Below are positions 1-64,000 of a DNA stretch of 64,000 bases, piece by piece (position 1 is the first letter of the stretch; every line of letters begins with the position of its first letter). The notes beneath the pieces are model-generated. The model did no database searches, was not told the DNA's origin, and saw only the letters and a list, made by a program, of their open reading frames with translations. Made by a program: the position numbers and the translations under genes. The stretch spans positions 1,612,001 to 1,676,000 of the forward strand of contig NC_091670.1 in assembly GCF_042453785.1 (NCBI RefSeq), written 5' to 3'. This DNA comes from Malus domestica. Its lineage: Eukaryota; Streptophyta; Magnoliopsida; Rosales; Rosaceae.

Positions 1-560
1 TGGTCCAAGTGAAAACTTGAAAACTCGCCGGAAACTGGGTAAACTTTAAACGTTCATAACTTCTTCAATACTCAACGAAATCAAGTGATTCAAAAATGAA
101 AATCATACTTCTCAATGAGACAAAGAGAATTGTACCTTTTTTGACGGCTAACTCACTGTGGTTTGGCCGGAAAAAGGCTCGAAAGTGGCTTTGAAGAAGT
201 TATGAATGTTTAAAGTTTATCCAGTTTCCGACAAGTTTTCAAGTTTTCACTTGGACCAGTCAACTTTGAGGCTATTTTCCGGCAATATCCGGCAACCATT
301 GGGCTTCAAAATATGTATAATCTTATTCTACACTTTCCTATCTTTATTTTGATATATTATGGTTCGAATTTGGTTAAGAAACAATTGAGTTATGAAGTTT
401 TGAAAATTGCCCAAACTTCCGGCCAAGAGCTCCGGAACACTTAATGGAGTCTTTAACGGAAGGACCAAAATGATGGATGGTGGACAATCTCAGGGACCAC
501 TTTTATTGATTTGGAATCTCAGAGACCAAAGTGATGAGTTATGCAAATCTCAGGGACCAT
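1..560. repeat. dispersed repeat with 66-bp inverted arms
   Basis: Bases 1-66 and 193-258 are inverted copies of each other with about 62 of 66 matches, so the first 258 bases can form a hairpin. All four mismatches are of the C/T or G/A type. After the hairpin comes a run of related phrases ('cagggacca' variants at about 491-560), which I recall from the ends of dispersed plant repeats. The family is not identified, and the left arm may begin before the window. Confidence 0.6.
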
Positions 561-1760
561 TTTGACGATTTACCCTTAAATTATTTAAATTTATAATTTT
601 TCAAATGTCACTTACTACTATGGCTTAGTTGTATGATTCTCTATTTATAAGTGAGAGATCTTATATTTGAATCTTGTAAGTAGTAAGTTCATAACCGACG
701 AGTTTTGTAGAAACTAATTATGACTGGCTCATTGTATGGTTAGCTATGCCCAAATCTCATCACCTTTCTACACTCTAAACTTTCTACTATATCTAAACAA
801 AAATACACTCATAAAGAGTGCAGCATCTTTATATATATGTGTGTGTGTGCATATTTAAAATACACATCTTTTTCTTTCTAATGATGAATGTAGGAGATGG
901 CAAGGGCAAAATAACTTGAAGACTCAAACTCGGTAAGGGATGCGGACAACAATACTAGTGGATTGAAGCTTCATGCTTATGGAAAATAGTAGTGTACCCC
1001 TTTGCAAGCATGTTGGACTCGGAGGTTTCTTAGCAGACCATCATTAGAAAGTATTCCAATGCAACAGTACTTGTAGGTTTACCATCCCTTTTCATTTTAT
1101 TATAAAAATGATATTGGTGCAAGTACGAATTCAATGCAAGGATTTCAAATTTCCGAATAAAACCATGTTAACTGCTTGAGTTAATTTTTTTTTTCATAAT
1201 TAAGATGATTTTTATTTTATTTTAATAAGTGCATGCGATGAATTTGACTTTTAATTTTGGTCATTTGATTACAGTACATTACAAATATGTTTTTGTAGTA
1301 ACATTACATTACATAAATGTTTCCGTATGCCCTTTTGGTTACATTACTCCATTAGTTATTTACAATTTTTTTTAACACTATGAGTACATTCATTTGACGT
1401 TTATTATTTCAAAGTTATATTGTTACATGTTTTTATCCGTTTTTCAATATTTTTTTAATATTTTCTTTTTATTGTAACCGTTTTTAATATATATGCCATA
1501 TAGTATGGGGTTTTAAATCCCAAAACATCTCAAGTAATTAATATCAGAAATATGGAAATATATTAATAGTAATAATGAGGCGTATAAAATCAAGGGATTT
1601 TGATAAAAGAAAAATTGAATACTATTAAGATTTTAGTCAAACAGTGTTAATGACAAAGGATGAGATCCAAATTCTCTCTTTAAAGATAGTGTACGGAATT
1701 TGTCTCCATTTGGGATATCATTATGGACGCGCGTGGGGTGTTGAAATCAATCCCAACAAG
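561..1760. other. AT-rich intergenic sequence
   Basis: I see no convincing coding region. There is a short (TA)n(TG)n run near 831-850 and long T/A-rich stretches. No gene, RNA gene or clear terminal repeats were recognised. Confidence 0.5.
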
Positions 1761-1966
1761 GTTCTAAAAAACGTTATGCACTAGTCGGATGGTGGGCAGG
1801 GGCTTAGTGCCTAGGCAGCTTAGACGGATTTATATATATTTATTATATAATTATAAAATATGAGTATATTTGTAAAAGTTTTAGGGTTTTCTATGTTAGT
1901 TTTATAACATTCACCCAGCCCACATATTTGAATTATTATTGGGCTTTGCTTCTTTTCTTGATCAAG

Positions 1967-1971
1967 ATTGG
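1967..1971. repeat. target-site duplication ATTGG (left)
   Basis: It directly abuts the outer LTR terminus TGTAGT and is matched by ATTGG at 3431-3435 on the other side. A longer 12-base match (ATTGGGCTTTGC) also occurs at 1938-1949 and 3431-3442, so the exact pre-insertion sequence is ambiguous. Confidence 0.65.
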
Positions 1972-3430
1972 TGTAGTATCCCACATCGACGACGTGAGGG
2001 CTGTCCTTGGGCCTTATATGTATTCGCTCGCATGTACTCTTCAGAGACGCGTTTTGGAGCTGCGGCTTGCAAAAACAAACCCGTGAGTGGGGTCGGACCG
2101 GTGCGCCGGGTTCCACCACAAAGCGGACAATATCTCTGCGGAGGAAGGCGTGGTATACTGTTTGGTATCAGAGCCAGACTCACGGCCGTTCGGTGTGCCG
2201 ACGAGGACGTCGGTCTCCCTAAGGGGGGTGGATTGTAGTATCCCACATCGACGACGTGAGGGCTGTCCTTGGGCCTTATATGTATTCGCTCGCATGTACT
2301 CTTCAGAGACGCGTTTTGGAGCTGCGGCTTGCAAAAACAAACCCGTGAGTGGGGTCGGACCGGTGCGCCGGGTTCCACCACAAAGCGGACAATATCTCTG
2401 CGGAGGAAGGCGTGGTATACTTTTACAGTATACCACGCCTTCCTCCGCAGAGATATTGTCCGCTTTGTGGTGGAACCCGGCGCATCGGTCCGACCCCACT
2501 CACGGGTTTGTTTTTGCAAGCCGCAGTATACCACGCCTTCCTCCGCAGAGATATTGTCCGCTTTGTGGTGGAACCCGGCGCACCGGTCCGACCCCACTCA
2601 CCGGTTTGTTTTTGCAAGCCGCAGCTCCAAAACGCGTCTCTGAAGAGTACATGCGAGCGAATACATATAAGGCCCAAGGACAGCCCTCACGTCGTCGATG
2701 TGGGATACTACAATCCACCCCCCTTAGGGAGACCGACGTCCTCGTCGGCACACCGAACGGCCGTGAGTCTGGCTCTGATACCAAACAGTATACCACGCCT
2801 TCCTCCGCAGAGATATTGTCCGCTTTGTGGTGGAACCCGGCGCACCGGTCCGACCCCACTCACGGGTTTGTTTTTGCAAGCCGCAGCTCCAAAACGCGTC
2901 TCTGAAGAGTACATGCGAGCGAATACATATAAGGCCCAAGGACAGCCCTCACGTCGTCGATGTGGGATACTACAATTAACAGTATACCACGCCTTCCTCC
3001 GCAGAGATATTGTCCGCTTTGTGGTGGAACCCGGCGCACCGGTCCGACCCCACTCACGGGTTTGTTTTTGCAAGCCGCAGCTCCAAAACGCGTCTCTGAA
3101 GAGTACATGCGAGTGAATACATATAAGGCCCAAGGACAGCCCTCACGTCGTCGATGTGGGATACTACAATCCACCCCCCTTAGGGAGACCGACGTCCTCG
3201 TCGGCACACCGAACGGCCGTGAGTCTGGCTCTGATACCAAACAGTATACCACGCCTTCCTCCGCAGAGATATTGTCCGCTTTGTGGTGGAACCTGGCGCA
3301 CCGGTCCGACCCCACTCACGGATTTGTTTTTGCAAGCCGCAGCTCCAAAACGCGTCTCTGAAGAGTACATGCGAGCGAATACATATAAGGCCCAAGGACA
3401 GCCCTCACGTCGTCGATGTGGGATACTACA
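1972..3430. mobile_element. palindromic cluster of TRIM retrotransposons
   Basis: Seven copies of a ~190-bp LTR beginning TGTAGTATCCCACATCG are arranged as follows. There is one plus-strand LTR-internal-LTR unit (about 1972-2421). A truncated minus-strand LTR (about 2426-2524) comes next. Two minus-strand LTR-internal-LTR units (about 2525-2977 and 2980-3430) complete the cluster. Each ~70-bp internal segment holds the initiator-methionine tRNA primer site (TGGTATCAGAGCC) and a purine tract (AAGGGGGGTGGA), with no coding sequence, which is the TRIM plan. Both outer ends are the same LTR terminus in inverted orientation. The whole cluster is flanked by ATTGG at 1967-1971 and 3431-3435. All ORFs in this stretch are read-through of the repeats. 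Confidence 0.85.
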
Positions 3431-3591
3431 ATTGGGCTTTGCCTTTCATTTAATAAACAACATTTTTTCTTTATATAAAAATAAATTTCTTATTCCTTAG
3501 TGACATAGACGTGGCAAATAGACAACCACATCTCTCTTTCAACAACTATCTTCCCACTTTAATTTCCTATCAGCTGGTGAAACACAAAATC

Positions 3592-3595
<4 letters not shown>

Positions 3596-3674
<79 letters not shown>
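3596..3674. repeat. compound (CT)n(TA)n microsatellite
   Basis: About 38 bases of CT repeats run directly into about 40 bases of TA repeats, with more CT afterwards. It lies inside the TIR element and has no coding role. Confidence 0.9.
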
Positions 3675-3677
<3 letters not shown>

Positions 3678-4009
3678 TTCTCTCTCTCTCGTTCTTTTTC
3701 CAGAAACCTCTAGCAAAGCAACCATGACTATAATCAAATGCGGATGCAGATGGGAGTTTCGATGCAGATGCGGGAGTTAGAGGTGCATATCTGATGAGAG
3801 TTCGAGACAACAATAATTGCAGAGCCTGCAGAGCTTTCAATGCTAGCAAGAATTTCAAACCACCTTGAGCACCGCCTAGCACCGCCTAGAGCGCCTAGCG
3901 AGCGCCTAGGCAACCGCCTAGACACCCACCGACTTTTGTAACGATTTCCCTCAAATCGAATCAGAAGACCACCGCCGAACGCCTAGGCACCGCTTGCGAT
4001 TTTTAGAAC

Positions 4010-5245
4010 ACTCCCACATATGAAGATTAATTTTAGCAAACAAAAGACGAACAAGATTGCTCAGACTCGCAAGAGTGAGCCTGACTTTGTATAACTCTGT
4101 AATTTGGTTTGATCTCTTTAGCTAAAACGCGTGCGACAATCCTTAATATTGTGAAGATTCTATTGTGGATTGAGTAATTAATATAAAGATAAGGATGGAC
4201 TAACGATATGGTAAAGTCTATAGGGCCGACTTTCCAAATTGTTCTGAATAAATGAAAACCATATAAAACATATCAAAACCGAATGTACACAGATTTATGC
4301 CTACTCTATTATAAAAAAGGAGGTACATTTCTCTGGTTCGTGCATAATAACGAAGAAGACACATCTTGATCGAAACTTCTTTAGGTTTTGTTTTTTGTAG
4401 AAAAAAAAATGATGCAAGGTAAAGGTATCTAAAGACCAAGATGCAGCGGGAGATGTCTCTATCTCTAAAGGGTTTGACGTGTATGCAATTTTCAAACATC
4501 GTATCCATGATTTACCAGAGGTATATCAACATCAATGTCATCACTCTTTCTAGTCACTTGCAATTTTATGTATAACAGTGTATAAGCATTTGAGTTGTTT
4601 TATTCACACACCATACATTGTTGACATACCTCACATCCACATTTTCATTTAAATTTTATATTAATACACCCTCATACTTTCCCATACTACGCTTTTCAAA
4701 TACACCTTACGTCAACCATGTGTATTCTTTATTCGTATGCTTCAAAACAAAACTTAAAAAGCTAGCGGTGTCTTCACCACGAAACAAAATTCTAACTAGC
4801 ATGTGAAGGCAATAACAAATTACTTTGATTCAAGTTATCCTTGGGCACAAACTCTTGTAATCTCTCTTGTTCTAAACTCTGTTTACTATTCTTTTGGTCT
4901 TCCAGGAACCGTGCCAATGGACGCTTAATTGTTTGACCAACTAAAATATCTTTTGTGGCGTCAGAAATTACGTCCAGACCAAGATATCACCTGAAACAAG
5001 TGTAGGATAAATCTATGGTTTTTCTATCCAGTGAAATTGCACTCAAATACAATAAGAGATTTTATTTTTATTTATTATTGATTTTGTATTTTTTTGTCAG
5101 AATAATTTAAAGGTGGAATAACTGGGTGAACTTAATTACCATGAGTCAAATTGGGAAGTTCAGTGGCAAGCCGCTAGCCTATGCATACAAGTCCTAAAGG
5201 TTGGGGTGAGCAAAAATTCTCTTCTCTTGAATATACATTGAAAAT
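4010..5245. other. AT-rich intergenic sequence, nothing recognised
   Basis: Short open frames occur on both strands, but none has a recognisable motif or a plausible splice pattern. No terminal repeats or RNA genes were seen. Confidence 0.5.
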
Positions 5246-5640
5246 AGGGTAAATCTTAGTTTACTACATTCATATTTCGTGGTTTTCAATATTTGGTACA
5301 TGAAGTTTTTTTCGTCCTAGAGTCATACCTAAAGTGTTAATTTCGGAATAGTCTCATACATCCGTTAGTCTGGCTGTTAAGTCTTCTATTAACTGATGAC
5401 GTGACGCCCACGTGGACAATAACTAGACGCCACTTAAAAAAAGGATTAATCTCTGTTTACTACCCTCATGTTTCGTGGTTTTCAACATTTAATACATCAA
5501 GTTTTTTTCGTCCCAGAGTCATACCTAAAGTGTAATTTTTAGGACAGTCTCATACATCTGTTAATCAACCGTTAACTCTCCAGTTAACTGATGATGTGGC
5601 GCTCATTTAGACAATGACTGAGCGCCACATGTCATTAAAA
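5246..5640. repeat. dispersed repeat present as a tandem pair
   Basis: Two diverged copies of the same ~195-bp text lie end to end (about 5253-5445 and 5448-5640). Both carry 'tttcgtggttttcaa', 'gagtcatacctaaagtg' and 'aactgatga'. A third copy lies in opposite orientation at about 38220-38420. The family is unidentified and non-coding. Confidence 0.7.
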
Positions 5641-5689
5641 AATATTTAAAAAATTAATTAAATAAAAGTTAAAAGAAAAAACCCCTTCC

Positions 5690-6240
5690 CTTCCCCCCCC
5701 CCAACTCAGAAGAAGAAGAAGCCCCACCCCCAACCCAAAAGAAGAAGAAGAAGAACCCAGAAGAAGAAAAAGAAGAAGAAGGAAAAAAAAAAATGCAGTC
5801 CCGCACCCAACCCAGAAGAAGAAGAAGGAAAAAAAAAACAAAAATTCAGTCCCGCACCCAACCCAGAAGAAGAAGGAGGAGGACAAAAAAACACACAAAC
5901 CCGGTTCGTCCTCCCCCCCCCCCACCCACCTAAAACCGGTTCCATCCCCAATCCAGAAGAAGAAGGAAAAAAAAAAAACCAAACCCAGTTCGTCCTCCCC
6001 CCCCCAACCCAGAAAAAGAAGAAGAAAAAAGAAAGAAAAAGAAAAATAAGAAGAAGGAAAAAAAAAACCACAAACCCAGTTCGTCCTCCCCCCCCCCAAC
6101 CGCCACCGCAGAAAAAGAAAAAGAAGAAGGGAAAAAAAACACACACAAACACAGTTCGTCCTTTCCCCCCCCTCAACCTAGAAAAAGAAGAAGAAGAAGA
6201 AGAAAGGAAAAAAAAACCAAAAAAAAAAAAGAAAGATCGG
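5690..6240. repeat. polypurine minisatellite (GAA-rich, CCCAACCCAGAAG units)
   Basis: Roughly 550 bases built from irregular units that combine a C-run, 'aacccagaagaagaag' and an A-run. Long open frames on the minus strand (runs of F, S and G) are a by-product of the composition. They have no start context or domain and are not genes. Confidence 0.85.
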
Positions 6241-6303
6241 AGATCGAAAACCAAACCTAGTTGAGAAATTCAAATATTTGATCAGGAACAAATAGAACCA
6301 CTT

Positions 6304-6818
6304 TGTTGATGCACAAAATCAGTGAGGACTTTGGTACAACAGAAAGTGTTAAGTTTGTGACCTTCGCTAGATTGCTTCGGTCCCTAGTGTGGATAAGTAT
6401 GTAAATGGATAGAGACAGAGAAGCAAACACAAGATGTACGTGGTTCACCCAGATTGGCTACGCCCACAGAGTAGAGGAGTTCTCATTAATTGTGAAGGGT
6501 TTACACAAGTACATAGGTTCAAGCTCTCCTTTAGTGAGTACAAGTGAATGATTTAGTACAAATGACATTAGGAAATATTGTGAGAGAATGATCTCTATTT
6601 ATAGAAGAGAGTTTCTAGTTTCATTCTAATATTGGCACGTGTCGTGTTGTGATTGGTTTCTAATGTTGACACGTGTCGTGCTATGATTGGCTTCTGATGT
6701 CGACACGTGTCGCACTGTGATTGGCCTCCTGGTTGGAAGGAAACTCTTCTGGGTCTTTGACAGTATAACGTTGACTGGTGCTCAATAGTTTCAGGATTGG
6801 TCAAGTATGGTACAAACA
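6304..6818 (-). mobile_element. LTR of a retrotransposon (minus orientation)
   Basis: The block starts TGTTGATGC and ends TACAAACA, so the ends are TGTT...AACA. Read on the minus strand, a purine-rich tract (TTAGGGGAGCAC, just right of 6818) precedes the LTR start, and a TATA box (TATAAATAG) sits near 6596-6603. Inside are three imperfect ~36-bp tandem copies containing CACGTGTCG (about 6631-6725). No second LTR is visible, so this is the 3' LTR of a truncated element. The assignment rests on the end structure plus my memory of a common apple repeat. Confidence 0.65.
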
Positions 6819-7964
6819 GTGCTCCCCTAAGTTCCCGAGTGAGGGAAGCTCCTCGGTTGGGGACTTGCAAGATCCAAGCCATTGAGTAATCACGAAACTT
6901 CTAAGTACCGAAGTGTGGTATCATTTTCACTTGCCTTATCTGTCTCATATGTAGATGTGGTATCTTCTCTGGAATTACTTTTCCTCCATCCAGGGATGGT
7001 ATCTTTAATCGATGAAGATGCACAAGGTAATGTATCAATTTCACTTGAAGCTTACTTGTAGTTTCGGGCTTGGTCAAGTGCGATACAAAACCCTATAGTA
7101 GGAGTCCCCCAAGTCGCCGAGCTAGGAGATTTGCCGAAAGAGGTAACAAACAAGGTAAGCAATCAGACTTCCAAGCAAGCAACCTGGATCGGAGGTTCGA
7201 CTTCGGCTTCCGGTTGATTGTTCTCCTTCTCTTTGTGTCGTAAATAGCAACAAGGATAAGGAGAAGCAAATGGAGAAGAGATGATATGAGATATTTTTGC
7301 TTTGGAATAAGTAACTTTCCACAGGCTTATTCTTGAACTGGACTGGAGGGTTTTCTGGTTTCTTCCATAGTATAAGGCCGACTCAAGAATTTGAGGGTCA
7401 AAACAAGTCCATCAAATCTAGAGTACGTTCGACCCTGATGATATGAGATACTTTTGGTTTTGACAAAGTAGTGGATGTATCGGCACGTGTTCTGTTACAC
7501 TTGTCTCCACATGCTTCCTTGTATCCTTATCACTTGCCCTATCTGTTTTTCAGGCAGATGTGGTATCGTCTCTTAAAACATAAGATGTTGAAGATGAGTA
7601 CTCGAGAGCAATGCCAGGTAAGTAATCAGGCAAGGGGTTCCAGGCAGTCAGTTCCTGACTGGAAGCTTGATTCCAAATGCTGACTGTTGCTCTCTTTCTC
7701 CTTGTTTTGCAGGTAAGAACAAGGCCAAAGGAAAAGACAGGGAAAAAGCATGATATGGGATACTCTTGCTTTTAACCCTGATGATATGAGATACTCTTGC
7801 TCTGGTGTGGCTGGTTTATATAGGTATTATTGGGAGGGAAGAAAGCTGAGTATTTCGAGAGGCTTCGTTGGGAGTGCCTCTCAGATATGAGGAAGGGTTG
7901 AGCATTTTTGCAAGTCTGCCTGTCCGTGGAGGATAGAGGTCGACATATATAGAAGTCTCCCTAA

Positions 7965-9075
7965 CAACAAGTAGTAATACTATTCCTTTACCCTTCTTGG
8001 TCGTAGCAATGTAGTGGGAGCTGGAAGCTTCACGTGTTTTAACTTTGTCAGATCACTTTGAAAAATTGGTATGTGGTATCTGGAAAGCTGATGTTGCGGG
8101 TGAAGATTGCAGACAAGCTTTATCCAAGGAAATCTGGCTCTCGAAGTTCAGAGAGCGATGCCTCTTCGGTTTTCGAACAAGCAATCCTGTCGGGGATCTG
8201 GCTCTCGAGATTCGAAGAACGGTGCCTCTTCGATTTTGAGAAAGCAATCTTGTTGGGAGTCTGGCTCTTGATATTCGGAGAGCGGTGCCTCTTCAATTTT
8301 TGAGAAAGTAATCTTGTTGGGAGTCTGGCTCTCGAGATTCGGAGGGCGGTGCCTCTTCGATTTTTGAGCAAGTAATAATGCTATTCCTTTACCCTTCTTG
8401 GTCATAGCAATATAGTGGGAGCTGCAAGCTTCACATGTTTTAACTTTGTTAGAACGCTTTGAAAAAGTGGTCTGTGGTATCTGAAAAGCTGATGTTGCGT
8501 ATGAAGATTGCAGACAAGCTTTATCCAAGGAAATCTGGCTCTCGAAGTTCGAAGAGCGGTGCCTCTTCGATTTTCGAACAAGCAATCCTGTCGGGGATCT
8601 AGCTTTCGAGATTTAGAGAACGGTGCCTCTTCGATTTTCAAGAAAACAATCCTGTTGGGAGTATGACTCTTGAGATTCGGAGAGCAGTGTCTCTTCGATT
8701 TTTGAGAAAGTAATCCTGTTGTGAGTCTGGCTCTCGACTTTCGGAGAGTGGTTCTTCTTCGATTTTTGAGCAAGCAATCTTGTTGGAAGTGTTTTCTTGA
8801 ATGTGAGTAAAAGTTAGGTATTTTTGCCAGTTTGCCTTGCCACGGAGCACGGAGGTTGACACACATTGGGACTTTTTAGTTATCAGGCAGATGTGCTATT
8901 CATTTACCCTTGTGGGTAATAGCAGGGTAGATGGACCTTCAAAATTTATGTGTCTAAACTTTGTCAGAGATCTTTGGCAAAGTTATCTATGGTACCCGAT
9001 GAGCTGATGTTGTGTATGGAAAGTGGTGCCTCTTCGGAATCCGGAGAGTGGTGCCTCTTCGATTCTTGAACCAAC
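7965..9075. repeat. higher-order tandem array upstream of a TATA box
   Basis: A ~400-bp unit starting near 'tattcctttacccttcttgg' occurs at about 7975 and 8385, with a shorter diverged third copy from about 8890. Each larger unit contains several ~62-bp subunits ('ctggctctcgagattcg' ... 'ggtgcctcttcgattttg'). The array stops just before a TATA-like TTTATAAG (about 9094). The spacing is far too regular in sequence identity to be genic, but it has no CRISPR repeat/spacer plan. Confidence 0.8.
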
Positions 9076-9093
9076 GGCCCTGTTGCCCTTTCT

Positions 9094-9101
9094 TTTATAA
9101 G
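9094..9101 (+). promoter_or_regulatory. TATA-like box for the element's plus-strand ORF
   Basis: TTTATAAG lies about 110 bases upstream of the ATG at 9210 and immediately after the tandem array. Its position fits a core promoter. Function is inferred from position only. Confidence 0.4.
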
Positions 9102-9209
9102 GGCACCAATTGTGTGTAAGAAATACATTCAGAGAGTTATTGTTTGTAGGAATTTTCCCCTTACTTCAGAGATTTATTGCACCTCATTTCTCCTTCATCA
9201 TTTCTGAGA

Positions 9210-9879
9210 ATGTCTAGCCCATCCAACCGTCGTTTTGACTTGAACTTTGGTGAAGAGGCAGCTATGCCTTCTTAAGACAACATATGGCACCCATCCTTCT
9301 TATCCCCTACTGGTCCTCTTACCGTTGAGGACTCTGTGATAAAGAATGATATGACAACTGCGGTGGTGGCTAGGAACCTTCTCACTCCCAAAGATAACAT
9401 ATTACTTTCCAAACGGTCTTATGAGTTGGCTGTTAAGGATTCTCTGGCTCTCAGTGTTCAGTGTTCAGTGTGCATGTTCTATGTCTAATATGGCCCAACG
9501 CCTATTTGCTCGAACCCGCCAAGTTGAATCATTGGCGGCTGAAGTGATAAGTCTCAAACAGGAGATCAGATGGCTCAAGCATGAGAATAAACAGTTGCAC
9601 AGGCTTGCACATGACTATGCTACAAACATGAAGAGGAATCTTGACCAGTTGCAAAAATCTGATGGTCAGATTTTGCTTGATCATCAGAGGTTTGTGGGTT
9701 TGTTCCAAAGGCATTTATTGCCTTCGTCTTCTGGGGCTGTACCACGTAATGAAGCTCCAAATGATAAACATTCGGTGTCTCCTCCTTCTAGGGTTCTACC
9801 CAGTACTGAGGCTCCGAATGATCACCCTCCGGTGCCTACTCTTTCTGGGGCTCTGCCGATTGTTGAGACTTCTCATTAG
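9210..9879 (+). pseudogene. broken coiled-coil ORF of a Rosaceae LTR element
   Basis: The reading frame opens at ATG 9210 (MSSPSNRRFDLNFGEEAA) but meets a TAA at 9273-9275. It continues in the same frame to about 9450 and then shifts. From there the frame that is open to 9879 takes over. The shift coincides with a local repeat of the 7-mer 'cagtgtt' near 9452-9470, which would add 7 bases. The later part has a leucine/lysine-rich coiled-coil stretch (about VESLAAEVISLKQEIRWLKH) followed by repeated proline-rich phrases containing EAPND. I recall near-identical uncharacterised proteins from many apple loci, and their function is unknown. It runs opposite to the LTR at 6304-6818. Confidence 0.6.
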
Positions 9880-10324
9880 CAACCTTTGTGAAGGCTCCCT
9901 CTTGTTTGTTTATTTTGATTCATGTATATGTACATATTTGTAACTTATCGGAGATATCAATAAACAAGCTTTGTTTCATTTCAACGTGTTGTGTTAAATA
10001 CACCAAGGCATTCTTCACTAAGTTCTTTGAATTTTTTCTTTTGTTGAAGTATGTTGAAGCTTTGAGAGTGAAGCATGTATGTTGAGGTAGTGCTCCCTTA
10101 ATTTCCCGAGTGAGGAAAACTTCTCGGTTGGAGACTTGAAAAATCCAAGTCACTGAGTGGACATGAGACTTTCGAGTATTAAAGTGCAGTAGCATATGTT
10201 AGGAGTTCCCCAAGTCTCTAGTTGATGGAGTTGACGAATGAGGCATTTCCTTTCTAAGTGGTAGCCCAAAACTCCTTCTTCATATATATTTGTTATGAAA
10301 GTTGTTAAGCCTAAGGAAGAAGAG

Positions 10325-10482
10325 GCTTAGGTAATTTTTTTTTTTTTTCGAATTTTTTTTTTTCGATTTTTTTTTTTTGAATTTTTGAATTTTTGAATTT
10401 TTGAATTTTTGAATTTTCGAATTTTTGAATTTTCGAATTTCTGAATTTTTGAATTTTCGAATTTCCAAAATTTTTTTTTAAA
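10325..10482. repeat. GAATTTTT minisatellite
   Basis: Runs of T are followed by more than ten copies of an 8-base unit GAATTTTT/GAATTTTC. Open frames here (runs of KFKNSKIQ) are repeat translation only. Confidence 0.9.
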
Positions 10483-10489
10483 TATATAT

Positions 10490-11600
10490 ATTTTAAAGCT
10501 TTGTAGGTGGAACTTTGTAGGTGAAGCTTTGAGGTTGAAGCTTTGTTGGGCACCATGAATTGATTTTGCTTCACACTATCTTGATCAAGATAAGCCCAGC
10601 TTGCGGTGGGTTTTTCCAACGAAGATGCGAGTTTTTTTCCGGCCAATTTCAAGCATTTCCAACCTTTTTTGGGGTCTGGCGAAGGTAATAGGCATACAAC
10701 AGATTTTTTTTACTTACTTTCAAAATTATTTTAAGTAGTTTTTGTATTTGTGAATTCTTGATTCAAATGTTATATCTCATCTGCATGTTGAGGTTTCCTG
10801 AGATAAAGTTTCCACACTACACAATATTGATATAGGACTAGAGATCGAGCACGTACTAAACCATCTAATTTGTTTGATGGACCGCCATAGCCATTGGCCA
10901 GAATGTTTAAAATGGTATCATGTAATATATACGACAAACAGGGGAAGAGAACGAAGCTCCAGATCAAGTTTTAAGAGATCACTTCAATATGTTAGGGATT
11001 TGCATATAATGGCTATATATACGCACACACATATTCGATCATGTTGACCAAATTAGAATGGGTTACTAATCTGTGGTGAACTGGATACATTCATTGTATG
11101 CAATAATTTTTTATTCAAATGATATAAAGAAATTAATGAATACCTTTTAGCTCGAAGTTCAAATTTTGTAGTTTCTTTTTTTCGTTAAGATAAGGTTCTA
11201 TAGGCTTATGTTGTTCGACAGATGCATATTTTGCAGATGATGAATCTAGAACACATGAAAAATCTGCCATACCACAGTGCATATAGGTGCTTTTCTTGGA
11301 TGGATAGGCACAATCTATGAATCAATTAGTATATGGCAATTATACCCATGATCTTCCCTGAGTGTTTTAAGTTATACTAAACTATTTTTTACGTTAATTA
11401 TTTTGCAGCAAAGTTGTCTTTTCATTGTGCAGCCACTAGCAACTGGTTACAGAGCTTCCTATGAGTTAAAGTGTCTTAAAATTTTGATTGAAAATTTTTA
11501 TGGTGTTTTTTTTTTACGATTTTTATACGATGTTTATAAGTGTAGGCACTCAAATTAGAGTTTTCTGTTTTTATTTCAAAGTAGGAAAATGATGGAAAAA
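10490..11600. other. intergenic, no recognised feature
   Basis: This is AT-rich sequence without motifs. A short phrase near 10500-10535 repeats 'ctttgtaggtg' a few times. Nothing coding is supported. Confidence 0.45.
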
Positions 11601-11604
11601 TAGG

Positions 11605-12800
11605 ACTCCTATAAGATTTTGGTTTTTTGTGGGTTTTCAAGTTTTTCGTTGGCTTCAATTTTTGTTTTTAAATCTATCTGTAATGTTTACATTGACCATT
11701 TCATCGTTTCGGCTTGTAGAACATTGTAGTTGTCAATTTGGATCCTGCCAACGATGCATTGTAATATCCTTTTCAATTTTGTCATGTTTTGTTGTTCGTA
11801 ATTTTGTTGTGTGATTAATACAAGGAAGCCCCTATAAGATTTTGGTTTTTTTGTGGGTTTTTAAGTTTTTTCATGGCTTTAATTTTTGTTTTCGAATCTT
11901 TCTTTAATGTTTGCATTGACCATTTCATCGAGCTGTCAATTTGGATGCTGCCAGTGATGCATTACCGTATCCTTTTTAGTTTTTTCGTGTTCTGTTATTT
12001 GTAATTTACAGTGTTGCATTGTATTCTAATGTAGAATGTTGAGCCTTTACGTGAATTTAGTTATGAACATTTTGTCAACATGGAGGATCTTATAAAACTC
12101 AATGATGTGATGGTGGAGCACTCTCTTGGTTCCAATGGAGGTTAGTGTTCTTATTGAATCTATAAAAGTTCAATACTTGGGTAAAGTAAAGAGCGGAAAT
12201 TGTTTGGTTTGGGAATGAAGAAGGAAAACGATGGAGAGATAAGAAGTTATTGGACTCTTGAATTTTTCTTTCGAAAATAGGTGACAATTTGGAGAAGTTA
12301 GATGGTAGGAACAATGGTTACCAACGTAAAAAGAAATACATGTTAAAAGATGTGATGGTGGAGCACTCTCTTTTGTGCTGTTTTACTTACATGTGTGTTT
12401 TTGGTTTTTCTTCTTTAGAAAGTTTGATTTATCTGTTTAACGTATTCTTTTCAATTTTTTCATGCTTTGTGAATAGTGATTCACAGTTTGCATTCCATTC
12501 CAATGTAGTAGATGTCGAGTGTTTTTATGAATTTAGTTATAAACATGCTATAAACATGAAGGATCTTATAAAACTCAGCAATGTGATGATCAAGCACTCT
12601 ATTGGTCCCAATCAAGGTCAGTTTTCGTTATTAAATGTATAACAGTTCAATGCTTGGGTAAAGTAAAGAGTACGAATTTTTCACTTTCAAAATGAATAAG
12701 GAAAATGATAGAAAGATAGAACTCCTATATCATTTTGGTTCTTGGTGAGTTTTCAAAATTTTCCCTTAGCTCCCCTGATTTTCCTTTTTAACTTTATTTT
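11605..12800 (+). pseudogene. duplicated exon fragments of a GPN-loop GTPase 2 (QQT1-like) gene
   Basis: Fragment 1 (11723-11761) encodes IVVVNLDPANDAL before a stop. Fragment 2 (11935-11970) encodes VNLDAASDALPY. A second exon type appears at about 12053-12140 (EFSYEHFVNMEDLIKLNDV, ending with HSLGSNGG at a GT donor at 12141). It recurs at about 12505-12616 (NMKDLIKLSNVMIKHSIGPN, donor at 12617). A shorter piece lies near 12345-12372 (KDVMVEHSL). These match neighbouring segments of GPN-loop GTPases: the 'VNLDPAND' strand and the region ending in the GPN motif. Intron-like sequence between the pieces is duplicated too ('aagattttggtttttt', 11612 and 11837). The Walker A, G4 and C-terminal parts are absent, so this is a non-functional, rearranged gene fragment. 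The family call is from memory of the motif. Confidence 0.7.
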
Positions 12801-13656
12801 TGTTTGTTTGTTTAGTTGGGTGATGCAATTTGATCAGATTTGGTTAAATTGAATAGTCCTTGAAGCCACAAGAAGGAACTGAATGCTGGGATTTCTTTAG
12901 CAAGTAATAATTCTTAATTACTTACATGTTTTCATTTTAATTTATGATGGATTGGTCCTTTCTTATATAAATTCGAGCTCCACAATAGTTGGACCATCGA
13001 TATGTTCTGATTGTAAATACTATATATATATATGCTTCTCTTTACCTGCTCAATTGAATTTTCATTTATATTAACAACTTCTGTTTTTTTTTCTTATTTT
13101 TATCAGAGAAGCATGTATATCGTGAAAAATAAAACAATGAAGTTCTAAAGTGACAGTCAACGAAATTTAAATAGTGCTAATTAGTGTATGTATGTAAATA
13201 TAACTGTAAACAGGAATGTAAACTCCACTGTTCAACACCTAATATGATCATACTTATGTATAAAACTTATTATATGTTTTACACTTTTAAAACTCACAAC
13301 AACGCGCGGGCTCTATTACTGGTATTAAGCTATGGGGTCCTATAAAATTGAAGGGTTTTTGCAGTCGCTCCATAACACAAGCCGAAGGTACAAAATTTAC
13401 CCACTCGAGTTATCATAGTGAACCTAACTAACTTGAATTTGAGTTGATCTGTATAAGAACAACTTACAATATAACATCCCAATTTTTTCCGAGACACGAG
13501 CTGAATCCAACTTGAAATTGCTCCAACTCTTAATTGAAGCTAATCGAATTCTCTCACCTGGAGCTTAATCCGGATTCCCAACTTCAGTTTATAACAAGTT
13601 ATTAATTGGATTTCCCGCTTGCAATTTGACAAGAAATCAAGCTCGTTTTATTTGGA
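12801..13656. other. intergenic; possible Helitron-like 3' end near 13300-13321
   Basis: Mostly AT-rich sequence without coding signal. At about 13299-13321 the text 'acgcgcgggctctattactgg' followed by T resembles the GC-rich motif plus CTRR-T ending of plant Helitrons. A proper stem is not evident and no 5' end was located. Confidence 0.25.
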
Positions 13657-13848
13657 ATTGGATCCTCTCCGAGGCATACCCTTGGGATCCTCTTGATCGG
13701 GGTTACTGGGCTGTTGGATTTTTATCCAACGGTTACATTTATTATAATTTTTAGAGGGCCTCATATTTGTAGCCGTTGGATAAAAATCTAACGGTCCACT
13801 AACACCGATCAGGAGGATTCTGAGGGGTTGCCTCGGAGAGGATCCAAT
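13657..13848. mobile_element. 192-bp fold-back MITE
   Basis: It starts ATTGGATCCTCTCCGAGGC and ends with the complement GCCTCGGAGAGGATCCAAT. The inner arms also pair (TGATCGGGGTTA with AACACCGATCA; TTGGATTTTTATCCAACGG with CCGTTGGATAAAAATCTAA). Nearly the whole unit is an imperfect palindrome with no coding capacity. No clear target duplication was identified. Confidence 0.8.
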
Positions 13849-14354
13849 TATGTTCCATTTATGCTCTATAAAATGGAAGTATTCTGTTATAATATTCTTA
13901 GGCTAGGCCAACTATGATTACATAGCTAGGTCGTAGGTGTTTGATTAAGTTGATTAATGATTTCTCCCTTAAGTAACTTATGATTCACATCCATGCCTAT
14001 GTGAGAATGTGGTGTGAAAATAAAGAGTCTCATATCAGTGAAAGGATAAACTTTGTAAGAGTTTATAAGAAGCTGCTTCCTATATTGTCGATTGGTCTTA
14101 TGGTCAACCTTCTTCATGGTATTAGAGTATGTTAACAACCATATGTGTTCCACGTCACTCAATTCGTGTTATTCCCCACTTGAAAATCAACAACACTTGA
14201 AAGGTGTGTGAGGATGTGTGAAAGTAAAAAAGTTTCAAGTTAAAACAAAAACCTTACAAAAACTCATAAAGAGTGAATATTATTCTCTATAGTATTAATT
14301 AATTTTATAATAGTACCAACTTTCTTCATCCTTGCCACATAAGTTAAGACGTTA
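13849..14354. other. intergenic, unclassified repeat-like text
   Basis: The phrase 'atggtattagagtatg' and its neighbourhood look like remnants of a retroelement, but I could not identify ends. There is no coding region. Confidence 0.35.
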
Positions 14355-14612
14355 AGGGTGCGTTTGTTGCATCGGATGATCTAAGACTGGATTAGCTTTA
14401 GGAACTAAGCTGGATTGGCTTAGAATAGACTAAGTTGGACTGATTTAGTGAAGTGTTTGGTGTAGTGTCGAACTAAAAAACAAGATTATAATATTATATT
14501 ATTTAATCTATATCTATAATATGTTATTATTATTTAATATAATCTACTAATATTTATTATTAGTTTATCATTTCTGTTTTCTAGAATCATCTTCCACTTC
14601 CTCTATCTACTT

Positions 14613-14830
14613 GGGGGTGTAGTCAATTTGGATTTTAAAAGATTTTAATAGATTTTTTTAAGTGATAGATTTCAAAGAATTTTAATAGATTCTACAATTC
14701 CATATGGATTTTGACCGATTATTATGGATTTCTATGGATTTGTAAGGATTTCTTTCATAGATTTTTAGGATTTCTTTTTTGACTCCTACAATATAAATTC
14801 TTTTCTCAGTGCACAATCTGAAAAAAGACA

Positions 14831-14881
<51 letters not shown>

Positions 14882-15457
14882 TGATATGGAAATATAAATC
14901 AATCAAATATGTCTTTTCTTTCCCTTTCTCATTTGAATTGTGTTTCTTTACGAAAAATAATTTTAACTAACCAAAACAAGTAGTGCATCTAAATCAAATG
15001 TCTCAAAATTAACCCTTTTTCCTCAACAATTGATTAGTTCATAATGTGTTGTTCAGTCTAAGTATAGCTACCAATATAAACAGGCTTTGGAAGATGCTTG
15101 CACCCTTGCACTAACATGATTACACAAAAAAGAACAGAAACTTGTATTGGCAATAAGATTCTTAGTAGTAATTTCCAAGAGTTCAATTAACATGGGAAAA
15201 AATTAACACCTTCAGATAGAACGCATAATCATTACAAGAATTGCTAGTAGTCATTAACATTTCTCATCAAAGCATTACAAGAAATACTATTACATAGTCC
15301 AAAATAAAGGAAATAAAAAATTCAAAAAAATATTGTACAATTCAAAAAATTTAAGTTTACAATTGGGACGGTGACGGATGAACGTGAAAGGAAATCAGGT
15401 TGGCAGGTACTATGTTTGGAAGAAAATGGAGAGTGAGAAAGAAAGATCGAGTTGCAT

Positions 15458-15504
<47 letters not shown>

Positions 15505-15819
15505 CCAGGGGGTTGAAAATAAATCCTAGGGGTGGAGGTAGGATTTTGTTATGCTTATAATCCCTTATCAAATCTTACAAAATCTCTTATTGAAAGAAAT
15601 CCTTCAAAATCTATGAATTTTTTAATACCCATAGATTTGCATGGACTCTATAAAAATCCTTTAACATCCTAGTTGACCACACCAAGATTCTAAAGTCTTT
15701 CAAATTCCTTTAATTGACTACCCCTGTATTTGAATGGATTCTTTTAAAATCCTAATGGACTACACCATAATTCTAAAGTCTTTTAAAATCCTCTACAATC
15801 CTCATTTGACTACACCCCC
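14613..15819. mobile_element. TIR element with GGGGGTGTAGTCAA ends
   Basis: The left terminus GGGGGTGTAGTCAATTTGG is matched by the right terminus TTTGACTACACCCCC. The arms continue to pair through phrases such as 'gattttaaaaga'. The interior holds an (AC)n(AT)n microsatellite at about 14836-14880 and a (GA)n tract at 15461-15498. No transposase is encoded, so it is non-autonomous. Confidence 0.7.
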
Positions 15820-16914
15820 AAAAGCTATCATCCTTTACTTCGCCCACTTCCTCTACCTAAACCTCCCAAATATCTCATAGAACTGTATACGAATTTTTCC
15901 ATAAATCAGACCCTTCAATCAGAACCCAAAATCCTAGAAACCTTAAATCAAAACCCAAAATCTCAGAATAAAAACCCCTCAATCTCATAAAACTCCATTC
16001 TCCATGGCCGTCACCTATCAAGCTCTCCACCTTTATCTACTGACGGGGGCCCAGGTGGATCGAAGGTGATTCAGACGACGGCAAGACAGTGGTGATGATT
16101 CTGGGGTCTCGTTCGAATGAGACGACAGCGAGAGAGTAGGTTCTCCAATTGAGGTTCGGGGCGAGGAGAGAGCGGTGGTGGTCTGGTGGTGATCTCGCAG
16201 AAGTTGGTGAGTATAACTGATGGTGACTCTCAGTGAGAGTAGAGAGCAGATAAAGGGCTATGCGAAGGAGATGAAGGGAAGGTCTTAGCAATACTGTGGG
16301 TTTTTTTTTGGGGGGGGGGGTGGCTAAGAACTTTTTGTGAAGGAGTTAGTGTGGGCGAGTCCCATTTAGCCTTCGTTTGGCTTAGCTTAACTTTAAAAAA
16401 AAAAAAAAAAAAAAAGTGAGTATGAAAAAAAGTTGGAGCATTTTAAATATTTGGTAAACATTTTAAATCAGCTTTTTTTTTTTAAAGTTATGGATGAAAA
16501 AAAAAGCTGAAAAGCAGAAGCTGGAAATAACAGCTTCAACAAAACAGCTTATTTTGGTAAAACACGGATGAACAGTAAAAATTAAATGAACTTTTCTATT
16601 TTCCAATCCAACCTTCTTTCTTTCTATCATTAGTCATGCCCTCCTCTTCTACCTCTCTCTCGCAACCTTCTGTGTTTCTCCAGAAAAGCGTTCCCGCAAA
16701 GTCTTGAGAAACCCTAACGAAGCTCTCTTTCTCTTTTCCCTTTCGCTCCTCGAGTCCACATACCACTAGCCCAAGAGGAAAAGCGAGTTGAAGAAAAAGC
16801 AACTCAGCAAATTGATTGGGAAGGTTGATGGGGGAGTGGCAGCAGCAACAACAAATATTCCACCAGAATTTGTAGAACCTGAAAGAAGATGATGGGATTG
16901 GAAATGAAAATGGA
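15820..16914. other. non-coding filler between nested elements
   Basis: The stretch contains a 9-10 base G run (about 16311-16320), a poly-A run (16397-16414) and purine-rich segments. ORFs at 16037-16291 and 16596-16802 on the minus strand lack recognisable motifs and are probably chance. Confidence 0.4.
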
Positions 16915-17430
16915 TGTCACATCCCGGCCCGAGTCCACCACATCCCTAGCCCGTTCCACCACCGTAGCACAATATTGTCCGCTTTGGGCTTACCATTCCC
17001 TCACAGTTTTGTTTTTGGGAACTCACGAGCAATTTCCCAGTGGGTCACCCATCCTGGGAGTGGTATGGTCCCCATCTCGCTTAACTTCGGAGTTCCTACG
17101 GAACCCGAAGCCAGTGAGCTCCCAAAAGGCCTCGTGCTAGGTAGGGATGAGAATATACATTTAAAGATCACTCCCCTGGGCGATGTGGGATGTTACAATC
17201 CACCCCTTTTAGGGGCCCGACGTCCTCGTCGGCACACCACGACCAGGGTTAGGCTCTGATACCATTTGTCACATCCCGGCCCGAGTCCACCACATCCCGG
17301 GCCCGTTCCACCACCGTAGCACAATCCCAAAAACAAAACCGTGAGGGAATGGTAAGCCCAAAACGAACAATATTGTGCTACGGTGGTGGAACGGGCTCAG
17401 GATATGGTGGACTCGGGCCGAGATGTGACA
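16915..17430 (-). mobile_element. Cassandra TRIM with a snap-back second LTR
   Basis: One full LTR (16915-17197; minus strand TGTAACATCCCACATCG...GGGATGTGACA) contains the 5S rRNA-like segment that defines Cassandra. The internal domain (17198-17266) has the methionine-tRNA primer site at about 17250-17263 and a purine tract. Instead of a normal second LTR, 17267-17430 is a palindrome: about 60 bases of the LTR end in minus orientation run into about 100 bases of the same LTR end in plus orientation. Both outer ends are therefore the same U5 terminus. ATGGA flanks both sides (16910-16914 and 17431-17435). Confidence 0.88.
17020..17125 (-). promoter_or_regulatory. 5S rRNA-like pol III promoter segment of the Cassandra LTR
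   Basis: On the minus strand the text runs through GAAGTTAAGCGAG (box A-like) and GGATGGGTGACCCACTGGG (intermediate element/box C-like), the two conserved blocks of 5S rRNA genes. Divergence from true 5S rRNA and its location in an LTR show it is the Cassandra promoter, not a ribosomal gene. Confidence 0.8.
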
Positions 17431-17496
17431 ATGGAGGGTTGTTCAGGAAGGTGATGACGGATGAACAAAAGGAGCAGCACCTTGGAAATGAAGAAG

Positions 17497-17497
17497 C

Positions 17498-17536
<39 letters not shown>
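17497..17536. repeat. (GA)n microsatellite
   Basis: About 20 GA units lie within the nested MITE region. Confidence 0.9.
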
Positions 17537-17540
<4 letters not shown>

Positions 17541-18144
17541 TTAATTTTTAGGCATTAAATTTTTATTTTAATTTTAATTTCTTAATTATAAATATTTAAA
17601 ATAAAGTTTATAAATATTTTTATTTTAAAAATAAAGTATATTTAGTAATTCACCTATATTTGTTAAGAAAATTAAATTAATGGCATATATAGTATTATAC
17701 ATTGTTTGGTTATTTCACATAGTCACAATTGTTTTACATAAAAGTTTACCAAACACTATCATACTGTTTTTTTTCTTCCAAAAGTAATTTTACAAAAAAA
17801 TTTACCAAACACTCTACTGCTTTATTTTACAGCTGTTTATTATCACAGCACAACAAAAACATTTTGTTTTTCAAAGCACAACAATACCAAACTAGTCTTT
17901 AATCTCTATAAACATAGTCTCAGTTTGAAACAAACAGAAGACTACACTAATAATTAGTCTAGTCTAATGCAGTAAAAGACAATTAGGCCAAACAAACACA
18001 TCCTAAAAGTATGAAGGAACTAACTGTTGAGAAAAAATAAAAATAAAAGGACAGTGATGTCTGTTTGTCTTATTAGGCTCATTGTTCACATGGACACTTT
18101 GGAGTTTGGACCATGAAACAACTGCATGCATGGTCAAGCGCCCG

Positions 18145-18316
18145 GGAAAATTTTTAGTTGTGACGGAAACACAAATGATACACCATGTGTTTTTATGTAA
18201 GTGGTGAAAATTTTTAATTTTTAAGCTATTAACCTTTTAACACACATATTCAATCATTTACATAGAGACACGTGGTGTACCGTCTTGTGACGGTCACACT
18301 GAAAAATCTTTCTATA
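18145..18316. mobile_element. short fold-back MITE
   Basis: The left part (gggaaaatttttagttgtga, then 'acaccatgtg') pairs with the right part (reverse of 'acacgtggtgtac' ... 'cactgaaaaatctttct'). A ~170-bp unit with imperfect arms and no coding potential. The end points are approximate. Confidence 0.55.
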
Positions 18317-18319
18317 ATA

Positions 18320-19215
18320 TGGACGAAGTAGAATTCCCTACTCTCTTTTTTTTCCTTCCCTTTTCTCTTCTTCTATTTGAACAATCACGGTTAAACTATA
18401 TTAACATCATATATTAATTTTTTATAGAAATTTACAAAATAAAGAATGTAAAAGAAGGGGATGGAAAGAGAAGAAGAGAGAATTCTAGTCTGATGTGAAC
18501 TCAGCTACTTATGTACGTACGATATTTATATTTTCCTCAAACAACACGTGTTACATCTGCTTTAGTCAAAGTGTCGCCTACAGACAGGCCTACAGACAGG
18601 CCCTGCCAACCAACAAAGACCAAGACATTTATATTTTCCACAACGACCAAGATTCTGGTATTACGAAGGTCACTCTCACTCTCATTCTCTTTCCAGTTTT
18701 GGACAATGAAGAAAACTGCACGGCAATCTCACCGTTCATTATCAAATGTTCAAGAGTTTCGCTAGCTATATATATGGACCCTTAATCATTGATCGCAACA
18801 TTCTCCATTAAAAGAGAAGATCTTGAGTACAGCTGACTTATGCAGCATCATAATTATAAGAGATCCATGACCGTGGCTGCGACATATAAAGCACCCGTAC
18901 ACAAAAGTTTGTCTTAATGGAGAGGCTAAGTAATTTTAGTTGGTATCCATACGATTGGGACTTGTAAGATCCCGGCTTCCGCCTACTTGACATGAGAAAA
19001 GACACATTAAACCTGTGAACAATATAGAAATCAGCTAAGTAATATGATTGATTCAATCAGGACATCTAATCAGAATGGCATTGTCATTAAAACATCATTA
19101 GCTGGAAATTTAAGCTACTACAAGTACAACACTAGAACAACAAGAACTGGAAAATGGAAGTTTGGAGATGCCACTGCCACGTGGCAATAACCCATCGTAG
19201 GAAGCAGACGGGTTC
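18320..19215. other. intergenic region and 3' flank of the SWEET gene
   Basis: Low-complexity and AT-rich sequence. A 10-base duplication ('acagacaggc') occurs near 18580-18600. The last ~100 bases are likely 3' untranslated sequence of the minus-strand gene that ends at 19216. No separate gene is supported. Confidence 0.5.
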
Positions 19216-20566
19216 TTAGACATGCCCATCTTGGGCGCCATTAATGGTAATTGATTCGTCAGCAGTAGTTGCAGCACCATTGGGCTTCGTGGTGCCACTG
19301 CCCTTGCCCTTGTTGTCACGGTAGATGAAGTACAGGATCAGCTGCAGTGCCCCTAAGCCACTCCCACACCCATTTGGAATCTGCACCACACATCAGATCA
19401 TTCATAAGACGAAAGCTCTATTAACGCAAAAGTTTAGGTTCAACCGGATGAATATCATATTGTATGTCTATATCTCTTTTATCGAGTGATAGATAATGCG
19501 AGAAGGAAGATAGTCATAAAAATATGCACGTCTTGTCACACCTAAGTTATTATCGGGTTAACAAGCTCTAGCTTTCAATTTGAATTGAATCACATCTTAA
19601 TTTGTGTTTTAGTCAATTAAAGCGTTAGCGAGGAAAAATGCCCAGAAAATTTAAATAGAAAAGTTCATATATATGGTTAAAAGACAAAAATAAATTCAAA
19701 GAGGTAGATACTTACAGCAACAAATGGATCACGGCCAAGCAGGCCATAGATAAACCATGAAGTTCCACACAAGAAGGAGAAAAGTGACAAGAAAAATGGC
19801 ATAAACTCAACACTCTTAGTTCTCACCACTGTGCTCTGCATTACACACAAATTAACACATAACTAACCCCAGACAATTCCACATACTTAACCGAACCATG
19901 AAAATTGAATGAATGTTATGAGTGAATACAAGTAAACTTACCATAATCGACAAAGGAGAGCTGAACATGATGATCGCGAAGACGGTAGCAGCGAGGCCAC
20001 AGAAAAGCTTCCGGGTCTTGTCGTGGAGGGCAAAAAGAGAGACCAATGCCACAGCAGAGAACAGAGCAAGCACAGCAGTGAAGAGACCAAGAATTTTGGC
20101 TTTCTCCCTTTTGGGGGCGAAAATGATGAAGACCAACACATATATCAGTTCCATGGCTGCACCAGTCCCATTGACTGTTGACACCAGAAAGTTGTTTGCG
20201 GATACAAATGGCAGCCCATACCTAATATAATGCAAATCATACATAATACATTAATTAAATTAATCCAAGTTATTAATTAATTACACAGAATTAACTAGTT
20301 GCACAAACTGTTATGTTACACACAAAACTTGGTATAACATGTAATACACAGACGACAATAGTACAGCTTACTCCGACCCAAATATCAAGAATCATATATT
20401 TTACACACAAATCCAAACCATTTTTCAACCAAAATTGCCAATTTTTGTGATGAAATGCGTTGTGATTAAATAAAACAGTAATAGCAGAAACAGAGGTAAA
20501 ACTGCTAAATAATCCAACTTTTAGTTATAAAAACCATTGTGATTAAGGCAACAAGAAATCTAACAC

Positions 20567-20601
<35 letters not shown>

Positions 20602-21256
20602 GAGAGAGAGAGAGAGCAGTTGAAGGAGTGAGAAGCAAAGCAGCATACCAAGTGTAGAGGAGGCAGTTGAGCATAGTCATCACGTAGGGAATGCCTGAGA
20701 ACTGCTCTGTGCATTTCTTCCTTATGATCCTCTTAAATGTAATTCTACACAATTTAAAACCAAAATTACTCTGTAAATTCCACAGAAAATTAAAGAAACC
20801 CTGTAAAGATTCAACCTTTTTTATTATCCAACAGATATACATAAACCCATTTAACAAATCCAATTTATGACACAAAAGACAAGATCTTTAGCCACAAAAA
20901 GCAAGAGAGAGAGAGAGGGAGAGAGATTGTTGCTTTTTGAACAACGCAGAATGTACAGAGAATCAAAATATCATAACCCATTGAACAAAATGAAAATTTA
21001 GGCAAAAAGGCATCACCTTTAGAACCCAAATGAAAGAATGCGAGAGAGAGAGAGGGCTTACGTGGGTGACAAGAAGAGGAAGAAAGCGGTGCCATTTCCT
21101 GTAAAAACGAAGAAGCAGAGCATTAACAAACACAAACGCACAAATCTCAAAGGAAATTGGTAAGAAAGAATCCAATTGAGAAAATAATCCGAAAACCAGA
21201 GAGGAAAAATTCAGAAACTCACCTAAGACTCCGAACAAAACCTTGAAAACATGCAT
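19216..21256 (-). CDS. SWEET1: SWEET1-like sugar uniporter, six exons, 243 aa
   Basis: A bidirectional hexose transporter of the SWEET (MtN3/saliva) family; clade I members move glucose across the plasma membrane. Coding exons on the minus strand: 21223-21256, 21062-21098, 20649-20744, 19942-20221, 19716-19835 and 19216-19380. All introns are GT-AG and the sum is 732 bases with stop TAA. The product has two MtN3 repeats (seven membrane helices expected). It keeps the residues important in Arabidopsis SWEET1 at the same numbers: P23, P43, N73, P145, P162 and N192. Other family motifs seen are [18 protein letters not shown] and [12 protein letters not shown]. The tail is hydrophilic and ends DGHV. 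The start was chosen because [13 protein letters not shown] matches the family N-terminus. CT-rich tracts lie in introns 2 and 3 and the 5' leader. No disabling change was seen. Confidence 0.93.
20561..20618. repeat. (GA)n tract in SWEET intron 3
   Basis: About 58 bases of near-pure GA read as CT on the transcribed sense. They begin about 30 bases inside the intron after the exon 3 donor. Further GA tracts lie at about 20905-20926 and 21041-21054 (intron 2) and 21372-21391 (5' leader). Confidence 0.85.
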
Positions 21257-23616
21257 TGTGTTTTGGTCCACTTCAACCGAATCTTGAAACGAAAGAAAGA
21301 AAAATAGAGAACTCAGTTGAGGACAATCCCCAGAGAACCCGAAACTAAACTGAATAGGAAAAAGGGCCAGCGAGAGAGAGAGAGAGAGAAGATGATGGAG
21401 GAAAGAGCAAGATGTTTCTTCACAAAGGAGGAAATGGGGTTTTTGAGAGGAGTGCAAGAAGCGGTTGGGGTTTTAAAGGAAAAATATACAGAAACAGAAT
21501 AATAAATTGTGACTTTATTGACTTTTAAGTGTAGTTCTTTCTTGGCTGCTGATTCTTTTTGGCTGCTCATTCTTTCAGCATGCTGATTCTTTTTGGCTGC
21601 TCATTCTTTCAGCAGCCAAGTTAAATCCAAAGTAAAATCATAAGGTTACAAAAGAGGAGGAAGAGATATTTAAGGAGAAGGATTCGGTGCACTTGCAGTG
21701 CACGAAGACATGCAGGAAAGCCCCTTGAAACCCCCAGTCTCCAAGGAATCTGGAGACCATACACTAATCTCCTTAAATCAAGGAGATGACAACAACAAAA
21801 AGACTTACACCAATTTCCTTAAAGCAATGAGAAAAAAAACTACTTACAAAATGACAAAGTAAGATAAACCTTAGAACCTATAGTAGCCCTAATAACCACT
21901 CTTTCAATATACTTAGTGGTTTCTGTTGCAGTAAAAATGAAGAAATGTATTCTGATTTGGGTATGGCGTGTCTGTCTCTACTTCTTCTGTCTCTACTTCT
22001 TATACTGGGTATGGCGTGTCTGTCTCTACTTCTTATACCGTGCATCAGAAATCTGATAACTTGATATCAGTGCACGTACCAACGGTTAAACGGTGAAAGC
22101 TGTAACTTGTGAAAACTGTCTCTCACAATTGATAACCGTACTCTGTAGGGTTTTGCTGCTTCTACACGAAATGATTAGAAATACCAAATATTTTCTTCTT
22201 TAGTAAATTTTCATTTTACTATCATGAAATATCGCGATTTTCAAACTTTCATACATTTAGTTTTTATTTAATTTTTTCATCTTAATATCATACTTAAAGT
22301 GAAAATTGTGAAACACCTTTATACATTTGTTAGGTTTTCATGAGAACCTCCATTAACTAAACATGTGCTTCTTGCATGAAGCACGTAAAGTGTTTTTGAA
22401 ACTAAAGATCAATTTCACCAAAAATAGTTTCAATCATTTTAAAAATATTTTCAAATTTAATAACTATTTAGTTTTTAATTTTGTGCATCAGAATGAGAAT
22501 TAAATAAGATTAAATGGAATAGTTTTTTTTTTCTTTTTTTTCTTCTACAAAACGATAAGATAAGTTACATTAAAATCATACAGAGAAGAGATTCAAACAC
22601 AAAACTTCGAATGCATGAACAAATATATTTAAATACAAGTCACTTGGTACTTTAATAGTTTTTGGTGTCATCCTTTCTTCCATCTACTTTTCTTAGGACA
22701 GAACTTGGCTGCTGAACAAATCAACAGCAGCTCCTGCTGCTCACCAATCGCAGATGGATACGTGCCCAATCTGTGATTAAAAAATCAAGGGGAAACTTGA
22801 TATATGTTCAATTTTATAACCCAACATTAGGATTGGTCCAAATTTTAGTTACTTTTGGCTTAGCTCCAATGACTAAGATTCCATGTCATCAATTTTTCTG
22901 ATTAGGTTGATTTTTTGCATTGTTATTACTATTTTATCCTCCTATAGCTTTTGCACGTTCTCCATATATTTCCCATGTTTTAAATTTTTATTAGCATTCA
23001 AATTCATTGTTTAGTAATTTCCTTCATCTTTCTCCCCGATTTCTTGATAACAATTTTTGAATTTGAATTTCTTATCAATCTATTTTTAAGGAAGGCTTAA
23101 TCACCTTTAGCTTTCTATACAAATTAGATGTGTTTTATACGTGTAGATTTCTTCAGGAGACCTATTCTCCATGTACAATTTTATGATCGTGTTTTTCCTT
23201 CATGGTTTGGCGATACGCAACCTTCTCTGTCTATCAAAGGACTAAAACACAGTAAATTGAATGCCATTTAATTTTCAAGCCAGGTATATTATAATTGTTT
23301 TCTCCTTTATTGTTGTTTGCTATTCGAATTTTTACATGAAAACTTTATCCTAATCCCCCTAATCCCTTTGTATCATCTCTAATTGATATGCTTCTTTCTC
23401 TTGTTATTCAAAAAAACCAATGCACAGAAGGTGTTTGGTGTTACTCTTTGAAAATTGTCTCTTTAATTTCCCGCATATGGTCCCGTAATCCATATATTCA
23501 TGACTTTCATAGTTATATCTTTGGAAGAATGTATAACGTTTGCTGGGTTGAAATCCTGGATTTATTGTAGAAATTTATTGTTCTCTTATTGTCACTGTCC
23601 TTGTCACTTATTCTAG
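21257..23616. other. SWEET upstream region and intergenic sequence
   Basis: The first ~200 bases probably hold the SWEET leader and core promoter. A TATATTTTT on the minus strand near 21484-21496 is a weak TATA candidate. Two perfect 34-bp tandem copies lie at 21547-21614. A second small duplication ('gggtatggcgtgtctgtctc') occurs at about 21959 and 22009. The rest is AT-rich with no recognised gene. Confidence 0.5.
21547..21614. repeat. perfect 34-bp tandem duplication
   Basis: Two identical copies (21547-21580 and 21581-21614) starting TGCTGATTCTTTTTGGCTGC, about 290 bases upstream of the SWEET start codon. Confidence 0.9.
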
Positions 23617-24308
23617 ATTTCGAGCCGCCTGATGATAGCAAAAGGAGAAATTCATTGTGAGTGGAGTTGTTTCAGCATTATTCCTCATTTTCTTGATTTT
23701 GGGCATTCTTTGGTGGAAAGGCTGTTTCGGACACAGGACAACCAGGGAACAAGGTACAGATAATACCGTATAGGTCATTTTTTGATTTAGAAAAGTCGAA
23801 AGTTATTCATATTTCTACTTGCTACAATAAGAATTTTCAAAAGGGATTGTACATTAATCGCACCTATCAGTATGCTGAAATTGAATCATTAAAGATTTAA
23901 CTTATCAACGAAAGTCAGCTGTATGGTTGAACATTGTAAAGGATCGGAAATCTTATTCTTAGAATTACTAAATTTACATTTAGTTCACTCAAATCCTTAG
24001 CCTCTAATGTTTCCATTTACAATTCTAACTTAAATTTAATCCCAGTTCTAAAATAATTTCATCATCAAATCATGCATGCACGAATATGATGGAATGTGAC
24101 GGTTCATCAATATGCTAAAACTCAAAAGGGGTTTAATGCCGGCCCTTGTTGTAAACCTGTTATAAATGCAAATTCAACTTTTGTCCTACCTCTAGTTGTT
24201 CACTTGCCCTCTCGATTCTCAGGGAATAAATAGTTCAATATGTTAACCTTTCAACATGAACAGATCTCATGGGATTAGATCTGCAAACTGGTTTCTATAA
24301 ATTCTGGA
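23617..24308 (+). pseudogene. two-exon fragment of an LRR receptor-like kinase (subfamily VIII type)
   Basis: The first exon (23617-23753) follows a polypyrimidine/AG acceptor. After an internal frame break it encodes a membrane segment (VVSALFLIFLILGILWWKGC) and a short basic stretch ending REQ, with a GT donor at 23754. The second piece starts at 24264 after CAG and encodes DLMGLDLQTGFY. The split glycine/aspartate codon joins in phase. The juxtamembrane 'LGILWWKGC ... GLDLQTG' pattern is that of LRR-RLKs related to At1g53430/At3g14840 (family recognition from memory). The ectodomain and kinase domain are absent, so it is a fragment. Confidence 0.65.
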
Positions 24309-24559
24309 TTTATGTCTTTGGAAGAATGTATAACATTTGCGGGGTTGTAATCCTGGACTTGGCAGACGAGATAGATTTAAATAGTTATATAATTGTTTAG
24401 TTATGGAAGGATAACTAGTTATATATATTGCAGAATCCTTAAATAGTTATTCATGACTTTCATAGTTACATCTTTTTCAACTAGTTCAACACATAGCAAG
24501 CTATTTAATGTGTCCAATCAGTTTGGGCCACATAGCAAGCTATTTAATGTGCTGATTAT
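24309..24559. other. intergenic sequence with short duplications
   Basis: 'acatagcaagctatttaatgtg' occurs twice about 46 bases apart (24492 and 24531). 'ctttggaagaatgtataac' (24316) repeats text from 23519. No coding region. Confidence 0.45.
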
Positions 24560-25159
24560 ATTGAGATTTGTTTTGTTTTTTAATTATTGTTTCATTAATT
24601 TACCTTCTTTTTCAATATTTTTTTAGCCACTTTTTTGACACTATTATTTACTTTCAAATTTACTATAAATTCATACTAACTTCATACTAACTTTAAAAAA
24701 TATTTTGTAAAGTATTACGAACTTGTAATCATTTGAATTTTTATCTCCTACTATCAAATGCAACAAAGTAATAAAAAAATTTGTCAATCTTTTTATATAT
24801 TATATGTTTTATAGTCAATGTTCTTAGATATTATATGTATATAATAAATAAACACTTATTTATACAATATATAATATATTTTTTTTTCAAATTCGCCTAG
24901 TCCGCCTAGGTCAGGTTATGTCCAATTCCTACTTCGATTATTTTGGTTAGTGCAAATTGTCCTACAAATATTCCTGGTAGTTCACATAATCTTACAAATA
25001 TTTCGGGTAGTTCACATAATCTTACAAATATTCCGGGTAGTTCACATAATCTTCATGCAAACGCTAGACTTAGGCCTCGAATGGATGTCCACATTTTTTA
25101 GGGACCTTAAACCGTTTAAATTTTACCCCTCCGCTTGACAATTCCTGACTTCACCACTG
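24560..25159. mobile_element. right end of a hAT-type element
   Basis: About 600 bases align by eye with 63350-64000: the same AT-rich run, 'gcctag' phrases, a 'ggtagttcaaataatctt' text, 'cctcgaatg', then 'gggacc'. The end reads TGACTTCACCACTG, complementary to the CAGTGGCGAAGC left end of the element starting at 62815. A 33-34-bp unit ('acaaatattccgggtagttc') is repeated about three times at 24965-25055. The left part of this copy is missing. Confidence 0.6.
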
Positions 25160-25941
25160 TTCACAAACTCTTTTGTTCTATCGAAATTCTGCCTGCTTAT
25201 AAACTCAATCTTGTTTTGCTACACGTGAAACGTGATTTTATGATGATCAAACCACATATGCTTGATTTTTTTTCTCATTCAATTGATTTTTTTACTCTAT
25301 GTAGTAAATAAACCAAAAAGTAACTTTTTTTATCCTAAGGAACACTAGCTACGATTTAATGTTATTCATTTTCACTTATAAGTGAGAGATCTTAGGTTCG
25401 ATTATCGATAAAGATAAATTTGAACCACATTATTGCTAATTCATTATGAAACTTAGTCCGCTCTCTCACTCTCTTAGTGTAGATAATATCGTCTGTTCAA
25501 TAAAAAAAAAAAGAACACGGATTTCTTTTGGCCTTTAGCTTGAACTTCATCTACCTGCATGAGTAGACTCAAGAGAGAAAAAAAAACCCATATACAACGT
25601 AAAGTTGTTGGGTTATTCTTGTTATGGTATTTTTGGGTTGAATTAAAAAATATTGGATCAGTTCTAGCAATAAATGATAGCTTATTCAGCTTATCCACTA
25701 AACAATTTCCAGTTCAACAAAATATCAACTCTCCATTTGTCGATTGTATAATTGGGTTTTCTTCGTCATCACAGGTAGGAGAAAGGATGGTTTGCAATGG
25801 CACATGCAATCCGAGTCTTAATCTATAACTATCTCGTCTAATTTCTTTATAGCGTCGACTAAGTTTTCTTCATTTCAATTGTATCATTCTTCAATATCTT
25901 GGTGACACATCGACTATCTAATTTATATATATATGTACAAG
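25160..25941. other. intergenic, no recognised gene
   Basis: Short open frames at 25474-25698 (minus) and 25559-25828 (plus) overlap each other and show no recognisable motif. They are probably chance. Confidence 0.4.
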
Positions 25942-26606
25942 GTTCTAAAAGGCACTAGGTCCTAATCTGGCGGCTAGCAGGAGCCTAGTGCCTAGACATC
26001 TAAGGGGGTCCAGGCGGGTTTGTTTTTTTTAATTTTAATTATATAACAAATAAATAAATGTTCATTTATACTTAAAAATACATAATTGTATTTAGATACA
26101 TAAATTGCAAAATAAAATGACTTATAGACTATAAAATATTATAACATATTGAAAACATGGGACCAAACATACAATGAGTGTTCATCCAAGTATGCAACAA
26201 GTATCTTACAATTTAAGAAAAAAATAAAATTCAAAATGCAAGTTATCTAATTTATGTCTAAGTAAGATAGAGTCGCCCTAGGTGGATCTAGGCGGGCTAG
26301 GCAGGAGCTTAGGCAGGTTTAGACTGGTGCCTAAGCAGGTCTAGGTAAGGATGGGCAACGGTTATGGCGGACGGGTTATTTACCCATAACTATTTATACT
26401 CATACCATCATAACCGTTTACCTGTTGGGTAATTGTCTAAACGATTATACTCATACCCATAACCGTTTATAAACAGTTAACCATACTCATAACCGCGTAT
26501 TTACTTAACTGTAACCGTTTACCCGTTTATCCCTTTTTTATCCATTTTTCACCCATCTACATATTTTTTTAACAACTTGAAAATTTAAAAAAAAATTATC
26601 ACACAT

Positions 26607-26658
<52 letters not shown>

Positions 26659-27255
26659 TGATAATGAACAGAGTCCTCAGATAAGTTCATGTAGTCTAAA
26701 TAATTATTCACCTCAAATTATATAACAAAGATACCAACTCAGCCAAAAGAAAAAGACAGAATGTTTAGAAAATAGGATGAAAAATGTATATATTGTCTAG
26801 CTTAATTTGCTAGCAAAGACTATAGAAAATCCCAATATGATCAGCCGCAGAGAGAGATGAGCGGCGGAGACGAGAGGAAGGGCAGCGAGGAGAGAGATGA
26901 GCGGCGGGAGTCTGGGTGAGAGCGTCAACAATTTAAGGTTTTAGTTTTTTTTTTTAATTTCATATATTAAAATAAACAGTTAAACGGATATCAATTTATA
27001 ACCGCGGATAATACCCACAATCACTCTTTAAATTTCACTAGTAAACGGTTATATCCATAATCCATAACCGTTTAGATAAACGGTTACCCATGACCATAAC
27101 TGCGAATTTTAAATAGACGGATAACTACGGTTACCCATAACCGTGGGTGTTTTGCCCATCCTTAAGTCTAGGTACAATTTCTTAATTTTTAAACGTTTAA
27201 GAATTAATCGAAGCAATAACCAACAGCCTAACGTCTAGCTGGATTTTTTTAGAAC
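25942..27255. mobile_element. TIR element with GTTCTAAAA ends, carrying a nested hAT MITE
   Basis: The left end GTTCTAAAAGGCACTAGG and the right end CTAGCTGGATTTTTTTAGAAC are inverted copies in the first ~9 bases, and both are followed by 'cctag'-rich text. This is the same plan as 1761-4009. Its right half is split by the hAT MITE at 26346-27164. No transposase is encoded. Confidence 0.55.
26346..27164. mobile_element. hAT-type MITE (819 bp) with 8-bp target duplication
   Basis: The left end TAAGGATGGGCAA and the right end TTGCCCATCCTTA are perfect inverted copies. Flanks GGTCTAGG (26338-26345) and AGTCTAGG (27165-27172) differ by one base, fitting the 8-bp duplication of hAT elements. The interior is full of 'aaccgttta'-type phrases and contains an (AC)n(AT)n microsatellite (about 26602-26654) and a short GC-rich patch (26845-26925). 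Related end fragments lie at 39779-39808 and 61861. Confidence 0.85.
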
Positions 27256-28193
27256 AGAACAAATCACAAGATAAGTCTTGCTTCACTCTCCATTTCCCAT
27301 ACATCTTGCTAACTCATGCTATCTTTTTATAGATATAATATTCCAGTGAAACATCATGGCATTTTTCTTTCAGACGAAACAGTTTTTTGTCGACTCGTGG
27401 TTTTCTAAGAAAATTTCACCGACTGACTAATTGGCAACTTCATATACTTTCTGATAAATGATAGTGAAAATGAACATGATCTCAATTAAAGATCTACTAC
27501 ACAAAATACAAAATGCTGTACTAATTGAAAACCAAAGATTAATTGCCTTCTGCCTTTTCTCCAATAAGCTAGTAAATGCTGGAGTGTACGTATACTTGTA
27601 AGATATGAACATGTCATATACAACACCATTTTGTCTTCTCCAGTTGCTCAACGTAGAAATTAGTTTATGTGCAGACGTCTTTGCTTCAAATATAATAGCT
27701 GATAAGAACGTTCTCCTCAATAGAAGATATCCAACACGATAAGGAATTAGATTGGAACTAGAAGTATTATTCACCTGTTAGATTTGAAAATCTATCACAC
27801 ACGAGAGAGCGTGTGAGAATGAATCCTACATTAATGAGAGGAGGGACCTGGCATGTGCATATCAATATTTGGGCTAGTTCCCATATTACCAATTGATTTT
27901 ATGATGGAAACCCAACTTTCTTCAAATTTAACCCTTTGCCCACCAAGGTTTTCTAACTTCTCTCTGCTAAATTACTAAATTTTTCTTTTTAATTTTATAC
28001 AATTCTGTCTATATAACTTAAATTTGAGATGAAGAAGTTGAAAGTGATTTTATACAATTCCGGCTGTATAAACTAAATTTGAGATGAAGAAGATGAGAGT
28101 ATTTATGTGGATGCTGAGCTGTAGAGGCGTCATTTTGTTGTCTAAAGATTGACGTGAGGAAAAAAATGATATATTTTCTTGAACAAAAAGATG
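27256..28193. other. intergenic with an orphan minus-strand frame
   Basis: A 115-codon open frame at 27427-27774 (minus) has a hydrophobic C-terminal part, but no domain I recognise and no matching splice context. A ~45-bp phrase ('aaatttgagatgaagaag') is repeated at 28020 and 28074. The region is otherwise featureless. Confidence 0.35.
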
Positions 28194-28653
28194 AAATTGT
28201 TAATTTTCGAAATGTTCTGATACTGCTGAAACTTCTGAGATTTCCAAATCCAAACAGACTAAAAATTCCAAAATTTTGGAATGGGTAATGTGAAATAAGT
28301 GAATGCAACAGTCTTCTATAATTTTTCAAGATCAAAATAAGCAAGTTACAACTACTTACTGTTGGGAAAGTTGATAATTTATTTATTTCTTTTTGGTATT
28401 TTACATCTTAGTGTTGTGTTTATTAGTAGTTCTCTCCCTATCAAAGAGAAGCTGCCAGCAAGAAGTGGGGAGAGTGGGATAGCCAACTCTCCTCCAACAG
28501 TTATCCTGAATTCAAATTTTAGGTCTTCTAATTTTTCCACAGCTCCATTTATTATTTAATGCCACATGATAAAGTGCCCAACTTACACAAAATGAATGAT
28601 ACTTAGCAGAGCCGGCTTTTAAGGGGTGTGACCGGTGAGATCAAATCTTCTGC
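28194..28653. repeat. left copy of a ~460-bp direct repeat flanking the copia element
   Basis: It begins 'aaattgttaattttcg' and ends 'caaatcttctgc' exactly where the 3' LTR begins. The right copy at 35927-36394 begins exactly where the 5' LTR ends. By eye they differ only by a 9-base insertion ('aactagctg' or equivalent) in the right copy, one base in a 'ttta' run and one G/A substitution. The right copy continues into unbroken hAT sequence, and the left copy continues leftward into host sequence. Confidence 0.9.
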
Positions 28654-28891
28654 CAGAGGGACTAGGGCCGGCGGCAGAGAGAGAGAGAGGAGAGAGATGT
28701 GTGTTTGTAGAATTGTAGGGGAATGTGTGTGTTGTTATCCCTCCTACATTGTGCCTTTATTTATAGTAGTAAAGGGAGAGAAGATATTCCTTCTTCTCCA
28801 AGTAATACAAGTTGTAATAGGAAAGGATAACTAGAATCAAATCTTATCTAGGATTTACACAATCATACTTAAACTAGGAATGTTTACAACA
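28654..28891 (-). repeat. 3' LTR of the copia element, end-truncated
   Basis: It matches 35691-35926 and abuts the purine tract CTCAAGGGGGAG (minus strand) at 28892. A TATA box (TATAAATAAAG on the minus strand, about 28752-28768) marks the promoter. The outer 22 bases seen at 35669-35690 are missing, and the junction shows 'ctgc' of host sequence running straight into CAGAGGG. Confidence 0.9.
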
Positions 28892-29308
28892 CTCCCCCTT
28901 GAGTGTGTAAATACTCAAGGTAGATTCAGCATCATGCAGAAGTTCAGGAAGTCGACTCGTCGGCACTGATTCCAAGGAACAACGCTTATTCTCAATAAGG
29001 TAGGAACTTGCATAAGTAGTAAGTCTCACTAAAAAACCCTAAGGCTATGGCAAAAACCCAAGTAGGGACAAAATCCATAGTCTAAGGAAAAATGCGTGAG
29101 AAATGCAAAGTCAAAAGAAACGTCTACAGGACGTCATCAGGGATATGACCAGCCCAAGGTGGGTGCCTCGTTAAAACCTAGTTAGGTAGCAAAAACCCAG
29201 TGGGAAAAATGCTCCTAATCGTAGGGAAAAAGAGTACATTAAGATCAAGCAAGTATCTAGAAGATACTCCCCCTGAGTTTGACATAATTCCAAAGAGAAA
29301 TAGCAAAG

Positions 29309-32300
29309 TTACAACTCAGAAAGTTTACGCATACCAATTCCATGAACAAGCTTCTGAAACGTCGCCTTCGGTAGTGATTTGGTGAAGAGGTCGGCCAGAT
29401 TGTCTTGTGATCGGATTTGCGTGACTTCAATCTCCTGATGCTCTTGTTGTTGATGTGTAAAGAAGAACTTCGGCGCAATATGCTTGGTGTTGTCTCCTTT
29501 GATGTAACCCTTCTTGAGCTGTTCGATGCAAGCTGCGTTGTCTTCAAAAATCGTCGTCGGGGCATTAACGGTGGGATGAAGATCACAGGAGCTTCGAATA
29601 TGGCCCACTACTGCTCTCAACCAAAAGCATTCCCGAGTTGCTTCATGTAAGGCGAGAATTTCAGCATGGTTAGACGAAGTGGCAACTAAGGTCTGTTTAG
29701 TTGACCTCCAAGATATTGCGGTGCCTCCAACGGTAAAGACATAACCCGTTTGAGAACGCGCCTTGTGCGGATCAGATAAGTATCCAGCGTCGGCATAACC
29801 AACAAGGCGAGAATCAACCCGATGAGCATAGGGTGCGGCATCACTCGAGGATTCGTAGGGATAGAATAAGCCCAAATCCGTAGTACCCTTAAGGTAACGG
29901 AAGATGTCTTTCACGCCAGTCCAATGTCTGCGTGTTGGTGCATTGCTGTATCTTGCCAAAAGATTAACAGCGAAGGAGATGTCGGGTCTAGTGCATTGAG
30001 CTAAGTACAATAAAGCGCCTATCGCACTTAGATAAGGAACTTCAGGCTCCAAAATCTCTTCATCATCCTCATTCGGACGGAAGGGATCTCGCTTTGCATC
30101 TAGCGTACGAACGACCATAGGAGTACTCGAAGGCTTCGCTTTATCCTCATTAAAACGGCGCAACACCTTCTGGGTGTAGTTCGATTGATGTACTAGGATT
30201 CCATCTGAACAATGCTCTATCTCGAGACAGAGACAGTATCGAGTCTTACCTAGATCTTTCATCTCAAATTCTGACTTCAGGTGCGAAGCAGTTCTCGCGA
30301 GCTCTTCAGGAGTTCCGATGAGATTCATGTCATCGACATATACTGCAACAATCGCAAATCCGGAATGTGACTTCTTAATGAACACACAAGGGCATAGTTC
30401 GTTATTCACATATCCCTGACTAGTCAAATACTCACTTAAACGGTTATACCACATTCTTCCGGATTGTTTCAAACCGTATAGTGAACGCCTCAGCCGAATT
30501 GAGAGCGTGTTCCGGGGTTTGGAAATATTTGAACCAGTCAATGTAAGTCCTTCGGGAACTTTCATATAAATTTTCGTATCAAGATCCCCATAGAGATACG
30601 CGGTTACTACGTCCATTAGCTGCATATCCAGTTTTTCGGAAACTACCAAACTGATAAGGTATCGAAAAGTAATCACATCCATAACGGGTGAGTAAGTTTC
30701 GTCATAGTCAATCCCGGGGCGTTGTGAGAAACCTTGTGCTACAAGACGAGCTTTGTAACGCACAATTTCGTTCTTCTCATTACGCTTCCGAACGAAAACC
30801 CACTTGTAGCCAACGGGCTTCACATGTGGAGGAGTAGGAACTACAGGTCCAAACACCTTACGTTTCGCAAGTGAATCAAGTTCGACTTGGATTGCTTGTT
30901 TCCAGTTTGACCAATCAGCTCTACGTCGACATTCATCAACGGAACGCGGTTCAATGTCATCGCTCAACATGATCTCAGTAGCTACTGCAAATGCTAATGC
31001 ATCGTCGACAATCATCTCATTTCTATGCCACACATCATCTAAGCTAGCATAATAGACCGAAATCTCACGATTCTCGGGAGGAGGATTCGTCTCTTCAAGG
31101 ACGCTTCCATAATCTAGAATTTCCTCATGAGTTGGGTAAAATGAGTAAGCGATAGTCGGATTCACGGTAGGCTCTTCAGGACCTTGTGCCATGGTTTTCC
31201 TCTTCCGGGGGTGTGAATCCTTTGAACCAAGGGGTCTGCCACGCTTTTGTGTAGGGGCAGATGATTGGCTAGCCGCTAATGTACGTGGATCACCAGAATT
31301 GGCGTCCCGGGCTTCCAGGAGGGTAGTCCGTCGTACATTTGGTACATCCATCTTTGCAGGCGTATTCGCAGCTGGAATATGTGATCTTGTCACGCGCGCT
31401 AGATCGGTGAAAGCATCTGGCATGCTCTGAGCTATGCTCTGGAGATCTAATATGCGCTGCACTTCAGCTTCAGACTGAGCGATGCGGGGATCTAAATGAG
31501 ACAAAGTGGGAGTCGTCCACGATAATTCGCGTCGTTCATTAGGAACGTTGACGTTCTTATCTCCCCCTAACGACGGGAAGACTGTCTCATAGAAGTGACA
31601 ATCCGCGAAACGAGCGGTAAACAGATCGCCTGTCAAAGGTTCTAAGTAACGAATAATCGAAGGAGAATCATATCCGACATAGATTCCCATCCTTCGTTGA
31701 GGCCCCATTTTTGTACGTAAGGGCGGCGAGATCGGCACATAGACCGCACAACCAAAAACGCGCAGATGCGATATGTCGGGTTCGCATTCGGTGACCAACT
31801 GAAGGGCACTAAATGGTTGTGTCGCAACAGGCCTCAGGCGGACCAACTTTGCTGCGTGCAATATTGCATGGCCCCAAGCAGCGATCGGGAGCTTGGTACG
31901 TATGACCAACGATCGAGCAATCATTTGTAAACGCTTAATGAAAGCCTCTGCCAGGCCGTTCTGGGTGTGAACATGGGGTACAGGATGTTCAACTTCAACC
32001 CCAACCGACATGCAATAGTCATCAAAAGTTTTAGATGTGAATTCTCCAGCATTATCCAATCGAATAGATTTGATCGGATAATCAGGGTGGTGAGCCCTGA
32101 GCTTGATAACCTGAGCCAACAGTTTGGAGAATGCAGCGTTCCTTGTGGACAACAAGCACACGTGTGACCAACGTGTAGAAGCGTCAACCAAAACCATAAA
32201 ATATCTAAATGGTCCGCAGGGAGGTTGAATCGGTCCACAAATGTCCCCTTGAATCCGTTGTAGAAAAATGGGAGGATTCGAACGAATCTTGTCATAAGAA

Positions 32301-32893
32301 GGCTTAGTAATAAGCTTTCCCATAGAACATGTTTGACATGCAATTTCATGGATCGAACCTAAGCTTCGGGTTAGTGGATGCCCGTGTGAAGTTTTGAGGA
32401 TACGGCGCATCGCTATTCGTCCAGGATGTCCCAAACGATCATGCCAAAGTGTAATTTCGTGCGCGGTCCCTGTGGTAGGGCCGGCCACATAGTGGCATTC
32501 TATGGGGCGTATGGTCGTAGTATACAGACCACTCGGGTTACGCTCCATCTTCTCTAGAATACGCTTCTGGCCATATTCGTAGGAAGTTACGCACAGAAAT
32601 TCAACTCCGTTTTCTACGTGGGTTTCAGCGTGGTAATTGTTATCTCTAATGTCCTTGAAACTTAGTAACGTTCTTCCGGAACGTGGAGAATAGAGTGTCT
32701 CAGCAATGGTCAAGATTGTACCATTGGACAACATTATACGTGCCTTACCGTATCCTTCGATCAGGTTGGATGGGCCTGAGAGGGTTGTCAGAGGTGCATT
32801 CTTAGGTACGAAGTTAGTGAAATAGATGCGTTCACGCAAAACAGTATGCGTGGTTGCACTATCTGCCAGACAACTAACTTTCCCACTAGTCAT
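29309..32893 (-). CDS. pol: copia Pol polyprotein (protease, integrase, RT, RNase H), 1194 aa
   Basis: An uninterrupted frame. In order: a protease core (LADSATTH, about residues 9-16), the pre-integrase zinc-binding part (LWHDRLGHPG ... CQTCSMG, about 150-190), and the integrase core with acidic residues in GDICGP, RLDNAGEF and QNGLAEAF. A low-complexity linker follows. Next come reverse transcriptase (GYKWVFVRK, YKARLVAQGF, LYGLKQS, catalytic AVYVDDMNL) and RNase H (VGYADAGYLSD, HAEILALHEA, FEDNAACI), ending with the typical TKHIAPKFFF and QDNLADLFTKSLP. The order protease-integrase-RT-RNase H is the copia order. All expected catalytic residues are visible, so the protein may be active. It is separated from gag by ~254 bases and lies in a different frame. 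Confidence 0.95.
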   Translation of the reverse strand: MTSGKVSCLADSATTHTVLRERIYFTNFVPKNAPLTTLSGPSNLIEGYGKARIMLSNGTILTIAETLYSPRSGRTLLSFKDIRDNNYHAETHVENGVEFLCVTSYEYGQKRILEKMERNPSGLYTTTIRPIECHYVAGPTTGTAHEITLWHDRLGHPGRIAMRRILKTSHGHPLTRSLGSIHEIACQTCSMGKLITKPSYDKIRSNPPIFLQRIQGDICGPIQPPCGPFRYFMVLVDASTRWSHVCLLSTRNAAFSKLLAQVIKLRAHHPDYPIKSIRLDNAGEFTSKTFDDYCMSVGVEVEHPVPHVHTQNGLAEAFIKRLQMIARSLVIRTKLPIAAWGHAILHAAKLVRLRPVATQPFSALQLVTECEPDISHLRVFGCAVYVPISPPLRTKMGPQRRMGIYVGYDSPSIIRYLEPLTGDLFTARFADCHFYETVFPSLGGDKNVNVPNERRELSWTTPTLSHLDPRIAQSEAEVQRILDLQSIAQSMPDAFTDLARVTRSHIPAANTPAKMDVPNVRRTTLLEARDANSGDPRTLAASQSSAPTQKRGRPLGSKDSHPRKRKTMAQGPEEPTVNPTIAYSFYPTHEEILDYGSVLEETNPPPENREISVYYASLDDVWHRNEMIVDDALAFAVATEIMLSDDIEPRSVDECRRRADWSNWKQAIQVELDSLAKRKVFGPVVPTPPHVKPVGYKWVFVRKRNEKNEIVRYKARLVAQGFSQRPGIDYDETYSPVMDVITFRYLISLVVSEKLDMQLMDVVTAYLYGDLDTKIYMKVPEGLTLTGSNISKPRNTLSIRLRRSLYGLKQSGRMWYNRLSEYLTSQGYVNNELCPCVFIKKSHSGFAIVAVYVDDMNLIGTPEELARTASHLKSEFEMKDLGKTRYCLCLEIEHCSDGILVHQSNYTQKVLRRFNEDKAKPSSTPMVVRTLDAKRDPFRPNEDDEEILEPEVPYLSAIGALLYLAQCTRPDISFAVNLLARYSNAPTRRHWTGVKDIFRYLKGTTDLGLFYPYESSSDAAPYAHRVDSRLVGYADAGYLSDPHKARSQTGYVFTVGGTAISWRSTKQTLVATSSNHAEILALHEATRECFWLRAVVGHIRSSCDLHPTVNAPTTIFEDNAACIEQLKKGYIKGDNTKHIAPKFFFTHQQQEHQEIEVTQIRSQDNLADLFTKSLPKATFQKLVHGIGMRKLSEL

Positions 32894-33147
32894 ACCTAGA
32901 ATGAAAAATTAATTTGAATCGGTCACATGCATAAAAGTTTATAAAAACAAGTATCAATTCAAAATAATTTCATTTATTCAAGGATTAAAAACTTAATATC
33001 CAAAATAAATCGCCAACTAATAATCCAAAACATAAAGGAAAATTGTTCAAAATCAACCAAAAAAAAACAAGGTGGGGTTCGGCCACAAGGTGGAATTCGG
33101 CCCCAATTGTCGTATTTTAACTGAAAAATAAGTCTATGTCTAAGATT
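32894..33147 (-). other. gag-pol spacer with intron-like 3' end
   Basis: An AT-rich 254-base gap separates the gag stop from the pol ATG. Read on the minus strand it ends TTTTTCATTCTAG immediately before GTATGACTAGTGG, which looks like a 3' splice acceptor 2 bases upstream of the pol start codon. The donor is not identified. Confidence 0.45.
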
Positions 33148-34128
33148 CTAATCTTCCATAGGAGTGGTATCCTCCTGAAAATCAGAAACCTCCATCTTTG
33201 TAGTCTCCGGTTCGTCCACTTGCAGGAAGTTTGATTCAAACTTCGTACGACGAGAATGATATGCATCCACAACCTTCTTGGGAGCACGGCAAATACGGGA
33301 CCAATGGTCCTTGGAACCACAACGATAGCACATATCGTCATTCATTGTGGCAGGTGCTTTGCCCTTATTCTTGAAGTTCGGGGCCTTGGGAGCGAGGTTT
33401 GGGCGCTTCTGGGCTTTGTTTCCTCCCTTGGATGGGCCTTGGCTCTGTTGACCTTGGTGGGATGGCTTTTGGCCGCCCTTACCACGCCTCTTTTGGCGTT
33501 TTGGGTGCTGATTAGTGCTATAATGTGCTTCAGGCACAGCAGTAGCCCCAGTAGGTTGAGCTTGATGATTCTTCATCAACAGCTGGTTCTGCTTTTCAGC
33601 AAGAAGTAAAACAGAGATCAAATCCGAGAACTTAGTGAACTTCTGAGCTCTATATTGTTGCTGCAGGACAATATTAGAAGCAGAGAAGGTCGAGTAGGTC
33701 TTCTCCAGGAGATTCTCTTCAGTCAAAGTTTCATTGCAAAACTTGAGAAGTGATCGGATTCGACAAACTTCAGAATTATATTCATTCACAGACTTAAAGT
33801 CTTGGAAGCGCAAGTGCTGCCAGTCGTGTCTTGCTTCAGGCAAGAATATGTCCTTTTGGTGATCGAAACGATCAGCCAAAGCGACCCATAATGCACGTGG
33901 ATCCTCCTCAGCAAGGTACTCAGTTTGTAGAGCGTCATGGATATGTCTTCGGATGAAGATCATAGCAGTGGCTTTTTCAGCCTCGCCAACAGGTTTATCT
34001 GTTGCTTCTTCAATAGCAGGACGTAAGTTCTTTGCAGTGAGGTGGAGCTTCACATCTTGAACCCACTTGAGGTAGTTCCTTCCAGAAACCTCCAAAGCGG
34101 TGAAGTCGAGTTTGTTCAAGTTCGACAT
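33148..34128 (-). CDS. gag: copia Gag protein, 326 aa
   Basis: The structural protein that would package element RNA. The N-terminus (MSNLNKLDFTALEVSGRNYL) is the typical copia-gag opening. The middle is the UBN2-type gag region with the RSLLKFCNETLTEENLLEKT stretch. A basic, lysine/glutamine-rich segment follows, and then a single CCHC zinc knuckle (CYRCGSKDHWSRIC) near residue 270. The stop falls shortly after an acidic tail. The start is the first ATG and gives the family N-terminus. Intact by inspection. Confidence 0.9.
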   Translation of the reverse strand: MSNLNKLDFTALEVSGRNYLKWVQDVKLHLTAKNLRPAIEEATDKPVGEAEKATAMIFIRRHIHDALQTEYLAEEDPRALWVALADRFDHQKDIFLPEARHDWQHLRFQDFKSVNEYNSEVCRIRSLLKFCNETLTEENLLEKTYSTFSASNIVLQQQYRAQKFTKFSDLISVLLLAEKQNQLLMKNHQAQPTGATAVPEAHYSTNQHPKRQKRRGKGGQKPSHQGQQSQGPSKGGNKAQKRPNLAPKAPNFKNKGKAPATMNDDMCYRCGSKDHWSRICRAPKKVVDAYHSRRTKFESNFLQVDEPETTKMEVSDFQEDTTPMED

Positions 34129-35668
34129 GTTCCTATCACAAAATAGATGGACAAGATGTGGTTAGTGTAATGGAGAAAAATCAATCCATTCACATAGGAG
34201 TAGAACATACAGGTTCTAATAGACATGTATTGGTTTAATTTTGCATGAAAAACTTCGGGTTTTCATGGGTGATATGTTTAAGTGAAAACTTCGGGTTTTC
34301 TAACAAGGCATGTGTATAAGAAACTTCGGGTTTCAAAGTAATTATGAACTTCAGGTTCATATATTCCTGCAGGCAAACACAAATATATATGCAAACAAAT
34401 ATGCAAAGAATATATGCAGAAATATTGTATAATGATAAGTGAATTAATTTATTTTTGGTCTTCGGGGCCAAATTAAAGTGTGGGTGAAAATATAAAACCC
34501 ATATTATTTAAAAGTATTAAATAATAAAATCTCGGGGCCTAAAAATATAGGCCGAGTACCCCCGGGTGTAGGCTGCAGGCCCACGGGGTGAGAAAGGAAT
34601 GGGCTGCTGTGTGCAGCCCTAAAAAAAATTTCTCTTTTGTTTTCGGTATGGGTCGCTGCAGGCGAGCCCAGGAAAAATAAAAAAACAAATTGTTTTCTTT
34701 GTGGGCTGGGCCGCTGCAAGCGAGCCCAGCAAAAAAATTGTTTTTTTTTTCTTTTGTTACACGGGCCGAGAGACAGAGCCCGAGTAGGGTTCGGGAAAGA
34801 GACCCAAAAGAAATCTCAGCCGTGCTGGGTGTGCGATGCCGAAGAAGAAAGCCGGAGTTCGTGGACGGCGCCATGGCAGGCGGTGTGTCTAGGGTCGAGC
34901 AAGCCATGGTTCGTCGAAGAACCAGGTGTTTGTCGTCGAAGAAGAGATCTCGACGTCGATGGAAGAAAAAAAACCGAATGAATTCAATTGAATTCGAGTG
35001 AAGACCCATGAAATTCTTCTGGAATTTCTAGAAATCGTTGGTGAAAACGATGGGTGGTGTCCAAGTTTGCACGACTGCAGGTCGTGTTGTGTCGGAAAAT
35101 CGACGGCGAGGACCTAGGCTTTAGGCCGTAGGTCGGGACAAGGTGCTTCAAACGCACCGTTTCGGTTCAAGGCTTGCGGCCTGGGTTCTCGGTTTGGGTT
35201 GGGCCATCGCAGGCTGCGGGCCTGGTGGCTTGCGGCCTTGCATGGTGCAAAGGCACGGGTTCGACTAGAACCCTAATTCCCCAATCACAAAATTTTTTTT
35301 TCAATTCAAATATATTACATGTATAATTTTAATGAATCACATATTTACGTTGATGCATATGCAAATAATAGTTTCAATGCATGTACATATGTAAGATTCA
35401 ATTCATGACAAATATCAAATTCACATAATTGTAGCAATTTTGATTATGAAGCATACACAATTTATGTAGAATCTAAAATATGTTAAACGTAAAGTTGGGT
35501 CATGCATCATGGTGAATGTTCATGCTATCAGGGCTTGCAAAATATCGAGTTAAAAACCGTTGTTTGGAAAGAACCTGATTGCGTGATGATATGGATGAAC
35601 TGGTTTGATGCAGAAAAAATCTCCAACGTCAGATTCCTAAGCGCAGCGGTAGGAGCGTGCTGATAACG
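34129..35668 (-). other. copia untranslated leader
   Basis: About 1.5 kb between the 5' LTR and gag. It starts (minus strand) CGTTATCAGCACG just after the LTR end CAACA, the usual primer-binding area. The short frames in it (for example 34539-35009 minus) show no gag or known motif. Repeated phrases 'cttcgggttttc' occur near 34251-34350. Confidence 0.6.
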
Positions 35669-35926
35669 TGTTGTGGTCTATTTTATCTGACAGAGGGACT
35701 AGGGCCGGCGGCAGAGAGAGAGAGGAGAGAGATGTGTGTTTGTAGAATTGTAGGGGAATGTGTGTGTTGTTATCCCTCCTACATTGTGCCTTTATTTATA
35801 GTAGTAAAGGGAGAGAAGATATTCCTTCTTCTCCAAGTAATACAAGTTGTAATAGGAAAGGATAACTAGAATCAAATCTTATCTAGGATTTACACAATCA
35901 TACTTAAACTAGGAATGTTTACAACA
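35669..35926 (-). repeat. 5' LTR of the copia element
   Basis: 258 bases with perfect TGTTG/CAACA ends, a TATA box and a GA-rich R/U5 region. It is identical to the 3' LTR apart from one GA unit and the 22 terminal bases missing there. Confidence 0.92.
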
Positions 35927-36394
35927 AAATTGTTAATTTTCGAAATGTTCTGATACTGCTGAAACTTCTGAGATTTCCAAATCCAAACAGACTAAAAATT
36001 CCAAAATTTTGGAATGGGTAATGTGAAATAAGTGAATGAACTAGCTGCAACAGTCTTCTATAATTTTTCAAGATCAAAATAAGCAAGTTACAACTACTTA
36101 CTGTTGGGAAAGTTGATAATTTATTATTTCTTTTTGGTATTTTACATCTTAGTGTTGTGTTTATTAGTAGTTCTCTCCCTATCAAAGAGAAGCTGCCAGC
36201 AAGAAGTGGGGAGAGTGGGATAGCCAACTCTCCTCCAACAGTTATCCTGAATTCAAATTTTAGGTCTTCTAATTTTTCCACAGCTCCATTTATTATTTAA
36301 TGCCACATGATAAAGTGCCCAACTTACACAAAATGAATGATACTTAGCAGAGCCGGCTTTTAAGAGGTGTGACCGGTGAGATCAAATCTTCTGC
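35927..36394. repeat. right copy of the ~460-bp direct repeat
   Basis: See the left copy at 28194-28653. This copy is continuous with the hAT derivative that follows. Its last ~45 bases are the left end of that element. Confidence 0.9.
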
Positions 36395-37952
36395 ATCCAA
36401 AATGGGTGTGGTCTCTTTGTAGCTTCAATAAGTATTTGACACATATTAAATTTATGACAATAAAATTAAGAAAAGTTAAAATATTGAGTACGTGTCAGAC
36501 ATTTATTGTGGCCACAGAGATGCCACACCCATTTTTGGATGCAAAAGATTTGGTCTCGGTTCCATTGCACAGGGTCCCAAAATTTTGGGAGCCCCCAAAA
36601 ATAGTTTTTTATTGAATATAATAATATATAAAATAATATTATATGAAAATGATATATAAAAATATTAATCAAATCAAATATATATCTCTCTGATGGGGCC
36701 AAAAGGCATCAGATATTGCCCTCAAAAATAAATTTTTACTGAATATAATAATATATAAAATAATATTGTGTAAAAATACTAATCAAATCAAGAAATATAT
36801 ATATCTGATTGATTCTCATCACTGCCGCAGCTTTCTACTTTTCCTTCTCTCATGCCAAATCACATCGCTGCTCCCCACTTTTCTTCTTTCACATCATAGT
36901 TCCAGACATTAGAATCCCCCGCCGCCAGTGTCCATTGTACTTTACAGAGGCAGATTGTATGCCCTCCCGTTATGGTGTCATTCCTATCTCCTCCTATTTG
37001 TGCGATCACGATTAAATCACGTCAATATTTTATATTAATTTTTTAATAGAGATAATAAGAAAAAAATCAATAGAAATATAAAATATTGACGTGGTTTAAT
37101 CGTGACAGCACAAATATGAGAGGATAGGAAGGACACCATAACTTGAGGGCAGACAATCTGCCTCCCTACTTTACTTCTCTCTTCTCATTGTTCTTTTTCT
37201 CACAAATTATTAAACCTTAATTTATAAGTTCATGAAATTGAAGAAAAACTTCCGAATCATAAAGACAATTCAACTGATCAGAATGATGTAAACTTCGATT
37301 AAAGTAAGATATTTACTAATTTAAGTATATTGACTTGGAGTTTGAAGATTTGGGTATTTCTCATTTATAATAATTTTTTCCTTTTGTACTTTTCAGGCAA
37401 AATCAAGAGGAGAACAATCACAAAAAATCACTAGACCCACACGTATTGTGGACTATCAGGTTTCATTGTTCATACTAACTATAATTTTATTGTGATCTTG
37501 TTTGAAATATAAAAGATGACACCTACTAGAAAATATTCATCTGGCTACTTGAAGCGTCAAAATTGACTATGAAGGTTTAAATGGACTTGCTTTGATATCG
37601 ATTGAAAGTGATTTTTTAGACAAAATTGACTATGAAGGTTTAATTGATGATTTTGCAGCAAAGAATGCACGAAGAGCCATCTTTAAGTAAAACTTCAGTG
37701 CTAAGACTTTTTTAAGTTTTGTTTATTTGGTTTCTTTAGGTTGAACTTATTGTTAGTTATTAGTACTATGGTTACTTTGTAGCTTTTTGTACATTTAATA
37801 ATTTTTAGAAATAAATGGTTAGTGAGTTTTAAAGTTTATTTCAATATTACTTTTTAGCATCAATACATTGTTCAATTTGTTTTAAAATGTCTTATAAGAA
37901 AGACCCCTTTTATGAATTTCGCACAGGGTCCCTAAAATCTCAGAGACGGCCC
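36349..37952 (+). mobile_element. hAT deletion derivative 1 (ZMYM1-like transposase remnants)
   Basis: The left end is CAGAGCCGGCTTTT and the right end, reversed, CAGGGCCGTCTCTGAG, so the terminal repeats are imperfect. Inside, the frame from ATG 37516 reads TPTRKYSSGYLKRQN and stops at 37564. About 20 bases on, 37583-37690 encodes GLALISIESDFLDKIDYEG and ends FAAKNARRAIFK plus stop. These are the first and last pieces of a hAT transposase of the TTF-zinc-finger/ZMYM1-like kind (family recognition from memory). Everything between is deleted. The phrase CAAAATTGACTATGAAGG occurs at both 37558 and 37621. Confidence 0.7.
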
Positions 37953-38620
37953 TGGTGTCACCGCAGAACTTAAAAATCTGCAGCTTTTTGTTGGTCTTCT
38001 TCCTCCATTGGTGAGAAAAGAAGGTCGAAGTGGGAAGGGAGAGTGGGGATCTTGCGGGAGTGTGGGAGTGATTTGGTGAGGGTGAGGCCGCAAGGGTGGG
38101 TGCAAACGAGAGAGGGAGGGAGGGAAAGAGGAAGGGGTCAGGGAGAATAAACCCAATTTTTTTATTTTTTTTTAATTTTTTTTTAGTTTTTGTTATTTTA
38201 TTAATTTATTTTTTTAATATCTACGTGGCGCTCAATCATTGTCCACGCGAATGCCACATCATAAGTTAACTGCAAATTTAACAGCAACCTTAACGAACGT
38301 ATGAAAGTGTCTCAAAATTATAACTTTATATACCATTTAGGAATAAAAAAAACTTCATATATCAAATATTGAAAATCAATAAACTTTAAGATAGTAAATT
38401 CAGACTAACCCTTAAATTAATTATACACGTGCATATATATCCACCTGCTGGAACCAATTGACAGTAGCCTTACGACAATGATATTTCCAAACTGAACAAT
38501 CACATCACTTGCATTGGATTTTCCAAGTGAAAACGGAAGTATCTCAGTTGAGGTTATATGTTTTTTAATTCAAAGATTACAACTTCGATTGATGGCAACG
38601 TTCTCTATACAGACACCAGA
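37953..38620 (-). repeat. dispersed repeat, third copy of the 5246-5640 family
   Basis: The 38220-38420 segment is the inverse of the text at 5250-5640 ('gtggcgctcaatcattgtcc', 'aaaacttcat', 'tgaaaatcaataaac'). The left part (37970-38150) is purine-rich GGGAGGGA-type text, comparable to the polypurine tract beside the other copies. Non-coding. Confidence 0.6.
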
Positions 38621-38859
38621 GTCGGCTTTTACGGGGTGTGATCGGTTCTATTGCACAGGATTCCAAAATTCTTAGTGCCCCCAAAAATAATTTTTTAATA
38701 AATATAATAATATATAAAATAATATTATACGAAAATGATATATAAAAATATTAATCGAATCAATATATATCTGATGGGGCCAAAAGGCATCAGATACCTG
38801 CCCCCAAAAATAATTTTGTACTGAATATAATAATATATAAAAATACTAATCAAATCAAG

Positions 38860-38893
<34 letters not shown>

Positions 38894-39778
38894 GATGGCT
38901 GATTCCCATCATTGCCGATGCTTCCTACTTTTCTTTCTATCACGCCAAATCCCATCGCAGCTCCCCACTTTTCTTCTTTCTATCAGTTGAAAAGTCTACT
39001 TTACTTCTCTCTTCTCATTGTTCTCTTTCTCACAAATTATTAAACCTTAATTTATAAATTCATGAAATTGAAGAGAAAATGAATCATGAAGACTTTTCAA
39101 CTGATCAGAATGATGTAGACTTCGATTATAGTAAGATATTTACTAATTTAAGTATATTGACATGGAATTTGAAGATTTGGGTATTTCTCATATATAATAA
39201 TTTTTTTCTTTTGTACTTTTTAAAGCAAAATCAAGAGGAGAACAGTCACAAAAAATCAATAGATCACACATATTGCGGACTATCAGGTTTCATTGTTCAT
39301 GCTAACTATAATTTTATTGTGATCTTGTTTGAAATATAAAAGATGACACCTACTAGAAAATATACATCTGGCTACTTGAAGTGTCAAAATTGACTATGAA
39401 GGTTTAAATGGACTTGCTTTGATATCGATTGAAAGTGAGTTTTTAGACAAAATTCACTATGAAGGTTTAATTGATGATTTTGCAACAAAGAATGCACAAA
39501 GAGTCATCTTTAAGTGAAACTTCAATGTTAGATTTTTTTTTAAGTTTTGTTTATTTGGTTTCTTTAGGTTGAACTTGTTGTTAGTGATAAGTATTATGGT
39601 TACTTTGTAGCTTTCTGTACATTTAATAATTTTTAGAAATAAATGGTCAGTGAGTTTTAAAGTTTATTTTGATATTACTTCTTAGCATCAATACATTGTT
39701 CAATTTGTTTTAAGATGTCTTATAAGAATGAACTCTTTCATGAATTTCGCACAGGATCCCTGAAATCTCAGAGACTGC
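38621..39778 (+). mobile_element. hAT deletion derivative 2
   Basis: A second, shorter copy of the 36349-37952 element. It has left end CAGAGTCGGCTTTTACGGGG and right end CTCAGAGACTGCC. The ATG at 39343 starts the same TPTRKYTSGYLKCQN remnant and the tail remnant ends at a TGA (39515-39517). It shares the internal deletion with copy 1, so both descend from one deleted parent. An (AT)n run lies at 38862-38891. Confidence 0.68.
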
Positions 39779-40434
39779 CTTGCCCATGGGTATTTTGCCC
39801 ATCTCTAGTTTATAGCATGGAAATGCTGGCATATGCTAAAACCTAAACTTTTTTTTCCCTTCACTTCATAAATACTAGCATATTCTACACATTTTGTGTG
39901 TAGGAAAAACCAGTAAAGTTTGGATATGTGAAATTATATTAGTACCCATCATTTTTTTTAAGTGATATAAGACTATATAATCACTCTCTTTTAATTGACA
40001 GAAAAAATTCTATTAATAAGTAGTTCTATACACACACACAGTTATTTGTTTCTTTATATTTTAACTCTCGTAAGGGAAGCAAATTCTTCATTTGTTTGGA
40101 GTTGGCTAATTTCACGAATTCACGCAGTACTGAAATGAATAGAATTATTGGATTTGCTTGATAAACAACGTAGTATTACGTACATAAATTTGTGTTAGAA
40201 TACAACCTTAGCCATGGAAGTTACGTACGTAGTTTATCATCAATCTTCTTCAAGTCAAAACTTGCTTTTTATTGGTCTCTAATAGTTTTATTATGGTGGT
40301 TTTTTTCACACTTATTTTACTTCTCACATACCATGTTAAATTCTGTCATTTGATATTGGGTCATTTTGGTTCTGGTCCCTTATCAACCTAATTTTTAGAA
40401 TAAAACCTTGTTTGTTTAAATAATTTGATCGAGG
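39779..40434. other. intergenic with a hAT MITE end fragment
   Basis: ATTTTGCCCATCTCTA at about 39792-39808 resembles the right end of the hAT MITE at 26346-27164. The remainder is AT-rich with no gene. Confidence 0.4.
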
Positions 40435-40439
40435 TCCTT

Positions 40440-42814
40440 TGACACACCCCGTCCCGAAGGAGGGCATGCTGGCCGTCACGTGAGAGTGACGTAACCATTT
40501 GCACAATACGGAAGCTTTAAGATACAATTTATAAGTTGATACACCCGAAGGTGAGTCCTAATTTTGTCCAATCTGTCAGAACACCGTCAAATTCCTCGTA
40601 GTCACCACACCTTTGTGATTCCTGAACCTGGAGGGGCGCAAAACCAAAATTGAGTGGGTCAGTAAAACCATTCTTTTCCAAATCCAAACATTTCTCAAAA
40701 CGTTGTAACCCCTCTCCGTAAAACCCGTATACTTTCCCAGAAATGTAAAATATAAATATACATATATATTCTCAAGACTTCAAGTCATTAACTCAACATT
40801 TTCATCATAATTATGCCATGCCAAATCATCTCAACATTTCTCATATTAATTATGCCATGCCACATCATCTCAACAGTAATAAGGTATGAATGCATCAACA
40901 TAAATCATATCAGGTGCAATAAAGTAATCAACCGGAGGCCCTCTATTAGCCCGGTTGAACCTAGAGCTCAAAATCTATCACTCTCACGCTCTGCCGGAGT
41001 CACTCCGCGTGATCTGTTCGGCCTTCTGCACACAAGTTACGCTCTAGTGCTTTCTCATCAATCATCTGTGCACATAATCTAAGGTCACCCACCAGTCGGA
41101 ATCTCACTAACACTCTCGCGACTGGCCTGTCGTACCCACTCCGCGTGGACTGTACGACTAGCATCTACTTGGATCCAAGACGAGCGTGCGATGCGGTGAA
41201 TACTATAAGCACTAAACCATGGTGCAGGATTTGAGCTCAATATACATTAACATCATCATATCAGTATTTAAATACTCACCTGATACTCACTTGTGCGTCC
41301 GCCGCACCATTCATTCATATGCATCATATCTCAATTTCATACTTTTCATATCATTTCATGCATGGCAATTCGATTCACATTTCTATATACTTTTCATATA
41401 CTTTTATGCATGGCATCTCAATTCACATTTCAATATACTTTTCATATAATTTTATACATTGCATTTAAAGCATACTTTCCTTCAATTTCAATTTCTGGGA
41501 AAACGTCAAGTATATATATATACGGAAAACAAAACTGCCCACTCACCTGGAGTTCGCCCTACAACTCCCTAGCACAATACGCCAAGGCGTCATGACGATC
41601 GGCGCCTAAAACAATAATCAATTCCAACCTCAGAATTCATATCGATAGAATATATAACTTATATAAAATACGTCACTACGTAGTTCAATCCGGAAGATCC
41701 ACCACTCAGATTTTAAATCCATAACTTCCAGAGGTCCACAATATATCTCTAGGATAACATCCTAAAATTTCATTACCATCCAACGGTCGGATCATCAATT
41801 CACATTTTCACCTAATGCGAAAACTATAAAACGTTATTCGAACACCTAACCAACAATCCTTAATAACTTTCTCATACGGTGCTCAACTTGGGTATATGAA
41901 TATACCACAGTGATCTACTCGACGTCACGGACGTCGACATATTTTTAAAATAATTTTTTACTGTAGCACGCGCCCCCACGCGCCAAGGAAGGCACGGGTC
42001 CACGCGCGCCCACGCGCACCTTCTTCCTCGCGGGTTCGCCGGACTGGTTTTTCCGGTGGCCGGAAAACTGGGGAATTTTCAAATGCTTCGTTCTCCTTCG
42101 TTTCTCAACCATTTTCTTCGTATAATATATCAATTTAAAGCCCTCAACATGTAGAATCACAATATACTACTTTTAAGCTTCAAAAACAACTAAATCTCAC
42201 CGGAAAAATCCAAGCAAAACCGGCCAAACTTAACCCTCGTGATCCCGACGTCCAAATCCTTCCAACGAAGCACTCCGAGCTTCCTTGGGACCTCACTAAG
42301 CTCACTATGAGCTTGGATTGTCCTAAAAATCAACCAATTCAAAGCTCATGAACAGTACACATTCACGGCAACTTTAGAAACTAGGGTTTTCGAAGTGAAA
42401 CTTACCTTAAACTGGTACCTACGTGATCGTGGAGTCCTCAGGAGTGCATTGGTGGTTTTAAATCCGGCGTTGGTAATAGTTTTAGGTGGTTTTGATGGTT
42501 GCCCGTGTGTTCGAGAGGGTGAGAGAGAGAGAGTGAGGTCTGAGGAAGAGAGAGAGAGTATGAAGGACAGTATACGGGAAATGGGGAGGGAAATAAGGAA
42601 TGGGGATCCCACGTGGTCCTTTTCCAATCCCCAACTCTAAACCACAAAATTTTAACCTAAAAATCTAAGTTCCATCCTTATTAAATTCCATTTTATTTTC
42701 AAAACTTAGGAACCTAGATAATTATCAACTTGAGCTTCACATACTTAGTATTTCTTAAGGGCAATTTCGTCCATTCACAGCCACGAATGTAATATTTTGG
42801 AACGGGCTGTGACA
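40440..42814 (-). repeat. gypsy LTR (3' LTR)
   Basis: 2375 bp. It contains diverged ~50-bp tandem phrases ('acttttcatatacttttatg', about 41345-41460), two 'actccgcgtg' motifs and GA-rich text near its U3/U5 junction. ORFs in it recur identically in the other LTR and reflect repeat sequence, not genes. Confidence 0.92.
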
Positions 42815-43899
42815 ATCTCCCCTCCTTATAGAATTTCGTCCCCGAAATTCCAGCAACCAACTAAATCAACCATACTCCAACAATAGCTTCGGGTAAATCT
42901 CTCTCATCCGATTCTCTTTCTCCCACATAATTTTCTACTGAATGATTTCCTTCACAAAGCTTTTACCACTTACTCTGTCTTAATTCTCAGGACCTTCTTT
43001 TTTCCAATCCAAAGTCGTCCTTGGTTCCTTATCAAGTCGAATCCAATTTAATTCTCAATAGTTGCACTAGAATCTCATGTGACGACTCTGCCACCTAGCG
43101 ACAACGCATCGAACACAAAATACATTAAGTACCGTTGCCCTGTCTGGGAAAAAGTTATTACTCAGCACTGGAGTAATTGTACTAACTTGGTACATTGACC
43201 AACTATCACTTCAAATTCGATCATAACCATCTTGTGTACAAGGAAGCTTGTACACATAATCCAAAGTAATATCTTTCCATTTCCACTGCGAAACAGAAAA
43301 TAATTATCTCAATCCAAAGGTTTATCTCTTTCTGCCTCAATCTGCTGACCAAATAAAACTGTCAAATGGTATGATAAATCTTATTACTTTTGGAATATTT
43401 CAGAAGTTGAACAGTGAACTTCGTCCAATATTTGCTTGCTTCAAATCCTCAGCATTCGGTACATACTTCTTACTTTCTTGTATCCACATACCATTTGATT
43501 CACGAATCATTCTTTTTCTTTTCTTTCCTTGCCTTGGTTAATTCTTAAATTCCTCGTCAAACATTTAAGTTTCGAGTACGACCTTACCAAACAGGCCTAA
43601 CTTGAAAATTAACAAGTATAACTTCTTCTCGATCTTTCATTCTTAACTTTACTTTAATTGATTTTCAATCCACGAGAAGATAATCTTGGCAAGCGTGCCT
43701 GACATTAATCTTACTGTAGTCTTCTCACCAAGTGCTTCAGCTAGAACAATTCTACGATCACCCTGATCGTACAATCATGTTCATTAAGCAATACAATTCA
43801 CTTTCGCTGCCTCATATCAAAATCCTTCCAAGTAATGGATATTGAAGACTTTTGGATTCGTAAAATCTTGCATTCTTATCAACATTTAAGGTCTCCATA
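42815..43899 (-). other. degenerate 3' internal part of the gypsy element
   Basis: It presumably derives from RNase H/integrase but I could not recognise a catalytic motif. It ends (minus strand) with GGACGAAATTC and the purine tract beside the LTR, a wording common at gypsy 3' ends. Confidence 0.4.
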
Positions 43900-45200
43900 A
43901 CTTCACAACAAGGATGGTAATCGCCAATCTTAAATCACAAGTAGGGTACTTCATCTCATGAGATTCCATTTGTCATGAAACATATGCCATCACCCTAACA
44001 TTTGTATCAACATGCCTCCAATACCATTCAAGAAACATCACTAAAAATTTATGATTACCACTATCTTCTAGGATTACTAAAATACGTGTATGAGTGAGGA
44101 AATACTTTAGTTGTTGAATCCCTTACTCACAATTTCCTTCCCACTTATACATAACTCTTTTTCTCAACAGTCTCGTCAATGACAAAGCAATGACTGAAAA
44201 ATCTTTCACAACCATCCAAGATAGCCTGGTAAGTTAAGAAATTCCAAATCTCAATTACGACTCGTGGTTGTTCCAAATTCTCAATTTCTGCTATCTTTTA
44301 AGGATTCACTTGAATACCTTAAGAATATATAACAATTCTCAAAATGCCACTTGATTCATTTAACTTTAGCCTTTGCTAAACTTAGCATACAACCAACGTT
44401 CTCTCAATCTTTGCTTCATCGACTTAATACATTTACATGCTCTGCTCTGGCTTAGAGTATACCAGAATATCGTCAATGACAAATGATATCAATCTATCAA
44501 GGCATTATTGGAATACTTCATCCATCAACTCATAAAACAGCATGAGTATCCATATAGCATCACCAAACTTCATAAAGACTATAACAAGTCCAGAAAACCA
44601 TCTTATGATCAACGTCACTTAAAATATTCAATTGGTAGTAACCAGATCTCAATTCAATCTTTGAATCTTCGCAATTTACTTCTGAGCTGGTTAAATAAAC
44701 ATCAGTACATCACCATGGATAACGGTTCTCAATCGTTACCCGACTCCATTGTCTATAATCAATGGATAGCCTTAAAAATCCATTTTCTTCCTCACCAACG
44801 AACTGGGGTTCCCCCAAAGCGTTGTACTAGGTTGAATAAAACTTTTATCAACCAATTCTTTCAACTGAATTTCCAATTCCCTTAACTCATCCTGAACCAA
44901 TCTCCAATATAAATTTATATCTAGCAACAATTCAATAGCGAACCTCATATCTCTGCCTGAAGGCAATCCAGGTATACTTTCAAGGAAGACATCAAGAAAA
45001 GTCTAACCCCTTTTTCATTTTTTCACACTTCTCCGAGCAACATCCTTTAGTACCACATGAACTAAGTATTTTTGGGCAGCCTTTCAAAACAATCTCTTTG
45101 CTTTCACAGCATAAATAATGGCTGAACTCACTTCACTTTGCATGCCCACTCATTAAGGTAACCTCTGATCATCCAGATCGATGGAAAGTGACTGGTTTCC
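43900..45200 (-). pseudogene. decayed gypsy pol (protease/RT region)
   Basis: On the minus strand the pieces run in order: a stretch ending IPGLPSGRDMRFAIELL (about 45000-44925), LRELEIQLKELVDKSFIQPS (about 44895-44830), then VTIENRYPW after a frame change (about 44735), and SFVIDDILVYS (about 44490-44455, the RT active-site box). Further on come remnants of the RT connection region. Stops and frameshifts separate all pieces, so no functional polyprotein is possible. The motif order is that of Ty3/gypsy reverse transcriptase. Confidence 0.8.
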
Positions 45201-46751
45201 CATAACATTCCATCTAGTCACAACTATAAACAATCAATCTAATGGAATAAAATTAACTGACCCAATACATACTTATTATTACTGAACATTCTAAATAAGT
45301 ACAACACTAACATAAAATAACCTACCGGTTTGCTTGCTTAACGAATCCACAAATGAGTTATTAATATTACGGTCTGCAGCCCGCAATACTGATAAATCAT
45401 CGTTGTCTCGATAAGTAGGCAACCACTCTCAAAGATATAACATACATAATAAGAAATATATCAGCCGAAGTCAACTAGAATGATCAATACGGCAGATTCA
45501 ACTCTTATCTCAATAATACGTCGGCCGGATCCACTCCGCGTGGTCGGTACGGCCGAACCTATAACTCACCAATTTCTCATGTGTCAGTCGAATCCATTTC
45601 TCATGGTCTGTACGGCTGAACATATAACTCATCAAATCTCTCTGTACTCACGGTCAATCCGACCAACTACTAAGTTCATAAACTTGCTTAATCGACACTA
45701 CGATGTCATAGAAAACTGTTGGGTACAACTGATTCTAGGGACGATTCACAATTCTGTGTCCCCTCTGTTCACATAAACACATTCATTAATTTCACACTTC
45801 CCAAAGTGTTAATTTTGTACCTGCTGCACAAAGTACATTTCCTTTACTCGAGACACCTTGTCTCAAATATCTGGGATTACCAGTATATCCATCACTTTTA
45901 CTCTGACCAGCGACATTAAAACCTCAGCTGGAAGAATTAACTCTAGCTTCACTTCTTTCGAAGCTCTGAATCTTTCTATATCCTTGATAAGACGAATCAT
46001 TAACTTTATCGTCTTCTTTTAATTCCCATTCATTTCTTATTCTTCTTTATTCTCGTTGATCATGTTCTCAGAGTCCTCAAGACTCAATAGCATCTCGTAT
46101 ATTCCTGGTAAGAAGTATAATGGATAGTGGTCACCCAAAATACCACTTCCCTTTTTGCCACCCAGCTTAAAACAACATAACACCTCCACCAAATTAACAA
46201 CCATATCTGGATGGAACGAGGCAAGTCTGAAAACTTTCTATAATATCCCTCGATCATCACCTTCCTTGTCTCATATTTGTAAACTCTTGTTTACTACCAT
46301 CGATAAATGTCGGAGGGATAAACTTTTCCTTAAACAAGTCCTTAAACAATTTTAAATCGGCTGTTCCTCCGGTGACAACACATCATACTCCTGTTTCCAC
46401 CGGATACAAATTCATACCCAAAACCAGGTAGTCGTCTCGACCCCCTGTCAGAAGGAAATTTCCTTTGACTTGCATAATCTGAAACATCTTTTCCAAATGG
46501 TTAAACCGTTACTTCGCTCTCTCAGGTTCATCATTTCATAAGGTGATTCAAGTTCAACTCATTACCCATCTTAAAATGTCCCTTTAGACAATAGACTGAA
46601 ACACCATAGTAATAGTTTCCCCCCTAAACCGCTAAATCAGGGAGACTAAGTTCCTCTAACTACGTGGCTTGCTACGAGGCGGTGTAGTTCTGACAGAATT
46701 CACTAGAACTTCTCAAGATGTCCAAGATTGCAACCATACTCTGATACCAAC
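45201..46751 (-). other. degenerate gag region and primer site of the gypsy element
   Basis: No intact gag or zinc knuckle was recognised. LTR-like phrases ('ccactccgcgtgg', 45530) recur here. The last ~14 bases (46738-46751) carry the tRNA-Met primer site on the minus strand. Confidence 0.45.
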
Positions 46752-49126
46752 TGACACACCCCGTCCCGAAGGAGGGCATGCTGGCCGTCACGTGAGAGTG
46801 ACGTAACCATTTGCACAGTACGGAAGCTTTAAGATACAATTTATAAGTTGATACACCCGAAGGTGAGTCCTAATTTTGTCCAATCTGTCAGAACACCGTC
46901 AAATTCCTCGTAGTCACCACACCTTTGTGATTCCTGAACCTGGAGGGGCGCAAAACCAAAATTGAGTGGGTCAGTAAAACCATTCTTTTCCAAATCCAAA
47001 CATTTCTCAAAACGTTGTAACCCCTCTCCGTAAAACCCGTATACTTTCCCAGAAATGTAAAATATAAATATACATATATATTCTCAAGACTTCAAGTCAT
47101 TAACTCAACATTTTCATCATAATTATGCCATGCCAAATCATCTCAACATTTCTCATATTAATTATGCCATGCCACATCATCTCAACAGTAATAAGGTATG
47201 AATGCATCAACATAAATCATATCAGGTGCAATAAAGTAATCAACCGGAGGCCCTCTATTAGCCCGGTTGAACCTAGAGCTCAAAATCTATCACTCTCACA
47301 CTCTGCCGGAGTCACTCCGCGTGACCTGTTCGGCCTTCTGCACACAAGTTACGCTCTAGTGCTTTCTCATCAATCATCTGTGCACATAATCTAAGGTCAC
47401 CCACCAGTCGGAATCTCACTAACACTCTCGCGACTGGCCTGTCGTACCCACTCCGCGTGGACTGTACGACTAGCATCTACTTGGATCCAAGACGAGCGTG
47501 CGATGCGGTGAATACTATAAGCACTAAACCATGGTGCAGGATTTGAGCTCAATATACATTAACATCATCATATCAGTATTTAAATACTCACCTGATACTC
47601 ACCTGTGCGTCCGCCGCACCATTCATTCATATGCATCATATCTCAATTTCATACTTTTCATATCATTTCATGCATGGCAATTCGATTCACATTTCTATAT
47701 ACTTTTCATATACTTTTATGCATGGCATCTCAATTCACATTTCAATATACTTTTCATATAATTTTATACATTGCATTTAAAGCATACTTTCCTTCAATTT
47801 CAATTTCTGGGAAAACGTCAAGTATATATATATACGGAAAACAAAACTGCCCACTCACCTGGAGTTCGCCCTACAACTCCCTAGCACAATACGCCAAGGC
47901 GTCATGACGATCGGCGCCTAAAACAATAATCAATTCCAACCTCAGAATTCATATCGATAGAATATATAACTTATATAAAATACGTCACTACGTAGTTCAA
48001 TCCGGAAGATCCACCACTCAGATTTTAAATCCATAACTTCCAGAGGTCCACAATATATCTCTAGGATAACATCCTAAAATTTCATTACCATCCAACGGTC
48101 GGATCATCAATTCACATTTTCACCTAATGCGAAAACTATAAAACGTTATTCGAACACCTAACCAACAATCCTTAATAACTTTCTCATACGGTGCTCAACT
48201 TGGGTATATGAATATACCACAGTGATCTACTCGACGTCACGGACGTCGACATATTTTTAAAATAATTTTTTACTGTAGCACGCGCCCCCACGCGCCAAGG
48301 AAGGCACGGGTCCACGCGCGCCCACGCGCACCTTCTTCCTCGCGGGTTCGCCGGACTGGTTTTTCCGGTGGCCGGAAAACTGGGGAATTTTCAAATGCTT
48401 CGTTCTCCTTCGTTTCTCAACCATTTTCTTCGTATAATATATCAATTTAAAGCCCTCAACATGTAGAATCACAATATACTACTTTTAAGCTTCAAAAACA
48501 ACTAAATCTCACCGGAAAAATCCAAGCAAAACCGGCCAAACTTAACCCTCGTGATCCCGACGTCCAAATCCTTCCAACGAAGCACTCCGAGCTTCCTTGG
48601 GACCTCACTAAGCTCACTATGAGCTTGGATTGTCCTAAAAATCAACCAATTCAAAGCTCATGAACAGTACACATTCACGGCAACTTTAGAAACTAGGGTT
48701 TTCGAAGTGAAACTTACCTTAAACTGGTACCTACGTGATCGTGGAGTCCTCAGGAGTGCAATGGTGGTTTTAAATCCGGCGTTGGTAATAGTTTTAGGTG
48801 GTTTTGATGGTTGCCCGTGTGTTCGAGAGGGTGAGAGAGAGAGAGTGAGGTCTGAGGAAGAGAGAGAGAGTATGAAGGACAGTATACGGGAAATAGGGAG
48901 GGAAATAAGGAATGGGGATCCCACGTGGTCCTTTTCCAATCCCCAACTCTAAACCACAAAATTTTAACCTAAAAATCTAAGTTCCATCCTTATTAAATTT
49001 CATTTTATTTTCAAAACTTAGGAACCTAGATAATTATCAACTTGAGCTTCACATACTTAGTATTTCTTAAGGGCAATTTCGTCCATTCACAGCCACGAAT
49101 GTAATATTTTGGAACGGGCTGTGACA
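46752..49126 (-). repeat. gypsy LTR (5' LTR)
   Basis: 2375 bp, equal in length to the copy at 40440-42814, with about seven substitutions by eye and no indels. Confidence 0.92.
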
Positions 49127-49131
49127 TCCTT

Positions 49132-49852
49132 AGCATCATTTAAGATATTTAACTCATGCATTTATTCATTTAATGTCCCACAAATTATGAAATTTAAACA
49201 AATTTAAATAATATTTTTAAAATATAATAAATACTTAAAAATCAATTTTAGAGTAATATTCTTCTTCACAAAAATTATAGCAAAAAATAATGTACCCACA
49301 TAATTATTAACATATTTTGAAAAATAACTATTGATAGATTTTAAAATATAAAATAAATACATATAATTAGTATGGGTACATTTAGCAAAATTAAAAATGG
49401 GTACAAATACAAATAAAAGTTTAAAAAATATGGGCACAAATAGGAATTAATATATGGATACAAATTAAAATTAAAAAGAAAATTGGTACAATTTTTTTTT
49501 AGTACAACGATTAAAAAGAACGAGCTGACCTAATATTGGTACAAAATTAAAAGAAGGGTTGCAAATTAAAAATGGGTACAAACAAAAAAAATAAAAATAT
49601 ATAATAAAAAATTTAGCAATACTTATAAATATACCAAATATAACGTTTTTAACACTCATTGAATATATTTAGAAATTAAAAATATTTTATTATTGAAATA
49701 ATTAATGATGTTTATTAAAATCTAAGGACCTTGATAAAAAATTAAACAACAAGTTAATATAGGTCAACATGCAAGTAACTCGTTTCAACTAGTTTATAAC
49801 TCACAGTTGATTCTTATAATATTTTTGGATTTTTTGTGTGAAATGAAAAACA
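49132..49852. other. AT-rich sequence with repeated 'atgggtacaaat' phrases
   Basis: Variants of AAAAATGGGTACAAAT recur about six times between 49370 and 49580 at irregular spacing. No coding region. Confidence 0.5.
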
Positions 49853-49857
49853 TGGAT

Positions 49858-51818
49858 TGTGACAATCCGTCCCTAAATTCTACAATATTATTAATTTTAA
49901 ATAGGTGAATGGACAAAAATACCTCTAGAGACGAGGGTGTTGACTTTCGTTGATTAGCATATAGTGAGATGTACGAAAAATTCTTGTAGTGTTCGACGAT
50001 GCAAACGCGTAGACGCAATCGAAATCAAATTTGAAATTACGATGAAGATTTTATTGAACTACGAAACTTAATGGTGTTTAATGAAATTTGAAATTTTTGG
50101 ATATTTTATTATTCTAATATTTTTTGAAGTCGATATTTTAATTATTTTTAAAAAAAAATATTCAGGTCCGTGGGACCCACACCCACACAAGCTCTCCACC
50201 AAATTCACGCCACATGTCCCTTCTCTCTCTACCCCTACTCTTCCGGACCTCCTCTCAAATGTTGCCACCTCACCCCCTCACTCAAACTCCCTCATCTCTC
50301 TCTCCCTCCCTCTCTGCAAGTGCAGAAAAACGACCATACCACCCTCGCCGTCGGCGAGCACCACCACCACTCGCGACTCCCTGCGACGAGCGTCATACCA
50401 CGTATTATAGACGAAGACCCGAGCTTGGACTGCCACGTTCTTTCTTCTCTCTCTCCCAGCAGTGGCGTCGCCACTGTTCAAGAATTTTCCCTGGCGAGTT
50501 CTCGCAGTTCCCGGCAAAGGTGAACAAACTCTTTAAACCTTCTTGGATCACGTTTTAGAGTACGATTAGGGTAGTTTTGAAATGTTTTGGTGACGTTTGG
50601 CGCAGGAATCAACGTTGAGGGAAATTGCCCAGTTTCCGGCGAGAAAGCCGACGGCTGTCGAGCCGTTTTTCGGCCAACTCCGGCCACGGCCGAGGAAACC
50701 AAAGGTATATTTTGGTTCGTTGTTCTTTGAGCTTCGATTTGATATTATGCTTAAGTGCGACTATTAGTTTCCATTTATACATTTGAAAAAGAATTTCATA
50801 CGCATGCCAAGATTAGACTAATGCTTATAAGAATTTGCGAAATAACAGAAAATTACAAAATTATCATAAATCCTAAGGGATGCACATTTATGCATACTTT
50901 ATGGAATTTTAATTACGGCCATAGTTAATATTTTATTTATTACTACTATGTCAATGTGAATTATCGAATCATTGTGACATGACTATATTTCTGTTATCTG
51001 CTCATCATTTGTTGCACCAATGTTAATACTCGCCCGGGCCAGGGTCAGTCGTTCACGTGTATGTTTACATCACAACGCACGCTCGCCTTGGATCCAAGTA
51101 GGTGTCGGTCTTGTTATACAGGCTACAATAGGCAACCCAGACTTATATGTGACCGCGCATTAGTGCCAGCTTTCACATGATTGTAGTACTAGACTGTATA
51201 TTATAGTTACACATAGTCATGTTCATATCAGAATATTTTTGCATGGACTCGTGTGTCAGCATGTGTCAATGAGCATTCGATTATGATATGTTTGCTTATG
51301 CAAGATTATACGATAACAATCGTCATGCACTTATTTATGAATTATTGTGCCGTATTGAATTATTGAGATTTTGCAAGCTACGATAGGTATTTCTTTACTA
51401 TACGTAGTATGTATATTTTGGAAACTATACTTGTTTTACAGCGAGAGGTTATTATGTTTTCAAAAAGGTTTTTATAAAGCTTTATTTTCAGGGCCACTTA
51501 CCCTTATTTTTCGCCCCTCTTGGTTTTAGCAGCTGTACTTTCATATCGACGAGGATTTTTGGCAAATCTCGGTATAGATGGCTACCTTTGATGGTATAAT
51601 TCGCATCCTACTTTACTATATTTTACTTATACTCTGACATCACTTGTGAAATTGATTCATTCCCACTCACAAGTGCACTCTTATATTTAGGTACTTTTAG
51701 GTTTAAATTTATTCACATTTTTCACACCAATACACTTTATGGCTTCGTCACCCTTCAGGTGTCGGCCAACACAGCTCGATTTGGAGTCCAGGTGGACAAT
51801 CTAGGTCGAGGTGTGTCA
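49858..51818 (+). mobile_element. solo LTR of a gypsy element
   Basis: It starts TGTGACAATCCGTCCC and ends GAGGTGTGTCA. TGGAT is duplicated at 49853-49857 and 51819-51823. The text 'cttggatccaag' and the TGTSACA...GTGTGTCA ends show kinship with the full gypsy element next door, in the opposite orientation. The GC-richer part at 50160-50720 has chance ORFs on both strands. No internal domain remains, as expected after LTR-LTR recombination. Confidence 0.85.
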
Positions 51819-51823
51819 TGGAT

Positions 51824-52600
51824 AGGAAAAGATTTATAGGAAGGAAAGAAGAGAAAAAATTTACACTTATTTGGATAATTTTTTTTTTTAAATTTTACTC
51901 CATAAAAAATTTAGGGTTGTTGGAATCATTGTTGGAATCGTACGACTAGAGGCTTGCCACGTGGATTGGACTATCCGCTAAATTTGCAATTGACTGTTGT
52001 GGTGAGCCCCACACCGGGATACTAGAGGCATTATCCTCTCTCCAGGTAGGTGTGGGGCAAGTGCCTTATGCAAAAGATAGCTACTCCTTATTTTTTTAAT
52101 AAACAATAACGTTAGTTGGTTAACTCTTGTAAGACGAGGGAATCAGTGGGGATCTCACACCATAGTGCAGCAAATGCATATCTGCACTGCCTTACTCCTT
52201 AAGCTCTTGCAAGTTTTTTTGTTCTAAGAGGAAAAAATTGATCTAGAGTATTAGAAATGCAATTCAGATTGCCTTAAGGGTTATGTTTGAGTAAGCAATT
52301 TTCAAGTTTCAAGGGATAGAAAACAAATGAGTAAGAAACGGACCAAAAATTGTTGACTCAATTTATTCTAATTGCAAGTAGTGATATTTCTTCACTTGTA
52401 ATTTAGAGGTTTTTAGTTCAAATCTCGTAAATGACGAGTATTAAGTTCAAATTTCATAAATGATGAGTTTGATACCAATTTATTCTTGTTCACTTGTATT
52501 AAAAAAAATTTGTTACAAAAAAAAATCCCGTTCGACCGGAAGCCAATCTCCCTCCAAATTGCGTATCCCTTGTATTTTTCAGCCACTTCATTCTAATTCC
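51824..52600. other. intergenic, no recognised gene
   Basis: It contains 'gtgagccccacaccgggata' and 'taggtgtggggcaag' (51995-52063), a weak inverted pair that could belong to a MITE. A small tandem phrase ('aatttcataaatgatgag' type) occurs near 52420-52470. Confidence 0.4.
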
Positions 52601-52601
52601 A

Positions 52602-53420
52602 GTGGCAAAGTGGAAACAAACTTCGAATCACAAACCATGCCACAAATCTCACATGAAAATCCCCACCACCCTCCTTAAAACCAAAACCAAATCCCCTCAA
52701 ATCCAAAGTACCCCAAACAAATCCATGATTTCTGCACAACAAAGCAAAAAACCAAATCCTACAAATTGGTCTTACATTATAAGGAATCACCTCTCTCAAG
52801 GATCATCCGCGGAGGCGCTTCTCGTGCACACCCGAATTCGTCGAGGCCCGTGCTTCTATTCCGTGTATAAATCATGGGAAGGAGTTGCACGCTGAGTCTA
52901 TCAAGTCTGGAATGAATTCTGATGTCTTGGTTGGCACGTCACTGGTTGACATGTATGCGAAATGCGGGCAAGTTTTCAAGTCCAGGGAAGCATTTGGAAA
53001 AAATGCAAGCTGAAGGCTTTAAGCCAGACGAATTTACTTTTGTCAGCGTTTTATCTGCCTGTGCTCAGTCTGGGCTGTTGGACCTTGGCAAGGATATGCA
53101 TACAATGTTAGGCCACAGAAGTATAAAGCTTTGTCAGATTGTTCTGAATGCACTTGTAGACATGTACACAATATGCGACATGGTTTGGGGCGCTATGCTT
53201 GGGGCTTGCCGGATTTATATGGATATGGAGATGACCGAACAGGCAGTAAAGGATGTTAGCACCCTCGATTCAAACGTTGGATCAGGCGATAATTCACATT
53301 TATGTGCTTCTGTCAAACATATATGCTGCCTCTGATAGATGGGAGAAAGCTGAACGGACGAGGATTGACATGATAAGCGAAGGCTTTCAAAAGACACCAA
53401 CTCACGGTTCATTTATCCCC
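52602..53420 (+). pseudogene. decayed pentatricopeptide-repeat (PPR) gene
   Basis: Pieces in different frames spell PPR text in the right order. There is HAESIKSGMN ... LVDMYAKCG (about 52874-52970), then MQAEGFKPDEFTFVSVLSAC (about 53003-53062), then LVDMYTICDMVWGAMLGACR with MEMTEQAVKDV (about 53150-53260), and broken E-motif remnants to about 53420. Internal repeats are missing between the first two pieces. PPR proteins of the PLS class act in organelle RNA processing or editing, but this copy has frameshifts and deletions. It ends tail-to-tail with the PPD4-like gene. Confidence 0.75.
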
Positions 53421-53876
53421 AGTGGCACATAACATGCGTATGGTACCTCTTCTAGGTAAACCGTTTGCTCTCTGGCGGAGCAGTGGCATACGACATGGGG
53501 ATATCTCCCGCCCCAGTTACTGCAGTTCAAAATACCTTTGTTCAAACGACCAGATAGCAAAGAATTGGCTCAGGCTCCACCGTCAAACCAGAGGAGTCAA
53601 ATCTTGGATGTTTTAGGCATTGAATAAAACTGGAGTGGCAGCATGTGTCCACTTTGAACATGAAATCACGGCAATGGATCTTCAAAAGAGATTTTAGAGG
53701 AAAGAAAAAAGGAATTCTGCACATTCAACACAATTTGCCAATGTTCGTAACAATGAACTCTTCTATGCTGCAGACACGTTCATTCTTTTCCCTTTGTGTA
53801 TATTACAAGTATGAAAATCAAAATGAAGAGTTTCATCTGATGCTACCTCATGAGTCATGTTACAAAAAAAGATCAC
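53421..53876. other. spacer between the PPR remnant and PPD4-like gene
   Basis: No recognised feature. The right part is probably the 3' untranslated region of the minus-strand gene that stops at 53877. Confidence 0.4.
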
Positions 53877-55188
53877 TTAGACAACACGAAAGGAGTCGGC
53901 TATTTTTTTCAAGTCCTTGTAATGCCTCTTCCACTGAAGACCTACAAAACCCAAAGCAAGTATACGGTTACTTTGTCTTCAGGTATGGCTACTGAATCAC
54001 TTATTTTTTCATAAAAAGCAGCACGTCAAAGTGGAGTAAGTATCCTTACCACTTCCAGTTACGTTAAACAAGTACAGGCGGTTCCCAGCTGCAGTTGCTG
54101 TTATCAGAGCATGAGGTGGCTCCAACTCATACTGGTAATATGTTCTTCCAGAGTCTTGTACGACATTTATGCTCATAACCTTTCCTTCAACATTTTCGCC
54201 AATAACTTCCGGTCCAAATGCGTTGATTACTGTCTCTGGACGTCCAATTTTTTCAATTGTGGCATCTCCATCAAGATCTGCGCAACAACCAAAGTTTAAA
54301 TTTCATGTTTAAGATTGATTCAACTAATAGACCTGCACTTGCATCTAAGTTTTTAGGTCCTGTTGCTGAAAGAAACTGAGAAATGTTGATTGTTTCAAGA
54401 CTCACTATCTGCAAATCTCAGAACGGGAGCAACAATGACAGAAATGCGTCCCTCCTTGGGGCTACCAAATCTCAAATCGATCTCTGTACCGCCTAGATCC
54501 GCTATTGATACTGGAACCTGTTGCATGGAATACAAGACAAATACGTAAAATTGAGGCAGGTTTCAGACAGAAGGTAAAACACGATTTCTTGGGGGAGAAG
54601 ATACAAGACAAGAAAACTCAAGCTTGAATCTTTCGGTGTTCTTTAGCAACACAAATATCATGTACAACGTAAGCTCTTGGCTTTAACGGATTGGATTATT
54701 ACCTCTTCCCAATCTTGAGGAACTGAAAAGAGATAAGGGATGATAGGGCTCCAACCAACGCCATGCCCTCCGGACTTCTCATCCGGTCTCCGGTACGTCC
54801 TCCAACCTGTCTAAGCATATACTTCAAAGTGAATTAGACTGCAGGATTTTGTTGCTAACTTGCTATGAGCACTGTAAGAGGAAGGATACCAACCTTGTTC
54901 ATCCGGTTCGGACAGACCGGGAATCCGGCCGGCCAGAAGACCTTGTTTCACCACTGCCAATCCCTCTCTCGGAAAACCCAACACTTGAGAAGAAAGCAAA
55001 GAAACTCCTGCGGACAGCAACACTGATCGTCTCTTCAAAATCCCGGAGAACTTATCAGCTTCTCCATCAACCAAACCATTTTCTGTCGAATTTGAGGCAG
55101 CTTTTGTCCTGCAAGTTCCACGTTCCATTGAAGACTGAACCACCAAACCGTGCGAGAATCTGCAACTGGTAAGCAAGGCTGTTGTCAT
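53877..55188 (-). CDS. PPD4: PsbP domain-containing protein 4-like, chloroplast lumen, five exons, 267 aa
   Basis: A PsbP-fold protein of the thylakoid lumen, related to the oxygen-evolving-complex subunit but of unassigned specific role. Coding exons (minus): 54894-55188, 54703-54806, 54406-54517, 54050-54277 and 53877-53941. All junctions are GT-AG and in phase, totalling 804 bases. The N-terminus is a bipartite transit peptide: a Ser/Thr-rich stroma part, then KRRSVLLSAGVSLLSSQVLG with a twin-arginine signal for Tat export. Mature motifs include RIPGLSEPDEQGWRTYRRPD, VSIADLGGTEIDLRF, INAFGPEVIGENVEGKV and a C-terminus ending LQWKRHYKDLKK...RVV. Length and wording fit Arabidopsis PPD4 (about 260 aa, from memory). 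The start codon was chosen to give the transit peptide. An in-frame upstream ATG would add ~49 residues without family support. Confidence 0.9.
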
Positions 55189-55724
55189 TTCCTCTACCAC
55201 TTTACTAGCACAAGAGACAAGTGAGATTTTCAGTAAATTTTTCAGTTTGTGACCAGATAAATTTAAGACCAATAGAATCATGTGGAAGTTGTGGTTCTCG
55301 GTGCTTCTGATTTTTTGAGTATTTGTGGTGCACAAATCTTGGATTTTTCCTCAGAATGACACGTGGAACTTTATATCATTTGTGATAAATAAATCTTTTT
55401 CTTTACCAACCACACCGTTAATAATATTAATGAGTTAAATTGTTAGTTGTTAAAAAAAAAAGAAATCGGTAAAAGTCAAACTGATACTAAAGTGCATAAA
55501 TAGAATTGTTTTCTACCACTGCAGTAAAACGTTATCTGCAATAAATAAAGCCCTTTGGCGATTACATTTTTTTGGATACAAGGAGGGAAATTGAAAAGTA
55601 TAAACACTTTCAACTATCAATACACAAAATACAACAATAAATTTAGATATGAAAAAAACGATATGAAATTTGGAACGAAAGAGAAACTATAGAAAGAAGT
55701 TGTACAGATGAATCCATGCCACAG
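55189..55724. other. 536-bp intergenic region between GT47 and PPD4
   Basis: It holds the PPD4 leader/promoter and the GT47 3' untranslated region, both minus strand. No other element seen. Confidence 0.6.
55358..55379 (-). promoter_or_regulatory. candidate core promoter of the PPD4-like gene (TATA plus G-box)
   Basis: On the minus strand GATATAAAG (about 55377-55369) is followed by CCACGTGTC (G-box core at 55360-55365), roughly 170-190 bases upstream of the start codon. G-boxes are common in light-regulated photosynthesis genes. Function is inferred from position. Confidence 0.35.
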
Positions 55725-58700
55725 TCAAGGCAAAGGCATCGGCGGTCTCCAATCAGAAAATTCTACCAAGTTTCTATTTACAACAGATCCATTGTGCAAC
55801 CAGAATGTTTCCGTCGACTGGTGAAACAGCCTCACTTTCCTCTGAAGCTCCCAAAGAATCCCATGCATTGCCGAACACGAAGCTGATTCTGAAGCATACG
55901 CCCATAAACATCGTACTTGTCTGCCCCGGCTTATCATCCCCTCTATATTTTTATCTGCAGGAGAGGAATAACGAAGAACCAAAACATTAAAAACAGAAAG
56001 AAGAAAGCTACGATATGCTGAAACAAAATTTAACCCGGTGTAAGATGTGATGGAGTGCTGCATTTGACCTGGTATTGACTCTAGGTACTGCAAAAGCTCG
56101 GGACCTATTAAAGTAGATGGCCATTTAATTGATATCTGGGTGTAGTCGACAACATTTTGGAAAGGCAGTTCCACTTGATCTGATAATAGCACAGGGACAC
56201 ACTCCTGCAGCAGCAAGAAAAGCATTAAATCTATGACCAAAAGACTTATATGTAAAAAGCACAGAGTGAGAGAGAGAGAGAGGGAGAGACCACAAAAAAA
56301 GCCTCGTAAAATCGAAGAGTCCATGATGACTCCCCACGTGGGGCAAGACAGAACTTGGCATTGCGCAGGTGTTCAAAGTAATCTATCCTTCCCAATTTTT
56401 CAGGGCCACTGAACTTCAACTCTGGACATTCCAACTGTTTATAATATCAACAGGCATATTTGAATATCTCTCCTTAATAACAGAGTAAAAGCTAAAGTAC
56501 TAATTTACCAATTAAAGATAATCATGTCCAATGATACAAATCAGGCATTTGAATCCAAAAACAAACACAAATTCCACCAAACCAAACAAAACAAATGCAT
56601 AAACTAAAGGAGAAGGTCTAGGTCTTTAACATAGCAAAAGTCTAGCGACACAATCACAGCTCAAAGCCAACGTCCAAAGTCAAATGTTCAGTTCAAAGAT
56701 TAAATTCCAAGGGTTTAAAGACCTGAAGGTTGGTGAAACACGAAGTTGGTACCTTTTTTGTGCCTTCACAATTTCTTCAAACCGCATAAAAACATTTCAA
56801 AGATTATACACAAGCTATTTGTATTTAGCGTTCACAAGTTCCAACTAGTTATGTGCTTATCAAGTAAATGCACCAAATGTGCCTTCATTTGCTTAGTTCC
56901 ACAAACTTTCTAAGTGGATAACCATTTAACAGAATCAACAAATATCTGGAGGGTAAGTAGAATCCTACAAATATTTAAACTTCATATTTGAAATGAACAC
57001 CGCATCAAAGCTGGAAGAACATCACATGCATAAAATTCCACAATTCATGTCATACAAGGAAATACACCTTATCTGGAAATTTCTTTGAAAGCTCTATCAA
57101 CTTAAGACGGCCAGCCTTTCCTTGTGCACGGCCTAAATAGTTTGCCAGATACTTCCTCTTTGATATGGGCAAAGGGTGGACCAAGGTGGGCCCGTTTGTA
57201 GTCATACCGTCCTCAACATTTCCGGGAATTATGATATCTTTCCATGTATTAAAGGCACTTGTATCTTTCTTATCAGTCCGATCACCCTGCACTAACATAT
57301 ATATTAACTATCTTTAATGCAATCAAACAAATTACAACTAGCATAGCAATGCCATTACCAAACTGCTTGAAATGTGGAAACAACAGATACCAAAGAAACT
57401 TGTACGTCCTATATATGTAACATGTTACATGTATGATCTATATATGAAAAACAAAGAAAAAAAGAGTGACAATGAGACATGTTGAACTTTATTTTCTTAA
57501 CGATAACTTATTTCAGGTGGAATCTTCTAATATAAGTCAAATATTGGATATGTAATACCACCGTATATTAAAGCCCTCTCAACTTATTCTAAGTTAAACA
57601 GTTCAACCATGCCCTCTTTTTCTCTGGACTTTCATTGGGAATAGCAACATAGATTGTGACGTTTCAAACACATCTAGCACTAAATTTAATTTTGTTTTGT
57701 GCAATAGAACCATTTATTCATACAAGGTAATGTTTAATATCAAATAGTGATAATACAAAAAGGCATGAGGTTTGACAATCAAGGGTTGATAACATCACCA
57801 CTGTGCCTCTGACATTTACAGATTCCTAATGTGGAAATTGAGGTCAACTTGATTGATACTAAATAGTTATGTCCTTAATGATAATTTTAGCCAATCAATA
57901 GCACTGCAAAATTTGTAGAATACCTTAAGCATAAAAGATAAGCTGGAATAGGGAAATACCTCAGGGGTAAGAATAATGGAACGATTTATAAATGTTGCCC
58001 AAGATCTAAATAAGTGAGCTCCAGCACCACTGCAGTTGAGAAAGCAAGAAAGTGAGCATCATTGACAGAACAACTTGACAAAGTTTGATATATTACTTTC
58101 AGAAGAACAAAATTTTCATAAGTAGTAACTTTTGACAAGTCCTTTGCATTGTTATGATAAACTTTAAACAATTTTCTCAAAATTAAATATAGGGAAATAT
58201 GATAAACTTATCACATTTTCCATGGAATATTCATGCAATTGAAAGTCCGAAATCTTCATTTCCATAAAAAATGACAACAAAAATATAATGTTCAAGATCT
58301 GATTTCTTCCTTCTATCCTAGGTCAGATAAAAGGATCTGCAGGATTTAAGCGTTTTACATCCCAAATCACACAAATAGGGCAATACCGGAACCACTCAGT
58401 TAATTCATTTTACTGACTGAGCTAAAGACCCATATTAGTTGTTTCTTATTAGCCTTCTTCCAACATGTGTGCTCAACATTATGTCCCAAATATTGCTCTG
58501 ATACATATACACAACAAAAAACAACTACTTGTCTGGTTATGCTCATCCCCCAAATAAAAGATTTAACGCTGGCACAAGGTATGATTTCAGGCCAAAACCA
58601 AAAGGAAAAATCATTAATGACCTTTAGGAAACAACTATACCTTGGAAATACGAAAATGTGGTCACGGCCACCAGATCGCCTGAAATCCGGCATTTGACTT

Positions 58701-59582
58701 AACACCTGCAAGGAAAATTTTGACGGATTGAGCATCACATAACAAAATTTAAGCTTATGCAAAGAGACAAGAAACGCGTAGGCTAAAAGTTTTCGAAGGT
58801 AACGAAAAAGAATTTACCTTCACATATGTCTGGTTAATCTCCTTATCATTAAGACCCCCCATCATCCGAACGCATTTAGTATATGTAGGCACAAAAAATA
58901 GGTCTGCTTCATCTTTCTTCCTTGTCCGGAATCTCGAATTTAGCAGTAGCCTGTGTATTTTAACCTACATTTCATAACCAACCACATTCAAGGCCACATA
59001 TCTGACCACATACTTGCAAAAAGAATTTCAAAAAAGTTCCTTTTTTCATCAATTAGCAAGTTTTTCAGTGAAAAGACACAAAATCCGTGACCAATAATTC
59101 TACAGAAATTAAATTCTCTTAGAAATTTAAGTTCATTAAACGACTAAAAAATTGAAGAAATTTTAATTTCAAGCAAAGCAAAAAACAGTGGGAAAAAAGG
59201 AAATTACTTGCGTGCCCCACTGGCCTTTCAAGCAAGCCTTGGGGTCGATGACACCATCGCGACCACGCATCAATGCCTTGAGGCCGTCGATCTCGCGGGC
59301 ATCGTAGACGTAGATCTTGAGGTCGAGTTGGGGGCCGTACCCTCGTTGGGGCCACAAGAGATCTCGGCCGCCGGTGACTTGGACGGAGCTCCGTGAATTG
59401 GGGAGGAGATCTACGGCGGGGAAGTGAGAGGCGCAGGGGCGGAAGGAGCGGTCTAAGAGACTGGTGAAGAAGAAGGTGGCGGCGACCAAGAGGAGGGCTC
59501 CGATCTGGTGCGTGCGGGTGCAGAGAGGCTGCTGGTGGTGCTGCGCGCTGAATGGTCGGGGTTTGTTGCTTACGCTTCCCAT
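55725..59582 (-). CDS. GT47 exostosin-family glycosyltransferase, eight exons, 461 aa
   Basis: A Golgi type II membrane enzyme that adds sugars to cell-wall polymers or glycoproteins; the substrate cannot be read from sequence. Coding exons (minus): 59208-59582, 58818-58964, 58641-58705, 57960-58029, 57068-57286, 56291-56434, 56069-56204 and 55725-55954. All introns are GT-AG, the sum is 1386 bases, and the frame is open to TGA. Residues 27-44 (IGALLLVAATFFFTSLLD) are the single membrane anchor. The exostosin domain runs from LKIYVYDAREIDG (about 88) through DEADLFFVPTYTKC, SGGRDHIFVFP, RNAKFCLAPRGESSWTLRF and ECVPVLLSD to about residue 400. The tail HQSTETFWLHNGS...WRPPMPLP is conserved in this subgroup. 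I recall the same C-terminal wording in ExAD-type GT47 proteins, but no EGF-like module is present here. It lies upstream of PPD4 on the same strand. Confidence 0.9.
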
Positions 59583-60299
59583 TTTCAGGGTGTGGAAACG
59601 AGTATCATCAGTGCTGGTCCTGCTGGATGGCAGTGAGGTTCTTCCGCTTCTGGGGAAGAAGGGAACGAGTTGAACTCTTCTGTCACAGTTTTATCTGTCC
59701 CTCCCTGTCCCTGTCCTATTTGGTTGACACCTGTACAAACTTTACAAAACCGCTTAACCCCGCGAGAAAACTTGCATAACACGATATTGTTATGCTTGTT
59801 AATCGCAATTCAAATTCAACTTTGATAACGACTTGCCAAATCTTAAATAGTATGGATGAAAAATGTATCAAATAATCAGTTTCGAAAAGACACAATCTTT
59901 GAGAGACCAAAAGGAGGGAAAGAGAGCGAGGTCGAAATCATGGGTTGGTTTCTTACATGTTTTGGTTCTTCCAAAGACAAAAAAACGCAGGAATAATCAG
60001 AGGGAGTTATCAGGAGAGCATGGTGGTGTGTGGAAGGGATTACAGGATTTGGTTGGACGGGGAAGGAGATCCTCTGTTCTTTTTTTCATTTTTTTCATTT
60101 TCAAATTTATTTAAAAGGTGGTGGTGGTTTGGGTTTGCAGGAATTTGGATGGTGGTGGTTTGGATTTGCAGGGATTTGGTTTTGCAGGGAGGGAGAAAGG
60201 GTGCAGGAATTTGGATTTGCAGGGAGGAAGGAAGGGTGCAAGGATTTGGATTTACGGGGAGAGAGGAACGGTCCAAGGAGGGAGGAAGGGTGCTGCTGA
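59583..60299. other. GT47 upstream region and minisatellite
   Basis: The first ~200 bases contain pyrimidine-rich leader-like text. At about 60110-60290 a 'ggatttgcagggagg' type unit is repeated about five times with spacing of 30-45 bases, producing chance ORFs on both strands. No gene is supported. Confidence 0.55.
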
Positions 60300-60308
60300 C
60301 TCCTAACC

Positions 60309-61830
60309 AAGGAAGAAAATATCGGTAATATCGGAAATATCGGTAGTCCGAAAACACGGAAATATCGATGGAAATATCGGGATAATATCGATATCGATAA
60401 AAATTACATGGAAACCACGGAAATTGTAAGAAAAACTTGGAAATTTTTATTGAAATTTTGCAGGATGTTTATTTAGTCAATTATCTATTAGTTTATCACA
60501 AAAAATTGGAAGGAAATGCATTGCATGATAGATTTAACATTATCAAGTTGATTATATAGCGAGCTGACAAACATTGTGAGTGTAGAAAATATGTAGTAAT
60601 TAATGAAAGAAGTCTAAACACACCATAATCATTTATATATAATGAATTAGTACAATATTTTACACTTTATACATTGCATTTTTTGTTCTTCTCTGACAGA
60701 ATTTGGTCTTCACGTGGAGAAGAAGATAAAGTAAGCATATTTTTTTGTTCTTCTCTGACAGAATATTTGGTTCTTCTGAGCAAAGTCACTTTCAATTCTT
60801 TCATACAAAACCGTGTGCCACACACACACATCCTCAAAGTTTTTTTCTTTTTCTCTCGGATAACACACACACACATAACCATACACACACACACACACAC
60901 ACACACAAAACCATGGTTTTATACAAAACCATGTGCCAAAACTCTCTCGGATAACACACACACACACATAACCATACACGCGAACACACACACACACAAA
61001 ACCATGGTTTTATACAAAACCATGGTTTTATACAAAACCATGGTTTTATACAAAACCATGTGTCAAACCGTGTGCCACAAACACACACACACACACACAC
61101 CCTCAATGTATTTTTTTCTTTCTCTCGGATAACACACACACACACGCACACACCCTCCATCTACAGAGATCAAAGATCTCTCTTCTCCCAAACACACACA
61201 CACACACAGAGATCGGAGATCTCTCTTCTCCATTCTCCGATCTCTCTTCTCCCTTCTCCGATCTCTCTTCTCCCAAACACCCACATACAAAGAGAGATCT
61301 CCGATCTCTCTTCTCCCAAACACACACACACACACAGAGATCTCTCGATCTCTCTTCTCCCTTCGCCGTTGATCGTGGCTCTGGCGAAGTCGGAGTTGGC
61401 TCAGTCGTCTTTGGCGGTGCGCCGTTGAGCAAGGATCACGTTCAGTCATCTGGTTCGTCTTCGTCTTCGTCAGGTGAGATTCCATTGAAACCCTAAACCC
61501 TAAACCGACTTCACATATGTTGAATCGTTTATGCATGCGTGAAATCTGAAGTTTATATGTGAAATTGATGTTAAAATTCGTGCTTTTGCAAGGTTTTTGG
61601 GACGAAATCGGCCCGGGAATAGGCACACCGTCTCCGGCGTTCTTCTTCGACGTCGCCTCGGAGTCCGATTGCACCAAACTCAAAAAAATTTCGCCGATAT
61701 TTCCAAAATATCGCGATAATATTGCGATATTTGGCCGAAAACCATTCGGATACCACTTAGAATATCCATCACCCGAAAAACCGATAATATCGGCGATATT
61801 TCGCCGATATTATCGGCATTTTCTTCCATG
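60309..61830. mobile_element. Mutator-like element, non-autonomous, with 9-bp target duplication
   Basis: The left end is AAGGAAGAAAATATCGG and the right end, reversed, CATGGAAGAAAATGCCGATA. CTCCTAACC is duplicated at 60300-60308 and 61831-61839, the 9-bp size typical of Mutator elements. Subterminal segments on both sides are dense in 'atatcg' palindromes (60309-60400 and 61690-61815). The interior has (AC)n arrays, an 18-bp palindromic tandem unit (CATGGTTTTATACAAAAC, about 60995-61060), repeated 'gatctctcttctcc' phrases and a two-unit telo-box at about 61493-61508. No transposase is encoded. Confidence 0.82.
60865..61160. repeat. (AC)n arrays and 18-bp palindromic tandem repeats
   Basis: Several AC runs (for example 60884-60906 and 61082-61100) are separated by phrases containing ACCATGGTTTTATACAAA. 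The latter unit is repeated head-to-tail about three times near 60998-61055. Open frames here are repeat translation. Confidence 0.85.
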
Positions 61831-61860
61831 CTCCTAACCTACACCACAACTGGGCTCGGC

Positions 61861-62366
61861 TAGGGATGAGCAAATAACTATTGGTTATGGGTAACCAGTA
61901 CCCACCTATTTAAGTTAAATGGTTACGGTATGGGTGACCATTTAGATAAATAAACGGTTATGGGTATAACTGTTTACCCGCGAAGTTTAAATGGGCGGTT
62001 ATGGGTTTAACCCCGGTTATAAACGAGTAACCGTTTATCTATTTATTTTATATATGTAAAATTAACACAAACCATGCTCTTTAGGGATGGAAAAAAATTA
62101 CCAAAAATTCCAAGCTTAACCGAAAAAATCCTGAAACCAAACCGAAAATTTCAATAGAGAGAAAATCAGCCAGCATCTTATTTTTCACATTTCATACCAT
62201 TGACGCGTCTAGATAGAAGCTACAAAATTGGTCATAAAGTCGTGTCATTGTTGATCATTGATCCAAAACCAACAAATAATTCAGCCAGCATCTTAGTGGT
62301 GTTGCTAGTTTTGCCAAGTTGAAACAGTTAAATATATATATATATATATATATATATTTAGACACA
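61861..62366. other. fragment of a hAT MITE plus unclassified sequence
   Basis: TAGGGATGAGCAAATAAC at 61861 followed by 'ggttatgggtaacc'-type phrases resembles the left end of the MITE at 26346-27164. No matching right end was found. A second hAT-like start (TTAGGGATGG) occurs near 62081, and a (TA)n run lies at 62332-62357. Confidence 0.5.
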
Positions 62367-62768
62367 CAAAGAGCTTAAGGGGAGAGATCCCTATTTTTTA
62401 AAAAAAATAGGGATTAGATGTGGGGCCCACTTCACATCAAATTTCAACGATCCAAACCGTCTATTTTGTTAGTCTCGATTCATAGATCATTATTGCAAAA
62501 ATTCAATTCAATCCGAAACCATTTGCCTATCTAATTATCACTATCAAATTTCATATTTTCTTATATAACAAAGTATTCGTTCATTTCCTTGAACCTAATT
62601 AGATGTCTTAAACATTTCCAATTTAGCTAATATTTTGCAAGGATGATCTATGAATCGAGACTAACAAAATAGACGGTTCGGATCGTTGAAATTAGATGTG
62701 AAGTGGGCCCCACACCTAATCCCCATTTTTTTCAAAAAATGGGGATCCCTCCCCTTAAGCTCTCTGTA
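62367..62768. mobile_element. fold-back element with ~125-bp terminal inverted repeats
   Basis: The left arm (gagcttaaggggagagatcc ... gattcatagatcat) and right arm pair over about 125 bases with roughly ten mismatches, leaving a ~150-base unpaired centre. The arms themselves contain a small hairpin (ATTTTTTAAAAAAAAT). TAGACACA occurs on both sides (62359-62366 and 62769-62776), an 8-bp duplication. No coding region. Confidence 0.8.
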
Positions 62769-62814
62769 TAGACACATATATGTATATGTGTGTATATATA
62801 TGTGTATATATATA

Positions 62815-64000
62815 CAGTGGCGAAGCTACGTGAGGGCGAGGAGTGGCATCCGCCCCTCCCCTCGACAGAAATCAAGCCTAGAAGCGGTGATTCCGCCCCT
62901 CTAGTCTCGTCAGAAGTGGTGAAATTCCATCTGGTTTTCTGGCGTTTTGGGTTTCCCTGCTCTGTCGCAGAACAGGCTGATTGCAACTTCTGGAGACTGA
63001 AAATGAATATCTGCATTTTGTAGCTTCTGGAGACTGGAAATGAAGTTCCAGTTCGGTTTGAACAAAGAAGAAGAGAAAGGAAGAAGAGAGAGACTTCTTT
63101 CTCTCCCATCCCACCCCACGTGAACTTTCAGAATTACAATTTGTTTTGTTTATTCTTTTTTAAATATTGGCCAATCAAGTTGCACCACCTAACCTGCTAT
63201 TGCTGTTTTATCGATAGTCGTTCTGTTGATGGCTCTGCAGTGGAACTGTGGAAGTTAAAACTGATGATCGTTTCGAAAATCAAGAGGATAGTATATTAGT
63301 GTGGGTACCGAAAGGAGACATAGAAGAAATTTTCACAAGAATAAAGAGATTAACATTTGTTTTATTTTTTAATTATTGTCCAATTAATTTGACCATTATT
63401 CTAATATTTTTTAAACCACTTATTTGACAATATTATTTAGCTTAAAATTCACTATAAATTTATACGAACTTCAAAAAATAATTTGTAAAATATTACGAAC
63501 TCGTAATTATTTGTTTTTTTTTCTTTCTCTTACCATCAAATTCAACAAAGTAATAAAGAAAATTTGTCATTATTTTTATATATTATATGTTTTATAATCA
63601 ATTTTTTTTGGATATTATAAGCTATATAATAAATAGACAATTATTTATATGGTATATAATAAATTTATTTAAATTTGCCTAGAATCTGACCTAAGTGTAA
63701 AGTCATGTCTATCGCCCGATTAGAGCTTAGCATCTTTTAAAACTTTGTTAATTATACAATTAAGTAATAGGACGATACAACAAGAAACGATGCTAAATCA
63801 TCCTTCAAATAATATTGTTGTTCAAACCCTCCTTCGACTATTTTGAGTATTCCAAGTCCTTTTTTGAATATTTCGGTTAGTGCAAATTCTTCTATGAATA
63901 TTACAGGTAGTTCAAATAATCTTCTTGCAAATCCTGAACTTAGACCTCGAATGAATGTTCACATTTTTTAGGGACCCTAAATTTTTTGAATTTCGCCCGT
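62815..64000. mobile_element. left part of a hAT-type element, running off the window
   Basis: It begins CAGTGGCGAAGCTACGTGAGG, the usual hAT 'CAGTGGCGRAGC' type of end, inverted relative to the terminus at 25159. The 3' part (63350-64000) matches 24560-25137, so the right terminus should lie a few dozen bases beyond 64000. The ORFs at 62686-63119 show no transposase motif, so it looks like a non-autonomous copy. Confidence 0.6.

Follow-up and report, generated by a model that had tools for sequence, protein, structure and literature searches.

Large duplications of host DNA beside an integrated element with a trimmed end have previously come from retroviruses in culture, those of HIV after drug treatment or integrase mutation. 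For the gammaretrovirus XMRV in cultured human cells, 13 of 15 integration sites had a 4-bp duplication, and one clone (C-3; 1/15 sites) combined a flanking duplication of 273 bp with the loss of 5 bp from an LTR end, namely the U3 end; uncoordinated joining of the two ends was suggested by the authors as a possible cause (PMC2857682). For HIV-1, a further study describes aberrant integrations that arise under strand-transfer inhibitors or with a weakened integrase. In most of them, one end is normal and the other is often truncated, the joints usually show short homology, and host DNA is most commonly duplicated, usually over far more than 5 bp, with lengths reaching hundreds or thousands. 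The second end was proposed to be attached by host polymerase and recombination, while the unperturbed controls contained no aberrant integrations (0/99 and 0/85) (PMC5041404).

In plants, tandem LTR-retrotransposon structures have been linked by their authors to single insertion events, with ordinary 5-nt duplications in 10 of 28 selected rice cases (PMC11899658). Those structures and the one presented here are both unusual LTR-element arrangements; there, however, elements are repeated, whereas here a single element lies between repeats of the host flank. Among the best-listed literature, covered by titles and the starts of abstracts (e.g., 15 of 572 and 8 of 1,061), we recognised no report of plant LTR elements with large flanking duplications; as these were the top-listed papers, novelty in plants is not proven.

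The locus of interest is contained in a 64-kb stretch of Malus domestica DNA (C10:1612001-1676000 of a 651-Mb genome in 19 contigs), referred to as the window. The window carries a Ty1/copia element on the minus strand (28654-35926), set between two copies of one host segment, as follows:

28194-28653, plus strand: copy A of the host segment, 460 bp, beside the trimmed element end, without 9 nt that are found in copy B
28654-28891, minus strand: 3' LTR, on the left side in the window, its 22 outermost U5 bases gone
28892-35668, minus strand: internal region of the Ty1/copia element, its ORFs searched in four pieces
29309-32893, minus strand: pol ORF, integrase core followed by RVT_2
33148-34128, minus strand: gag-like ORF, weak match
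35669-35926, minus strand: 5' LTR, complete at 258 bp, with an intact joint between its U3 end (35926) and copy B
35927-36394, plus strand: copy B of the host segment, 468 bp, continuing directly into the right flank
36378-36557, no strand assigned: long imperfect inverted repeat (hairpin) of about 180 nt, DNA fold z -7.8

The family is copia: integrase precedes reverse transcriptase, rve being found in the first pol piece and RVT_2 in the next two, and the 258-bp LTR has ends of the TG...CA type (TGTTGT...ACAACA), one outer end being trimmed in the window copy. The insertion event in the window is an exception to the 5-bp rule of this group, since no 5-bp target-site duplication is present. 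Thus, the window copy shares with canonical Ty1/copia integration the domain order, the LTR ends and the target profile at its intact end (see below), but differs from it in the missing 5-bp duplication, in a flank duplicated over 460 bp and in the loss of 22 bp of U5. The left LTR is identical to the full right LTR except for one extra GA unit and the 22 lost terminal bases; because the element lies on the minus strand, these bases are the outer (U5) end of the 3' LTR.

Two features of the internal region deserve mention. Some 620 bp of the 5' leader (34671-35293) are missing or reduced in 10 of the 11 family copies that were compared, the eleventh being uninformative, and are present at full length with 92-98% identity in 12 other copies; the copies that carry them would form a long-leader subfamily. 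Priming by the 3' end of a tRNA usually goes with a site that starts with TGG. The sequence adjoining the 5' LTR (35640-35668) starts differently, so an internal tRNA primer site may be used at this place.

XMRV clone C-3 resembles the window copy in combining a flanking duplication with one trimmed LTR end; the window copy differs in being a plant copia element, in having its U5 end trimmed and in a duplication of 460 bp. The window copy is best read as a plant example of an aberration known from retroviruses. We consider it likely that the integrase joined one end of the cDNA in a half-site reaction and that host repair attached the trimmed end, similar to XMRV and HIV. This reading draws on comparisons within the one assembly.

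The initial annotation had described a host duplication of about 460 bp that meets the element borders exactly, a 3' LTR without its last 22 bases, LTRs that are otherwise the same apart from one GA unit, and near-identical flanking copies; all of this was borne out by our comparison of the LTRs and junctions. Copies A and B are direct repeats of 460 bp and 468 bp; two indels, of 9 nt and, within a T/A-rich run, of 1 nt, and a single G/A substitution distinguish them. Copy B starts right after the complete LTR end at 35926, and the last base of copy A precedes 28654. In the genome search with the host segment, copies A and B were the only near-identical ones among the matches listed; the 14 other listed matches were partial and 67-85% identical, except for a 38-nt stretch (92%) and a 30-nt stretch (100%). 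At the site of the 9-nt indel, TAGCT is kept, as in copy B, in five of six related stretches that cover the place, and the loss is therefore probably derived in copy A. The 30-nt match, on C17, spans the substituted base and is 100% identical to copy A, which suggests that copy B carries the derived base at the G/A substitution. On C5, one diverged partial match to the segment (70%) lies at a probably homeologous locus; this locus was rejected as the empty site, being too diverged at 70-82% identity, with pieces about 9.5 kb apart.

Since the copies of the host segment are nearly identical and so are the LTRs, both the duplication and the insertion are recent and may have arisen together; for the duplication and the end loss, a single event, as had been proposed, is the best explanation. 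The small differences between copies A and B would also be expected if a tandem duplication had existed before and the element had landed between its units. However, this requires an exact hit on one of about 460 positions and leaves both the missing 5-bp duplication and the trimmed end unexplained. It was rejected on the exact borders and the lack of a 5-bp duplication, and we regard it as extremely improbable. Together with the end loss, these same observations support the view, put forward in the initial annotation, that the integration was non-canonical.

At the trimmed joint, a sharing of 'TG' or 'ctg' between the flank and the missing LTR end had been claimed. Exact microhomology was looked for at the junction and none was found; what stands of the claim is that TCTG is common to the flank (TCTGC) and to the lost LTR end (TCTGA), one base off the joint. 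In the microhomology test, a match of at least four of five bases is expected at 1.6% of random pairs. The exact joint of the window copy is in this respect unlike those described for HIV-1, which usually carry short homology (PMC5041404).

Further members of the family were surveyed for their mode of integration. At first look, candidates numbered between 1447 and 3113, the count varying with the query. Three genome searches, of which the best 40 matches each were used, yielded at least 68 other copies by count, and 62 of these were examined; owing to the use of the best 40 matches only, the sample over-represents young copies that closely resemble the window element. Six copies with only one end located (L022, L023, L026, L027, L035, L036) were left out, and one 401-base piece for L027 (L068) was unused. 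Both ends were found in 59 of the 62 copies; for the other three (C13:5.78, C11:11.17, C17:32.18), the retrieved sequence did not include a second end. An exact 5-bp duplication is present in 53 of the 59 resolved copies, showing that the integrase of the family normally works canonically, and in two more the duplication matches at four of five bases. Three copies (C5:4.17, C12:16.3, C10:6.63) have neither a 5-bp nor a long duplication in the fetched flanks, and the longer flanks that were checked for C5:4.17, C12:16.3 and the C9 copy described below revealed no additional duplication.

Some of these copies show peculiarities of their own. The elements at C10:2.00 Mb (L071, L072) and C17:5.58 Mb (L009, L039) share the same 12 flanking bases on both sides; by this identity they probably represent one event, which was counted as two in the 53, and the pair may be a recent segmental copy or an assembly duplication. 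At C12:16.3 Mb, a further family LTR (L142) lies about 1.1 kb outside the element that lacks a 5-bp duplication, which suggests a nested or recombined array. The element at C10:6.63 Mb (L099, L100, L154), likewise without a 5-bp duplication, contains about 1.8 kb of extra sequence some 60 bp inside its 5' LTR and is perhaps another aberrant insertion.

The initial annotation had called for a count of other family members with large flanking duplications, and this count produced one, at C9:9.11 Mb. Here, a 337-bp flanking duplication, 99.7% identical, reaches the element ends; the element has a complete U5 end, and at its U3 end the last base is altered. The duplicated segment occurs in full only twice among the genome matches listed. 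The rate of long flanking duplication is hence 1/59, the window copy itself excluded, an estimate that is loose, as it comes from only one further case. An assembly artefact or a haplotype mis-join that repeated the flank would account for copies A and B differing by few changes, as two alleles might, and the comparison drew on the assembly alone; nevertheless, the element ends match both borders base for base and the same kind of structure recurs in the C9 copy elsewhere in the genome, and we hold an artefact to be very improbable. Like most of the aberrant HIV-1 integrations, the window and C9 copies combine one normal end, an aberrant other end and a large host duplication; the HIV-1 cases are drug- or mutant-induced, whereas the plant copies arose without known perturbation (PMC5041404). 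Two cases in a young, abundant plant element suggest that the same failure occurs naturally in a genome's own elements. Searches for LTR elements that demand a 5-bp duplication would miss such copies.

The end that the integrase placed can be identified by means of a target profile. The profile was built from 50 canonical sites, i.e., the 51 exact ones then known less the shared one, against a background of 12,229 positions from the flanks of the same copies (mean score -8.5). It is an A/T motif that peaks at a distance of 7 to 11 bases from the duplication centre; its symmetry is by construction, as both strands of every site went into it. The median score of canonical sites is 5.7 (leave-one-out). 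The intact junction of the window copy scores 6.37, a value reached by 1.1% of the background, and ranks 33 of 2424 locally; local high scores are not unique to it, the best one within 10 bp being one base away. The trimmed junction, by contrast, scores -11.66, as do or exceed 68% of background positions (local rank 1749 of 2424), and its half-site falls below all 50 canonical left halves (leave-one-out minimum -5.4). Placement of the intact end by the integrase is thereby indicated in a statistical, not a biochemical, sense, and the other end, 22 bp shorter, lies off an integrase site. Since the intact end fits the profile and the trimmed one does not, the integrase probably joined one end and host repair the other.

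The C9 copy gives a similar picture at its intact U5 end, which scores 11.8 (0.04% of background as high; local rank 2 of 1899). Its aberrant junction scores 2.07 (6% of background as high; local rank 134 of 1899), and 10 of the 50 canonical right halves are as low (leave-one-out). This end is only mildly unlike an integrase site, which makes C9 the weaker, ambiguous case.

These scores bear on the capture of linear cDNA independently of the integrase, in which end joining would place it in a break formed by two offset nicks and the fill-in of 5' overhangs some 460 nt long would duplicate the flank. Patch-type repair is a source of tandem duplications in plants, and both the geometry of the locus and the trimming of one end fit such a capture. 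What argues against it is that the intact U3 end keeps every terminal base and sits in an integrase-like target site (1.1% of background), and that the intact C9 end does so at the 0.04% level. We therefore judge capture unlikely; the pure form suggested at the outset, cDNA captured at a widely staggered break, finds no support in a profile that the intact end fits and the trimmed end does not.

Unequal crossing-over between homologues that carry insertions in the same orientation, offset by about 460 bp, would produce this arrangement and leave no 5-bp duplication, and an earlier or later small deletion at the LTR end would explain the non-integrase junction at the trimmed end. Recombinant-looking copies do exist in the family: at C5:4.17 and C12:16.3, there is no duplication and the half-sites are within the canonical range on both sides, a profile as would be expected if they were recombinants of two proper insertions. 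The left half-site of the C10:6.63 element fits the profile poorly, being below all 50 in-sample halves, but it is not below the leave-one-out minimum. Yet, crossing-over needs two nearby insertions plus an extra deletion, the trimmed junction in the window being a non-integrase site, and it would bring together LTRs of different origin.

The LTRs were compared, using 35 full right LTRs from 48 loci tried. Between copies, right LTRs differ by a mean of 3.7 substitutions, with 0 in only 2 of 595 pairs; the LTR pairs within 16 ordinary copies differ by 0-3. The window pair shows 0 substitutions, and its left LTR matches only one of 35 other right LTRs with 0 substitutions. The C9 pair differs by one substitution, as against at least two between its left LTR and each of 34 other right LTRs (34/34). 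The LTR pairs thus fit a single cDNA, and the comparison disfavours a hybrid of two insertions unless these stemmed from one source in one burst. Overall, crossing-over appears quite unlikely to us, somewhat more so than capture.

Returning to half-site integration followed by host repair, we infer the order of the steps and the enzymes from the structure of the locus. Its layout corresponds to a stagger whose 5' overhangs measure about 460 nt, with the U3 end joined at the top-strand cut 28193/28194. In a first step, which the target profile supports, the integrase would cut the top strand between 28193 and 28194 and attach the U3 end of the cDNA alone, so that a host 3'-OH remains at 28193. 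In a second step, the U5 end would stay unjoined and lose 22 bp. The known steps of reverse transcription provide a basis for dating this loss: as the 5' LTR has a complete U5 followed by the internal region, the U5 end was complete during plus-strand strong-stop synthesis, and the 22 bases were thus lost after that step. In a third step, host repair synthesis would copy about 460 bp of the flank, either by strand-displacement synthesis of copy A primed by the 3'-OH at 28193, or by extension of the free cDNA end on host template, as proposed for HIV (PMC5041404). The trimmed end would then be attached by end joining or recombination, and the other strand would be cut or copied about 460 bp to the right, at the foot of the hairpin. 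With either way of priming, copy A is proposed to be the newly made copy, in agreement with its derived 9-nt loss, which may also be a later mutation.

The far end of the segment (36394/36395) falls 16-17 nt inside the left arm of the hairpin, the foot of which is suggestive, and no more than that, of a stall or nick site. With about 15 inverted-repeat places in 64 kb, the chance of a breakpoint within 20 nt of a foot is about 2% (estimated by hand). The intact end of the window copy has a weak fold only (z -1.7), and no such hairpin was found when the two C9 breakpoints were folded (z 0.25 and 0.55). The hairpin is a lead only, given that it has no counterpart at C9, and it was rejected as a general cause. 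It is probably a foldback MITE: near C17:24098670, relatives of the pre-hairpin segment and of the post-hairpin flank adjoin with a 4-nt overlap and without the hairpin. Plant LTR elements have been reported to favour short target palindromes only weakly (PMC6911290), which has no bearing on a long hairpin such as this one.

A wider proposition is that half-site integration is a recurrent natural outcome in the family at about the percent level and that repair synthesis, starting at the integrase nick and continuing up to a barrier, such as the hairpin of about 180 nt, writes duplications of 0.3-0.5 kb. We regard this as doubtful; if true, LTR retrotransposons would be a steady source of small tandem duplications.

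Two more inverted repeats are present in the window. One, at 1972-2974, is a 450-bp repeat with 100% complementarity and a 103-bp spacer. The other, at 36947-37164, is palindromic with 90-nt arms (89%), has many relatives in the genome and is probably a MITE.
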